Below are positions 1 through 47,680 of a stretch of 47,680 bases of DNA, one piece after another. The notes under the pieces were generated by a model, which did no database searches, was not told where the DNA came from, and worked only from the letters and a program-made list of their open reading frames with translations. Made by a program: the position numbers and the translations under genes. Position 1 is the first letter of the stretch, and every line of letters starts with the position of its first letter. The stretch comes from an uncultured Lachnospiraceae bacterium (GTDB lineage Bacteria > Bacillota > Clostridia > Lachnospirales > Lachnospiraceae), in NCBI GenBank assembly GCA_947173495.1, contig CAMWFQ010000031.1, positions 1-47,680 on the forward strand, read 5' to 3'.

Positions 1-2
1 GC

Positions 3-92
3 AATCCACTTTTTCCGCATATTTCCATTCATGATGCGGCGGTAAATTCTCGTTTGAATCAAAGCAACAGTGAACAGAAGCTACCATGCTAA
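3..92 (+). CDS. Possible C-terminal end of an upstream gene (partial)
   Basis: Frame 3 is open from the window edge to a TAA at 90-92, encoding about 29 residues ending in QKLPC. It stops 37 bases before the hsdR start, as expected for the upstream gene of a restriction operon such as hsdS or hsdM. The fragment is too short to match any family, and the other two plus-strand frames close earlier. Confidence 0.25.
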   Translation, partial: NPLFPHISIHDAAVNSRLNQSNSEQKLPC

Positions 93-129
93 GGTATCCC
101 ATATCAACAAGCGCAAAGGAGTAACTGCT

Positions 130-3100
130 ATGTCGGGTTTTTATACTGAAATTGACTATGAAAATTCCATTATAGAATTGTTTCAGAATATGGGGTATCG
201 CCATGTCTACGGCCCCAATATAGAACGGGATTTTTACAGCCCTCTTTATGAGGAAGAACTCGTAGACGTATTACATCGGCTGAATCCCACTATGCCGGAG
301 GCTGCAATCGCAGACGCATTGTTCAAGCTGAAAAACTTTGAAAACGCCGATCTGGTCCAGAAGAATACCGTGTTTATGGATTACATCCAACACGGCGTTG
401 AAGTGCGCTATTTTGCGGGGAGCGAGGAATGTTCCGGCCTTGTCTACCTTGTGGATTACAAAAATCCTGACAACAACTCCTTCATCGTCGCAAATCAGTG
501 GACCTTTATTGAAAACAGCAATAAACGCCCGGATGTTTTGCTGTTTTTGAACGGTCTTCCTGTCGTCCTGGCGGAACTCAAATCCCCGTCCAGAGAGGGG
601 ACGGACGCCTCAGAGGCATACGCGCAGATCAGGAACTATATGCACGAAATCCCTTCCATGTTCATTTACAACTGCATCTGTGTGATGAGCGACCATCTGA
701 CCTCCAAGGCCGGCACCATTACTTCCGGCGAAGACCGTTTTATGGAATGGAAGACCAAAGACGGCAGTTATGAGAATGCGCAGTACGCACAGTTCGATAC
801 CTTCTTTGAAGGCATCTTTGAGCGGGAGCGTCTGCTGGACATTATTAAAAACTTCATCTGCTTTTCCAACGAGGGCTTAAAGCAATTCAAAATACTCGCC
901 GGATATCATCAGTATTTTGCTGTAAACAAGGCCGTTGTTTCTACGAAACACGCAACAGAAACTGATGGCAAGGGCGGTGTGTTTTGGCATACGCAGGGCA
1001 GCGGTAAATCGCTGTCTATGGTATTTTACGCCCACCGGCTGCAAGAAGCGCTGGACAGTCCGACCATTGTTGTGCTGACAGACAGGAATGATTTGGATGA
1101 CCAGCTTTTTGGGCAGTTTGCAAAATGCCGGACTTTCCTGCGCCAGGAGCCAGTTCAGGCAGAAAGCCGGGAGCACTTAAAAACTCTGCTTGACGGGCGG
1201 CAGGCCAACGGCATTATCTTCACCACTATGCAGAAATTTGAGGAGTCCAGCGAGCCGCTTTCCCAACGCAGGAACATAGTTGTCATGGCTGACGAGGCTC
1301 ACCGGGGGCAGTACGGACTAAAAGAGAAAGTGGATGCCGCAACGGGAAAAATTAAGGTCGGAACTGCCCGCATTATCCGTAACAGTCTTCCAAACGCTAC
1401 CTATATCGGCTTTACGGGAACGCCCATATCCACAAAAGACCGGAGTACCAGAGAAGTATTTGGCGATTATATTGATGTCTACGATATGACGCAGGCCGTA
1501 GAGGACGGCGCTACCCGGCCTGTGTACTATGAGAGCCGGGTTATCAAGCTGAAGCTGGACGAAGCGACCTTGCGGTTGATTGATGCAGAATATGACCTGA
1601 TGGCGGATAATGCTGACCCGGAAGTGATTCAGAAAAGTAAGCGAGAGCTTGGGCAGATGGAAGCAATCCTCGGCAATGAACGGACGGTTGCCTCTTTGGT
1701 AGATGATATTCTTGACCACTATGAGAATTACCGCGCCAATCTTCTGACCGGCAAGGCGATGATCGTTGCCTATTCCCGCGCCATTGCCATGAAGATTTAT
1801 GACCAAATCTTACAGGCACGTCCCTCTTGGACAAAAAAGGTGGCTGTCGTTATGACGGAAAGCAACAAAGACCCGGAGGAATGGCGGGCTGTCATCGGCA
1901 ACAAACGCCATAAGGATGAGCTGGCAAAACAGTTCAAGGACAACGACAGCCCTTTAAAAATTGCCATTGTAGTGGATATGTGGCTGACGGGTTTTGATGT
2001 TCCCTCTCTTGCGACGATGTATGTTTACAAGCCTATGCATGGCTACAATCTGATGCAGGCCATCGCCCGTGTCAATCGTGTTTTTGCTGATAAGGAGGGA
2101 GGGCTTGTCGTTGACTATGTGGGCATTGCCGCCGCACTGAAAGAGGCAATGAATGACTATACCTCCCGTGACAAAAAGAACTACGGCGACACTGATGTTG
2201 CGAAGGTGGCTTACCCAAAATTTTTGGAGAAGCTGTCTGTCTGCCGGGATATTTTCCATGGATACAATTATTCTAAGTTCACGACCGGCACTGACCTTGA
2301 ACGCTCCAAAGCTATCAGCGGTGCTGTCAATTTCATCGTTGCAGTTGATAAAGAAAGAGAACGGGAGGATTTTCTCAAAGAATCCCTTATGCTTCGTCAG
2401 GCGCTCTCCCTCTGTTCTTCCCTTGTTGAAGAAGGTCCTCGCATAGAGGCAGCATTCTTTGAATCGGTGCGGGTACTTGTTATGCGCCTTATGAACCAGG
2501 GCGAGGGGAAAAAAATCTCGTTGCCCGAGATGAATGCCAGAGTCAACGCACTTCTCAGCCAGAGTGTTAAGAGCGAGGGCGTTATCAACCTGTTCTCCGA
2601 TGTATCAGAGGAGTTTTCCCTGTTTGACCCGAAATTCCTGGAGGAAATCTCCAAAATGAAAGAGAAGAATCTTGCTGTTGAGCTTTTGAAAAGACTTATT
2701 GCTGAACAGGTTCAGATTTATCGTCATACCAATGTGGTTAAATCCGAAAAATTCAGCGAGATCATCCAGAGTGCAATGAATCGCTACTTAAACGGTATGC
2801 TGACGAACGAAGAGGTTATCCAGGAACTGCTAAACCTCGCCAAACAGATTGTCGTTGCACAAAAAGAGGGGGATCAACTGGGACTCACTGCGGATGAACT
2901 TGCATTCTATGACGCGCTCACCAAGCCACAGGCAATCAAGGATTTTTATGAGAATGAAGAGCTGATTGCAATCACCAAAGAACTGGCAGACACCCTGCGA
3001 AAAAATCGTACTATCGACTGGCAGAAGCGAGACTCCGCAAGAGCCAAAATGCGGATGATGATTAAAAAACTTTTGCGAAAGCACCGCTATCCGCCAGAGG

Positions 3101-3174
3101 GTATGGATGATGCGGTGCAAACCGTCATGACGCAGTGCGAATTGTGGACAGATAATACAGATATGATGTCCTAA
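130..3174 (+). CDS. hsdR: Type I restriction enzyme R subunit (HsdR)
   Basis: This is the motor and nuclease subunit of a type I restriction-modification complex; with HsdM and HsdS it translocates DNA using ATP and cleaves unmodified DNA. The 1014-residue product has the N-terminal HSDR_N nuclease fold with a PD-(D/E)XK signature (D135 in RPDVL, E149 and K151 in AELKSP). A superfamily II helicase core follows, with GSGKS Walker A near residue 290, a DEAH box (ADEAHRG) near 387, a TGTP motif, and motif VI (QAIARVNRVF). Length is normal for the family and no frame break is seen. I start at ATG 130 rather than an upstream in-frame codon because AAAGGAG at 115-121 lies 8 bases before it. HsdM and HsdS are not in the window and presumably lie to the left. 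Confidence 0.95.
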   Translation: MSGFYTEIDYENSIIELFQNMGYRHVYGPNIERDFYSPLYEEELVDVLHRLNPTMPEAAIADALFKLKNFENADLVQKNTVFMDYIQHGVEVRYFAGSEECSGLVYLVDYKNPDNNSFIVANQWTFIENSNKRPDVLLFLNGLPVVLAELKSPSREGTDASEAYAQIRNYMHEIPSMFIYNCICVMSDHLTSKAGTITSGEDRFMEWKTKDGSYENAQYAQFDTFFEGIFERERLLDIIKNFICFSNEGLKQFKILAGYHQYFAVNKAVVSTKHATETDGKGGVFWHTQGSGKSLSMVFYAHRLQEALDSPTIVVLTDRNDLDDQLFGQFAKCRTFLRQEPVQAESREHLKTLLDGRQANGIIFTTMQKFEESSEPLSQRRNIVVMADEAHRGQYGLKEKVDAATGKIKVGTARIIRNSLPNATYIGFTGTPISTKDRSTREVFGDYIDVYDMTQAVEDGATRPVYYESRVIKLKLDEATLRLIDAEYDLMADNADPEVIQKSKRELGQMEAILGNERTVASLVDDILDHYENYRANLLTGKAMIVAYSRAIAMKIYDQILQARPSWTKKVAVVMTESNKDPEEWRAVIGNKRHKDELAKQFKDNDSPLKIAIVVDMWLTGFDVPSLATMYVYKPMHGYNLMQAIARVNRVFADKEGGLVVDYVGIAAALKEAMNDYTSRDKKNYGDTDVAKVAYPKFLEKLSVCRDIFHGYNYSKFTTGTDLERSKAISGAVNFIVAVDKEREREDFLKESLMLRQALSLCSSLVEEGPRIEAAFFESVRVLVMRLMNQGEGKKISLPEMNARVNALLSQSVKSEGVINLFSDVSEEFSLFDPKFLEEISKMKEKNLAVELLKRLIAEQVQIYRHTNVVKSEKFSEIIQSAMNRYLNGMLTNEEVIQELLNLAKQIVVAQKEGDQLGLTADELAFYDALTKPQAIKDFYENEELIAITKELADTLRKNRTIDWQKRDSARAKMRMMIKKLLRKHRYPPEGMDDAVQTVMTQCELWTDNTDMMS

Positions 3175-3517
3175 GCCAATTCATACATTGTAGAGAATGC
3201 GCTGCTGTTGTCGCCGCTTATCAGTGTGACAACCGGTTCTTTTCCGAATACAACCAGCAACAAAAGTCCCATTCTGAGAAACCGTGCATCGGCCATACAG
3301 AAATCCTCTTGTCGTAAAACGCCCGCCTGTATACGCAGACCACAACACACCGCGGAGAGCCCATGGAACTCTCATTTTGCCGCCATCCGACCTGTACATT
3401 CTCAGTACACGTCTGGGAGGTATCTTTTTCCTGCTGGCCGGAATTGCAGGGGTCGTAATACTTTTGTTATTGTAATTACTAATTTTTAATTGGAATCAGG
3501 AAACAGCAGACGCTCTC
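3175..3517. other. Gene-poor stretch, possibly a decayed gene
   Basis: About 340 bases between hsdR and the lipase-like gene hold no gene I can support. One plus frame (GTG 3284 to TAA at about 3475, 63 codons) ends in a convincing hydrophobic stretch (LGGIFFLLAGIAGVVILLLL) but has no ribosome site. Another frame runs open across the hsdR stop to about 3315. This pattern could be the wreck of a small membrane-protein gene broken by frameshifts, but no family is recognisable. Confidence 0.3.
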
Positions 3518-4918
3518 ATGCATCTGCCGGACCGGAATAGGAAAATAGAAATGATACTGCTTCCGCATCTACCAATTTTATGGGTTTTATTAAGCAAAGA
3601 ACATTTGATATCTTATATAGGTGCGTCTGCCGGGATGCGTTCCGCCGGGACCATCTCTCTGCTTTTGCGCACTCTCCTAATTCTGATTTATATTGTCAAT
3701 GCGTGCCTTTTACATATCATGCCGTATCGGGACAAATGCCGCTCCTCTGTACGGATCAGAATCATGTACGGAGGACATCTGATCATCAGGTTTTGTCTGT
3801 GGGGACTTCTCTTTCAGCTTGTGATCCTTCTGCTGCGGCTCCCATTCCGTCTGGCGCCGACAGATGTGGCATGGCCTGTGGTCCTTCTGGCGGATGGAAT
3901 CTTTGCCGCCGTCCACTTTTATCTTTTGATTCTGAACGGATATCTCCGTATCCTGTGCACCTGCCGGAGCATCGGGATCTGGAAACGCGTCCTGTTCCTC
4001 TGTTTCTTGTGGATTCCCGTTCTGCATCTGTTTTTTGCTAAATATCTGAGCCGGAGAGCCTGCGAGGAATTTGATGCGGAGAGATGCCGCTTTGAAAACA
4101 GACTTGCCCGGACGGACTCTCAAATCTGCGCCACCAGATATCCTCTCCTTATGCTTCACGGGATCGGATTCCGCGATCTGCGTTATTTCAATTACTGGGG
4201 CCGGATTCCCAAGGAGCTGGTCCGAAACGGCGCTGTAGTTTACTATGGGCACCAGGAAGCCTGGGGTACCATCGAAGAAAATGCGGAGATCATCCGCCGC
4301 AAGATTCTGGAAGTACTGGAGGAAAATCATTGTGATAAAGTCAATATCATTGCCCATTCCAAGGGAGGTCTGGACGCCCGTTATCTGATCAGCGCTCTTC
4401 ACATGGAAGATCAGGTGGCCTCTCTCACCACCATCTCCACCCCTCATCAGGGTTCGGAGCTTCTGAATCTTTTAAACCGTCTGCCGGACAATATTTATCA
4501 CTTTGTGTCCTCACTTTTTGACAGATCCTTTTCCAGATTCGGCGATCAGCACCCGGACTGCTACCATGCCAGCAAACAGCTTTCGCCCGAATTCTGCCGG
4601 GAGTTTAATGCAAAATATCCGGACTCGCCCGAAGTATATTATCAGAGCTATGCCTCTGTTTTGAAACGTCCCCTGGGAGATGATCTGCTAAGCATCCCTC
4701 ATCTTCTGATGAACCTCTCCGGCGCTTCCCGAAACGATGGCCTGGTAACGGAAGGTTCCGCCAAATGGGGAACTTTTAAGAAAACCTTCATCAGCACCGG
4801 AAGACGCGGCATCTCCCATGGGGATATGATCGATTTGAAAAGAGAAGATTATAAGGGGTTTGATGTGATAGAGGCTTATGTGGGGATTGTGGCGGAATTG
4901 AGGGAGATGGGGTTTTGA
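3518..4918 (+). CDS. Membrane-anchored lipase-like alpha/beta hydrolase
   Basis: The N-terminal ~180 residues contain four or five hydrophobic segments. A soluble alpha/beta-hydrolase domain of the triacylglycerol lipase type follows. YPLLMLHGIG is the oxyanion-hole strand, IIAHSKGGLDARYL is the nucleophile elbow with the catalytic Ser, SRNDGLV supplies a likely Asp, and GISHGDMID the likely His. The expected job is hydrolysis of lipid or carboxyl esters at the membrane; the substrate is unknown. The start is uncertain: ATG 3518 gives 466 residues, while ATG 3551 has a better-placed AGGA about 8 bases upstream and removes 11 residues. Its 3' end overlaps a possible small minus-strand gene. 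No operon partner is visible. Confidence 0.8.
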   Translation: MHLPDRNRKIEMILLPHLPILWVLLSKEHLISYIGASAGMRSAGTISLLLRTLLILIYIVNACLLHIMPYRDKCRSSVRIRIMYGGHLIIRFCLWGLLFQLVILLLRLPFRLAPTDVAWPVVLLADGIFAAVHFYLLILNGYLRILCTCRSIGIWKRVLFLCFLWIPVLHLFFAKYLSRRACEEFDAERCRFENRLARTDSQICATRYPLLMLHGIGFRDLRYFNYWGRIPKELVRNGAVVYYGHQEAWGTIEENAEIIRRKILEVLEENHCDKVNIIAHSKGGLDARYLISALHMEDQVASLTTISTPHQGSELLNLLNRLPDNIYHFVSSLFDRSFSRFGDQHPDCYHASKQLSPEFCREFNAKYPDSPEVYYQSYASVLKRPLGDDLLSIPHLLMNLSGASRNDGLVTEGSAKWGTFKKTFISTGRRGISHGDMIDLKREDYKGFDVIEAYVGIVAELREMGF

Positions 4919-5049
4919 TTGTCTATTTGTAAATTTTTCGCACAAAACTGACGGATTGCCTTTTCCTGTCCTCTACAGACAATTTCCCCTCGCAGGGCGT
5001 TATCACGTAAAAGCTCCTCTATCATCTGCGAAAGCCGTTCCAACTCCAT
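4876..5049 (-). CDS. Small 57-residue protein, unknown
   Basis: An ATG at 5049 is preceded by GGGGAGAAA and opens a 57-codon frame, beginning MELERLSQMIEELL and ending NSATIPT. It starts 22 bases after the stop of the glycosyltransferase at 5072 on the same strand, fitting the end of that operon. The N-terminal half looks like a charged amphipathic helix. Its last ~43 bases run antisense into the lipase 3' end. No family is recognised; position and ribosome site are the only support. Confidence 0.4.
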   Translation of the reverse strand: MELERLSQMIEELLRDNALRGEIVCRGQEKAIRQFCAKNLQIDNQNPISLNSATIPT

Positions 5050-5071
5050 TTTCTCCCCGTATGGCTGATTA

Positions 5072-6286
5072 TTACTGGCAGATCACTCCATTGCTCTCCT
5101 GTGTTTCGTCCCTTACCAGCATATCTTCTATCACCATATAATTGGTCTCTCTTAGCGCGGATAATACATTTTCGACTTTCAATAACTCTTTAACTGATTC
5201 GTCTATCTTTTGATCAGCATATAATCGTTGGGAAGCTTCATACAATGAGTACACTTTTGCCACACTCTTTTGAATACTTCCAAAAAGTCCATTATATTGC
5301 CCGCCTTTCCACTGTAAGGAATGGTTTAATATTTTATTTCTTACTTCTCCCAGCATAAAATCAATTTCTTTTTCAAACTCTTCTTTTTCGTTCAGGATGG
5401 CCGCAATATAGGTATCGTACCGTTTTGCGCACTTCTCATAATTATCAGTCAGATCATATATCGTATTGAGAATATGGCTGTAATCGTGCATATCTAAAAG
5501 CTTATACTCTTCTGGTATTCCCACATCCTCCGCAAATGACGCACTCCCTTCTCTGTTTGTGATAACGCAGCACCCGCAAACTGCCGCTTCTCTTGGAATC
5601 CGATCCTTGCCTGGATGATTACCAAAATCGATATAAACCTTGGCACGGCACATAAGCAAAGCCATCTGTTCAGGACTTAGCCCCTGAAGCGGTATCCATT
5701 GAATGTCTTTCCTGCATTGCCCCATGATTTCTTTCAAATTCTCTGCGCCCTTTTTGGGGTTGTAGAGACATATATTCTCCCTGTGCATCTGATCCCTGTA
5801 TTCTGTTCCTATTTTTACAATGTCATCATTGATATAGTCTCCCAGATATAATATTTCCCTGATCCCAAATTCTTTTTGGACAAAATGATAAGCATATTTT
5901 GACTGCACAAGATGAATCACATCACTTCTGTCTTTCAGGCCAAAGATATCAGCCTTGCCTGCCTGCGCGATCGTATTATGATAAGCCAAAAAATAATTAT
6001 CGACTGACAGCCACCATATAATGGTCATGCCTTTTTGACAGACACGAAATATGCCAATCCCTGTCTCCGGAACTATCAATACAGACTGCTCATCATCTAT
6101 AAAAGAAACTACATATTTTACCTGATATTTCATGAATACATCCGGTGTTGGCGGCACAACCGGATTCACATTCCAATACAGCATATAATTTTCTATTCCC
6201 CGGTTGCTTAAATGCCAGCTGAGTTGATGTAATAATTCTGTTCCACCCGTAGCGAAATTAGCCGGGCAGGCAATAAAAATCCGCAT
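5072..6286 (-). CDS. Glycosyltransferase (GT-B like), probable flagellin-glycan gene
   Basis: A 404-residue cytoplasmic protein. The N-terminus (MRIFIACPANFATGGTELLH) looks like a GT-B acceptor domain with its glycine-rich loop. The C-terminal half carries a donor-domain signature (YIDFGNHPGKDRIPREAA followed by VITNREGSASF), as in capsule and glycoprotein transferases. The start is ATG 6286 with AGGAGAATAAGAA upstream. It follows the 619-residue glycosyltransferase by 28 bases. The pair lies just downstream of flagellin on the same strand, so glycosylation of flagellin or another surface protein is the likely role. Sugar donor and acceptor cannot be read from sequence. Confidence 0.75.
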   Translation of the reverse strand: MRIFIACPANFATGGTELLHQLSWHLSNRGIENYMLYWNVNPVVPPTPDVFMKYQVKYVVSFIDDEQSVLIVPETGIGIFRVCQKGMTIIWWLSVDNYFLAYHNTIAQAGKADIFGLKDRSDVIHLVQSKYAYHFVQKEFGIREILYLGDYINDDIVKIGTEYRDQMHRENICLYNPKKGAENLKEIMGQCRKDIQWIPLQGLSPEQMALLMCRAKVYIDFGNHPGKDRIPREAAVCGCCVITNREGSASFAEDVGIPEEYKLLDMHDYSHILNTIYDLTDNYEKCAKRYDTYIAAILNEKEEFEKEIDFMLGEVRNKILNHSLQWKGGQYNGLFGSIQKSVAKVYSLYEASQRLYADQKIDESVKELLKVENVLSALRETNYMVIEDMLVRDETQESNGVICQ

Positions 6287-6314
6287 TTCTTATTCTCCTG
6301 TTGTTTCTTTGAAC

Positions 6315-8174
6315 TTAATCCTGAAAAATAATATCCAATACTCTTTGCATTCTTTCCTTTAAATTATGCTCCTTCCGTACCTTCCTATATCCATTAATCG
6401 CGATCAACAGCCTCTCGTCCTCATGCTTCAGGTAATAGTCTATCTTTTCCTCAAGCTCCTGCAGATCATGGTAAACCTCCAGATCCTTCCCGATCTCAAA
6501 GTACTCCTCAAGCTCTGGCTGATAATTGGTCAGGCAAAAGCCCCCCACCGCCATAATATCCCAGACCCGTAAAGGGATTCCACTTTCAATACTTCTGGAG
6601 GTGATATTCAAATTGATTTTGCTCAGATAGAACACCTTGGGCATTGCGTTTCCATATTCGAGCCAGGGTCTTATTGTTACATTTTTTAAAATTTTTCCAG
6701 CGGAGTCGTCCGAATATACCACCACCGGGAAACGCTCCTGCAGGGTTTCCAGAATTCTGACCCGTTCTATTTCATTGCATTTCCGCACAAGCTTCATGCT
6801 TTCACAAAAATAGCGTTTATCGATATCCCAGGTCTTCCAGGTCTCCTCCGGTTGTTTTGACTGCATATAGGAAATCAGGCTATCAGAGGCTTTGTCAAAG
6901 ATCGACTTGTCCTTTTCCCATGTACACTCCATATCCTCTATGACCCTTTCCGCCTCTTTCAGATATTCCTCCCCCTCTTCATCAAAAATTTCTTCAAATC
7001 CCCGATTATTATACAGACGTCCCACAAAGGTTACGTCGCCGGCATACTTTTTTTCATCCCGCTTTCCGATACGTATCAGACCGAAATTATCTGTCTCCGG
7101 CGCCAGCGGAAGATAGAACAAATGCTTCAACCCGCGACTCCTTAACCGCTCGTATTGCTTTCTGTCAAATACGCTGATATAATTTACCTCATTTAAGGCC
7201 GCTTTACTGTATAGGTCCATAAGGGGAGAATCGTAAACCCATGCATAATAGGGGATATGAAAGCTCTGACAGGCGTTGGATAGGCCCTCGCTGAAATCGT
7301 AGGTTACCGCCAGATCAAAGTTTCCCTCCGCCAGAATCTCCTCCGCCATCTCCTGATCACGCCAAATTGCATTTCCATTGTCTTCTAACGTAAATTTAAC
7401 TTCCGGAATGGTCACGTTGTGGCCCAATTGTGTCAGTGCAAAGGGAATTCCGATCATATGGATCTGCTCACTGTGCATGAACAGAACCCGCTTTCTTTCA
7501 CAGTTTTCCTTCTCTATCTCCGGATACTCCTGCAGCAGGATCCTGCGGTTTTCATCATAATTCCAGAAGAATGGAGCACCGCAGGCATGGATCACCCAGT
7601 CTGTTTTCTGGGCGGGAACCACAATCTTATATCCGGCCCTCCGAAACTCCAGACACTGGGATATATCGTAAAAATCAAAGCCCCGAAAGATATCCTCTCT
7701 CCAGGGAAGGTCATACTGGGTCGCTATCAGCAGGCCGTCAACCGCTTCTACCTCCCTGTACCCCCGCTTAAAATGTTCAACGTTATCAAACCCCTCTTTT
7801 ATCATCTCTTCCAGGCGGTAAAAACTCCCGCATCGCTGCTCGTGCCACATAACCCCATCTTTTGAGAGTTTTTCTGCTCCCACAATTCCAACCATGCCAA
7901 TATTTGCATCTCTGCGGAAGGTTTTCAGCAGATGATCCAGGAAAAAGGGCTCCACAATAAATGTGTCCTGGTGCAGATAAATTTTGTATTTTGCATCAGA
8001 CGCAGCCATAGCGCTGTTATAGCCGGAGGTCATGGACAAAGCATCCCTTACCGTGAGTATATCCACGTGAAATCCATCCGGAATATGCAAAAGCCCCAAG
8101 TACATCATACATTCCCTGAGCTGCTGTTCATCGTTGACGCATAGAATAAAGCATATTTTGTGTCTGTCAACCAT
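6315..8174 (-). CDS. Two-domain glycosyltransferase (GT2-like plus CgeB-like)
   Basis: A 619-residue protein with two transferase-like parts. Residues ~1-230 resemble the GT-A 'glycosyltransferase-like' family: CFILCVNDEQ at the start, YKIYLHQDTFI with the QD pair in the DXD position, then VDGLLIATQYDLPW. Residues ~235-619 resemble CgeB/DUF3880 followed by a glycosyl-transferase-1_2 domain, with SIESGIPLRVWDIMAVGGF as donor loop. Such fusions are common in Lachnospiraceae beside flagellin genes and probably add sugars to flagellin; that role is inferred from context. The start ATG at 8174 overlaps the stop of the upstream gene by 8 bases, indicating coupled translation. Confidence 0.8.
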   Translation of the reverse strand: MVDRHKICFILCVNDEQQLRECMMYLGLLHIPDGFHVDILTVRDALSMTSGYNSAMAASDAKYKIYLHQDTFIVEPFFLDHLLKTFRRDANIGMVGIVGAEKLSKDGVMWHEQRCGSFYRLEEMIKEGFDNVEHFKRGYREVEAVDGLLIATQYDLPWREDIFRGFDFYDISQCLEFRRAGYKIVVPAQKTDWVIHACGAPFFWNYDENRRILLQEYPEIEKENCERKRVLFMHSEQIHMIGIPFALTQLGHNVTIPEVKFTLEDNGNAIWRDQEMAEEILAEGNFDLAVTYDFSEGLSNACQSFHIPYYAWVYDSPLMDLYSKAALNEVNYISVFDRKQYERLRSRGLKHLFYLPLAPETDNFGLIRIGKRDEKKYAGDVTFVGRLYNNRGFEEIFDEEGEEYLKEAERVIEDMECTWEKDKSIFDKASDSLISYMQSKQPEETWKTWDIDKRYFCESMKLVRKCNEIERVRILETLQERFPVVVYSDDSAGKILKNVTIRPWLEYGNAMPKVFYLSKINLNITSRSIESGIPLRVWDIMAVGGFCLTNYQPELEEYFEIGKDLEVYHDLQELEEKIDYYLKHEDERLLIAINGYRKVRKEHNLKERMQRVLDIIFQD

Positions 8175-8835
8175 TTTTCGTCACCTGTCGTATTTCCTTT
8201 ATCCGTTCCTTTACCCTCTGAGATGGCTTATCAACTTTCTCCAAAGCTTCCAGCGCTCTTTCTCTCTGCTGTCCTGAGAGCCAGATGTCCGCCTCCTCCC
8301 ACAGCAGTTCCTCCTGTCCTGGAAAGGTTTCGTTTGCATACTGTATCAGCCAAAGCGCATTCAGCGTGTCTTCCTTTTCCCTCAAGTACCGGGTAATATG
8401 TAAAAGATTTTCTTCTCTATTTCTTGTCTCCAAAATAATAATCCTGCCGATTGCCAGACCGCTTACTTTTTCCTCTCTAAGCCATTTCAAAGCCTCCCTG
8501 CGATATATCTCCGGAACCTGATTTTCGATCCGCAGGCCGCAGTATTGGACCTTTCGATATTTCCGCTCCACATCCTCAAGGCCGGATACTCCGCCAAAAA
8601 TGTCTGACTCTATCCCCAACTCCGGAAGCAGCCTTTTTTCTTTCAGCCAGATATGAAAAAAGCATTCCAGCATAATCAGTTGGTTTTCTTTTGATTTCAG
8701 TTTGGAATAGGCTTTATCGCGGGCGAGGAACAACATCAGCTCCTTCATTTTCCGGAAATCGGTTCCCGCTTTCAGCCTTCTGTTAATTTCTTCCTTTAAT
8801 CTCACTGATTCCTGATATTGTTCTTTCAGTCTCAT
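8167..8835 (-). CDS. Helical protein of the flagellin glycosylation operon, unknown
   Basis: About 222 residues, highly charged and predicted all helical. The C-terminal part (LNALWLIQYANETFPGQEEL then AEDIWLSGQQRERALEALEK-like spacing) resembles TPR-type helical hairpins. There is no signal peptide or membrane segment. I start at ATG 8835, with AGAGGA just upstream; an in-frame GTG at 8862 is the alternative and lacks a ribosome site. It follows the flagellin terminator and overlaps the next glycosyltransferase by 8 bases, so it is first gene of a three- or four-gene operon. A scaffold or partner for the transferases is possible but unproven. Confidence 0.65.
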   Translation of the reverse strand: MRLKEQYQESVRLKEEINRRLKAGTDFRKMKELMLFLARDKAYSKLKSKENQLIMLECFFHIWLKEKRLLPELGIESDIFGGVSGLEDVERKYRKVQYCGLRIENQVPEIYRREALKWLREEKVSGLAIGRIIILETRNREENLLHITRYLREKEDTLNALWLIQYANETFPGQEELLWEEADIWLSGQQRERALEALEKVDKPSQRVKERIKEIRQVTKNG

Positions 8836-8879
8836 AGTTTCCTCTGCAGTAACGTACGCCACCGGGCACGTATATTATG

Positions 8880-8910
8880 AAAAAGGAGCCAGCCAAAGCC
8901 AACTCCTTTT
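8880..8910 (-). terminator. Rho-independent terminator after flagellin
   Basis: Read on the minus strand, AAAAGGAG and CTCCTTTTT form the outer stem, TTGGC/GCTGG extends it around a short loop, and a T run ends it. It lies 25 bases after the flagellin stop and separates flagellin from the glycosyltransferase operon. Confidence 0.8.
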
Positions 8911-8934
8911 CTACTGGTAGTTTTACAATCCTGA

Positions 8935-9765
8935 TTAACCAAGTAAGGACAGTACGCCCTGATTTGCCTGATTGGACTGAGCAAGCATTGCCTGCCCCGC
9001 CTGGGCAAGGATCTGGTTGTTAGAGTATTTAACCATCTCTGTCGCCATATCCGTATCGCGGATCTGGCTCTCTGCCGCTGTGGTATTCTCCACTACATTG
9101 TCCAGATTGTTGATGGTGTGCTCAAGTCTGTTCTGGATCGCACCCAGATCGGAACGCTGTTTGCTGATGGCAGTGATCGCCGCCTTAATCGTGCTGATCG
9201 AGTTCTGAGCTCCACTCTGGGAAGTTACGCCGGAGCTCTTCAGGGTATTAACGGAAATTCCTGATGCATCCATCTTCTTAATCGATACCGAAATGGTATT
9301 GGTGCTTGCACCTTCCGCTCCCACATGCAGTGCGATTCCGCCGCTCCAGCTTCCATCCAGGAGATTTCTCTCATTGAATGTGGTAGTGGTGGCTACACGG
9401 TCAATCTCATTGATCAGGGCATCCACTTCGCTCTGGATATAGCTCTGGTCATCTGTCTGGTTGGTTCCGTTTGCTGCCTTCACAGCCAGCTCATTCATTC
9501 TCTGGAGCATGTCGTGCACTTCGTTCAGAGCGCCTTCTGCCGTCTGCACTGCGCTGATGCCGTCCTGAGCATTTAAGGAAGCCTGGGTAAGTCCTCTCAC
9601 CTGACGTCTCATTTTCTCGGAAATGGCAAGTCCTGCCGCATCGTCTGCCGCACGGTTTACCTTATAACCGGAAGAGAGCTTCTCTGTCGACTTGGCCTGT
9701 GTCTTGGTCGTCAGTCCTAACATTCTGTTAGAGTTCATCGCTGTTAAGTTGTGTTGTACTACCAT
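8935..9765 (-). CDS. hag: Flagellin
   Basis: The structural subunit of the flagellar filament, exported through the flagellar type III apparatus. At 276 residues it has both conserved coiled-coil ends: MVVQHNLTAMNSNRMLG with LSSGYKVNRAADDAAGLAIS at the N-terminus, and ESQIRDTDMATEMVKYSNNQ to LLG at the C-terminus. The central variable domain is short, as in minimal Clostridial flagellins. The start is ATG 9765 with GGAGGTAAT directly upstream. csrA lies 131 bases upstream on the same strand and a terminator follows. No sigma-28 promoter is recognisable in the csrA-hag gap, so expression probably depends on transcription from upstream of csrA. The leader carries CsrA-type sites. Confidence 0.97.
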   Translation of the reverse strand: MVVQHNLTAMNSNRMLGLTTKTQAKSTEKLSSGYKVNRAADDAAGLAISEKMRRQVRGLTQASLNAQDGISAVQTAEGALNEVHDMLQRMNELAVKAANGTNQTDDQSYIQSEVDALINEIDRVATTTTFNERNLLDGSWSGGIALHVGAEGASTNTISVSIKKMDASGISVNTLKSSGVTSQSGAQNSISTIKAAITAISKQRSDLGAIQNRLEHTINNLDNVVENTTAAESQIRDTDMATEMVKYSNNQILAQAGQAMLAQSNQANQGVLSLLG

Positions 9766-9772
9766 AATATTA

Positions 9773-9809
9773 CCTCCATGTGTTTAGTTTTTATGCAAAT
9801 CCATTTGCA
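9773..9809 (-). promoter_or_regulatory. Two CsrA-type sites in the flagellin leader
   Basis: A perfect inverted repeat at 9794-9809 gives, in the mRNA, stem UGCAA/UUGCA with hexaloop AUGGAU, the classic CsrA target (ANGGA in a hairpin loop). A second AUGGA is part of the ribosome site AUGGAGG at 9773-9779. The two GGA triplets are 25 nt apart, a spacing a CsrA dimer can bridge. By analogy with the hag leader of Bacillus subtilis, CsrA bound here would block ribosome access. Binding itself is inferred. Confidence 0.65.
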
Positions 9810-9895
9810 CAGTTCTTGTTTATAATAAACCGGATGCACCTGCTTTTTTGCCGGGCCCTGACGTTTTGCCGGCACACCCGTCTATTATCCCGGTT

Positions 9896-10159
9896 TCAAA
9901 GATTTCCCTTCGTGATGATTACGTTCTTTTTCTTCTTATACTTCTCCGGGTGCTCCTGCTCTCTGTAATATTTAGGGAGCTTCTTTTTCAGATCCGGATC
10001 CGTAATCCTTTTTTCCAGTACGCTGCTCCTGACAATATCAATCTCCTTTGGTGCATCAATCATGATTCTCATATGATTTCCGCTGCCTCCCAGAAAAACG
10101 ATCTTGATGTCATCTCCCAGAAGCAGGTATTCTTCAGCCGCTACAGACATTCTCAGCAT
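9896..10159 (-). CDS. csrA: CsrA-like RNA-binding translational regulator (divergent)
   Basis: CsrA dimers bind GGA motifs in mRNA leaders and, in flagellated Firmicutes, repress flagellin translation until FliW relieves them. The 87-residue product has the family core GDDIKIVFLGGSGNHMRI followed by DAPKEIDIVRSSVLEK, with the RNA-contacting arginine at position 44. Two oddities: the first strand reads MLRMSV, lacking the usual Arg-Lys at positions 6-7, and a basic tail of about 25 residues extends beyond the normal ~60-75. I start at ATG 10159 because AAGGAGG lies 5 bases upstream; the longer in-frame start at 10186 has none. It sits between the recombinase switch and hag, co-oriented with hag. 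fliW is not in the window. Confidence 0.85.
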   Translation of the reverse strand: MLRMSVAAEEYLLLGDDIKIVFLGGSGNHMRIMIDAPKEIDIVRSSVLEKRITDPDLKKKLPKYYREQEHPEKYKKKKNVIITKGNL

Positions 10160-10205
10160 TCTTTCCTCCTTGAATTTTTCAGACACTTTTCGGGATACTA
10201 ATTTA

Positions 10206-10232
10206 GTAACATAATGTATATTATGTTACCTC
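10206..10232 (+). repeat. Left recombination site of the invertible segment
   Basis: A 27-bp site whose first 24 bp form a dyad: arms GTAACATAAT and ATTATGTTAC around GTAT, then CTC. Read on the opposite strand, the right site at 11002-11028 matches it at 25 of 27 positions, including the asymmetric centre. The two differences fall at mirror-image arm positions (T/A here, C/G there), so each site keeps its own dyad. Arms of ~10 bp around a short centre suit a tyrosine recombinase. It lies 46 bases upstream of csrA. Confidence 0.8.
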
Positions 10233-10270
10233 ATATGACCAGAGCTGATTCCCGTGTACAGATTCTTTTT

Positions 10271-10278
10271 TTATCGGC
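10271..10278 (-). promoter_or_regulatory. Isolated sigma-28 -10 element facing csrA
   Basis: On the minus strand the sequence reads GCCGATAA, an exact sigma-28 -10 box, at the left inner end of the invertible segment. The matching -35 (TAAA about 15 bases upstream) is absent: that position is T-rich. It may give weak basal transcription of csrA-hag in the present orientation, or be a decayed promoter. Confidence 0.35.
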
Positions 10279-10319
10279 ATGAAGCTGTGGAGAAAAAGCC
10301 GCCCGACAGACGTTCCTTT

Positions 10320-10913
10320 TTAAAGATTAATATCACGGAAAATATTGTCTCTGTCGTCCTGCTCTATTCCCAGATAGCGAACGGTGATCTGAAAAGATGA
10401 ATGGTTAAAAATGTTCATGAGCAACGCCGGCTCGGCTCCCTGCTGCCAGGCATGGTATCCAAAGGTCTTCCGCAACGAGTGACAACTGATTACGCCATCT
10501 AAATGGCAGGCGGCCGCCGCTTTTTTGATGATTCGAAATGCCTGTACCCGGGAGATGGGATGCTCCTTTTGTCGGCTGTTCTCGAAAAGAAAATCTTCCG
10601 CCTTCATTGTCCGTCCCTGTTCTTCCAGATACCGTTTATATTCCATAAGTGCATTCTTTACATTCTGATTGATCAGGATCAGGGAACTCTTATCTGTTTT
10701 CTGCTCTGTAACCGACAGGTGTTCTCTGTATCTCTGCCGCTCAAAATCATAGACATCGCCCCATTGCAGCTCCAGAATATCCGAGATCCTGAGCGCCGTA
10801 TTGAGCCCCACTACCACCAGCAGATAGTTTCGTCTGTTTGGATACTCCACCTGATAATATGCCTTGAGTTGGTTTAAGTCTTCTTCCTTTCGTACTGGCT
10901 GTGCCGTATTCAT
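10320..10913 (-). CDS. Small tyrosine recombinase (FimB/RecV type DNA invertase)
   Basis: A site-specific recombinase that cuts and rejoins DNA through a tyrosine-DNA link. The 197 residues are essentially only the catalytic domain, the size of FimB/FimE and other invertases rather than of integrases with an N-terminal arm-binding domain. The full catalytic set is visible: R42 (TALRISDIL), K72, H145 and R148 (CHSLRKTFG), H171 (NHSSF) and Y180 (VRYLGI). The start is ATG 10913 with AGGAGGTAAAGT upstream. It lies wholly between two inverted recombination-like sites and beside csrA-flagellin, so the likely job is inversion of its own segment and the promoter within it. Confidence 0.9.
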   Translation of the reverse strand: MNTAQPVRKEEDLNQLKAYYQVEYPNRRNYLLVVVGLNTALRISDILELQWGDVYDFERQRYREHLSVTEQKTDKSSLILINQNVKNALMEYKRYLEEQGRTMKAEDFLFENSRQKEHPISRVQAFRIIKKAAAACHLDGVISCHSLRKTFGYHAWQQGAEPALLMNIFNHSSFQITVRYLGIEQDDRDNIFRDINL

Positions 10914-10956
10914 ACTTTACCTCCTGAAAAAATTTTAATTATTTTGGTTTCAGCCC

Positions 10957-10983
10957 TAAAGTTTTATCTTTGGCTGCCGATAT
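10957..10983 (+). promoter_or_regulatory. Near-perfect sigma-28 (flagellar) promoter
   Basis: TAAAGTTT at 10957-10964, an 11-base spacer, then GCCGATAT at 10976-10983. This matches the enterobacterial FliA consensus (TAAAGTTT-N11-GCCGATAA) at 15 of 16 bases and also fits Bacillus SigD promoters. It points right, away from csrA and flagellin, and runs within ~20 bases into a hairpin that looks like a terminator. No flagellar gene lies in the direction it faces; the gene there (MFS) is on the opposite strand. Confidence 0.85.
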
Positions 10984-10995
10984 ATAAAGCGTAAT

Positions 10996-11037
10996 AAAAA
11001 AGAGGTAACACAATATACATTGTGTTACCTCTTTTTT
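10996..11037 (+). terminator. Right recombination site doubling as a terminator-like hairpin
   Basis: The right site (11002-11028) sits in a 19-bp perfect stem, 10996-11014 with 11019-11037, loop ATAC, ending in CCTCTTTTTT. Transcription from the sigma-28 promoter would enter it about 15 bases after initiation and could stop here. The left site has the same dyad core but no T tract. Confidence 0.65.
11002..11028 (-). repeat. Right recombination site of the invertible segment
   Basis: A 27-bp site in inverted orientation to the one at 10206-10232 with 25 of 27 identities. Arms here are GTAACACAAT and ATTGTGTTAC. Inverted orientation predicts inversion rather than deletion of the intervening DNA. 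Confidence 0.8.
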
Positions 11038-11044
11038 ATGCGCA

Positions 11045-11209
11045 GGCCCGTACAGATGAAGTTGTTGCTGACTCAACGTACGGGCCGCGCAGCGAGCAGG
11101 GGAAGAAGACTCTTCCCTGCTCGATTTATGCAGGCCCCCACAGATGAAGTTGTTGCTGACTCAACATGTGGGCCGCGCGGCGAGTAGAGGGAAAAGCCTC
11201 CTCTACTCA
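11045..11209 (-). repeat. Two units of an 88-bp structured repeat downstream of the MFS gene
   Basis: Two hairpins (11045-11086 and 11133-11174) lie exactly 88 bp apart, separated by a second hairpin type (GCGAGCAGGG...CCCTGCTCG at about 11091-11123); another copy of the latter at 11181-11208 overlaps the MFS stop codon. Outer stems differ between units (GGCCCGTAC with GTACGGGCC; GGCCCACAT with ATGTGGGCC, near pairing) while loops are conserved (ACAGATGAAGTTGTTGCTGA). It is the same family as the tandem array at 20190-20498, read on the other strand. Confidence 0.75.
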
Positions 11210-12528
11210 TCCTGTCCTTTTTCTTCCAGCGCCCATATATCCTTACTTCTCCGGAAATAAAGACACACGCCAATTCCCGCAAATGCGATCACAAAGAACA
11301 GAAATGCAGCGCCTGAGCCTTTTCCAACTCCGAACATCTTTTTCAGAATACTTCCCTCTCTCTGCAACGCCATAACCGGTTCAAATACCTGATCTACCAG
11401 AAAGCCTCCCAAAAAATATCCGATGGGTATGGTGAAAAACTGCAGAGAATTTCTCACGGAATATACCCGCCCCTGCATCTCTTCCGGCACATGCAGCCGC
11501 ATAATGGCATCCAGGTTCGTGCTCATAAGAGGAATCGCTATCCACCCCAGAAATCCTCCGATGCACCAGACAAAAGGCTCTCTTCCGAAAGCCAGCAGAA
11601 AGTTTTCCGTACTCATGGAAAACAGCAGGCAATTACAGATCACCCTTACTCTGCTCTTTGGTTTCTTCACAAAGGACGCCAGAACACTTCCTGCAAAGGT
11701 GGATAAACCCACTACTGCATTTACCAGCCCCAGAACTTTTTCGCTTCCTCCGTTTCTTGAAAGCATCATCGCCGGGAAAGCCGCGTCATAGACAGATGCC
11801 ACCAGATTGATGGCTGCCAGAAACATGATCAGAGAAAAAATCCCCCTCTCCTCTCTCAGATAAACAAGTCCTTTCTTCGCCGCCGTTAAAAGCTTTTCCT
11901 GCTCAGATCCACTCTCTTTTTCCTCTGGAATCCGGATACCGAAGGCCAGCGTCAAAAATGCCGCTCCAAAGGTAAACAGGTCAAAGGCCACAATGGCATC
12001 CATTCCGGCAAGCCCCAAAATCGCCGTGGCAATAACCGGCGTCATAATTGAATTTAAGGAACTTGCAAAATAACGCAGTCCTCCCACACGCTGATAGTGT
12101 TTCTTAGGCAGGACTCTTGTGGTCGCCACCTCGGAGGCTGGCTGCTGCACAGTGTTCATGATGCCGTTTACGCCGTTGATTACATACAGATGCCAGATCT
12201 GCAAAGCGTCCTTTTTCAGCAGAATCAGCATCACTACCGTGGTCAGCGCTGCCAGCGTATCGCATACCAGCATGGTGACCTTCTTATTCCACTTATCGCT
12301 CAATGCGCCCGCAAAAATACTGAGCAGCACATAGGGCGCGTAGGAGCTTACCATAAGCAGCGCCGTCATAAGCGCAGATCCCTTTTGGGTATAAGACCAG
12401 ATCACCAGCGCATAGCTTGTCATGGCGCTCCCCAGTCCCGAAAAGGATTGGGTACTCCACAACAGCAGATAAGTTTTCATCTCTCCCAATGTACGGAAAA
12501 GATCTTTCGATTCCATATGATTTTTCAT
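11203..12528 (-). CDS. MFS efflux transporter, DHA3/macrolide-efflux type
   Basis: A 441-residue protein with about 12 hydrophobic segments, typical of major facilitator drug:proton antiporters. The N-terminal pattern (LWSTQSFSGLGSAMTSYALV, then FAGALSDKWNKK as the loop 2-3 motif) resembles the Mef/DHA3 family of macrolide and other drug exporters. EEMQGRVYSVRNSLQF is the conserved motif before helix 10. Substrate is not predictable. The start is ATG 12528 with AAAAGGAG upstream. The ~200-base leader holds a possible leader peptide and inverted repeat, and 88-bp repeat hairpins lie at its 3' end. No operon partner. Confidence 0.85.
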   Translation of the reverse strand: MKNHMESKDLFRTLGEMKTYLLLWSTQSFSGLGSAMTSYALVIWSYTQKGSALMTALLMVSSYAPYVLLSIFAGALSDKWNKKVTMLVCDTLAALTTVVMLILLKKDALQIWHLYVINGVNGIMNTVQQPASEVATTRVLPKKHYQRVGGLRYFASSLNSIMTPVIATAILGLAGMDAIVAFDLFTFGAAFLTLAFGIRIPEEKESGSEQEKLLTAAKKGLVYLREERGIFSLIMFLAAINLVASVYDAAFPAMMLSRNGGSEKVLGLVNAVVGLSTFAGSVLASFVKKPKSRVRVICNCLLFSMSTENFLLAFGREPFVWCIGGFLGWIAIPLMSTNLDAIMRLHVPEEMQGRVYSVRNSLQFFTIPIGYFLGGFLVDQVFEPVMALQREGSILKKMFGVGKGSGAAFLFFVIAFAGIGVCLYFRRSKDIWALEEKGQDE

Positions 12529-12625
12529 AGACTTTGCTCCTTTTGATCAAAATTTGTACAAATGCAATATGTTTGTCATTTGCTGTATATTTGAACTTCG
12601 CAAAGCCTCCGAGCAGTCTCACTCC

Positions 12626-12692
12626 GCTCCATGCAGTTACTGCCCGATCAGACCTTGCATGGAGCTGAAGCAATACATAAAATTGATCTCAT
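12626..12692 (-). promoter_or_regulatory. Possible leader peptide and attenuator of the MFS gene
   Basis: A 14-codon frame at 12648-12692 (MRSILCIASAPCKV, stop TGA) begins at ATG 12692 with GAGGAG 12 bases upstream. A perfect 10-bp inverted repeat (GCTCCATGCA at 12626-12635, TGCATGGAGC at 12656-12665) has one arm inside this frame and one beyond its stop. A ribosome stalled on the peptide would disrupt the hairpin, the logic of drug-induced erm and mef leaders. No T-rich terminator is evident, so the mechanism is open. Confidence 0.4.
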
Positions 12693-12756
12693 CTTTCTTT
12701 ATCACTCCTCTTATATTATTTTCTGAAATTTACTATATTCCCTCACGGATGATTCC

Positions 12757-13077
12757 TCACTCAAAATCATCCCACCGGCATTTTTGCATATCCACATGGA
12801 CATCATCCTTAAATTCCACATGCTCCGCAAGCAGCAGCGCCTTCTGCTCCAAAAAGCCCGGCGCCAGTCTTCCAGCGTGGTTCACCACCCGGTGGCACGG
12901 ATATTGTCCGTAATATTCAGAAATGCTTAAAACCCTTCCCACCAGCCTTGCATTCTTCTCCCGGCCAATCAGCCTGGCGATCTGCCCATAGGAAACGACC
13001 TTTCCCTCGGGAATTTCTTCTACCACCGAAAGGATTTCATAGATCAGTTCATCTGTGAGGATTTTCCCTGCCCCCAT
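12757..13077 (-). CDS. MGMT-family O6-alkylguanine DNA repair protein, short form
   Basis: A 106-residue protein corresponding to the DNA-binding and active-site domain of methylated-DNA-cysteine methyltransferase. VVSYGQIARLIG is the winged-helix recognition part and YPCHRVV the active site, with the acceptor Cys retained (alkyltransferase-like proteins lack it). GRLAPGFLEQKALLLAE completes the fold. The N-terminal ribonuclease-H-like domain of Ogt/Ada is absent, as is usual in this short Clostridial class. I start at ATG 13077 after GGAGGAAGAG; a longer in-frame start lacks a ribosome site. It is divergent from the nuclease gene to its right. Confidence 0.85.
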   Translation of the reverse strand: MGAGKILTDELIYEILSVVEEIPEGKVVSYGQIARLIGREKNARLVGRVLSISEYYGQYPCHRVVNHAGRLAPGFLEQKALLLAEHVEFKDDVHVDMQKCRWDDFE

Positions 13078-13357
13078 TCCTCTTCCTCCCCTCCTCCAAC
13101 ATACTACGAAATCCTCCAAAAAGCAATTGTAGAAAAAACCAAGCCGCCGCTTATCAGCAAAAATTTCTTTACAAATATACGAAATGCAGTTATACTGTAA
13201 TAAGTACATAAACGATTTATTTTCTTATGGGATACTTCCCATTCTTATTACTGCCGGTAGCTCATCCGGGTGGTGGCAGGGATCATTCCGAAAGTCGGAT
13301 TTATTTCCAGAAACGATTGATTGTAACACAAAAAAACATTATAATGGAGGTATGCCT

Positions 13358-14302
13358 ATGGCAAAAAACAAAACAGGGCAGTGGTTTAAACGCGGCGTAT
13401 GGTGGAAAAGGATCCGGCTGAACCGGAAGCACAAGGACCGCCTGTTCCGCTATCTGTTCCGGGACAAAAAGTATCTCCTGGAGCTGTACAATGCCCTGCA
13501 TGACAGCAGCTACACGGATCCCGAAGAGCTGGAGGTGGTCACCATGGAGGACGTGATCTTCATGAAGATGAAGAATGATCTGTCCTTCATCATTGACAGC
13601 CGCTTAAGCCTTTACGAGCATCAGAGTACCTGGAATCCCAATATGCCCATCCGGGGACTGTTCTACTTCTCCCAGCAGTATAAGGGCCTGCTTGGGGCGG
13701 AGGATGCCAATGTCTATGGAAAGGGGCAGGTAAAGATCCCCACTCCGGAATATGTTATATTTTACAACGGGAGCGGCATGGCGCAGGATGAGGAGACGCT
13801 ATATTTGTCTGATTCCTTTTGCGGGGGACGGGGGAGCGGCTGTCTGGAATGCACCTGCAGGGTATTGAACATCAGACGCGGGCATAACAGAGCGCTCATG
13901 GAGAAATGTCGAAGACTGTGGGAATACTCTGAATTCGTATCGGAAATCGAGGCAAACATGCAGGCAGGGCTGGTCCGGGAAGAGGCCATACAGTCAGCCA
14001 TAGATCACTGTATAGAGCAGGATATCCTTACCGATATCCTCAAAAAAGAGAAAAGCGAGGTGCTTCATATGATTTTTCTGACAGAATATGATGAGAAAAA
14101 GCATTTACGGCATACATTTGATGAGGGGCGCGAAGAAGGAATCCAGTTAGGAAAATCAGAAGGAATCCTGCTGGGCCGAAAAGAAGGCCGGGAAGAAAAG
14201 CTGTCCGAAATGATTCACAAAAAAGCCGCCAGAGGAAAAAGTCCTGAGCAGATCGCCGAAGAGCTGGAGGAGGATGTGGAAACCGTCCGCCGACTGTTTT
14301 GA
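13358..14302 (+). CDS. Rpn-family recombination-promoting nuclease / PD-(D/E)XK transposase-like
   Basis: A 314-residue member of the Rpn family (PDDEXK nucleases once annotated as transposases), which cut DNA and promote recA-independent recombination. Family features: KHKDRLFRYLFRDKKYLLELYNAL at the start, a catalytic-type core NDLSFIID with LYEHQST, YVIFYNG, then LECTCRVLNIRRGHN. A charged Gly/Glu/Lys tail follows (DEGREEGIQLGKSEG), ending in a small helix-turn-helix-like segment. ATG 13358 is chosen: GGAGG at 13346-13350 is 7 bases upstream, whereas ATG 13352 is too close. A relic of a related gene lies at 30343. Confidence 0.85.
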   Translation: MAKNKTGQWFKRGVWWKRIRLNRKHKDRLFRYLFRDKKYLLELYNALHDSSYTDPEELEVVTMEDVIFMKMKNDLSFIIDSRLSLYEHQSTWNPNMPIRGLFYFSQQYKGLLGAEDANVYGKGQVKIPTPEYVIFYNGSGMAQDEETLYLSDSFCGGRGSGCLECTCRVLNIRRGHNRALMEKCRRLWEYSEFVSEIEANMQAGLVREEAIQSAIDHCIEQDILTDILKKEKSEVLHMIFLTEYDEKKHLRHTFDEGREEGIQLGKSEGILLGRKEGREEKLSEMIHKKAARGKSPEQIAEELEEDVETVRRLF

Positions 14303-14361
14303 CGGGCATTCCTACATATGATATATACCTGTACAGACCAGAAAAGGAGTACAATTAAAAT

Positions 14362-15507
14362 ATGAAAGCAGTAATCGCAATTGATTCATTCAAGGGAAGC
14401 CTCTCCTCCATGGATGCGGGCAATGCAGTTTCAGAAGGGATACGCCGTGTGTATCCTGATGCGGATATTTGGGTAAGACCACTGGCGGATGGCGGGGAAG
14501 GAACCGTTGACGCCCTTGTACACGGAATGAACGGAGTCAAAAAAAGTGTCATAGTTACAGGTCCCTTGGGGAAACCGGTAAACTGTGAATACGGCATACT
14601 AGAGGAGCGTAAAACCGCTGTCATTGAAATGTCCGGCGCAGCCGGGATTACGCTGGTGCCTGATGAGCACCGTAATCCTCTTTATACCACCAGCTACGGT
14701 GTAGGAGAAGTGATCAGAGATGCCATTCAAAGAGGATGCAGACGCTTTGTTGTGGGAATCGGCGGAAGCGCCACCAATGATGGCGGTATCGGCATGCTGC
14801 AGGCTCTGGGTTTTGATTTTCTGGACAAAAATGGAAATCAGGTTCCCTTTGGGGCATTGGGCGTTGAACAGCTCTGCTCCATAAGCGGCGAGCATGTCAT
14901 TCCGGAGTTATCCCTGTGTGAATTCCGGATTGCCTGTGACGTAATCAACCCTCTGTGCGGAGATACCGGCTGCAGCGCCGTCTATGGCCCGCAGAAGGGC
15001 GCTGATCCGAAGATGATCATGCAGATGGACCAGTGGCTTTCGCATTATGCCTCGCTTGCCGGAAAAGACTTTCCAAAGGCGGATCCTTCCTGTCCCGGTG
15101 CCGGTGCTGCCGGAGGACTTGGTTTTGCATTTCTGACCTTCACCAATGCCATCCTGGAATCCGGGATTCATATCGTTCTGGAGGAAACCGGGCTTGAGAA
15201 CTATATCAGAGAAACAGATGTGGTCATCACAGGCGAGGGCCGGCTGGATGGCCAGAGCGCAATGGGGAAAGCTCCCGTGGGTGTTGCCGGTCTTGCCAAA
15301 AGATATCACAAACCGGTACTTGCCTTTGCCGGAAGCGTTACCAGAGAAGCGGCGGCGTGCAATCAAAGCGGGATCGATGCCTTTTTCCCGATCCTGCGCC
15401 GTATTACCACTCTGGAAGAAGCCATGGAGAGCCGGAATGCAAAGGAGAATCTGGCAGATACCGCAGAGCAGGTTTTTCGTTTGTGGGCTGTCAAAAATCA
15501 AATCTGA
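14362..15507 (+). CDS. glxK: Glycerate kinase (GlxK/GarK family)
   Basis: Phosphorylates D-glycerate with ATP, feeding it into lower glycolysis. The 381-residue length is normal for family 1 (PF02595). Visible motifs are IAIDSFKGSLSS at the N-terminus, PLADGGEGTVD, GIGGSATNDGGIGML, AGAAGGLGFA and GEGRLDGQSAMGK. It starts at ATG 14362 after AAAGGAG. No glyoxylate or glucarate genes are near, so the glycerate source is not evident. The symbol is assigned by family only; 2- or 3-phosphoglycerate product cannot be decided from sequence. Confidence 0.93.
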   Translation: MKAVIAIDSFKGSLSSMDAGNAVSEGIRRVYPDADIWVRPLADGGEGTVDALVHGMNGVKKSVIVTGPLGKPVNCEYGILEERKTAVIEMSGAAGITLVPDEHRNPLYTTSYGVGEVIRDAIQRGCRRFVVGIGGSATNDGGIGMLQALGFDFLDKNGNQVPFGALGVEQLCSISGEHVIPELSLCEFRIACDVINPLCGDTGCSAVYGPQKGADPKMIMQMDQWLSHYASLAGKDFPKADPSCPGAGAAGGLGFAFLTFTNAILESGIHIVLEETGLENYIRETDVVITGEGRLDGQSAMGKAPVGVAGLAKRYHKPVLAFAGSVTREAAACNQSGIDAFFPILRRITTLEEAMESRNAKENLADTAEQVFRLWAVKNQI

Positions 15508-15608
15508 CGTCATCTTTTCTATTTTCCAAAGAACTGAAAGGAATCACTCCTCACATTTTTCGACAAATTTCATAGAATAATTTAAAACTATTCATATGGA
15601 GTCTGTTT

Positions 15609-16547
15609 ATGTATCTGTACTTTGGAATCTTTTTTGTATTTGTCCTGCTTTTTTTCTGTCTGAATTTCTGGCGCAGAAAGAAGATTATCCGCAGGGTCTG
15701 TTCCATGTGCATGGCAGAAAAATGTGAGATTCTGGATGAACTGATCGGTCCTTTTGGCTACTCCCATGTGCCGGACCAGGATATTTTTACTTCGCGCACA
15801 GATGCCTGGCAGCGGGATTTCGGGTATTGCGCTCTCTATGACCGGAGCGCCCCTTATCTCAATATGGTCTTTGACTGCCTGCCGGTTTATTTCAATTATT
15901 GCGGCAGAACGTATCTCATTGAATTCTGGAAAGGGCAATATGGGATTAATACAGGATGCGAAATCGGCGTTTACAATACCGACCGCATCGTATGTGAAGA
16001 TGAACTTGACCACACACTTTTTAAATGTGTGGATAACGAGGATATGCCAAAACTCTCTTTCACTTTATTCAGGAACAATCAGACACTCGCCCAGATGTGT
16101 TCCAGACACTGGTGGCTTACCGCCTTCAAAATGGGATGTTTCTCCTGGCCCGAAAGCCTTTCCATGCGCATCCGCATTACCCTGCATACACAGGAAATGG
16201 CGGAAAGCTTCGTGGACGGTCTGCTGAACGCCGGATACTGCCGTAATGAAATCAGCGTATGCTGCAACACGGTAACTTTTGCTTTTATCAAGCCTCCCTG
16301 CAGTCCTGGCTGCGGCCTGTTCCGGAAACTGCAGATCCGAATCGCCCAGTGGGTAAACCGCTTCTGGTGCAGAGTCTATCTGTTTGTCACAAGGCCCTTT
16401 GTTCTTTCCGTGGACAGAATTCTGTATCTGTACTATTATCTGCCCTTTGCCTTCCGCAAAATGCTGCGTATCCGGAGATACCGCCACACGAAAAAAATGC
16501 CCTGCCGGCATAACTGCAGGCGCAAAAAGCAGGGAGGTATGCTATGA
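15609..16547 (+). CDS. Membrane-anchored DUF4474-like protein
   Basis: 312 residues: a single N-terminal membrane anchor (LYFGIFFVFVLLFFCLNF) then a soluble domain resembling DUF4474, with FNYCGRTYLIEFWKGQYGIN as its most characteristic stretch. The C-terminus is very basic and Cys-rich (RRYRHTKKMPCRHNCRRKK), possibly membrane- or nucleic-acid-associated. Function unknown. The start is ATG 15609 with GGAG 7 bases upstream. Its stop overlaps the start of the metallophosphoesterase gene by 4 bases (ATGA), so the two are translated together and probably cooperate. Confidence 0.7.
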   Translation: MYLYFGIFFVFVLLFFCLNFWRRKKIIRRVCSMCMAEKCEILDELIGPFGYSHVPDQDIFTSRTDAWQRDFGYCALYDRSAPYLNMVFDCLPVYFNYCGRTYLIEFWKGQYGINTGCEIGVYNTDRIVCEDELDHTLFKCVDNEDMPKLSFTLFRNNQTLAQMCSRHWWLTAFKMGCFSWPESLSMRIRITLHTQEMAESFVDGLLNAGYCRNEISVCCNTVTFAFIKPPCSPGCGLFRKLQIRIAQWVNRFWCRVYLFVTRPFVLSVDRILYLYYYLPFAFRKMLRIRRYRHTKKMPCRHNCRRKKQGGML

Positions 16548-17437
16548 GCTGCGCCCGGCGTCTTAATAAATCCTTTGAGGGAGCCCTTAGGCTCCCTTTA
16601 AACAACAGAACCAGATACGTTCTGATCAGTGACTGTCACAGAGGCGCAGGTACCTCTAATGACAATTTTCTCAAAAATCAGAATCTGTATTATGCCGCTC
16701 TTCAATATTACTACCGTGCAGGCTACACCTACATTGAGCTGGGGGATGGGGATGAGCTGTGGGAAAACCGCCGCATGGAACAGATTATTGAAACCCATGA
16801 GAATGTGTTCTGGCTTTTGTCCTGCTTCCACGCTCAAAACCGCCTGTATATGCTCTACGGGAATCATGATATGATCAAAAAAAGCAGCCGCTATACGCAG
16901 AAACGCTGCAGCGCCTATCCCCGCTATTGTGGGAGCAATCCTCATCTGGAAAATCAGCCCCTTTTTCCCGGTTTGCAGTTTTACTCCGGAATCATACTGG
17001 AAAATACAGTTTCTTCCGGTGCCATGGATGTCTATCTGACCCACGGCCATCAGGCGGATCTGTTTAATTCCACCTTATGGCGCCTCTCCCGTTTTCTTGT
17101 GCGGTATTTCTGGAAGCCTCTGGAGCATTACGGCGTTCTTGACCCTACAAGTGCCGCAAAGAACTATACCCGCAAACATAAAACCGAACAACGTCTGCAG
17201 AATTATGCACGCAGAGAAAATCTCATTCTGATCACCGGTCACACCCACCGGCCGGCCCTTTCCGCTGAAGATCCCTATTATTACAACAGCGGAAGCTGTG
17301 TACATCCCCGCTGTATCACCTGTCTGGAAATTGAACGCATGCATATCCGGCTGGTGAAATGGACCCTTGCCACCCGTCCGGATATGACTCTGTATGTAAA
17401 CCGGGAGATCATTGCGGATTCTGTACCGCTATCGTGA
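16544..17437 (+). CDS. Calcineurin-like metallophosphoesterase
   Basis: A 297-residue dinuclear-metal phosphoesterase. All five metal-binding blocks are visible: ISDCHRG (D, H), ELGDGDELW (GDxxD/E), YGNHDMI (GNHD), LTHGHQAD, and ITGHTHRP (GHTH). The arrangement recalls LpxH-like and other phospho-sugar or lipid phosphoesterases; the true substrate is unknown. It shares an ATGA overlap with the upstream DUF4474-like gene and has GGGAGG upstream of the start. Its 3' end overlaps the convergent acetyltransferase gene by 29 bases. Confidence 0.88.
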   Translation: MSCARRLNKSFEGALRLPLNNRTRYVLISDCHRGAGTSNDNFLKNQNLYYAALQYYYRAGYTYIELGDGDELWENRRMEQIIETHENVFWLLSCFHAQNRLYMLYGNHDMIKKSSRYTQKRCSAYPRYCGSNPHLENQPLFPGLQFYSGIILENTVSSGAMDVYLTHGHQADLFNSTLWRLSRFLVRYFWKPLEHYGVLDPTSAAKNYTRKHKTEQRLQNYARRENLILITGHTHRPALSAEDPYYYNSGSCVHPRCITCLEIERMHIRLVKWTLATRPDMTLYVNREIIADSVPLS

Positions 17438-18032
17438 TCCTTTTGTCTTTATAGTAATACTCCCTGTCATGCTCATTGATCTCGCGCATGACTCTGCAGG
17501 GATTTCCTACTGCCACCACATTTGCGGGAATATCCTTTGTCACCACACTTCCCGCTCCAATCACTGTATGATCTCCAATGGTCACCCCCGGCATAATGAT
17601 TGCCCCGGCACCGATCCAGCAGTTTCTGCCAATATGAACAGGCATATTATACTGGTACAGCTCTTCACGAAGCTGCGGCAGGATCGGATGCCCGGCTGTG
17701 GCAATCGTTACATTCGGTCCGAACATGGTATGGTCTCCCACATAGATATGTGTATCATCCACACATGTCAGATGATAATTGGCATAGACCCAGTCTCCGA
17801 AATGGCAGTTATGTCCGCCAAAGTTGGAATAAAACGGCGCTTCCACGTACACACCCTCTCCGCAATCTCCCAACATCTCCTTTAACATCTTTGTTCTCTT
17901 TTCCGATTCCGACGGTTTAGTCTGATTATACTCGCAGAGTCTGTCCTGATAGACAACCTGCTCCTTCATAATCTCTTCGTCCCAGGGCAGATAAAGCTCA
18001 CCCGTGTGCAGTTTTTCTCTCATTTCGCTCAT
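17409..18032 (-). CDS. Maltose/galactoside O-acetyltransferase (LacA/Maa family)
   Basis: A left-handed beta-helix acetyltransferase using acetyl-CoA to acetylate a sugar hydroxyl. The 207 residues have an N-terminal helical region (KLHTGELYLPWDEEI) typical of the Maa domain. Hexapeptide repeats follow, containing the catalytic His (ATAGHPI) and the acceptor loop (GAGAIIMPGVTIGDHTVIGAGSVVTKDIP). I start at ATG 18032 because GGGAGGAAAGG lies just upstream; an upstream in-frame ATG at 18068 is weaker. Convergent with the metallophosphoesterase gene. Confidence 0.92.
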   Translation of the reverse strand: MSEMREKLHTGELYLPWDEEIMKEQVVYQDRLCEYNQTKPSESEKRTKMLKEMLGDCGEGVYVEAPFYSNFGGHNCHFGDWVYANYHLTCVDDTHIYVGDHTMFGPNVTIATAGHPILPQLREELYQYNMPVHIGRNCWIGAGAIIMPGVTIGDHTVIGAGSVVTKDIPANVVAVGNPCRVMREINEHDREYYYKDKRITIAVQNPQ

Positions 18033-18148
18033 TTTACCTTTCCTCCCAATTCCTGTTCTGTGTATCATATTTTCCTTTTATCTTCTTGCAATATAACACA
18101 AAAGTCAATAGCAGGCTTCTCCTTTCTCCATGTTTTTTAACTGTTACG

Positions 18149-18697
18149 TCAGCGTACATAAGAAATCCCCTCTCCCCTGTTCGGCCGCATGGCACAATAA
18201 GCGCCATCCGCTGTAAATATGAGCAAAAGCACAATGCATACTGCTATACGCCATCTTGCGGGAATCCTGCGATACATCCTCTCGTACAGAGGGAGGAACA
18301 GACAGACCAGCGCCGTTCCCCCAATACCGAATACAACAGCTCCCAGCAGGCAGATCCTGCCATTCAGATTCAGGAAATGGCCGCTGTAGTCCCACCACCT
18401 GATTCCCCACCTGCGTTCCAGAAAAAAGCTGGTCAGATACTCCAGAACAGAGCACAGAAGCATTGACATTCCAAAAACAAGTAACGGCCTTTTTCTTATC
18501 CGCTCCAAAAGCAGGCACAGTAAAAGTCCCCCTGCACCATAGATAGGCAGATAAGGTCCCTCATACACCCCTCTGTTAACAAAAGCATGCTCCGTACAAA
18601 GAAATAAAATCACTTCCCAGACCCAGCCTGCAACGGCAATTACAAAAAACAGTAACGCATAATAATCAAATCCATGTATGGTTGTTTTCTTTTTCAT
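18149..18697 (-). CDS. CmpB-type putative ABC transporter membrane protein
   Basis: 182 residues with about five membrane segments. It matches the ABC_trans_CmpB pattern: VAGWVWEVILFL, FVNRGVYEGPYLPIYGAGG, EYLTSFFLE, then RWWDYSGHFLNLNGRICL. These proteins are annotated as putative ABC permeases but no ATPase is linked here and the transport role is not established. The start at 18697 has only a weak ribosome site. The following 184 bases up to tyrS hold nothing I can identify. Confidence 0.75.
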   Translation of the reverse strand: MKKKTTIHGFDYYALLFFVIAVAGWVWEVILFLCTEHAFVNRGVYEGPYLPIYGAGGLLLCLLLERIRKRPLLVFGMSMLLCSVLEYLTSFFLERRWGIRWWDYSGHFLNLNGRICLLGAVVFGIGGTALVCLFLPLYERMYRRIPARWRIAVCIVLLLIFTADGAYCAMRPNRGEGISYVR

Positions 18698-18881
18698 TCG
18701 ATTAGCATGCCCTGATTCCGCACAGAATTATTCGTACATTCCAGAGTATCAACCCATATGATACGAGGAAGTACAAAATTGTAATGATATTTTTATAATG
18801 TGGGCGCGATCAGAACAGTCAAGCCTATTGTAACCCCATTAATTGAAAAGAATTGTAAAAGCCAGGACTTCGTCAACAATA

Positions 18882-20135
18882 TCATTCTGTTTGTCTGCCA
18901 ATTCGCACAAATTTTTTCTTACCAAGCTTTAATACATCCCCTGCACAAACCGGCGCATCAAGTGTTGTGAGTTTTTCTCCATTCAGCCTCACACCGCCCT
19001 GGGCCAGCAGGCGTCTCAGCTCATTGCTGCCTGCTGCCAGTTTTCCTTCAACCAGAAAAGGAACGGCTCCGCCAAGCGTATCGATCTCATCAGGAAGCAA
19101 AATCTCCGGAATATCCCCGGGAATCCCTTTCTCTGTAAAAGCCTGCCGGAAAAATTCACGGGCTGCCCCGGTCTCTTCAGCCGAATGATACAGGGCCGTT
19201 ATCTGCTCCGCCAGCATCAGCTTGTAATCCTTTGGATTTTCTCCATCTTCAAGCGCCTTTTTTATCCTGTCCAGCTCCTCCGGCAGAATATCCGTTGCCA
19301 GCGAAAAATATCTGATAATCAGAGAATCGGGAATTTCCATAACTTTCTGAAACATGACACGGGCATCCTCCTGAATGCCTATATAATTTCCCAGGCTTTT
19401 GCTCATTTTTTCTTTTCCATCCAACCCTTCCAAAATCGGCATAAACAGGGCAATTTGAGGTTCCATTCCCATGTCCTTCTGAAGAGAGCGCCCCATCAGG
19501 ATATTAAATGTCTGATCCGTCCCCCCAAGTTCTATATCAGCCTTAACAGCCACAGAATCGTAAGCCTGCATCAGCGGATAAAAGAATTCATGCAGTCCGA
19601 TGGGGATTTCCCGTGTATAGCGATTCGAGAAATCATCTCTCTCCAGCATCCGGGCCACCGTAACGGTCGATGCCAGTCTGAGGATCTCTTTCATCGTCAA
19701 AAGCTCCAGCCATTCCCCGTTGTAACGCACCGTCGTTTTATCCCGGTCAAGCACATGAAAAACCTGATCCTGATAGGTCTGGGCATTGATCAGTACCTCC
19801 CTGTCCGAAAGTGCTCTCCTGCCTTTGGCCTTTCCCGTAGGGTCTCCAATCTTCCCGGTGAAATCACCGATAATGATCACAATCTGATGCCCCAGATCCT
19901 GCAGCTGCCGAAGCTTGCGCAGCACCACGGCATGACCCAGATGAAGATCCGGTGCACTGGGATCCATGCCAAGCTTTACTGTAAGCGGTACCCCCGTCTT
20001 AAGAGACCGCTCTAACCGCTCCCGCAGCTCCTCCTCCTGAATGACCTGCGCACAGCCCTTCAGAATGATACGCATCTGGCGCTCCACCTCCTGCCTGATC
20101 CCGGAACTGCTTGCAATTGTTTTTCCTTCATTCAT
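18882..20135 (-). CDS. tyrS: Tyrosyl-tRNA synthetase
   Basis: Charges tRNA-Tyr with tyrosine using ATP. The 417-residue class I enzyme has the HIGH motif as HLGH (APDLHLGHAVVL), KMSKS (GKEKMSKSLGN), and a C-terminal S4 RNA-binding domain (RRLLAQGGVRLNGEKL). It starts at ATG 20135 with AAAGGAGG upstream. Expression should be set by the upstream T-box, whose specifier reads UAC. An unusual ~330-base block of hairpin repeats lies between T-box and start codon. Confidence 0.96.
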   Translation of the reverse strand: MNEGKTIASSSGIRQEVERQMRIILKGCAQVIQEEELRERLERSLKTGVPLTVKLGMDPSAPDLHLGHAVVLRKLRQLQDLGHQIVIIIGDFTGKIGDPTGKAKGRRALSDREVLINAQTYQDQVFHVLDRDKTTVRYNGEWLELLTMKEILRLASTVTVARMLERDDFSNRYTREIPIGLHEFFYPLMQAYDSVAVKADIELGGTDQTFNILMGRSLQKDMGMEPQIALFMPILEGLDGKEKMSKSLGNYIGIQEDARVMFQKVMEIPDSLIIRYFSLATDILPEELDRIKKALEDGENPKDYKLMLAEQITALYHSAEETGAAREFFRQAFTEKGIPGDIPEILLPDEIDTLGGAVPFLVEGKLAAGSNELRRLLAQGGVRLNGEKLTTLDAPVCAGDVLKLGKKKFVRIGRQTE

Positions 20136-20189
20136 GATTTTAAGTTCCTCCTTTCAAATTTTCAGATCTCCTTACACCTACTCGCGCGC

Positions 20190-20498
20190 GGGGCACCCGT
20201 CAGCTTTGCTGACATATTCCATCTGTGCGCCCCTGCCTATAATCGAGTAGGGGAACGCTTTTCTCCCCTGCTCGCCGCGCGGGGCGCATGTTGCATCAGC
20301 AGCAATTTCATCTGTGCGCCCCTGCCTATAATCGAGTAGGGGAACGTTTTTCTCCCCTACTCGCGCGCGGGGCGCATGTTGCATCAGCAGCAATTTCATC
20401 TGTGCGCCCCTGCCTATAATCGAGTAGGGGAACGTTTTTCTCCCCTACTCGCGCGCGGGGCGCATGTTGCGTCAGCAACAAATTACCACATGCGCCCC
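20190..20498 (+). repeat. Tandem array of an 88-bp structured repeat in the tyrS leader
   Basis: Units 20281-20368 and 20369-20456 are identical over 88 bp. A diverged unit (20190-20280) precedes and a half unit (20457-20498) follows. Each has hairpin 1, with stem GGGGCGCA against TGTGCGCCCC or TGCGCCCC around a TTGCATCAGCAGCAA loop, and hairpin 2, CGAGTAGGGG against CCCCTACTCG. It is related to 11045-11209. On the sense strand of tyrS these fall entirely within the untranslated leader. Confidence 0.9.
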
Positions 20499-20507
20499 TG
20501 CGCATAA

Positions 20508-20785
20508 AAAAAAACTCCCATCCTTCAAAAGGACGAGAGTCTGTTCCCGTGATACCACCTAATGTTCACAGACAGCTCACGCTGCCTGCCTCTTCGAGTA
20601 CGGCCCTTCCGGCTTATACTCTAGCACGTTAACGGGTGCAGGAACCGTCGCAGCCTACTAAACCGCAGATCATTCGGTGCGAAGCTCAAAGATGTATTCA
20701 CATGAAGCTTCCCGTGCGCCTCTCATCAGCCGGCTGCTTTCTGTACGTTTCACTTCAGGCTACTTCTTCTTATCATAGCTTTTAA
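20508..20785 (-). promoter_or_regulatory. T-box riboswitch (tyrosine) of tyrS
   Basis: Read on the minus strand it shows a Stem I with the GATGAGAGG bulge region and a specifier stretch GTGAATACATC containing UAC (Tyr) followed by A. The conserved T-box is AGGTGGTATCACGGGAA (about 20544-20560). The terminator stem ACTCTCGTCC/GGATGGGAGT at 20515-20540 precedes a run of T. Uncharged tRNA-Tyr would favour the antiterminator. Specifier and downstream gene agree. Confidence 0.93.
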
Positions 20786-20810
20786 TCAGTTATCTGTATG
20801 AAATTTCAAT

Positions 20811-20837
20811 CAAGCAGGAAATTTTTTCTCCTGCTCG
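20811..20837. repeat. Isolated hairpin related to the 88-bp repeat
   Basis: CAAGCAGGA and TCCTGCTCG pair (one mismatch) around an AT-rich loop, resembling hairpin 2 of the nearby 88-bp repeats. It lies between tRNA-Ala and the tyrS T-box, and could be a terminator for the tRNA or a lone repeat fragment. The rest of 20838-20943 shows nothing definable. Confidence 0.4.
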
Positions 20838-20943
20838 TCTCACGGCAGTCGCCAAATGGACATGCCTGCATATCCGCCTAGGTATCCACACCGCGCTAAA
20901 CGTGTGACACTGATATACAATGCCGTTACCCGTAGGAATAAAT

Positions 20944-21016
20944 GGAGATAGCGAGACTCGAACTCGTGACCTATACGTTGCGAACGTATCGCTCTCCCAA
21001 CTGAGCTATATCCCCA
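20944..21016 (-). tRNA. tRNA-Ala (CGC)
   Basis: A 73-nt cloverleaf: acceptor GGGGATA/TATCTCC with the alanine identity pair G3-U70, D arm GCTC/GAGC, anticodon stem ATACG/CGTAT with loop TTCGCAA (anticodon CGC), T loop TTCGAGT. No CCA is encoded. Confidence 0.95.
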
Positions 21017-21025
21017 TGGGTAAAA

Positions 21026-21053
21026 TTATAGCATAGCGGGAGAAGAATGCAAG
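21026..21053 (-). promoter_or_regulatory. Sigma-A promoter of tRNA-Ala
   Basis: On the minus strand TTGCAT (-35), 16 bases, TATAAT (-10), ending about 10 bases before the tRNA 5' end. Confidence 0.7.
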
Positions 21054-21146
21054 AACTTTTTTCTGCTGAATTCTATATCATGTTCTGCTTTTCATGCATA
21101 TATCAGGGACATGCCAGCATGCTCAGGACATTAAAGCTTTCTCTGC

Positions 21147-22211
21147 CTACTTCCGTAATTGCCGTGGTGTCACCCCAAACTGCTTTTTAAAACATTTTGC
21201 AAAATATTTCGTGTCTGTATATCCGCACTGAACAGCTGCCTGTTCCGGGCTTCGATTTCCTCTGCCCAAATACAGCAAAGCCTGATGCATTCTATATCCT
21301 ATCAGATAAGTATTAACCGTCATAAAAGTTTCCTTTTTAAATTGCGAGCATAAATAATGGTAATTGAGAAAAGTTTCAGTTGCAATTTTATTGACTGTCA
21401 GATCCGGTTCCCGATAGTGTCTGCTAATATACTTCAAAACACAGGCCACTGCATCCGAAAACCGATTTTGGGCCATCTGGTAAATGCAATACATACCTAC
21501 TTCAAAAACATATTTTTTAATTTGAGAAGTCTCTTGCATACAGTATAGCAGCTGCTTTGCTGACTCCAAATCCCCATGTCCTCCATATAACGCAATCCTC
21601 TGCTTTTTGGATATATCCAATATTACTTCCACTATTTCAATGGAAACCGGAAAATATTTTTCTGCATTCTCTGATACATCTGTTGTTTTCCTATATATCT
21701 CTTCCAATCGCTTTGCAGTCCCTTTCCAGTCAGCCTGCTGTACAGAGATTAAAAGCTCCGCTTTGCAATCAGCTGTAAGTCGCTGCCTGGCAGACATGGC
21801 AGTCAGAGACTCACCTGCTTCCTTTTTCTCTCTACTCAATCTGATTTTATCTACAGCTGCATGTAAAATATCTGCCAGTTCCTCTTCCTGTACCGGTTTT
21901 AATAGATACCCCATTACCCCAAGCCGGATTGCTTCTTTTGCGTAACAAAATTCGCTGTATCCGGATACTATAATAAAAATCGGATTCATCATGAGACGGC
22001 CTGCTTTCTCAATAAATTCCAAACCTCCCAGAAATGGCATATTAATATCCACTAATACAATATCCGGCTTAAGATTACGAATTTGATCTAAGGCTTCTTC
22101 CCCATTTCTGGCTTCACCACAGACCTGGCAGCCGTGCTTTTCCCATGGAAAGCATTTCTTCATCGCCTCCCGAAAAACAGTTTCGTCATCTGCTATCATA
22201 ACCTTAACCAC
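21147..22211 (-). CDS. YesN-type response regulator (receiver plus AraC HTH)
   Basis: A DNA-binding response regulator of about 354 residues. The receiver has MIADDETVFREA (acidic pair), phospho-acceptor Asp in DIVLVDINMPFLGG, and Lys in LLKPVQEEE. The C-terminus is an AraC double helix-turn-helix, ending SPEQAAVQCGYTDTKYFAKCFKKQFGVTP. The middle region is shorter than in typical ~500-residue YesN proteins. The start is most likely GTG 22211, 8 bases after AGGAGG; GTG 22220 overlaps the kinase stop but sits inside the ribosome site. Its partner is the adjacent kinase and its likely target the sugar transport operon upstream. Confidence 0.88.
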   Translation of the reverse strand: MVKVMIADDETVFREAMKKCFPWEKHGCQVCGEARNGEEALDQIRNLKPDIVLVDINMPFLGGLEFIEKAGRLMMNPIFIIVSGYSEFCYAKEAIRLGVMGYLLKPVQEEELADILHAAVDKIRLSREKKEAGESLTAMSARQRLTADCKAELLISVQQADWKGTAKRLEEIYRKTTDVSENAEKYFPVSIEIVEVILDISKKQRIALYGGHGDLESAKQLLYCMQETSQIKKYVFEVGMYCIYQMAQNRFSDAVACVLKYISRHYREPDLTVNKIATETFLNYHYLCSQFKKETFMTVNTYLIGYRMHQALLYLGRGNRSPEQAAVQCGYTDTKYFAKCFKKQFGVTPRQLRK

Positions 22212-22216
22212 ACATT

Positions 22217-24064
22217 TCACCTCCTGAGAAGATTTTCATGTATATGCAGTATGTCATCTTCATCATCAAGTCTGTTGCATAACGGAATTTGAAGTACTAC
22301 TGCTGTAAATTTATCCTGTACGCTTTCTATGCTCATTTTATACCTTTCTCCATACAGCAGTTTAAGCCTTTGCGCTATATTCCCAAGGCCAAAAGAATCC
22401 TCGCTTGTTGGATTTCCGGAACTCAGTCTTTTTTTCAGTTCCTGAAGCCGTTCTTCCTTGATTCCTCTTCCCGTATCATAAACTACAATGAGTAGATTCT
22501 CTCCGGAAATGCATCCTTCAACGGAAATCATGCCTTTGCTGCGGCTTTCCTTAACGCCATGGTAGATCGCGTTTTCCACCAAAGGCTGTAGTGTTAGTTT
22601 CGGAATATTGTATGAAAGCGTTTCAGGAGAAAAACAAATTCTATAATCCATATATTCTGCATACCGCAGCTTTTGCAGCGCGAGATAATTTTTTGTCAGA
22701 TGTATTTCCCTGTCAACTGTTATAAGCTCACGCCCGTTGCTTAGTGAAAGCTGATAAAATCCTGCAAGATTGTGCAAAGCTGCAAGAGCTTCCTTACTCA
22801 TATTCATCTTAACAAAAGAGGCAATTGTCTCCATTGTATTATATAAAAAGTGAGGGTTGATCTGGGCCTGAAGAAGCTTATATTCATTTTTCCGCTTCAG
22901 TTTTTGTTCTTGCAGAAAAGCTCTTCTTGACTCAGACAGGCTGTCCATCAATGAATTAAATTTTTCTCCCAAAGCACCCACTTCACCTCCAAGGTTATCG
23001 GGTACTCTGACCTCAGTCTGTTCTTTTTCTATTTTATTCATTGTATTTAACAGCTGATAGACGGGTTTTGTCACTGTCTGCGCAATTAACCAGGATATCA
23101 GCAAAAGTAAAATCAGTGTAACTGCTAATATCAAAAGCAGAAGTACTTGCATTTTTTTCTTTTCACTGGCCAGTTCTCTCAATTCTGTTATACAGAACAA
23201 TCTCCAGCCCGATCTGCATTCTATGGAGGAATACAACAGAGGGATCCGTTCCTCTTCCTCCACCAGATTCCCATTATAGATACATATTTCATATTGTTCC
23301 TCTGTCAGCCCCGATACACGGCAGAAATTCTGTCTCAATATGCTTTTGTCCGAGGAAGAAATAATATCATTATTATTATCTACCAGATAATATCTGCTTC
23401 CATTATAGATACTGTCCTGTACCGTATACGCCGCTGAAAAGTAGTTTTCTCCAACAAATAAGGTAACGATACCCAACTCCCTTCCTGTGTTCTTATCCCG
23501 AATCAGTTTTGAAACTGGAAATACGTATTCCTTTTCATTATACGGACTGTTATATTTTAAAATGGACAGAGAATTCCAGGTAGGCCTCTGCTGCTCTCTG
23601 GCCCGCTTAAGGTCATCCGGTTTCATAATCTCATAGATTGAATTTTCTGATATATCATATCCGCAATAAACAACCTCATCTTCAATAAAAACAGCCATTC
23701 CCGAAACTGTTGTTGTGGGATTAATGATATCACTGCCCGCTTCTGCCAGTCCTGCCCACAATTTTGTCCGATAATACCGCTTATCTGTATCTTCTACTTG
23801 CAGATAATCTAAAATTTCCTGCTGCAGTCCTCTTGATTGTGAAATCACTCTGGCATAATCTTCGGTGGTGCGTGTAATCGTTTCAATATTATGAGCAATA
23901 TTTTCCAGTGTAATTCTATAATCGTCAGAAACTCGCTTAATCATGGTATCATAGAATATAGCCGAACATAAAAACCACAAAAAAACCAGTACTGCGGCAA
24001 TTACCGCAGCATTGGCAAAAAATATTTTATTTCTTAAAGACAAACCTTTTACTTTGCTTATCAT
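22217..24064 (-). CDS. YesM-type sensor histidine kinase
   Basis: A 615-residue membrane kinase. The first membrane segment is near residues 12-35, followed by an extracellular sensor domain of ~250 residues. A second membrane segment (VLLLLILAVTLILLLLISWL) leads to HAMP, then the LytS/YesM-type kinase core with QINPHFLYNTMET (phospho-His), ENAIYHGVKE (N box), DTGRGI and GLGNIAQRL (G boxes). Translation starts at ATG 24064, which overlaps the oxidoreductase stop by 4 bases (ATGA). Upstream in-frame codons lie inside that gene. It is paired with the response regulator and probably senses an extracellular sugar, perhaps with the binding protein of the same operon. Confidence 0.9.
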   Translation of the reverse strand: MISKVKGLSLRNKIFFANAAVIAAVLVFLWFLCSAIFYDTMIKRVSDDYRITLENIAHNIETITRTTEDYARVISQSRGLQQEILDYLQVEDTDKRYYRTKLWAGLAEAGSDIINPTTTVSGMAVFIEDEVVYCGYDISENSIYEIMKPDDLKRAREQQRPTWNSLSILKYNSPYNEKEYVFPVSKLIRDKNTGRELGIVTLFVGENYFSAAYTVQDSIYNGSRYYLVDNNNDIISSSDKSILRQNFCRVSGLTEEQYEICIYNGNLVEEEERIPLLYSSIECRSGWRLFCITELRELASEKKKMQVLLLLILAVTLILLLLISWLIAQTVTKPVYQLLNTMNKIEKEQTEVRVPDNLGGEVGALGEKFNSLMDSLSESRRAFLQEQKLKRKNEYKLLQAQINPHFLYNTMETIASFVKMNMSKEALAALHNLAGFYQLSLSNGRELITVDREIHLTKNYLALQKLRYAEYMDYRICFSPETLSYNIPKLTLQPLVENAIYHGVKESRSKGMISVEGCISGENLLIVVYDTGRGIKEERLQELKKRLSSGNPTSEDSFGLGNIAQRLKLLYGERYKMSIESVQDKFTAVVLQIPLCNRLDDEDDILHIHENLLRR

Positions 24065-25365
24065 ATTCTTTTCTGAACTTCCACAAACGGAATCTGATCC
24101 AGCTCTCTGCCCGTTCGCACTGCCAAAGCGGCCAGTACTCCTGCAGCCTCTCCTGTTTTTAGTACATTGCCTCCCACACGGTAGCTGGCATGTGCATAGA
24201 AATCCCCACAAATCAGGCGCCCTGCCAGCGCCATTCCGTATACATCAGATGCAATTAATGAACGCAGAGGAATTTGATACGGTCTTACAGATACTCCTCC
24301 ATCACTCCATGCTCCGTTTTCTGCATCATGGATGTCCACATTAAAGGTCACTTCACAAATTCCATCCTCGAAATGTTTTCCTGATATAATGTCTTGCCTG
24401 GTAATCATATAGTTTCCATGAATTCGCCTGCCTTCTCTGACTCCAATAGTATTTGATGTTTCAACAATAATCATGCGGCTCCAATACTTATCTTCAACGG
24501 CCAGTTTTCTCAATGCTTCCAGGATTTCTCTTCTTGCAGAAATTGTTGCTTCCGTGATTTTGCATACGTCGTCGCACGGAACATTATACATATGATTTAT
24601 ACTTACAGAAAACAGATCACCTTTTAAGTGTATCAAAACCGGCATCGTATAAGATATCGGAATCTTGTACCTCTCAAACAGTTCCCTGAAATTCTGCTGC
24701 GCTTCTCCCGGTATGCTCTCATAATTCAGACACCATGGACGCACCTCCTTTGGCGAAAGCCCACAGATTAATGCCTGCATACTCATCGGCTGTACTATTT
24801 GAGTCTCTGCCTCTCCCACATCGAAACCACAGCCTGCCAGAACGGCAACGTCTCCATCACCTGTGGCATCCACCACTATATGAGCCAAAAATGCCTTTCG
24901 ACCGCTTTTGGATTCTGTGATTACGCCTTTAACAGTGGGCTTATCTTTTCCGCTCTGCCGGATGGTTTCCAGGACGACATCCACAACCAGCGTATGGTAG
25001 CAGACTGTCACGCCCGCCCTGACCACAATTTGCTCCATCACATATTTCATATCTTCCGTTCCGAATGAATAATCTTTATTCTGACGATCATAGAGACTTC
25101 CCATAGACCTGACCCCAAAAACAAGCTCCTCCAATATGCCTGTCTTATTGTCAATATCCATAAGCCATGTTACCAGCGAATTGGTCCATGTTCCTCCCAG
25201 ACTGCCTTCCTTTTCCAGCAACAGCACCTCCGCACCGTTTCGAGATGCTTTTACTGCCGCTGCAACTCCTGCCGGACCTCCTCCGCAGACAATAACATCA
25301 TATTTCCCCTCTATGGAAGTTTTACGAACCGCCTCTTCTATATAAATCTGCCCTTCACTTTTCAA
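24061..25365 (-). CDS. FAD-dependent oxidoreductase (FAD_oxidored family)
   Basis: A 434-residue flavoprotein. The N-terminal Rossmann fold reads YDVIVCGGGPAGVAAAVKASR with LLLEKEGSLGGTWTN; a conserved central VVDATGDGDVAVLAGC and C-terminal YRVGGNVLKTGEAAGVLAAL complete FAD binding. Family members occur in carbohydrate loci but the reaction is rarely known. Here oxidation of a sugar imported by the linked ABC system is the best guess. The start is TTG 25365 with GGAGG 7 bases upstream. It lies 15 bases after the MalG-type permease and overlaps the kinase by 4 bases, firmly within the operon. Confidence 0.82.
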   Translation of the reverse strand: MKSEGQIYIEEAVRKTSIEGKYDVIVCGGGPAGVAAAVKASRNGAEVLLLEKEGSLGGTWTNSLVTWLMDIDNKTGILEELVFGVRSMGSLYDRQNKDYSFGTEDMKYVMEQIVVRAGVTVCYHTLVVDVVLETIRQSGKDKPTVKGVITESKSGRKAFLAHIVVDATGDGDVAVLAGCGFDVGEAETQIVQPMSMQALICGLSPKEVRPWCLNYESIPGEAQQNFRELFERYKIPISYTMPVLIHLKGDLFSVSINHMYNVPCDDVCKITEATISARREILEALRKLAVEDKYWSRMIIVETSNTIGVREGRRIHGNYMITRQDIISGKHFEDGICEVTFNVDIHDAENGAWSDGGVSVRPYQIPLRSLIASDVYGMALAGRLICGDFYAHASYRVGGNVLKTGEAAGVLAALAVRTGRELDQIPFVEVQKRI

Positions 25366-25380
25366 CGGATATCCTCCATT

Positions 25381-26199
25381 TTACTTTAAAACCGCTCCTG
25401 CCGTCAAAGCATTTTCAATCTGCCTGTTACCTATGCAATAGATCAATACCAGTGGAAAACTGGTCATCACAACAGCTGCGCCGATCAGTCCCCAGTCTGA
25501 AACTCCCACAGACAGGAAGAAATTCTGCAAGGCCACCGGTATCGGCCGTAATTTTTCGGAGTTTCCCAGCACCTGGGCAATTGCAAATTCATTCCACACT
25601 GATATGAATATGAACATCCCCCTTGTCAAAACAGCCGGTTTAATGATGTGAAAAATAATTCTGAAAAAAGCCTGATAAACATTGCATCCATCGATGGCCG
25701 CTGCCTCTTCCAGTTCTTTCGGCAGCGTGGATAAAAATGCGCTGAGCATCAATACCGTGGATGCCATCTGAAATGCTGAATAGGGAAAAACCAGGCTAAA
25801 GCGACTGCCCTTTAACCCCATATCCATAATCATCATATAAAGCGGAATCATAACCACCTGTATGGGAATTACAAGTCCGACAGACATATACAGCGTCACC
25901 TGCCTGGCATACCGGAAATTCATTCTTGTAATGCAATAGGCAAGCATACTGCCAAAGAACAGCGTTATCAGACAGGTAAAAAACGTGTATATAATACTGT
26001 TAAACGAATACTTTAAAATGTCCAGACTGGCCAGCGCCTCGCTGAAATTTCCCAGATCCCATACCTTTGGCAGTCCGAACGGATTCACATAAAACTCACT
26101 TTTTTCTTTCAATGAGGTCAGGATCATCCAAAGCATTGGATACAGAAATCCCACTCCTATTACACATAATAAAATCTTTAACCACAATCTCTGTTTCAA
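25381..26199 (-). CDS. Sugar ABC transporter permease, MalG type
   Basis: 272 residues with six membrane segments and the EAA loop as LEEAAAIDGCNVYQAFFRII, which contacts the ATPase. It imports a sugar together with the neighbouring permease and binding protein. I start at TTG 26199, with AAAGGAG upstream, which overlaps the upstream permease stop by 4 bases (TTGA). The longer GTG 26226 start lies before the ribosome site. No ATPase gene is in the locus, so a shared MsmX-like ATPase encoded elsewhere is probable. Confidence 0.92.
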   Translation of the reverse strand: MKQRLWLKILLCVIGVGFLYPMLWMILTSLKEKSEFYVNPFGLPKVWDLGNFSEALASLDILKYSFNSIIYTFFTCLITLFFGSMLAYCITRMNFRYARQVTLYMSVGLVIPIQVVMIPLYMMIMDMGLKGSRFSLVFPYSAFQMASTVLMLSAFLSTLPKELEEAAAIDGCNVYQAFFRIIFHIIKPAVLTRGMFIFISVWNEFAIAQVLGNSEKLRPIPVALQNFFLSVGVSDWGLIGAAVVMTSFPLVLIYCIGNRQIENALTAGAVLK

Positions 26200-27077
26200 T
26201 ATTGTATAGGCTCCTTTGCGATACACTTATTGATAATTATGGAAACAATTATGCATTCGATTATAAAAATCACTGCAATTGCACATCCTTCTCCAAACTG
26301 TGACATACTGAATGCCTTATAATACATCTGATACAATACGCTACGTGACGCATCACCCGGGCCTCCTGCTGTCATAACAAGTATGTGGGCATACATCCCC
26401 ATAGACCCCAGTGTGGATATTATGACCACATATTTTATAATATCCTGGAGCAGCGGAATTGTAATACAAATACTTGCCCTCCAGAAGCCGGCGCCATCAA
26501 TTATAGCAGCTTCATAATATTGTTCCGGTATTGCTTTGATACCTGCATAAAACAGAATACAGTTTAATCCAATGTACTGCCACAGAAAAGCTGCCGCAAT
26601 ACAGGGTACTACAGTATCTGCGTTTGTCAGCCAGCTTCTGGTCAATTGTTCCATCCCGATTCCACGCAAAATAGAATTCAGCATTCCCCAATCAGCATCA
26701 TAAATTCCCGCCCACATTTTACCAATCACAGTTACAGACAATACAGATGGGAACAATGCTCCAAACTTAAACACCGTACGCACCCCCGCTGAAGCCCTCT
26801 CCAGCAGGAGCGCTAGAAGCAATGACACAGGAAGCGCAATAAGTAATGAACATCCCACAATAAAATATGTATTTCTGTGCACTTTTCCAAACACATTTGA
26901 CTGAAACAGATTTGTGTAATTGTTCCATCCGACATATCCCAGAGCTTCTGCACCGTTATGGGATTGGAAGCTTATTAAAATCTGCGGTATCATGGGATAT
27001 ATAACAAAGACACTAAACAGCAGCAGCCCAGGAAGCGCAAACAGTAACTTTCCTTTTTTTGTATAGAACTTATTCAT
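26196..27077 (-). CDS. Sugar ABC transporter permease, MalF/UgpA type
   Basis: 293 residues, six membrane segments, with the EAA-type loop QYYEAAIIDGAGFWRASICI. It forms the channel with the downstream MalG-type permease. ATG 27077 follows AGGAGAATAAGAG. It is second gene of the operon after the binding lipoprotein, 43 bases downstream. Confidence 0.92.
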   Translation of the reverse strand: MNKFYTKKGKLLFALPGLLLFSVFVIYPMIPQILISFQSHNGAEALGYVGWNNYTNLFQSNVFGKVHRNTYFIVGCSLLIALPVSLLLALLLERASAGVRTVFKFGALFPSVLSVTVIGKMWAGIYDADWGMLNSILRGIGMEQLTRSWLTNADTVVPCIAAAFLWQYIGLNCILFYAGIKAIPEQYYEAAIIDGAGFWRASICITIPLLQDIIKYVVIISTLGSMGMYAHILVMTAGGPGDASRSVLYQMYYKAFSMSQFGEGCAIAVIFIIECIIVSIIINKCIAKEPIQY

Positions 27078-27120
27078 CTCTTATTCTCCTGCTCTCATAG
27101 CGATATATTAATTTGTTGTT

Positions 27121-28449
27121 TCATTTTTCAAACCAAGTATTTTCCTTCCATATTGGGTTGAAATCTTTCACAAACTGCTCGGCGGTATAGTCGCCTGCGA
27201 GCAAAAGGTTGGTATAAGTTGCAAACTCTGCTGCAACAGCTGAATCCATGGCATTTAAATGGAGTGTTTTAATATACTGCTCCGCATTATTGTATATTGC
27301 CATCCTTTCCTTTTCCAGTTCGCTGGTAACCTCTGCAGGATTTTCCGTTTTAAAATTAAGGGAAGACCCCTGCGCTGCATGCCGGAATGCCTCCTGTTCC
27401 GTACAATATTCTGCAACCTGCACGGCAAGATCCCTGTTCTCACTTCTGGAATTAACTGCCCATCCGTTTAAGGACGATCCCCAGATCTGCAGGACCTGTC
27501 CTGTCTTTACCTGCGGATTCGAAGACGGCCACATAAATACGCCCGTATCCTGTGCTGTTTCGAGTTCCGGATATCCCCAGGACATCGTAGCGATCATCGC
27601 TGTTTTCCCTTCTGCATATAATGCCATATGTGTACTGAAGTCAATATTGGCAACACCTTCCGGAAAGCATCCCATATTCAGCATATCCTCAATTTTTTTT
27701 AGTGCGTTCACAACTCTCTCATCTGAAAAATCGATTTCATTACTCAATAATGCCTGAGCGGCTTTCGGATCATCATTCATTAATATCGTGAAGAACAAAA
27801 AGTTTCTGACACTCCACCCTGTCGTACCAACAATTGAAATAGGTGTGATACCATCATCAATCAACGTCTGACATACCTGAATCAATTCATCGTAAGTCTC
27901 CGGCTCTGTCAACTCATACTGCTCAAAAATCTTTTTATTGTAATAGATGGCAGGTGTGTAAAAAGCATCAATTCCTGACGAAACAGCATAAATACCACCA
28001 TCCGAATAATATAGTGCTTCCGGGTTCACATAATGATCTATAAAATGATCCTCAGTAATATGGTCTGCCAGGTTCAGCTGATTACCCGCATTTATGATCG
28101 CCGTAGCACTGGCCGCATCACTGTACCATATATCCGGCAAATCGCCTGTTGCACTATATGTTTTAAGAAGATTTGTTAGATCACCTGTACCTTCCCATTC
28201 AATTTCCACATCAGGAAATCTTTCTGTCCAGTTCTTTTTAATATAGTTATCCATTATATCATTCTGTACTTCATCGCCATTTAAGTACACCCCGCGCAGC
28301 TTTATCTTTTCTCCTTCTCCAAAGACTTCCTCCTTCCGTACTTCAGTCTCTGACCGTTCCGGCCTGTCGGAATCACTCTCCTGCGAGCATGCGCACAAAC
28401 CCAATACCAAAGAAAACATCAATGTGATACAAATATTTTTTTTCTTCAT
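27121..28449 (-). CDS. Sugar-binding lipoprotein of ABC transporter (locus B)
   Basis: A 442-residue extracellular solute-binding protein of family 1. A lipoprotein signal is present (MKKKNICITLMFSLVLGLCAC, lipidated Cys near position 20), then an acidic linker and the two-lobed binding domain (KIKLRGVYLNGDE, LPDIWYSDAASATAIINAGN, YAEGKTAMIATMSWGYPE). ATG 28449 follows AGGAGGGTATAGAG; an upstream in-frame ATG at 28482 lacks one. It heads the operon SBP-permease-permease-oxidoreductase-kinase-regulator. A TATAAT-like -10 lies at about 28488 on the minus strand with no clear -35, as expected for an activated promoter. Confidence 0.92.
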   Translation of the reverse strand: MKKKNICITLMFSLVLGLCACSQESDSDRPERSETEVRKEEVFGEGEKIKLRGVYLNGDEVQNDIMDNYIKKNWTERFPDVEIEWEGTGDLTNLLKTYSATGDLPDIWYSDAASATAIINAGNQLNLADHITEDHFIDHYVNPEALYYSDGGIYAVSSGIDAFYTPAIYYNKKIFEQYELTEPETYDELIQVCQTLIDDGITPISIVGTTGWSVRNFLFFTILMNDDPKAAQALLSNEIDFSDERVVNALKKIEDMLNMGCFPEGVANIDFSTHMALYAEGKTAMIATMSWGYPELETAQDTGVFMWPSSNPQVKTGQVLQIWGSSLNGWAVNSRSENRDLAVQVAEYCTEQEAFRHAAQGSSLNFKTENPAEVTSELEKERMAIYNNAEQYIKTLHLNAMDSAVAAEFATYTNLLLAGDYTAEQFVKDFNPIWKENTWFEK

Positions 28450-28625
28450 CTCTATACCCTCCTGCTGATTTTTATAGTTCAATTATAGTATGACCATTTT
28501 TCATTTAGGGGTAAAATCGTGGTGTTTTAGAGTAAAATTGTGTTTATCCTTGTGTAGAAGAGGACAAAGCCGTCTCTCTGGGAACACAGAGGAGAAATAT
28601 GTTAAAAACGGCCGGGCAAATCTGT

Positions 28626-28654
28626 AAAAAAAACAGACCTTTTGGTCTGTTTTT
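28626..28654. terminator. Bidirectional Rho-independent terminator
   Basis: AAAAACAGACC and GGTCTGTTTTT form a perfect stem around TTTT. It lies just downstream of the GH27-rhodanese gene (minus strand) and separates locus A from locus B. Confidence 0.88.
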
Positions 28655-28692
28655 CCAGAATGATATTAAGTAACCCAGTTCTCCGTTTCTGA

Positions 28693-30240
28693 TCATTTTA
28701 CCGGCATCTCCTGTCCTCCCAGATCATACACCGCCTCATATCCCAGACAGTCCAGGCTGCTTTTCGCCTGAGCGCTTCGTTTTCCCGTTGCGCAGTAAAC
28801 GATCACAGGGCGGCTCCTGTCAGGTAAATGGGACGGGGCCGTTGCATGGATGTCGGTATAAGGCAGATTCACCGCTCCCTCCAGATGTCCCGCCGCATAT
28901 TCCCGTTCTGTGCGCACATCCACCAAAACAGCCCCTGCCTTCAGAAGCTCTCTGCACCTTTCCACGGAAATGATTTCCCGGGGTTTTTCCTCCCACTCCC
29001 GCTCATCTGCCGTTACGGGAACTGCTCTTTCGCTTTTTATCCGGTATGCCCGGACGCCGTGGGGAGGAAGAACCGCCTCAATAGCTTCCCCGTCGCTGCT
29101 TTGTCCGGCGGTCTTCAGATCCTCATTTTTCAGAAGATCGCGGATCTGCAGAACCTGTCCCCTCAGTCCTGCCTTCTGCAGGTCAAATTTCATGGTCAGG
29201 CTGTGATTGCTTCTGTTCAAAAATGCAATAGCTTTCTCAGGAGAATCCTTCTGCCCCAGGTCCTTTACCCATACCTGTCCCGCTTCTGTTCCGTTCTCTC
29301 CCCAGACAGAATCCGCCACATAAGCCTGCAGGCAGGCGCTGTCCTGGTTTATGGCGATCAGCTCTCTGTTTTTCAGCAGGTTCAGCGTATCCGTTTCCAG
29401 CTTTGTCAGATCGCATCCCAGCATCAGCGGCGTGGACATCATACACCACATAACAAAATGAGTCTTCTCCTCCTCGGGATTAAGCCCGTTTCCGATCTGC
29501 ATCATATCCAGATCGTTCACATGGCCGGGCCCGCAGAACCGCCGAAGAGACCTGATCCGGTCGATCTGATTCAGCACGGAGTCAAAATCCGGCGTGATGT
29601 CGGCTCCCGTACGCCAGGAATCGGCGATCTCCGCCGCCCAGGCCCCCGGGAACTGCCAGCGGCAGATGTTGTATACAAGGGGCTTATCCAGCTTTCGGCG
29701 CAGCTTTTCAATGATTTGTCCGATCTTTGTATACTGGGTCCTCTCATCCAGTCCCAGGCGCAGCGCGCTGCACCAGTCTACCTTGATAAAATCAAACCCG
29801 CACTCCTCAAAAAACAGGCTCAGATCCTCTTCCTCATGCCCGTAGAGCCCTGCTCCCGCACCATCTGCTCCCTCCGCATCATAATAAAAGCCGCAGGTGT
29901 TATCTCCCGCCTCGGAATAGATTCCTGCCTGCAGCCCCAGACTGTGGGCATAATCTGTCACCGGCTTGATGCCGTCCGGGAATCTTACGGCATGGAATTT
30001 CAGCCGTCCGTTTTCACGTCCTCCAAAGAATCCGTCGTCCATGTTCAGATACGTATAACCGCACTCTGCCAGACCCGTGGACACCAACGCATCCGCCTGC
30101 CGCTTCATTTTTTCCTCCGAAATGTCCGTACGGAAACAGTTCCAGGAGGCCCAGCCCATGAGGGGGGTCCTCCTGCGTTGCACATAAGGACTGTATTCGC
30201 TTCCGGAATTTTTCAGATTATTCTGTGTCATATTTTTCAC
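28693..30240 (-). CDS. GH27 alpha-galactosidase fused to a rhodanese domain
   Basis: The first ~410 residues are a GH27 alpha-galactosidase/alpha-N-acetylgalactosaminidase. They show TPLMGWASWNCF, YTYLNMDDGFF, GFDFIKVDWCSA with the nucleophile Asp, SWRTGADITPDF with the acid/base Asp, and a beta-sandwich C-terminal region. The last ~90 residues are a rhodanese: VLVDVRTEREYAAGHLEGAV and IVYCATGKRSAQA, with the active-site Cys present. There is no signal peptide, so it acts in the cytoplasm on an imported glycoside. The fusion is continuous without stop or frameshift. GTG 30240 fits AGGAGG best; ATG 30231 and 30255 are alternatives. It is last gene of locus A. Confidence 0.88.
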   Translation of the reverse strand: MKNMTQNNLKNSGSEYSPYVQRRRTPLMGWASWNCFRTDISEEKMKRQADALVSTGLAECGYTYLNMDDGFFGGRENGRLKFHAVRFPDGIKPVTDYAHSLGLQAGIYSEAGDNTCGFYYDAEGADGAGAGLYGHEEEDLSLFFEECGFDFIKVDWCSALRLGLDERTQYTKIGQIIEKLRRKLDKPLVYNICRWQFPGAWAAEIADSWRTGADITPDFDSVLNQIDRIRSLRRFCGPGHVNDLDMMQIGNGLNPEEEKTHFVMWCMMSTPLMLGCDLTKLETDTLNLLKNRELIAINQDSACLQAYVADSVWGENGTEAGQVWVKDLGQKDSPEKAIAFLNRSNHSLTMKFDLQKAGLRGQVLQIRDLLKNEDLKTAGQSSDGEAIEAVLPPHGVRAYRIKSERAVPVTADEREWEEKPREIISVERCRELLKAGAVLVDVRTEREYAAGHLEGAVNLPYTDIHATAPSHLPDRSRPVIVYCATGKRSAQAKSSLDCLGYEAVYDLGGQEMPVK

Positions 30241-30342
30241 TCTTTCCTCCTGCATCTTCCGTTTATTGTATTTTTACCGTTATATTACCACGTTCCGTTT
30301 CATCCAGTATACTTGAAAACCACGCATTTAAAAACAGTTTAA

Positions 30343-30405
30343 CTCACCGATATCCTGCAAAAGGAAAGAGCTGAGGTGCTTCGCATGAGTTGGAAGGGCT
30401 CCTGA
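30343..30405 (+). pseudogene. Relic of an Rpn-family nuclease gene
   Basis: Twenty codons, LTDILQKERAEVLRMSWKGS, between an in-frame TAA and TGA. They match the segment LTDILKKEKSEVLHMIF of the intact Rpn gene near 14029-14080, in DNA as well as protein (about 80 percent over 45 bases by eye). No more of the gene remains here, on the opposite strand to the flanking glycosidase genes. Confidence 0.65.
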
Positions 30406-30418
30406 GAGAGCTGTCTGC

Positions 30419-32608
30419 TCAACACTCCCTCTGAAACGCCTCCCCATCACCCAATACGCTGGTCAGAAGAACTTTTTCGCCTGCCGCGAGCTTAATTTTA
30501 CTGTCCAGCTCCATATTTCGGATTTCCGTATTTCCATTCTGATAGCGGATTCTGGCCCGTTTCATATCTGTTTCCAAAATGCACGGTTCTCCTGCCAGAC
30601 TTTCCAGCTCGATTTTGACCGTTCTGTGGTTCTCATAGACCGCCGAGACCCGGAAACCTCCCTGGGCCGCAAAATGATCGAACGAAGCGCTTTCCCATTC
30701 CTCCGGCACGGCAGGGAAAATACGGATTTTGTTCCCCCAGCTTTGCAGCAGAAGCTGCTGAATGCACTCCGCCGCTGCCAGAGGTGTCTCTATGACCGGT
30801 CCTGCTTCCCTGTACATGGAATTTCTTGTAATGTGGTTTTTTAATAATTGTCGGATGTATTCCAGCGCTTTTGTTCCTCTCTGATAGGCGCTGTACATCA
30901 GAGACGCGCCTACATAGGAAAATCCAAGAATATCGCCTTTATAGGAAAACCAATGACCTATCGATTTCTCAAGCAGCTCCCAACAGTCACTGTTATCCCG
31001 GTTGACCAGATACAGAGGCATATGCATCATTAAATGGGAAAAATGCCGGTGTGATCTGGCATAGGGCAGATTTTTCCCGATCAGATAGCCGGTTTCATCC
31101 ACCGGATAATCCGTCAGATTTTCACAGATCTCCCTCCACATTTCTTCCTTTTCATCCGTAATTTTCAGAACCTCTGCCGCCTCCAAAAGGGTTTTGCACC
31201 CCCATCTCAGCAGACTGAGATCATAATTGCAGTCTTCACAACGCTCCCCGTATTCCGGCGAATCCGTAAAGGGCAGATGCCATTTTTCATCCTCTCCCTT
31301 CTTTACGAAATGTAAGTAATAATTAATACTCCTGCGAAGCAGGGGATACAGGAAGTCCCGCAGCATTCCCTGATCCATTGTCATGCGGTAGTACAGCCAG
31401 CAATCATGAAGCGCCCAGGTCAGGTTCCCCAGCTCCACAAACTGCAGACCGTTATCCTCCAGCGGATCCGCAATCTTCGACCGCAGATTCCAGGTAGAAT
31501 TGGTTCCTATGCCGCTGGAATCATGCCGGTACTTTGGCGCAACATTCTGTATCAGATTTTCCTGGTATTTCTCCAGGTAACGGTTCAGGGAATCCGCCTG
31601 CTCCAGCCTTCCCGACGTATAGAGGGGCCAGTAACAAAGCTGTACATTCAAATTCCACCAGGTTCCCGGCCAGGGAGTCGTGCTAAGCCACGGTCCCTGA
31701 TTATCCAGCACGCGGCTTTTCCTGCGGACTGCGCTCCCCAGCTTATAGATCTGTCTCCAGTAGAATGCCTCCAGTGTCTGATCCGGTATTTCTATTCCGC
31801 TGATTTGAAAATAATGTTCCCACCATTCCTGATGATATTTTTGATATTCTGTGCACAGGGCAGCCCCCAGGTTGGACCTTACCTTTTCGACTTCCAGGTT
31901 CTTATCCTGGTCAATGGTAACAAAAAGCGCGCTTCTTTCTTCATCATACCGGCAGATCGTTATTGTCCGGTAGTCTTCTTCCAGATACTGTACACTTCCC
32001 GTCTCCTGCAATCTTCCGTCTTTTGCTTTCTTCTCCCATATTTTCGGAGAAGGGTTCTTCTGATAAGACGGATCGATGCGGAACTCTTCCTGCCTTTCAA
32101 GTCCAAATGTCTGACGTGGGCTGACCGCCTCCCTGGGCGTAAACTTCCAGTTTCCGATATCGCCCTTTTTCTGTTCAATCACGATCACAGGCTGCTCTGC
32201 ACATACATAAAAACGGCAGGATACTTCTTCACAGCCGCCTTTCTTTGCAGGTACATTTCTGAGTACCAGATCTGTCCGGCCTCTGTAGATGTCCGTATGC
32301 ATTTCATACTCTGCCGGCCCGTTTCCTTCACCATACAGGCGGCCCATCGGATACTCCAGATATCCGATGGGAAGACGCGGATTGTCAAACTGTTTCGCCA
32401 TCCAGAAGTCTCTCGTCTTGCGTCGGTCATACACTTCATTACTGCCCAGCTCTACATGCAGGAAATAACTCCCTTCCCGTTCTGTGAAATACACCATGCT
32501 CCCCAGGACACCGTTTCCGTGGAATGCGCCCTCTGTCCAGTCTTTCGGGAGTTCTTCTGTCGTCCTCCACCAGAAATCTCCTGATGCAACGTTATTTCTT
32601 CTTTCCAT
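30419..32608 (-). CDS. GH95-type glycosidase (alpha-L-fucosidase/galactosidase)
   Basis: A 729-residue protein with the GH95 layout: N-terminal beta-sandwich (WTEGAFHGNGVLGSMVYF, then LHVELGSNEVYDRR), helical linker, (alpha/alpha)6 barrel and C-terminal beta domain. The barrel motif WWNLNVQLCYWPLYTSG has the two Asn that in GH95 assist catalysis. YARSHRHFSHLMMHMPLY and SWGNKIRIFPAVPEEW are also family-like. Predicted cleavage is of terminal alpha-L-fucosyl or alpha-L-galactosyl residues. There is no signal peptide, so intracellular. ATG 32608 follows GGGAGATAAGGG. It lies downstream of the two permeases, within locus A. Confidence 0.8.
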   Translation of the reverse strand: MERRNNVASGDFWWRTTEELPKDWTEGAFHGNGVLGSMVYFTEREGSYFLHVELGSNEVYDRRKTRDFWMAKQFDNPRLPIGYLEYPMGRLYGEGNGPAEYEMHTDIYRGRTDLVLRNVPAKKGGCEEVSCRFYVCAEQPVIVIEQKKGDIGNWKFTPREAVSPRQTFGLERQEEFRIDPSYQKNPSPKIWEKKAKDGRLQETGSVQYLEEDYRTITICRYDEERSALFVTIDQDKNLEVEKVRSNLGAALCTEYQKYHQEWWEHYFQISGIEIPDQTLEAFYWRQIYKLGSAVRRKSRVLDNQGPWLSTTPWPGTWWNLNVQLCYWPLYTSGRLEQADSLNRYLEKYQENLIQNVAPKYRHDSSGIGTNSTWNLRSKIADPLEDNGLQFVELGNLTWALHDCWLYYRMTMDQGMLRDFLYPLLRRSINYYLHFVKKGEDEKWHLPFTDSPEYGERCEDCNYDLSLLRWGCKTLLEAAEVLKITDEKEEMWREICENLTDYPVDETGYLIGKNLPYARSHRHFSHLMMHMPLYLVNRDNSDCWELLEKSIGHWFSYKGDILGFSYVGASLMYSAYQRGTKALEYIRQLLKNHITRNSMYREAGPVIETPLAAAECIQQLLLQSWGNKIRIFPAVPEEWESASFDHFAAQGGFRVSAVYENHRTVKIELESLAGEPCILETDMKRARIRYQNGNTEIRNMELDSKIKLAAGEKVLLTSVLGDGEAFQREC

Positions 32609-32672
32609 CCCTTATCTCCCATTCCGCTTTTATTCCCGCGGGCAACGAGCTGCCCGTTGTCCGGCTCCGGCA

Positions 32673-33518
32673 TCATCCTTTGACCGAACCGGCCGTAATC
32701 CCTTCAATAAAGAAACGATTCATAAACAGATACACCACCACCATCGGAAAGATTGCCAGCACACTGCCTGCAATCATAATATTCCATGCCGAGATGCCTT
32801 CCCCCATGTCCTTCAGAGCAATCACCCCGACGGTAAGCGGGCGGATTTCCGGTTTCGATAAGGACAGAGCCAGCGGAAGCAGATAGCTGTTCCATGCATT
32901 TTTAAATGCAAACAGTGCTGCCGTTGCAAGGATCGGTTTACTTAAGGGAAGAATAATGAGATAAAATTTCTTAAAGAACGAACACCCGTCTATTTCCGCC
33001 GCCTCATCCATCTCCTTACTGATACTGACCATGTACGACTGCATTAAAATTACCAGGAACGGAAGACCGGATGCCGTCTGCGTGATGATAATACTCCAGA
33101 TATTCCCCATCAAATGCAGCGTCTGACACATATGAAAAATCGGAAAAATCAAAACCACATTGGGAATAAACATAACCAGCCCCAAAACCGCCAGAAGCGC
33201 CGGTTTTGCCCGAAATGAAGTTCTCGCCAGAACATAGGCAGCCATGGAGCCGACGATCAGTGTCAGCACCACTGTCATTCCTGAAATGATCAGGCTGTTT
33301 ATGGTATACTGAGCAAAGTTTGCTTCCTTCCATGCCTTTCCATAACTGGAAAAATCCCACTCTGCGGGCAGAATATTCGCCCCTCCGTTCAAAAACTCCA
33401 CACTGCTTTTGAAAGAACCGAAAAAAGCATATATCAGAGGAAAGGCACAGTATATTGTCATAAGGATCAGCACCACATAGATGCAGATTCTGCCGAACGT
33501 AATTCTGTTTTTTTTCAT
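32673..33518 (-). CDS. Sugar ABC transporter permease, MalG type (locus A)
   Basis: 281 residues with six membrane segments and the EAA loop MDEAAEIDGCSFFKKFYLII. It pairs with the MalF-type permease 6 bases upstream. GGGGGA precedes ATG 33518. Its expected cargo is an oligosaccharide later cut by the GH95 and GH27 enzymes encoded next. Confidence 0.92.
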   Translation of the reverse strand: MKKNRITFGRICIYVVLILMTIYCAFPLIYAFFGSFKSSVEFLNGGANILPAEWDFSSYGKAWKEANFAQYTINSLIISGMTVVLTLIVGSMAAYVLARTSFRAKPALLAVLGLVMFIPNVVLIFPIFHMCQTLHLMGNIWSIIITQTASGLPFLVILMQSYMVSISKEMDEAAEIDGCSFFKKFYLIILPLSKPILATAALFAFKNAWNSYLLPLALSLSKPEIRPLTVGVIALKDMGEGISAWNIMIAGSVLAIFPMVVVYLFMNRFFIEGITAGSVKG

Positions 33519-33524
33519 CTGTCG

Positions 33525-34439
33525 TCATTCCCCCTTCTGTCCAAATTTCTTACTGGTAATTAAAAAGTACACCGCGCCCACTGCCGCCGTAATAAATGTG
33601 GCGCATACGCTGACCGCGGATGCATATCCCTGCTGTGCCCCCGTACTGTTAAAAAAGTAATTGTATATGTACAGCGCCATAACGGACGTCTGATTCCCCG
33701 GGCCGCCCCCTGTAAGAACCTTAACAGAATCAAACAGCTGGAATCCATTCAGAATACACATCATGGAAATCACCTGGAACATCTCCCCCAGCAGCGGAAG
33801 CGTAACACTCCTGAACTGCTGCCATTTCGACGCACCATCCAATGTTGCGCTCTCATATAATTCTTTCGGGATTTTCTGGATCGCGGCCAGAAACATGATC
33901 ATCAGATATCCTATCTGGCTCCAGGTATTCAGCAAAATGATAACGACCTTTGCGCTGAATGTATGGCCAAGCCATTCAATCGGGCGCCCGATCAGTCCCA
34001 GCTGCATTAAAATTCCATTCACAATCCCGTTGTATGAGGAAAACATGAAAAAAAAGATGATGCCGATGATTGCCGTACTTGTTACATTCGGCAGAAAAAT
34101 AATCGTCCTGAAAAAATTCTGTCCTTTTATTTTGCTGTTTACCAGAACTGCCAGAAGCAGCGAAAGCGGAATCTGAATCACATATGCCATCAATGTGAGC
34201 TGGAATGTATTTTTCACTGCATTCCACCAGCTTTCATCCCGGAACAGGCGCAGGTAATTGTCCACTCCATTAAAAACCGGATCTGTAAATCCATTATATT
34301 TGGTAAAGCTTAAATAAATAGAGTAAAAAAGCGGATAGGCACAGAACAGGAAAAAGAGAATCAACATCGGCAAAAGCATAAGAAACATCTGTAAATGCAA
34401 TGCCCTCTTATTTCGGCGGCCTTTTACTGCTTTATTCAT
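33525..34439 (-). CDS. Sugar ABC transporter permease, MalF/UgpA type (locus A)
   Basis: About 304 residues, six membrane segments, with the loop KELYESATLDGASKWQQFRS. I choose ATG 34439 (GGGAGG upstream) rather than 34454. It follows the binding protein with a stable hairpin in the 95-base gap. Confidence 0.92.
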   Translation of the reverse strand: MNKAVKGRRNKRALHLQMFLMLLPMLILFFLFCAYPLFYSIYLSFTKYNGFTDPVFNGVDNYLRLFRDESWWNAVKNTFQLTLMAYVIQIPLSLLLAVLVNSKIKGQNFFRTIIFLPNVTSTAIIGIIFFFMFSSYNGIVNGILMQLGLIGRPIEWLGHTFSAKVVIILLNTWSQIGYLMIMFLAAIQKIPKELYESATLDGASKWQQFRSVTLPLLGEMFQVISMMCILNGFQLFDSVKVLTGGGPGNQTSVMALYIYNYFFNSTGAQQGYASAVSVCATFITAAVGAVYFLITSKKFGQKGE

Positions 34440-34483
34440 TCCGTTCCCTCCCATTTTATGATCACTTTGGTTTTCCTTTTAGC

Positions 34484-34521
34484 ATGGCTGCTGCAAAATA
34501 CGGTTATCCTGCAGCAGCCAT
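34484..34521 (-). promoter_or_regulatory. Intercistronic hairpin between binding protein and permease
   Basis: A perfect 11-bp stem (ATGGCTGCTGC with GCAGCAGCCAT) around a 16-base loop, not followed by a T run. Such structures often stabilise the upstream binding-protein message relative to the permeases; that role is inferred. Confidence 0.55.
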
Positions 34522-34534
34522 CCATATGTGTCAG

Positions 34535-36001
34535 TTATCTTGTATAGTAATCAAACCCTTCCGGCTTCAGATCCTCCTGCTTCAGCAGTCCTTCCGCCAC
34601 CGCTTTTTCAAGCGCGCTGTTATACCGCTCGGAAAGCTTTGAAAGCTCTTCATCCATATTGACTTCCCCACTGTTAATGACCAGCAGCGGATAAACCGTA
34701 TTTCTGTCATCCCCTTCCAGTGTCAGTACACTATGGGGCGTCACGACAAAGGAAGAGAGATTTTCCGTTCCCGTTGTCAGTCCCACGCTGCCCTTCAGCG
34801 CCTTTACCGCCTCCGTAGAATTGATTTCGGCATTTACACTGTCAATCAGAGACAGGGACGGCGCTACCATGGATGCGTCTTTTCTTGCCGGTGCAGAATA
34901 TATATTATGATACAGGTAATTGATGGCTTCAAATGCCTCCGCCGGATGTTCGCTGGTCGCTGCAATGCAGTGGCCGCTTTCCAGCATCAGATAGTCCTTC
35001 GCCCTTTCGGTTCCCTCAAAAATCGGAACCGGTGCCACATCCCAGTTTGTCACATCTCCGCCTTCAATTTCATTATTATAACCGTTCACCATCCAGCTTC
35101 CGTCAAAATAAATCCCGATCTTGCCTGCAATAAAATTGGCCCGGATCACTTCAATGTCAAGGGACTCCGCTCCCGGCATCATCAGTCCTTCTTCATACAG
35201 CTTTGCAAAATATTCAATAATCGGTTTCTGTTTCGCAAAATCAAATTTTCCCTGTGTGTAATCAAATCCAAAAGGGCCTGTCAGACCGGAAAGAATTGCA
35301 ATATCATCCACATTTCTCTCCCATGTGGAGCCCGATTTAATGGGAAGTCCAAATCCGTAGAATTCTCCGTTTCCGGCTTCTGTAATTGCTTTTGCAGCAT
35401 CGTACATTCCCTCCAGCGTTTCCGGGAAAGCATCCGGATCAAGTCCGGCTTTTTCAAACAGATCCCGGTTATAATAGGCACGGATATACCTTGTCTGATG
35501 AGGGATCGCATAAATCTGCCCGTCAATGTTATATTTTGTAAACGCTGACGGATTGAACTCTTCCCTCATATCATCCGTAATATAATCATTTAACGGTGCC
35601 GCAAGCCCTGCTTCCATATAGGAAGTGGGATTTCCCAGGCCGCTGATTTCAAAAATATCCGGCAACTCTTTGCTCTGGCTTGCCAGCTTTAACACCTCTT
35701 CATAATTATCTCCGTAGCACTCTACCGTTACGTGGATTTTATCCTGTGACGCGTTAAACTCATCCATTGTGATTGTCTGGTTGTTCTCTGCGGAGCTTGC
35801 CCTTGCCCACATGGTAAGTTCGATTTTTTCCTCAGATCCGGCCTCCCCATTTTCAGTCTCAGCTTTTTCTGTCCCGGCTTTTTCGGCCTCGGCTTTTCCT
35901 GTTTCTGTTTCTGTTTTTGTCTCTGTCTGTGCCCCGCCTGAACATGCTGTGACACTGAACGCCATTGTCAACGCCATCAGTAACGCAATTCGTTTCTTCA
36001 T
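34535..36001 (-). CDS. Sugar-binding lipoprotein of ABC transporter (locus A)
   Basis: A 488-residue solute-binding protein. The lipoprotein signal (MKKRIALLMALTMAFSVTAC) has a good lipobox with Cys at 20. A linker of ~40 residues rich in Thr, Glu, Lys and Ala repeats follows (TETKTETETGKAEAEKAG), then a family 1 binding domain (KIELTMWARASSAENN, LPDIFEISGLGNPTSYMEAG). ATG 36001 is preceded by AAAGGAGGAGAA. It is the first gene of locus A and divergent from the kinase. A TATAAT at about 36046-36051 on the minus strand is a likely -10, with a weak -35. Confidence 0.93.
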   Translation of the reverse strand: MKKRIALLMALTMAFSVTACSGGAQTETKTETETGKAEAEKAGTEKAETENGEAGSEEKIELTMWARASSAENNQTITMDEFNASQDKIHVTVECYGDNYEEVLKLASQSKELPDIFEISGLGNPTSYMEAGLAAPLNDYITDDMREEFNPSAFTKYNIDGQIYAIPHQTRYIRAYYNRDLFEKAGLDPDAFPETLEGMYDAAKAITEAGNGEFYGFGLPIKSGSTWERNVDDIAILSGLTGPFGFDYTQGKFDFAKQKPIIEYFAKLYEEGLMMPGAESLDIEVIRANFIAGKIGIYFDGSWMVNGYNNEIEGGDVTNWDVAPVPIFEGTERAKDYLMLESGHCIAATSEHPAEAFEAINYLYHNIYSAPARKDASMVAPSLSLIDSVNAEINSTEAVKALKGSVGLTTGTENLSSFVVTPHSVLTLEGDDRNTVYPLLVINSGEVNMDEELSKLSERYNSALEKAVAEGLLKQEDLKPEGFDYYTR

Positions 36002-36111
36002 TTCTATTCTCCTCCTTTTTGCATCGGTTCTCTTTATTGCTTAGCATAATTATACGTGTTATAATTTTTTTGAAAATGAGAAAAAATTATGTGCTGAGGG
36101 GGAAATATTTT

Positions 36112-37902
36112 ATGTGTATCCTGAAAAAAACCAGTTTCGCCCTGAAACTTTTCTTCAGTTATCTGGCTTTAGTGATCATTCCCTTTTTCATCTCTACCCT
36201 GATTTTAAGTTCCACCTCCTCTTCCAACATTGAAAACAATACACTGTCCTATATTCATTTATTTGTAGAGCAGATTTCTTCTAATATTGACAGTTACATC
36301 GGGGAATTGGACCGCATGACCCGTATCACGACTCTTGACGCCAACCTTTGCAGTCTGCTAACCGAGCCTGTCAGCAGTCAGAAGGTTGAGCTGTATCATC
36401 AGACAAAATATCTGGAAAACGAAATGCTGAAAATGATGACACAGCAGCCCAGCATCCGCAACATTGCTTTCGTCGGTACGAACGGCGTTATTTATAGCGG
36501 TCCATCCAATTCTGTCAGAGATGAATCGCTCTTCTTCGAAACCACCCGATCCGATTTTACCGATCACACCCAGCCCAATCTTTATCTGTCCTCCGCCCAT
36601 GTTCCTTCTTATCTTCTGGTAGATTACCAGCAGAACGCAGAACCGGTATTCACACTTACCCGTTTTTTGTATACCGATGACCGTCGCCCCATCGGTTCTG
36701 TTGTTCTGACCCTCGCCTGCCGCGACCTTATGGATGCCATCAGTATTAACCCTTCGCTTCTTGAAAGCGGAGCGCGCATTATCATAACCAATAAGGAAAA
36801 TGAAATTGTGGCGGACACTTCCCCGGCTTTCATCCCTGAAAATCTGAAGGATTCTTCCTACCTCCGGTTTTCTGTATCCGACAGTAATCTGGAGGATGAG
36901 CTGTGCTTTTCCGATTCCTCCGGCTCCCTGAATTCTGCAGTCATTATCAACAGAAACCAGCTTTTCAAAAGCACACTTGATTTTAACCGGTCTGCCATTT
37001 TTCTGGTCGTCCTGTTGATCGGAGTCATTATTCTTTTGTCCGCCTCTTTTTCCCGTATGCTGGTACGCCCCTTAAAGCTTCTGGAGGATGCTGCCAACGA
37101 ATGCGCCTCCGGCAATTACTCTATCCGGATTCCCGTCACCTCCGAAGATGAGATCGGCAGTCTGTGCGCAAGCTTCAACTTCATGACCGAGCAGATTCAA
37201 AATCTTCTGGACCGTGTTTATCATTACCAGCTTGCCACCAAGCAGGCGCAGCTGGAAGCACTGCAGAATCAGATTAATCCTCATTTTCTCCACAACACAC
37301 TGGAGATTATCCGTATGAAGGCGCTGATCAATCAGGACAGAGAGGTTGCCGGCATGGTGCAGACGCTGGCAAAACTGTTCCGTATTACATTGGATCGTAC
37401 CAGTAATATCGTAAAAATCAAAGACGAGCTGGAGCATGTGGAGACCTATCTGACCATACAGAATATGCGTTTTGCAGATCGTTTCAAATTCACGAATCTC
37501 GTACCTGACGAACTGCTGGACTGCTCCATCCTTAAGCTGACGCTGCAGCCCCTTGTAGAAAATGCAATCAAACACGGCTTTTCCCGGACCTTCGGCAATG
37601 AAGAAATACAAATATGCGCTGAGGAGAATGACAATAAGCTGACCATCCGGGTTATCGACAATGGGACAGGCATTGCACCGGAGCATCTGGAACAAATCCG
37701 GCAAAAGCTGGCGCACCGGGATACGCCTGAGCGCAAGGACAGCCGCAACAGCATTGGCATCATCAATATTTCTGACCGGATACAGCTGGAGTACGGTGCC
37801 GAGTATTCCCTGCAGATTTACCGGAACAGTCCTCATGGCACCATCGTGGAACTTTGTATTCCCAAAAATTACAGTCCTGAAATTTTACCGGAATTGGTAT
37901 AA
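36112..37902 (+). CDS. YesM-type sensor histidine kinase (locus A)
   Basis: A 596-residue membrane kinase: membrane segment at residues ~10-32, an extracellular sensor region, a second segment (AIFLVVLLIGVIILLSASFS), HAMP, and a kinase core with QINPHFLHNTLEIIR (phospho-His near 392), ENAIKHGFSRT, DNGTGIAPE and GIINISDRIQLEYG. I start at ATG 36112 after GAGGGGG; in-frame ATGs upstream overlap the divergent binding-protein gene and lack ribosome sites. It lies 38 bases before its response regulator and presumably senses the locus A sugar. Confidence 0.92.
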   Translation: MCILKKTSFALKLFFSYLALVIIPFFISTLILSSTSSSNIENNTLSYIHLFVEQISSNIDSYIGELDRMTRITTLDANLCSLLTEPVSSQKVELYHQTKYLENEMLKMMTQQPSIRNIAFVGTNGVIYSGPSNSVRDESLFFETTRSDFTDHTQPNLYLSSAHVPSYLLVDYQQNAEPVFTLTRFLYTDDRRPIGSVVLTLACRDLMDAISINPSLLESGARIIITNKENEIVADTSPAFIPENLKDSSYLRFSVSDSNLEDELCFSDSSGSLNSAVIINRNQLFKSTLDFNRSAIFLVVLLIGVIILLSASFSRMLVRPLKLLEDAANECASGNYSIRIPVTSEDEIGSLCASFNFMTEQIQNLLDRVYHYQLATKQAQLEALQNQINPHFLHNTLEIIRMKALINQDREVAGMVQTLAKLFRITLDRTSNIVKIKDELEHVETYLTIQNMRFADRFKFTNLVPDELLDCSILKLTLQPLVENAIKHGFSRTFGNEEIQICAEENDNKLTIRVIDNGTGIAPEHLEQIRQKLAHRDTPERKDSRNSIGIINISDRIQLEYGAEYSLQIYRNSPHGTIVELCIPKNYSPEILPELV

Positions 37903-37940
37903 AAGGATATGCTATATTCATGTTTAAGGAGAAAACAACC

Positions 37941-39533
37941 ATGGCAGCTTACCACGTAGTACTCATAGATGACGAACCAATTATTCTGCAGGGACTGCAG
38001 ATTCTGATCGACTGGGAGGCACATGATCTGGAAATTGTCGGGTGCGCTTCTGATGGGATTCAGGGTCTGGAACTGATCCGGGAGCTGAACCCGGACATTG
38101 TCATCTCCGATATCCAGATGCCCAATATGAACGGTGTAGAAATGATTAAGCAGATTTACAGACAGCACTGCTGTAAATTCATCGTCTTAAGCGGATATTC
38201 CGATTTCAGCTATGCACAGCAGTGTATCTCCTTCGGTGTGCAGGAATATCTTTTAAAGCCGATTGTGGAAGAAGAATTAATCCGTGCTCTGGAAAAAGTC
38301 AAAGCACAGATTCACGCAGAAAAGGCCTCCCACGCCGCCCTGGATCAATTGGATGACTTAAGCCGGCAGCTCCGGCAGCTGACTCTGGATGACGTTCTAC
38401 GCGACATCATCAATTCCTATTTTGAAACAGACGATGATTTTCATCACATACTTTCCGAGTATTCTTTGCATCTGCCGGAGGGTACCTATTATATTGCCGC
38501 CGCCTTCCAGTGGGATTCTGCTGAAGATATCCCTTTGCTGCGCAAAATCCTGACCCGGAAACTGGATACATGGAATCTCCCCTGCCTGTTGTTTTATTAT
38601 GGAAACAACACATTTATAGGGCTGTTTTCACTGCATGATGCGAATCTGACGTCTGCATGTGCCGCCGAGCAGGACTTTCACAGAAAAATCACCCAGGCGG
38701 GCGATCTGCTTCGCAGCCCATCCGGCTTCCATTTATGTATCGGCATCGGGAAAGCAGATTCCTGCATTCGGAATCTTACGCTTTCCTGCCATCAGGCGCT
38801 CCATGCCCTTTCGTTCAAAATTATACGCGGAACAGATTCCGTAAATCCTTTTGACAGCAGCTTTAAAAATGCATATTATATCCGGATTATTCCCGAGACT
38901 CTCCAAAACGCATATGCCCAGAGTCTTTTTCAACCGAACCCGAATGCGGTTGCCGGAGCCATTCGAAAGATTTTCCAATTTATGGATGTCCATTCCAATA
39001 TGCCGTTGCTGGGAATCCAGATTAATACTATGAACCTGATCATGACCTGCATCCAATATCTTTCCGAAAATCAGGTATTTCCCGCTTCTTACGAAGATAT
39101 GGATTACTTAAAACAGATTGCATCTCTTCAATCTGCGGAGGAACTGGAAAAATACACGGAAAACATTGTATACCACCTGATCAGCAGTCACCAGGGAGAA
39201 GAGTTGGCCCGGCCCAAAAATCTGATATCCCAGATAGAAGAATATATCTCTCAAAATCCTCTGGAGGATCTGTCTCTTATAAAGGTTGCCAATGAATTCT
39301 ATATCTCGCCCATCTATCTGAGCCAGACTTTCAAAAAACAGACCGGACAGCTCTATCTGGATTATGTGACAGAGGCCAAAATCCGGACCGCCAAAAAAAT
39401 GCTTCTGACTACGGATCTCATGGTATATGAAATTGCAGAGCGTCTGCACTATAAAGACCCCAAATACTTCAGCAAGCTTTTTGAAAAAAAGACCGGAAAA
39501 AAGCCAAGTGAATTTCGGAGGAATCCGCGCTGA
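37941..39533 (+). CDS. YesN-type response regulator (locus A)
   Basis: 530 residues: a receiver domain (VVLIDDEPIILQGLQ, Asp in DIVISDIQMPNMNG, Lys in YLLKPIVEEE), a middle region and a C-terminal AraC HTH (LEDLSLIKVANEFYISPIYLSQ, then MVYEIAERLHYKDPKYFSKLFEKKTGKKPSEF). ATG 37941 has AAGGAG 9 bases upstream. It likely activates the divergent binding protein-permease-glycosidase operon. Confidence 0.93.
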   Translation: MAAYHVVLIDDEPIILQGLQILIDWEAHDLEIVGCASDGIQGLELIRELNPDIVISDIQMPNMNGVEMIKQIYRQHCCKFIVLSGYSDFSYAQQCISFGVQEYLLKPIVEEELIRALEKVKAQIHAEKASHAALDQLDDLSRQLRQLTLDDVLRDIINSYFETDDDFHHILSEYSLHLPEGTYYIAAAFQWDSAEDIPLLRKILTRKLDTWNLPCLLFYYGNNTFIGLFSLHDANLTSACAAEQDFHRKITQAGDLLRSPSGFHLCIGIGKADSCIRNLTLSCHQALHALSFKIIRGTDSVNPFDSSFKNAYYIRIIPETLQNAYAQSLFQPNPNAVAGAIRKIFQFMDVHSNMPLLGIQINTMNLIMTCIQYLSENQVFPASYEDMDYLKQIASLQSAEELEKYTENIVYHLISSHQGEELARPKNLISQIEEYISQNPLEDLSLIKVANEFYISPIYLSQTFKKQTGQLYLDYVTEAKIRTAKKMLLTTDLMVYEIAERLHYKDPKYFSKLFEKKTGKKPSEFRRNPR

Positions 39534-39546
39534 CCGGGGAGAACTT

Positions 39547-41751
39547 TTACGCCCTCATATCCTCCTTAAGCCCCTCAAAATCCAGATAATCCTCAATAAA
39601 CTGCTTCCGCAGCAGCTCCTGGGGAATAAATTCATTGTATTTCCCGCTGATCTGCACCTTATCAGGCAGAGGCAGCCGGTACAGATCCAGATGCGAGCGC
39701 AGAATATCCCTCACCATCTCCTCAAGCTCCTCCCCGGTTCCGCCAAAAACGATTTCCAGATAAACACTGGTGCCCCAGAGCATTCTGCTCTTGACGCCCC
39801 GCTCCAACAGAGTATAGTGGAGGGTGACCATCTGTCGCGTTCCCACCCAGGGAAAGAGCGCGTACTTTTTGTCGGAAAGGGCTGTCACAAGATGATCCAG
39901 TATGCCTGTATTGGCGGCAATGTATCGGATCTCTGCAAGCCTTTCCTGACACCTCTCGCTCAGATACGGATAAGGATCCTGCCCTTTGAGAATGCTCCGG
40001 ATCTTCCGGACCAGTATAGTATGCAGATCAACGGTAAAGTCCATGTCCCAGTCCACCTGGGAAATTCCCTGTACTCTCTTTACAAAAATCACCTTGGATT
40101 TGGCGTTCACATCCACAGTCTCCCAGGACATACCTGCCAGGGCAAAGCGGGTCCCCACAGGATATACCTTGTCCACCGTGCCGATGGTACGGTTTTCGTC
40201 CTTCACCAGCAGGTATTCCGGCGCGGAAAATACGGTCAGGAATTTGTGGCTGTTCACTACCTTTTCTCCCTCCCGTCCGATGACCAGCCCGCCGTGCTCT
40301 GTGGACTGGAGCTGTTCGATGGCAACGAGGTGCCGCAGCAGCTTCCGGTAATCCTCCCTGGTGATATGTTGAAAGCATCCCAGTGTGAGAACTGCCTGGG
40401 CAAGCCCTGCGGGAGACATCTCCCCGTTGCTCTTTAAGCAGCTCATGGTCTGGTGATACAGGAGATTGTAGGCATGATGCAGAGGCGGAATGGGCTCCAT
40501 CCAGTGATCCCTGATATAAAGCTCTATGATGGCGATGGTTCGGATAAATTCCCAGTTGATGGGCCCTAATGTATCTGAAGAGTGGATCTTCAGGCTCTCC
40601 ACAAAGGTAAAAAGGATCTGGGGGACCTGCCCCCGACGGCCGCAGCGTCCCAGACGCTGAGCGAAAGCTGACACATTCATTGGCGCTCCGATCTGTACTG
40701 CCTGATCCAGGGAACCGATGTCGATTCCCAGCTCCAGAGTCACCGTGGCTCCCGTCACGATCTTCTCCTCACCGGATTTCATCTCATCCTCCGTATTTTC
40801 CCGAAGCAGGGCCGACACGTTTCCGTGATGAACCCGGTAGACGTCGGGCGCCTTCTTTTTCAGGGCAAGCTCCCGCAGATTTGCCATCACAAACTCGATC
40901 TCTTCCCGGCTGTTGGCAAAAATGATGGTCTTTTTGTCCAGCGTCTGCCGGAAAAGATACTCGAAATGCTCCCTGTCCCCGATATCTCCATGGGAGCTGT
41001 CATTCACCTTGTTCTGGCTGCCATCCCGTTCGGTAAAATCGCGCTTGTCGGCATAATTGACGAAACGCTCAATGTGCAGCCTGACTCTCTTTTTGCCCTC
41101 CTCCGTCACAGGCGCGACGCATTTCCTGCCTGTGCCGGTATTTAACCAGTCCTGTGCCAGGGACACGTCTCCCAGCGTTGCCGAAAGGCCAATCCTGCGG
41201 GGATTTACACCGGTAAGGTTTTTCAGCCGCTCCAGGACGCACAGAAGCTGAAGCCCTCTTACGTCGCGCATGAAGCTGTGAACCTCGTCGATGATCACAA
41301 AACGCAGATCCGAAAACATGGACATACAGGCGCCCCGCTTACCGGTGATCAGGCTCTCTAAAGACTCCGGCGTGATCTGCAGAACCCCCTCCGGATGCTT
41401 CATCAGCCTGTTTTTTTGCGTGAGGGACGCATCCCCGTGCCATTTTGTCACCGGTATCCCCGAATCTGCAAGAAGGCCGTCCAGGCGTTTGAACTGATCG
41501 TTGATCAGTGCCTTCAGGGGAGAAATGTACATGACCCCCACAGAATGCGCCGGGCGCTCATACAGCTCTGTAAGCACCGGCAGAAAAGCCGCCTCCGTCT
41601 TTCCCGAGGCCGTACCGGAGGAGAGCAGCAGATTATCGTCGCTGTCAAAGATCACCTCGCAGGCCGCCACCTGATTGCCATGCAGCTCTTCCCACTTATT
41701 CTGATAGATATAATCCTGTATAAAAGGAGCCAGCCTCTCAAATGCGTCCAT
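39547..41751 (-). CDS. Lhr-like superfamily II DNA helicase (TerB-linked system)
   Basis: A 734-residue ATP-dependent helicase. Q-like and Walker A region LLLSSGTASGKTEAAF (K51), motif Ia ISPLKALINDQ, DEVH box at 155-158 (FVIIDEVHSF), SAT at 190-192, motif V VTLELGIDIGSLD, and motif VI QRLGRCGRRGQ. The C-terminal half resembles Lhr/BrxHI helicases rather than RecQ. It is last gene of the operon with the P-loop ATPase 20 bases upstream. Pairing of an Lhr-like helicase with a BrxD-like ATPase is known in type 2 BREX phage defence; here the other BREX genes are missing and a TerB protein takes their place. ATG 41751 follows GGGAGGATAGAAGGAA. Confidence 0.88.
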   Translation of the reverse strand: MDAFERLAPFIQDYIYQNKWEELHGNQVAACEVIFDSDDNLLLSSGTASGKTEAAFLPVLTELYERPAHSVGVMYISPLKALINDQFKRLDGLLADSGIPVTKWHGDASLTQKNRLMKHPEGVLQITPESLESLITGKRGACMSMFSDLRFVIIDEVHSFMRDVRGLQLLCVLERLKNLTGVNPRRIGLSATLGDVSLAQDWLNTGTGRKCVAPVTEEGKKRVRLHIERFVNYADKRDFTERDGSQNKVNDSSHGDIGDREHFEYLFRQTLDKKTIIFANSREEIEFVMANLRELALKKKAPDVYRVHHGNVSALLRENTEDEMKSGEEKIVTGATVTLELGIDIGSLDQAVQIGAPMNVSAFAQRLGRCGRRGQVPQILFTFVESLKIHSSDTLGPINWEFIRTIAIIELYIRDHWMEPIPPLHHAYNLLYHQTMSCLKSNGEMSPAGLAQAVLTLGCFQHITREDYRKLLRHLVAIEQLQSTEHGGLVIGREGEKVVNSHKFLTVFSAPEYLLVKDENRTIGTVDKVYPVGTRFALAGMSWETVDVNAKSKVIFVKRVQGISQVDWDMDFTVDLHTILVRKIRSILKGQDPYPYLSERCQERLAEIRYIAANTGILDHLVTALSDKKYALFPWVGTRQMVTLHYTLLERGVKSRMLWGTSVYLEIVFGGTGEELEEMVRDILRSHLDLYRLPLPDKVQISGKYNEFIPQELLRKQFIEDYLDFEGLKEDMRA

Positions 41752-41771
41752 TTCCTTCTATCCTCCCGGTT

Positions 41772-43088
41772 TCAGATCTCAAAATCCTGGAATTCGTCCT
41801 GTATCTCCTCACCCGCCAGGCCGCCTCTGGCCATCTCAAAGCTGTTGCTCTCCAGAATCTCAGAGAGCTTTTTCTCCGGATTCTGATACAGAATATTGAT
41901 CAGCTCAATGAAATCCCGGATGATCTCACGGGGCGTAATGTGAGTCTGTGCGCCCACCCGGTTGTATTCCACCGTAAGGAAATAGACAAGCTCCTCGCCG
42001 GAGATGCGGGGGGTATACTGATACAGCCGGGCATGGATATGAAGCAGCTTTTCCACCAGAATATACATTTCCTCCTGGGTCAGCATCTGAAGCCGGATAA
42101 TGGGCGCGGAAAGATCCTTCAGATCCCCGGATGCAAAATGTCCCTCCGCAAGGCGGGAGCGCAGAGCCTCATAACTGAATACTCCTTTATATTTGTCCTC
42201 AATGCACTGCGGGGTCCCGCCCATGAGAAAGCCGATATGCTTTGCCTTTCCCTGCAGCACATCATTGTACATGGTCAGAATTTTCTCATAATTATTTGCT
42301 CTTGTGATGGAATTGGAAATCTTGAAAATGTTCACCAGCTCGTCGATGATCACCAGAAGTCCCTTATAACCTGCTCCCACCAGAAAAGCGGCAATGATCT
42401 TCAGAAAATCATACCAGGTCTCGTCGTTTACAATGAAGTTGATTCCCAGATCCTCCTTCGCCTCTCTCCGCGAAGGATACTCTCCCCGAAACCAACGCAG
42501 CACGTTGGACTTCATGGTCCTGTCATCCTGCTGATAGGCCTTCCAGTAAAGAACTACCGCTCTGGCAAACTCAAATCCGTTTACCATTCCTTCCAGAGAA
42601 CCTGCCACCCCATAGATCTGCTTCTCCACCAGCCTGTCAAACTCCTCTCCCTCCGCCAGCGTCTGAGACTTCACGGACATCTGGATCCCGGAAATCCACT
42701 TTTCCAGTACCAGGGGAAGGGCGTTTCCGTCCGGCTTTGCTTTGGTGGAAAGATTCATGATCAGTTCCTTGTAGGTGGCAAGCCCCTGCCCCTTTGTCCC
42801 TGCAAATCTGCGCTCCGGGGAGAGATCCGCATCCACCACTGCAAATCCCCTTGCCGTGGCGTGATTGCGGATGGTCTGAAGCAGAAAGCTTTTTCCGCTT
42901 CCATACTTTCCCACAATAAAACGAAAGGAGGCCCCTCCCTCCTCAATCATTTCCAGATCATGAAGAATGGCGGAGATCTCCTGGGTGCGCCCGACCGTGA
43001 TATATTCCAGTCCGGCCCGGGGCACCACCCCGCCTTTGAGTGCATTGATCAAAATATTCGCGATCCTCGCGGGTACTTCTCTGTTCAT
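41772..43088 (-). CDS. BrxD-like P-loop ATPase (DUF2791 type)
   Basis: 438 residues. GRTQEISAILHDLEMI precedes a Walker A at residues 60-67 (GKYGSGKS); Walker B is LLVIIDEL with D249-E250; a sensor-like segment follows (HIGFLMGGTPQ). This matches the DUF2791/BREX ATP-binding family, AAA+-like ATPases of defence and DNA-processing systems. It probably acts as a nucleic-acid-stimulated switch or loader for the helicase. ATG 43088 follows GGAGTAAGGG. It lies 38 bases after the TerB gene and 20 before the helicase. Confidence 0.88.
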   Translation of the reverse strand: MNREVPARIANILINALKGGVVPRAGLEYITVGRTQEISAILHDLEMIEEGGASFRFIVGKYGSGKSFLLQTIRNHATARGFAVVDADLSPERRFAGTKGQGLATYKELIMNLSTKAKPDGNALPLVLEKWISGIQMSVKSQTLAEGEEFDRLVEKQIYGVAGSLEGMVNGFEFARAVVLYWKAYQQDDRTMKSNVLRWFRGEYPSRREAKEDLGINFIVNDETWYDFLKIIAAFLVGAGYKGLLVIIDELVNIFKISNSITRANNYEKILTMYNDVLQGKAKHIGFLMGGTPQCIEDKYKGVFSYEALRSRLAEGHFASGDLKDLSAPIIRLQMLTQEEMYILVEKLLHIHARLYQYTPRISGEELVYFLTVEYNRVGAQTHITPREIIRDFIELINILYQNPEKKLSEILESNSFEMARGGLAGEEIQDEFQDFEI

Positions 43089-43126
43089 CCCTTACTCCAT
43101 TTCTGCGTTGCTTAGCCTGTAACTAT

Positions 43127-44845
43127 TCAGTCTTCGGCTTCATAGTTACCTATATCTTCCTCCATTATCCCCTTCAGCTGCTCTGTGTAATCCTCGTAAA
43201 CCGCAAATTCTTCATCCAGCAGAGCGTCTCCCAAATAATCCATCGCTTTCTCGTTGATGCCTTCCGCCAGAACCTCCAGCATCATTCCCTGTCCGTCTGT
43301 GAGCAGCTTCAGGGCCGCCTGTCTGTCTGGGGCATTCTCTTCTCTTAAGATGATGTGCAGGGCTTCTCTTTCTGTCCCGCTCAGCTCCTGCCAAAGCGCC
43401 TCCCAGGGGGAGTCCGGCGTAAGATCCCTTTCCTGAACCGGCTCCAAAGGGGCACTTTCCTGTCCTTTCGAAAGCTCTTTGAGGGAGAAGTCTTCTTCGA
43501 AAAGCTGCTCCTTCTGCCCAGCCAAGTCTGAGACCTCCGGAGCTTCTAACTCCGTGTCTGGAAACGCCCCGTCCGGAAGCTTCTCCTGGGACTCCTCCTC
43601 CGGCACCATCAGCTTTTCCTGCGTGATCAGCGCTTCCCGCCTGATCTTTTCCAGTGCGTGCTCATCGATTCTGACCACCGTTCTGGTAGTCTCCCGGTAA
43701 AACCTCATCACGCTTTCCGTCACCAGCTGCTTAACTGAAATCCCCGCCTGGGCGCAGGTATTCCGGATCCCCTCGCCGATCATATCCGGACGGGCGGAAA
43801 GCTTGTACGGATATCCCAGGGCCTTCCGTAAAAGCGATTCCTCCTGCTTCATCACATAGCCGATCAGCCCCTTTCCGCTCTCCATGGTGATGGCAGCGCT
43901 GCAGCTCCACTTATTCTCACTGCACAGATACACTTCCTTTTCGGAGAGAACCACCCGTCTGTCCCTCTGCCGGATATGGGGATAAAACAATGCCCCCTTA
44001 AAGGGCGTCCACTCCGGCATTTTTCTGGCCGTGTGAAACACAAACGCGTCCAGACTCAGTCCCTTCTGCGCCAGGGCCTGATCCAGTGTCTCTGTCACGG
44101 CATTAAAACAGTCCCTGATCAGCTCTTCTCTCCCGGGGAAAAATTTTGATTTTCTGATGTCATATGCCGATACTGCTGAGAGCAGGCCGAAGCGGTCTTT
44201 GGGGTCCGACAGCGTCGGATAATGGGCTGCAATGCCGTTTTTTTCCGCAAACTCCTTAAAGCTCCAGGGCAGCTCGTAATAAATATGATAATCCTTGAGC
44301 CATCTGATCATATACTTGTCAATGCTGCCCGCATAAAACCGGAACACATCCCAGAAATCCATCAGCGCCTCCAGCGCCTCCTCCGGGCCTTCCACACCGA
44401 TATTGTTCAGCAGTTCATATACATACAAAAAGGCATAGGAAAGAGAGATGTTCTGAATCTCTCCCTGCCTGACATTCGTCCTCCAGGTAAAATAGGTCCG
44501 CAGCTGATCATATCCCAGCATCTGATAATCTGTAAAATAAGCGCTGCAGGGAACCGCCTTTTCGCAGTCATCCTCAAAATCCTCCATAAACTTTCCCTGC
44601 TTATAAAAAATTCTGGAATTCTCCGCCCGCGTCCGGCTGTCATAAAACCGGGAACTGCCAAAATAAGAGCTTCTCTCCGCCCTGGCAATGTCCCGCATTC
44701 GATCAAACCTCTCCCTGACAGCACCCCTTTCTGGCCTCTGAATCTTATTGGGTCTGCGCACAAATCGGCCCACCCCGGGCATGGGGCAGGCATCATATTC
44801 TATCTCATAAAAAAAGTCTTCATTGTCACTGTCATATCCGGCCAT
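43127..44845 (-). CDS. TerB_N/TerB_C domain protein of a putative defence operon
   Basis: 572 residues. Residues ~75-290 match TerB_N, with the diagnostic YFTDYQMLGYDQLRTYFTWR and LSYAFLYVYELLNNIG. The C-terminal ~170 residues resemble TerB_C (VRIDEHALEKIRREA, then SGTEREALHIIL and AEGINEKAMDYLGDALLDEE), separated by an acidic low-complexity linker (~410-480). A canonical central TerB metal-binding domain is not obvious. It has no signal peptide or membrane segment. TerB-family proteins occur in tellurite-resistance-related stress and DNA-processing systems; here the ATPase and helicase genes directly downstream suggest a three-part machine. The ribosome site at ATG 44845 is weak, and the PepSY gene ends 26 bases upstream. 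Confidence 0.8.
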   Translation of the reverse strand: MAGYDSDNEDFFYEIEYDACPMPGVGRFVRRPNKIQRPERGAVRERFDRMRDIARAERSSYFGSSRFYDSRTRAENSRIFYKQGKFMEDFEDDCEKAVPCSAYFTDYQMLGYDQLRTYFTWRTNVRQGEIQNISLSYAFLYVYELLNNIGVEGPEEALEALMDFWDVFRFYAGSIDKYMIRWLKDYHIYYELPWSFKEFAEKNGIAAHYPTLSDPKDRFGLLSAVSAYDIRKSKFFPGREELIRDCFNAVTETLDQALAQKGLSLDAFVFHTARKMPEWTPFKGALFYPHIRQRDRRVVLSEKEVYLCSENKWSCSAAITMESGKGLIGYVMKQEESLLRKALGYPYKLSARPDMIGEGIRNTCAQAGISVKQLVTESVMRFYRETTRTVVRIDEHALEKIRREALITQEKLMVPEEESQEKLPDGAFPDTELEAPEVSDLAGQKEQLFEEDFSLKELSKGQESAPLEPVQERDLTPDSPWEALWQELSGTEREALHIILREENAPDRQAALKLLTDGQGMMLEVLAEGINEKAMDYLGDALLDEEFAVYEDYTEQLKGIMEEDIGNYEAED

Positions 44846-44871
44846 GCCTGTGCCCGCTCTTTCTGCCCTGA

Positions 44872-45702
44872 TCAGCTATTGTGATCGGTTTCCGCCTTCA
44901 GGATCCCGCCGCTTAACGCATCAATCTCATATTCGTATTCCGTCCGGCCCACGTCAAATTCCACCTCATAGATCATCCGGCCATCCTCTTCGTCCAGCTC
45001 TACCTTCTTTTTGGTCAGATCGGTTTCCGCCACATCTGCATCCTCCAGGGCGATGGCCAGAGCTGCCGCATCTCCGATACAGGCGGACAGATCTGCTGTC
45101 GTACCCGGAACCGTGTGAACGTCCGCATCATTCCCATGCCTGCCGGAATGCCGCGCCGAAGAGAGCGTTCCGTCCTTCCTCTCGCTCTCCGCCTTCAGGA
45201 TCTCTCCCGTATCGGCATTTATTTCATAATCATACTCATTATCATTATCCTCAAAGTCCACCTCGTAGACCATGATACCGTCTTCTCTCTCCAGATCCAC
45301 TCTGACCCGGAAAGCATCCTCCTCCCCTACCTTCGCATGAGAGCAGGCTATATTCAGGGCCTCTTCCTTTCCGATATACTCCTTCTCCACTACTGTACCC
45401 TGATCCGCAATGATACCTTCTTTTTCCGTGACAGTCTCTCTCCCATCCTTTCGGGCAGGCAGACTGCCGGTATCTCCGGCCGGCGGCTTCTCCGCATCCT
45501 CTCTGGCGGACAGATCCCCGGCGTCACTGACTGGCAGGCCGCCGACATCTGCGCCCGCGGCATTTCCCGCCGGATTTCCGTTTCTTTTCTGGAATACCGT
45601 ACCTGAAAAAACACCTACAGCAAAGGCTGCCGCCACTATAACAACTACCATCACGACTTTTTTGATCATCTGTCTCTTTAAATTTCCTTTTTCTGACATC
45701 AT
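44872..45702 (-). CDS. Membrane-anchored protein with two PepSY domains
   Basis: 276 residues: a cytoplasmic start, one membrane anchor (VVMVVVIVAAAFAVGVFSG), a long low-complexity linker, then two PepSY domains. The first has YIGKEEALNIACSHA to YDYEINADTGEILKAE and the second CIGDAAALAIALEDA to YEYEIDALSGGILKAE. PepSY domains are thought to inhibit peptidases or bind metals outside the membrane. ATG 45702 has AAAGGAG 7 bases upstream. It is separated from flavodoxin by a terminator and may be co-transcribed with the TerB operon. Confidence 0.85.
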   Translation of the reverse strand: MMSEKGNLKRQMIKKVVMVVVIVAAAFAVGVFSGTVFQKRNGNPAGNAAGADVGGLPVSDAGDLSAREDAEKPPAGDTGSLPARKDGRETVTEKEGIIADQGTVVEKEYIGKEEALNIACSHAKVGEEDAFRVRVDLEREDGIMVYEVDFEDNDNEYDYEINADTGEILKAESERKDGTLSSARHSGRHGNDADVHTVPGTTADLSACIGDAAALAIALEDADVAETDLTKKKVELDEEDGRMIYEVEFDVGRTEYEYEIDALSGGILKAETDHNS

Positions 45703-45720
45703 AATCTTTCTCCTTTACTC

Positions 45721-45758
45721 AAAAAGAACTCCCGGCATCGATTACATGAAAATGCCGG
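45721..45758 (-). terminator. Terminator after flavodoxin
   Basis: Stem CCGGCAT/ATGCCGG followed on the minus strand by GAGTTCTTTTT. It lies 19 bases downstream of the flavodoxin stop. Confidence 0.65.
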
Positions 45759-45776
45759 TCTCAAATGCCATGCTTT

Positions 45777-46220
45777 CTAAAATTTCCTGATTTTGTCATA
45801 AAACTCTACAGCACCCGTAATCTCTTCCTCCGTCGGATGTCCTTTGGCAATACCGCCGACCAATTTGAACGGCCCAAAGGTATCATAGCCTTTACAGCCG
45901 TAATTTCCCAGCACCTTTGCACCATTTGATTCAAGTGTCCGGGTAATGCTCTTCACATACCCATCGCCTGGATTCCCGCAGGTATAGAGGAGAAACACAC
46001 GGCTGCCTGACCTGATTTGTGCGGCAAATTCCTCCATACGCCTGTAAAATTTTCCAAAAGCAATCCCTGCGGCAAGGCCTATCATATCATAGCCTGACAA
46101 GTCTGTGACTGCTGCCTTTTCGATGCTGAGAGTCTCTACATTATATTTCTCCGCAATTGCATCCACCAGCTTTTTTGTGTTTCCATGGTGGGTGGATTCA
46201 TAAATGATGATCGATTTCAT
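45777..46220 (-). CDS. Flavodoxin family protein
   Basis: A 147-residue FMN-binding electron carrier. The N-terminal phosphate loop reads IIYESTHHGNTKKLVDAIA, with GIAFGKFYRRMEEF and YTCGNPGDGYVKSI as the isoalloxazine-contacting loops. Partner enzymes are not in the window. ATG 46220 follows AGGAGG. It is a single-gene unit with its own terminator. Confidence 0.92.
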   Translation of the reverse strand: MKSIIIYESTHHGNTKKLVDAIAEKYNVETLSIEKAAVTDLSGYDMIGLAAGIAFGKFYRRMEEFAAQIRSGSRVFLLYTCGNPGDGYVKSITRTLESNGAKVLGNYGCKGYDTFGPFKLVGGIAKGHPTEEEITGAVEFYDKIRKF

Positions 46221-46397
46221 AAGAACGCGCCTCCTGTCTTACAGACAAAATTTTTCCTGTCGAACTTATAATATGATTGTATCCAACCTATGAAAAAAGT
46301 CAATGTCGGATTTTTTTGTTGGAAGGCGTGGGACCGATAGAGGTTTCCCGGCATGGCGAAAATAAAAATAAAATATGATAAAATATTGATGAATAAA

Positions 46398-46426
46398 TTG
46401 ACATATTCCTGCCTCTTTCGTATAAT
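46398..46426 (+). promoter_or_regulatory. Consensus sigma-A promoter of the toxin-antitoxin locus
   Basis: TTGACA at 46398-46403, exactly 17 bases, TATAAT at 46421-46426: a full consensus match. The start site would be near 46433, shortly before the antitoxin repeats. Confidence 0.92.
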
Positions 46427-46450
46427 AATAATCGAGATAGAGAAATCTAT

Positions 46451-46550
46451 CGAAAATATTGTCCGCTTACCGTTGGCGGCCTACAAATGACCGGTTCGAA
46501 AATATGGTTCGCCCACCGGAGGCGTCTAATAAATGTCCGGCCCGAAAATT
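46451..46550 (+). ncRNA. Type III antitoxin RNA repeats (CptI/ToxI-like)
   Basis: Two 46-nt repeats (46451-46496 and 46497-46542) and a third start (46543-46550), each opening with CGAAAAT. Each can form a small hairpin (CCGC/GCGG in repeat 1, CGCC/GGCG in repeat 2). The loop can pair with the repeat's end: in repeat 2 CCGGA with TCCGG. This is the pseudoknot expected of type III antitoxins, which the toxin cuts from the precursor and which then inhibit it. Confidence 0.85.
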
Positions 46551-46551
46551 C

Positions 46552-46581
46552 TCAGCCCTATCGCAAGGTAGGGCTGATTTT
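46552..46581 (+). terminator. Attenuating terminator between antitoxin and toxin
   Basis: Stem TCAGCCCTA/TAGGGCTGA around TCGCAAGG, then TTTT. In type III systems this partial terminator keeps antitoxin RNA in excess over toxin mRNA. Confidence 0.85.
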
Positions 46582-46595
46582 ATAGGCGGTGAGGC

Positions 46596-47090
46596 ATGCT
46601 TTACAAAGAAGGCTATGTATATCATATCAAAGATGAATATTTTGAAAAAGTAAATGACAATATGCTCATGCAGAACAAAGAAAACGGTACATACCGCCCA
46701 ACCTTCTACTGTCTGAGAGACGAGAAGACCTCCCTGCTCTGGATGATCCCATTAAGCAGTCAGATAGAAAAGTTCAGGGCAATCCATGACAAACAGGTAA
46801 GAAAATATGGCAGATGCCTCACCATTGTCCTTGGAGAATTTGACGGAAAAAATGCCGCCTTTCTTCTGCAGAACATGTTTCCCGTCACTGAGCATTATCT
46901 TGACCACATACATACCAGAAGCAATAATCCAGTTCCAGTAAAGCACTCCATCCACAGCAAGATAAATACAAACATGAAACGGCTGCGCCAACTCCATGCA
47001 AGAGGCAGGAAAGTGGTATTCCCTGATATCACACGTCTGGAAAAAATCATGCTTGAAGAGGTGGACAGCAGCCCGTCAGACAGCCAATAG
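46596..47090 (+). CDS. Type III toxin, ToxN/AbiQ (CptN-like) endoribonuclease
   Basis: A 164-residue toxin that cuts cellular and its own antitoxin RNA; such systems act in abortive infection and plasmid maintenance. Family features: GYVYHIKDEYFEKV at the start, then NGTYRPTFYCLRDEKTSLLWMIPLSSQIEKF, KYGRCLTIVLGEF, AAFLLQNMFPVTEHYLDHIH and the C-terminal helical KHSIHSKINTNMKRLRQLH. The size and fold signature fit CptN from Eubacterium rectale best. GGTGAGG precedes ATG 46596. Promoter, repeats, terminator and toxin are all intact. Confidence 0.87.
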   Translation: MLYKEGYVYHIKDEYFEKVNDNMLMQNKENGTYRPTFYCLRDEKTSLLWMIPLSSQIEKFRAIHDKQVRKYGRCLTIVLGEFDGKNAAFLLQNMFPVTEHYLDHIHTRSNNPVPVKHSIHSKINTNMKRLRQLHARGRKVVFPDITRLEKIMLEEVDSSPSDSQ

Positions 47091-47225
47091 TCAAATCGTC
47101 ACAAAAACCATGGAGGAACTGCAGAACATGGAGTAAGCCAAAAAGAAATCCAGAAGGAATTCTGAACAAAGAAAAAGAACCCACCTCAGTTTCCCGCTGA
47201 AAGTATGGATTCCTTACCAAAAAAA

Positions 47226-47310
47226 TGCTGGTGGCCGGACTTGAACCGGCACGGGATTAACTCCCGAAGGATTTTAAGTCCTTTGCGTCTGCCTATTCCG
47301 CCACACCAGC
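47226..47310 (-). tRNA. tRNA-Leu (TAA)
   Basis: An 85-nt class II tRNA: acceptor GCTGGTG/CACCAGC, anticodon loop CTTAAAA (TAA), a long variable arm, T loop TTCAAGT, discriminator A. Confidence 0.95.
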
Positions 47311-47333
47311 ATAATCAATATAAAATTGATCAG

Positions 47334-47406
47334 TGGGACCTATAGGGCTCGAACCTATGACCCTCTGCTTGTAAGGCAGATGCTCTCCCAGCTGAGCTAA
47401 GATCCC
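47334..47406 (-). tRNA. tRNA-Val (TAC)
   Basis: A 73-nt cloverleaf: acceptor GGGATCT/AGGTCCC, anticodon stem CTGCC/AGCAG-type with loop CTTACAA (TAC), T loop TTCGAGC. Confidence 0.95.
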
Positions 47407-47430
47407 ATAAAACAAAATTTATGATATAAA

Positions 47431-47504
47431 CGACCCGGATGGGGCTCGAACCCACGACCTCCGCCGTGACAGGGCGGCGCTCTAACCAACTGAGCCACCA
47501 GGCC
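47431..47504 (-). tRNA. tRNA-Asp (GTC)
   Basis: A 74-nt cloverleaf with anticodon loop CTGTCAC (GTC) and discriminator G, the aspartate identity base. Confidence 0.95.
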
Positions 47505-47631
47505 AGATATAAAACAGATATAGCTGCGTTCTTCGCGGCATAAACAAACGCTGCCACTCTTCACAAACCAGCTTATTGTTAAACAACAGAATCCATACTT
47601 CGCAAGTCTTCTATTGTCATGGAGAAAAAAG

Positions 47632-47680
47632 TGGACCTTCGGGGACTCGAACCCAGGACCGACCGGTTATGAGCCGGTTG
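47632..47680 (-). tRNA. tRNA with CAT anticodon, partial (Met or Ile2)
   Basis: The 3' half of a tRNA cut by the window edge: anticodon loop CTCATAA (CAT), T loop TTCGAGT, acceptor strand AAGGTCC. Elongator Met is likeliest; Ile with a lysidine-modified CAT cannot be excluded without the 5' half. Confidence 0.85.

Follow-up and report, generated by a model that had tools for sequence, protein, structure and literature searches.

The question raised by this locus is whether a tyrosine recombinase gene and a sigma-28-type promoter, enclosed together between two inverted palindromes upstream of a csrA-flagellin pair in an uncultured Lachnospiraceae bacterium, constitute a switch and, if so, in which state that switch was sequenced. 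In the window, i.e., the whole 47,680-nucleotide stretch analyzed here (contig CAMWFQ010000031.1), the minus strand carries in order fliC, csrA, the recombinase gene and an MFS gene (11203–12528). The recombinase gene (10320–10913, minus strand, 197 aa) lies within a 769-bp segment (10233–11001) that is predicted to invert, the same segment being found reversed in one relative, and that is bounded by a proximal, csrA-side site at 10206–10232, with a GTAT core, and a distal site at 11002–11028. These two 27-nt arms are complementary at 25 of 27 positions in inverted orientation and each is itself palindromic, in agreement with the pair of inverted dyad sites claimed in a preliminary description of this DNA. 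The csrA paralogue (9896–10159, minus strand), first gene of the putative switched operon, begins with an ATG at 10159 that is preceded by AAGGAGG (an alternative earlier GTG is at 10186), and with this ATG the left site is indeed 46 bp upstream of csrA, as had been stated. The second gene of the operon is the flagellin gene fliC (8935–9765, minus strand, 276 aa, with Flagellin_N and Flagellin_C), and the flagellin leader is predicted to fold into a CsrA-site-like hairpin with a UGGA loop (9792–9811, minus strand). Two direct repeats of about 74 nt (84%, with 88 bp spacing; 11042–11203), each a GC-rich dyad, lie immediately outside the distal site. Downstream of fliC there is a glycosyltransferase pair (DUF3880 and Glyco_trans_1_2; 5072–8174), which is perhaps connected with flagellin glycosylation.

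The enclosed protein matches PF00589 (Phage_integrase) with 80.6 bits (cut-off 27.1, E = 1.5e-22), and its catalytic positions, read by eye from alignments to the XerC-like 4a8e and to XerA 5hxy, are all filled: R (NTALRIS), K (EQKTDK), HxxR (HSLR), H (NHSS) and Y (VRYLG). The earlier identification of a 197-residue tyrosine recombinase with a complete catalytic set is thereby confirmed. Its scores fall below the curated cut-offs of the narrower models, both the FimB/FimE-type ones of NCBIfam (PRK09870/PRK09871: 41.8 and 33.4 bits, cut-offs 222 and 221) and those for XerC, XerD and XerA (72.7, 59.4 and 49.7 bits, cut-offs 220, 329.6 and 335.15). The proximal site (10206–10232) bears a resemblance to dif, on which XerCD acts in E. 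coli; a relationship to XerCD/dif was rejected, the Xer models scoring far below cut-off.

We consider it highly probable that the locus is a self-contained, invertible phase-variation cassette that was sequenced in its OFF state. We infer that this recombinase would carry out strand exchange between the inverted palindromes, reversing the intervening stretch of approximately 770 bp. With the cassette OFF, the sigma-28 promoter would fire outward and be halted by a terminator on the distal site, such that csrA-fliC would be off or low; in the ON state, the same promoter would face csrA-fliC across a composite site lacking the terminator's outer arm and T-run, and sigma-28, when active, would drive transcription of csrA and its flagellin. 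Translation of that flagellin would then probably be tuned by the divergent CsrA, through binding of the GGA hairpin in the leader. The candidate promoter, TAAAGTTT-N11-GCCGATAT (10957–10983, plus strand), points out of the right end of the segment, away from csrA, and fits the sigma-28 consensus at 15 of 16 positions; it is the one site in the window to score at least 23, a score not reached in any of 20 first-order Markov sequences of the window's size. No sigma-28-type site scoring at least 21 was found ahead of csrA or fliC. The preliminary description had made the same points, namely an outward sigma-28 promoter matching at 15/16 and a flagellin without a recognizable one of its own, and its arithmetic placing the promoter at 10251–10277 after inversion is correct.

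How far the arrangement extends can be gauged from the relatives of the recombinase. Of 37 genomes belonging to the same genus, 15 carry a match (E ≤ 1e-30, own genome included); matches also occur in 30 of 397 genomes drawn from the family (E ≤ 1e-40; a second draw gave 30 of 396 in nearly the same genomes, and the new G540 and G541 were left out of the analysis), in 39 of 77 genomes of one other genus and in 1 of 3 and 2 of 10 genomes of two more genera, and at 20 loci among GTDB220 contigs. Sequence deduplication of recombinase matches longer than 120 residues, distant integrases included, gives 129 distinct loci, and in 94 of these a csrA or flagellin gene starts at most 1.5 kb downstream; the other 35 have no such start within that distance, contig ends included. 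Paired sites (score at least 13) are present in 82 of the 94, a count from which L026, with an internally deleted recombinase, is excluded. Of the 12 loci without paired sites, some are at contig ends and others have perhaps decayed; a sigma-28 site scoring at least 20.5 is found in none of them, partly owing to contig ends. The tree was computed from the 124 of the 129 recombinases that read open, five rows being dropped for stops, frame or length.

Several of these loci deserve individual mention. Apparent decay is seen in L026, in L029, L049, L054, L092 and L197, which have neither paired sites nor promoter, and in the codirectional L084 and L202, where a flagellin is present and csrA is absent. 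Of the 35 loci with no csrA or flagellin start, some adjoin genes for glycan synthesis and one adjoins a gene that, judged by eye, encodes a chemotaxis receptor; these related recombinases (L103, L105, L093 and L104) suggest that the same type of switch acts on other surface genes. The record titles of L010, L016 and L024 name Gastranaerophilales, Blautia and Ruminococcus, and the loci group with Lachnospiraceae; these contigs are probably mis-binned or mislabelled. Many cassettes (e.g., L009, L035, L058, L061, L068 and L119) lie a few hundred bases from a contig end, and mixed orientations could produce such ends.

The site cores bear on whether the palindromes recombine, because strand exchange needs matching cores, and identity within a locus despite diversity between loci is its expected trace. 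Among 81 loci (L085, with no AAC/GTT-bounded core, was left out), there are 46 different 8-nt cores, yet the two cores of one locus are identical in inverted orientation in 60 loci and in direct orientation in none. When partners were shuffled among loci, the mean was 3.0 and the maximum 10 identical inverted cores in 1000 trials, as against the 60 real ones, although the loci are related and these counts are hence not independent. The inverted match beats the direct match in 79 of 82 site pairs, the exceptions being L007, L073 and L151. This covariation points to the paired palindromes acting as recombination sites. Cassettes of the same genome share a core in 0 of the 14 pairs scored, with about 0.4 expected by chance, so that core differences among same-genome cassettes alone say little. 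Agreement between the two sites is lower in their outer 10 nt (8.1 of 10 positions) than in their inner 10 nt (9.4 of 10; 81 loci), which possibly reflects unequal half-sites.

A comparable regularity is seen in the promoter. Scored at 20.5 or above, it is directed away from csrA in 80 of the 82 paired-site loci, toward csrA in one (L151), and is undetected in one (L008, where the sites are present and the promoter candidate is weak and 12-nt-spaced); all 80 away-pointing promoters sit between the recombinase and the distal site. The recombinase gene is codirectional with csrA in nine of the 82 loci and divergent in 73, and that of the window falls in an eight-row codirectional clade (support 100/94). 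Since this layout follows clade, recombinase orientation was rejected as a phase marker, and it is the promoter direction that can be seen as the conserved state. Past the distal site, the next gene could be scored in 70 loci (a further 11 have short flanks): it is convergent in 44 of them and codirectional in 26, and the largest gene family found there accounts for 14 of the 70 and is convergent. Thus, no common outward target is seen among these loci, and the notion that the outward promoter serves a conserved distal gene was rejected.

The outward transcript would instead run into the distal site, which in the window carries a terminator-like, perfect 21-bp hairpin followed by a T-run (10994–11039, plus strand; 100% complementary), with a folding energy of −33.5 kcal/mol (z −11.25) versus a weak hairpin without a T-run toward csrA at the left site (−11.2 kcal/mol, z −1.27). 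With terminator-like defined as a minimum free energy of −12 kcal/mol or below together with a T-run of at least 4, and with L151 and two contig-end loci (L062 and L071) left out, 70 of 79 loci qualify for the outward OFF transcript across the distal site, as against 2 of 79 for the junction read toward csrA after in-silico inversion. In all 79, stability is greater for the OFF hairpin than for its ON counterpart; the contrast is not a clean one, as a folding energy of −12 kcal/mol or below, without a T-run, persists at 23 of the 79 junctions inverted in silico. Plain bidirectional terminators were considered as an account of the palindromes and rejected.

A search of related genomes for the opposite orientation found one case, L151, against 80 OFF. 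Its between-site segment matches those of six relatives (L152–L156 and L160) on the minus strand with about 73–75% identity, its csrA-fliC flank and outer distal flank match the same six on the plus strand, and the switch-over between strands falls inside the sites. The promoter of L151, TAAAGTAT-N11-GCCGATAT, faces csrA, and its recombinase gene is codirectional with csrA in a seven-row clade (100/99) in which the other six are divergent and OFF. By these alignments, L151 is a natural ON state that arose by precise inversion in evolution; as its segment differs from those of its relatives by about 25%, it is proof of inversion in evolution and not in culture. Both orientations thus occur among relatives (80 OFF and one ON), not within the window's own species; the single ON locus among 81 promoter-bearing ones gives no sign of frequent switching, and no pair of near-identical genomes with opposite cassette orientations was found. 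The preliminary reading of the locus as an invertible cassette in the OFF state is accordingly strengthened by four lines of evidence, i.e., the core covariation, the uniformly outward promoter, the hairpin particular to the OFF state and L151 itself. At L151 and L152 (G526:C5 and G523:C12), several tandem flagellin genes lie downstream of the switch, and one inversion may control the whole array.

The rarity of the ON state might also be accounted for by cassettes that were once invertible and are now locked, the sites serving as terminators, the promoter surviving as a relic and the flagellin remaining silent. Such a lock would sit well with the single state shared by 80 of 81 promoter-bearing loci and with the 12 of 94 loci that lack paired sites. 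However, a lock would allow decay, and what is seen is that the cores still match within a locus while differing between loci, that 80 of 82 loci retain a near-consensus promoter and that the recombinase is open in 124 of the 129; these retained features, along with the inverted L151, make a lock very unlikely in our estimation. Even less credible, to the point that we give it hardly any weight, is a mobile element with terminal palindromes that by chance inserted upstream of csrA-fliC and has a promoter serving its own ends. The palindromes do flank a recombinase as termini would, and relatives of the recombinase also adjoin other genes, but 94 of 129 loci occupy the same place upstream of csrA or flagellin with a fixed promoter position, the recombinase relatives sought in viral contigs amounted to one stretch and none confirmed, and the change recorded in L151 is an inversion rather than an excision.

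If the locus is, as we hold, an invertible phase-variation cassette, what it would switch is one flagellin among others. The switch-linked CsrA scores 61 bits with Pfam PF02599 (cut-off 27) and 39.8 with the NCBIfam equivalog (cut-off 73), and the own genome encodes a canonical FliW and a 72-aa CsrA together on another contig (C8), at about 4 kb from a flagellin gene. This unswitched flagellin comes with a sigma-28-type site of its own, and its leader contains a GGA hairpin; the earlier statement that flagellin is OFF can hence refer to the switched flagellin and not to flagellin overall. The genome also has a second cassette, L085 (G000:C9:1–3200), with a recombinase 55–56% identical, a divergent layout, an OFF promoter, a csrA of its own and a flagellin whose middle region is larger; the contig of L085 begins about 150 bp outside the distal site. 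A partial recombinase copy elsewhere in this genome (L003/L086, G000:C13:22543–22899) has no flagellin nearby.

The leaders themselves differ between the two kinds of flagellin locus. A GGA-loop hairpin of at least six pairs is present in 72 of 80 switch-locus flagellin leaders, with 1.9 expected from mononucleotide shuffles, and in 37 of 40 such leaders it begins 42–50 nt upstream of the start codon. Of flagellin loci that lack a recombinase, 13 were examined, from the own genome and from eight relatives; 10 combine a sigma-28-type site with a five-pair GGA hairpin and the remaining three have neither. The unswitched hairpins are shorter and of another kind (five pairs, with loops of the ATGGAA or TGGA types), and this difference suggests, from the predicted folds, a private CsrA-hairpin pair for each switch. 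The same difference weighs on a variant of the main reading, according to which the switched CsrA would repress the other flagellin like FljA of Salmonella, with inversion swapping one filament for another. The variant draws on the unswitched flagellin of the own genome, with its sigma-28-type site and leader GGA hairpin, and on the separate canonical fliW-csrA; nonetheless, the unswitched leaders examined carry the different, shorter hairpin, and G027 has no unswitched flagellin at E ≤ 1e-40. We regard it as a somewhat unlikely refinement.

The fljBA promoter of Salmonella is sigma-28-dependent, and it is with this system that the closest parallel can be struck. In the published accounts, hixL and hixR bound an invertible segment that contains hin together with the fljBA promoter (PMC9368917, PMC3535392), and FljA acts on fliC (PMC9368917, PMC3535392, PMC10399903). 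As in that system, the recombinase gene and the flagellin-operon promoter here both lie inside the invertible segment, the operon also encodes a regulator of flagellin expression, and a second flagellin is located elsewhere. Hin, however, is a serine recombinase (PMC11868660) and the one here is a tyrosine recombinase, so that the cassette is not a member of the Hin family; it is further set apart by different sites, a terminator-like hairpin on one of them (the distal), a divergent csrA upstream of flagellin rather than fljA downstream, and near-universal occurrence in the OFF state. The fimS/FimB/FimE system of E. coli likewise couples a small (about 200 aa) tyrosine-type invertase with an invertible promoter, and there is weak profile similarity to the recombinase here (PRK09871, 41.8 bits), but the fim switch is short and has the promoter only (PMC5903667), whereas here the recombinase is inside. 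With the flg switch and RecV of C. difficile the cassette shares a tyrosine recombinase, a clostridial host and ON/OFF control of flagella; yet the flg switch is described as acting via Rho in a 5′ leader with no functional promoter, and RecV acting on several separate switches (PMC7446863), unlike the segment here with its internal sigma-28-type site.

An 844-bp invertible segment that encloses a recombinase ORF is reported for a fimbrial locus of Providencia stuartii (PMC5903667, which also reports inversions near chemotaxis genes in Clostridia). The Providencia case differs in concerning fimbriae, in belonging to Gammaproteobacteria and in its 14-bp imperfect repeats, the recombinase type and promoter being unstated there. 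Given this segment and that of Hin, the preliminary claim that such a layout had not been described does not stand; for the present cassette itself, no prior description was found in the open-access PMC literature, and one elsewhere is possible. The proposed control of translation has its precedent in the FliW-CsrA-Hag system of B. subtilis, where CsrA acts on the flagellin leader and Shine-Dalgarno sequence (PMC6529632); the flagellin leaders here carry GGA hairpins, and the difference lies in the extra divergent csrA inside the switched operon, with the canonical fliW-csrA on C8. A defined gut community has been surveyed for invertons (PMC11892184), and the main text of that study contains no words starting with flagell, motility, lachno or roseburia. 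PhaseFinder is described as seeking invertible intergenic regions (PMC11868660), and segments that enclose a recombinase may escape surveys of this type.

Beyond the single locus, we find ourselves evenly poised between accepting and doubting a broader proposal, namely that gut Lachnospiraceae evolved the Hin logic independently with a tyrosine recombinase, giving rise to an insulated module of flagellin, CsrA and leader hairpin beside an unswitched flagellin, often with several such modules of different core sequence per genome and with host immunity or biased recombination keeping nearly all of them OFF. Hin logic would then have originated a second time, with an unrelated recombinase. In gut Lachnospiraceae, flagellin is a prominent target of immunity, and a family-wide switch would make the hiding of flagellin by phase variation in commensals directly testable, as it would the question of why nearly all assembled copies are OFF.
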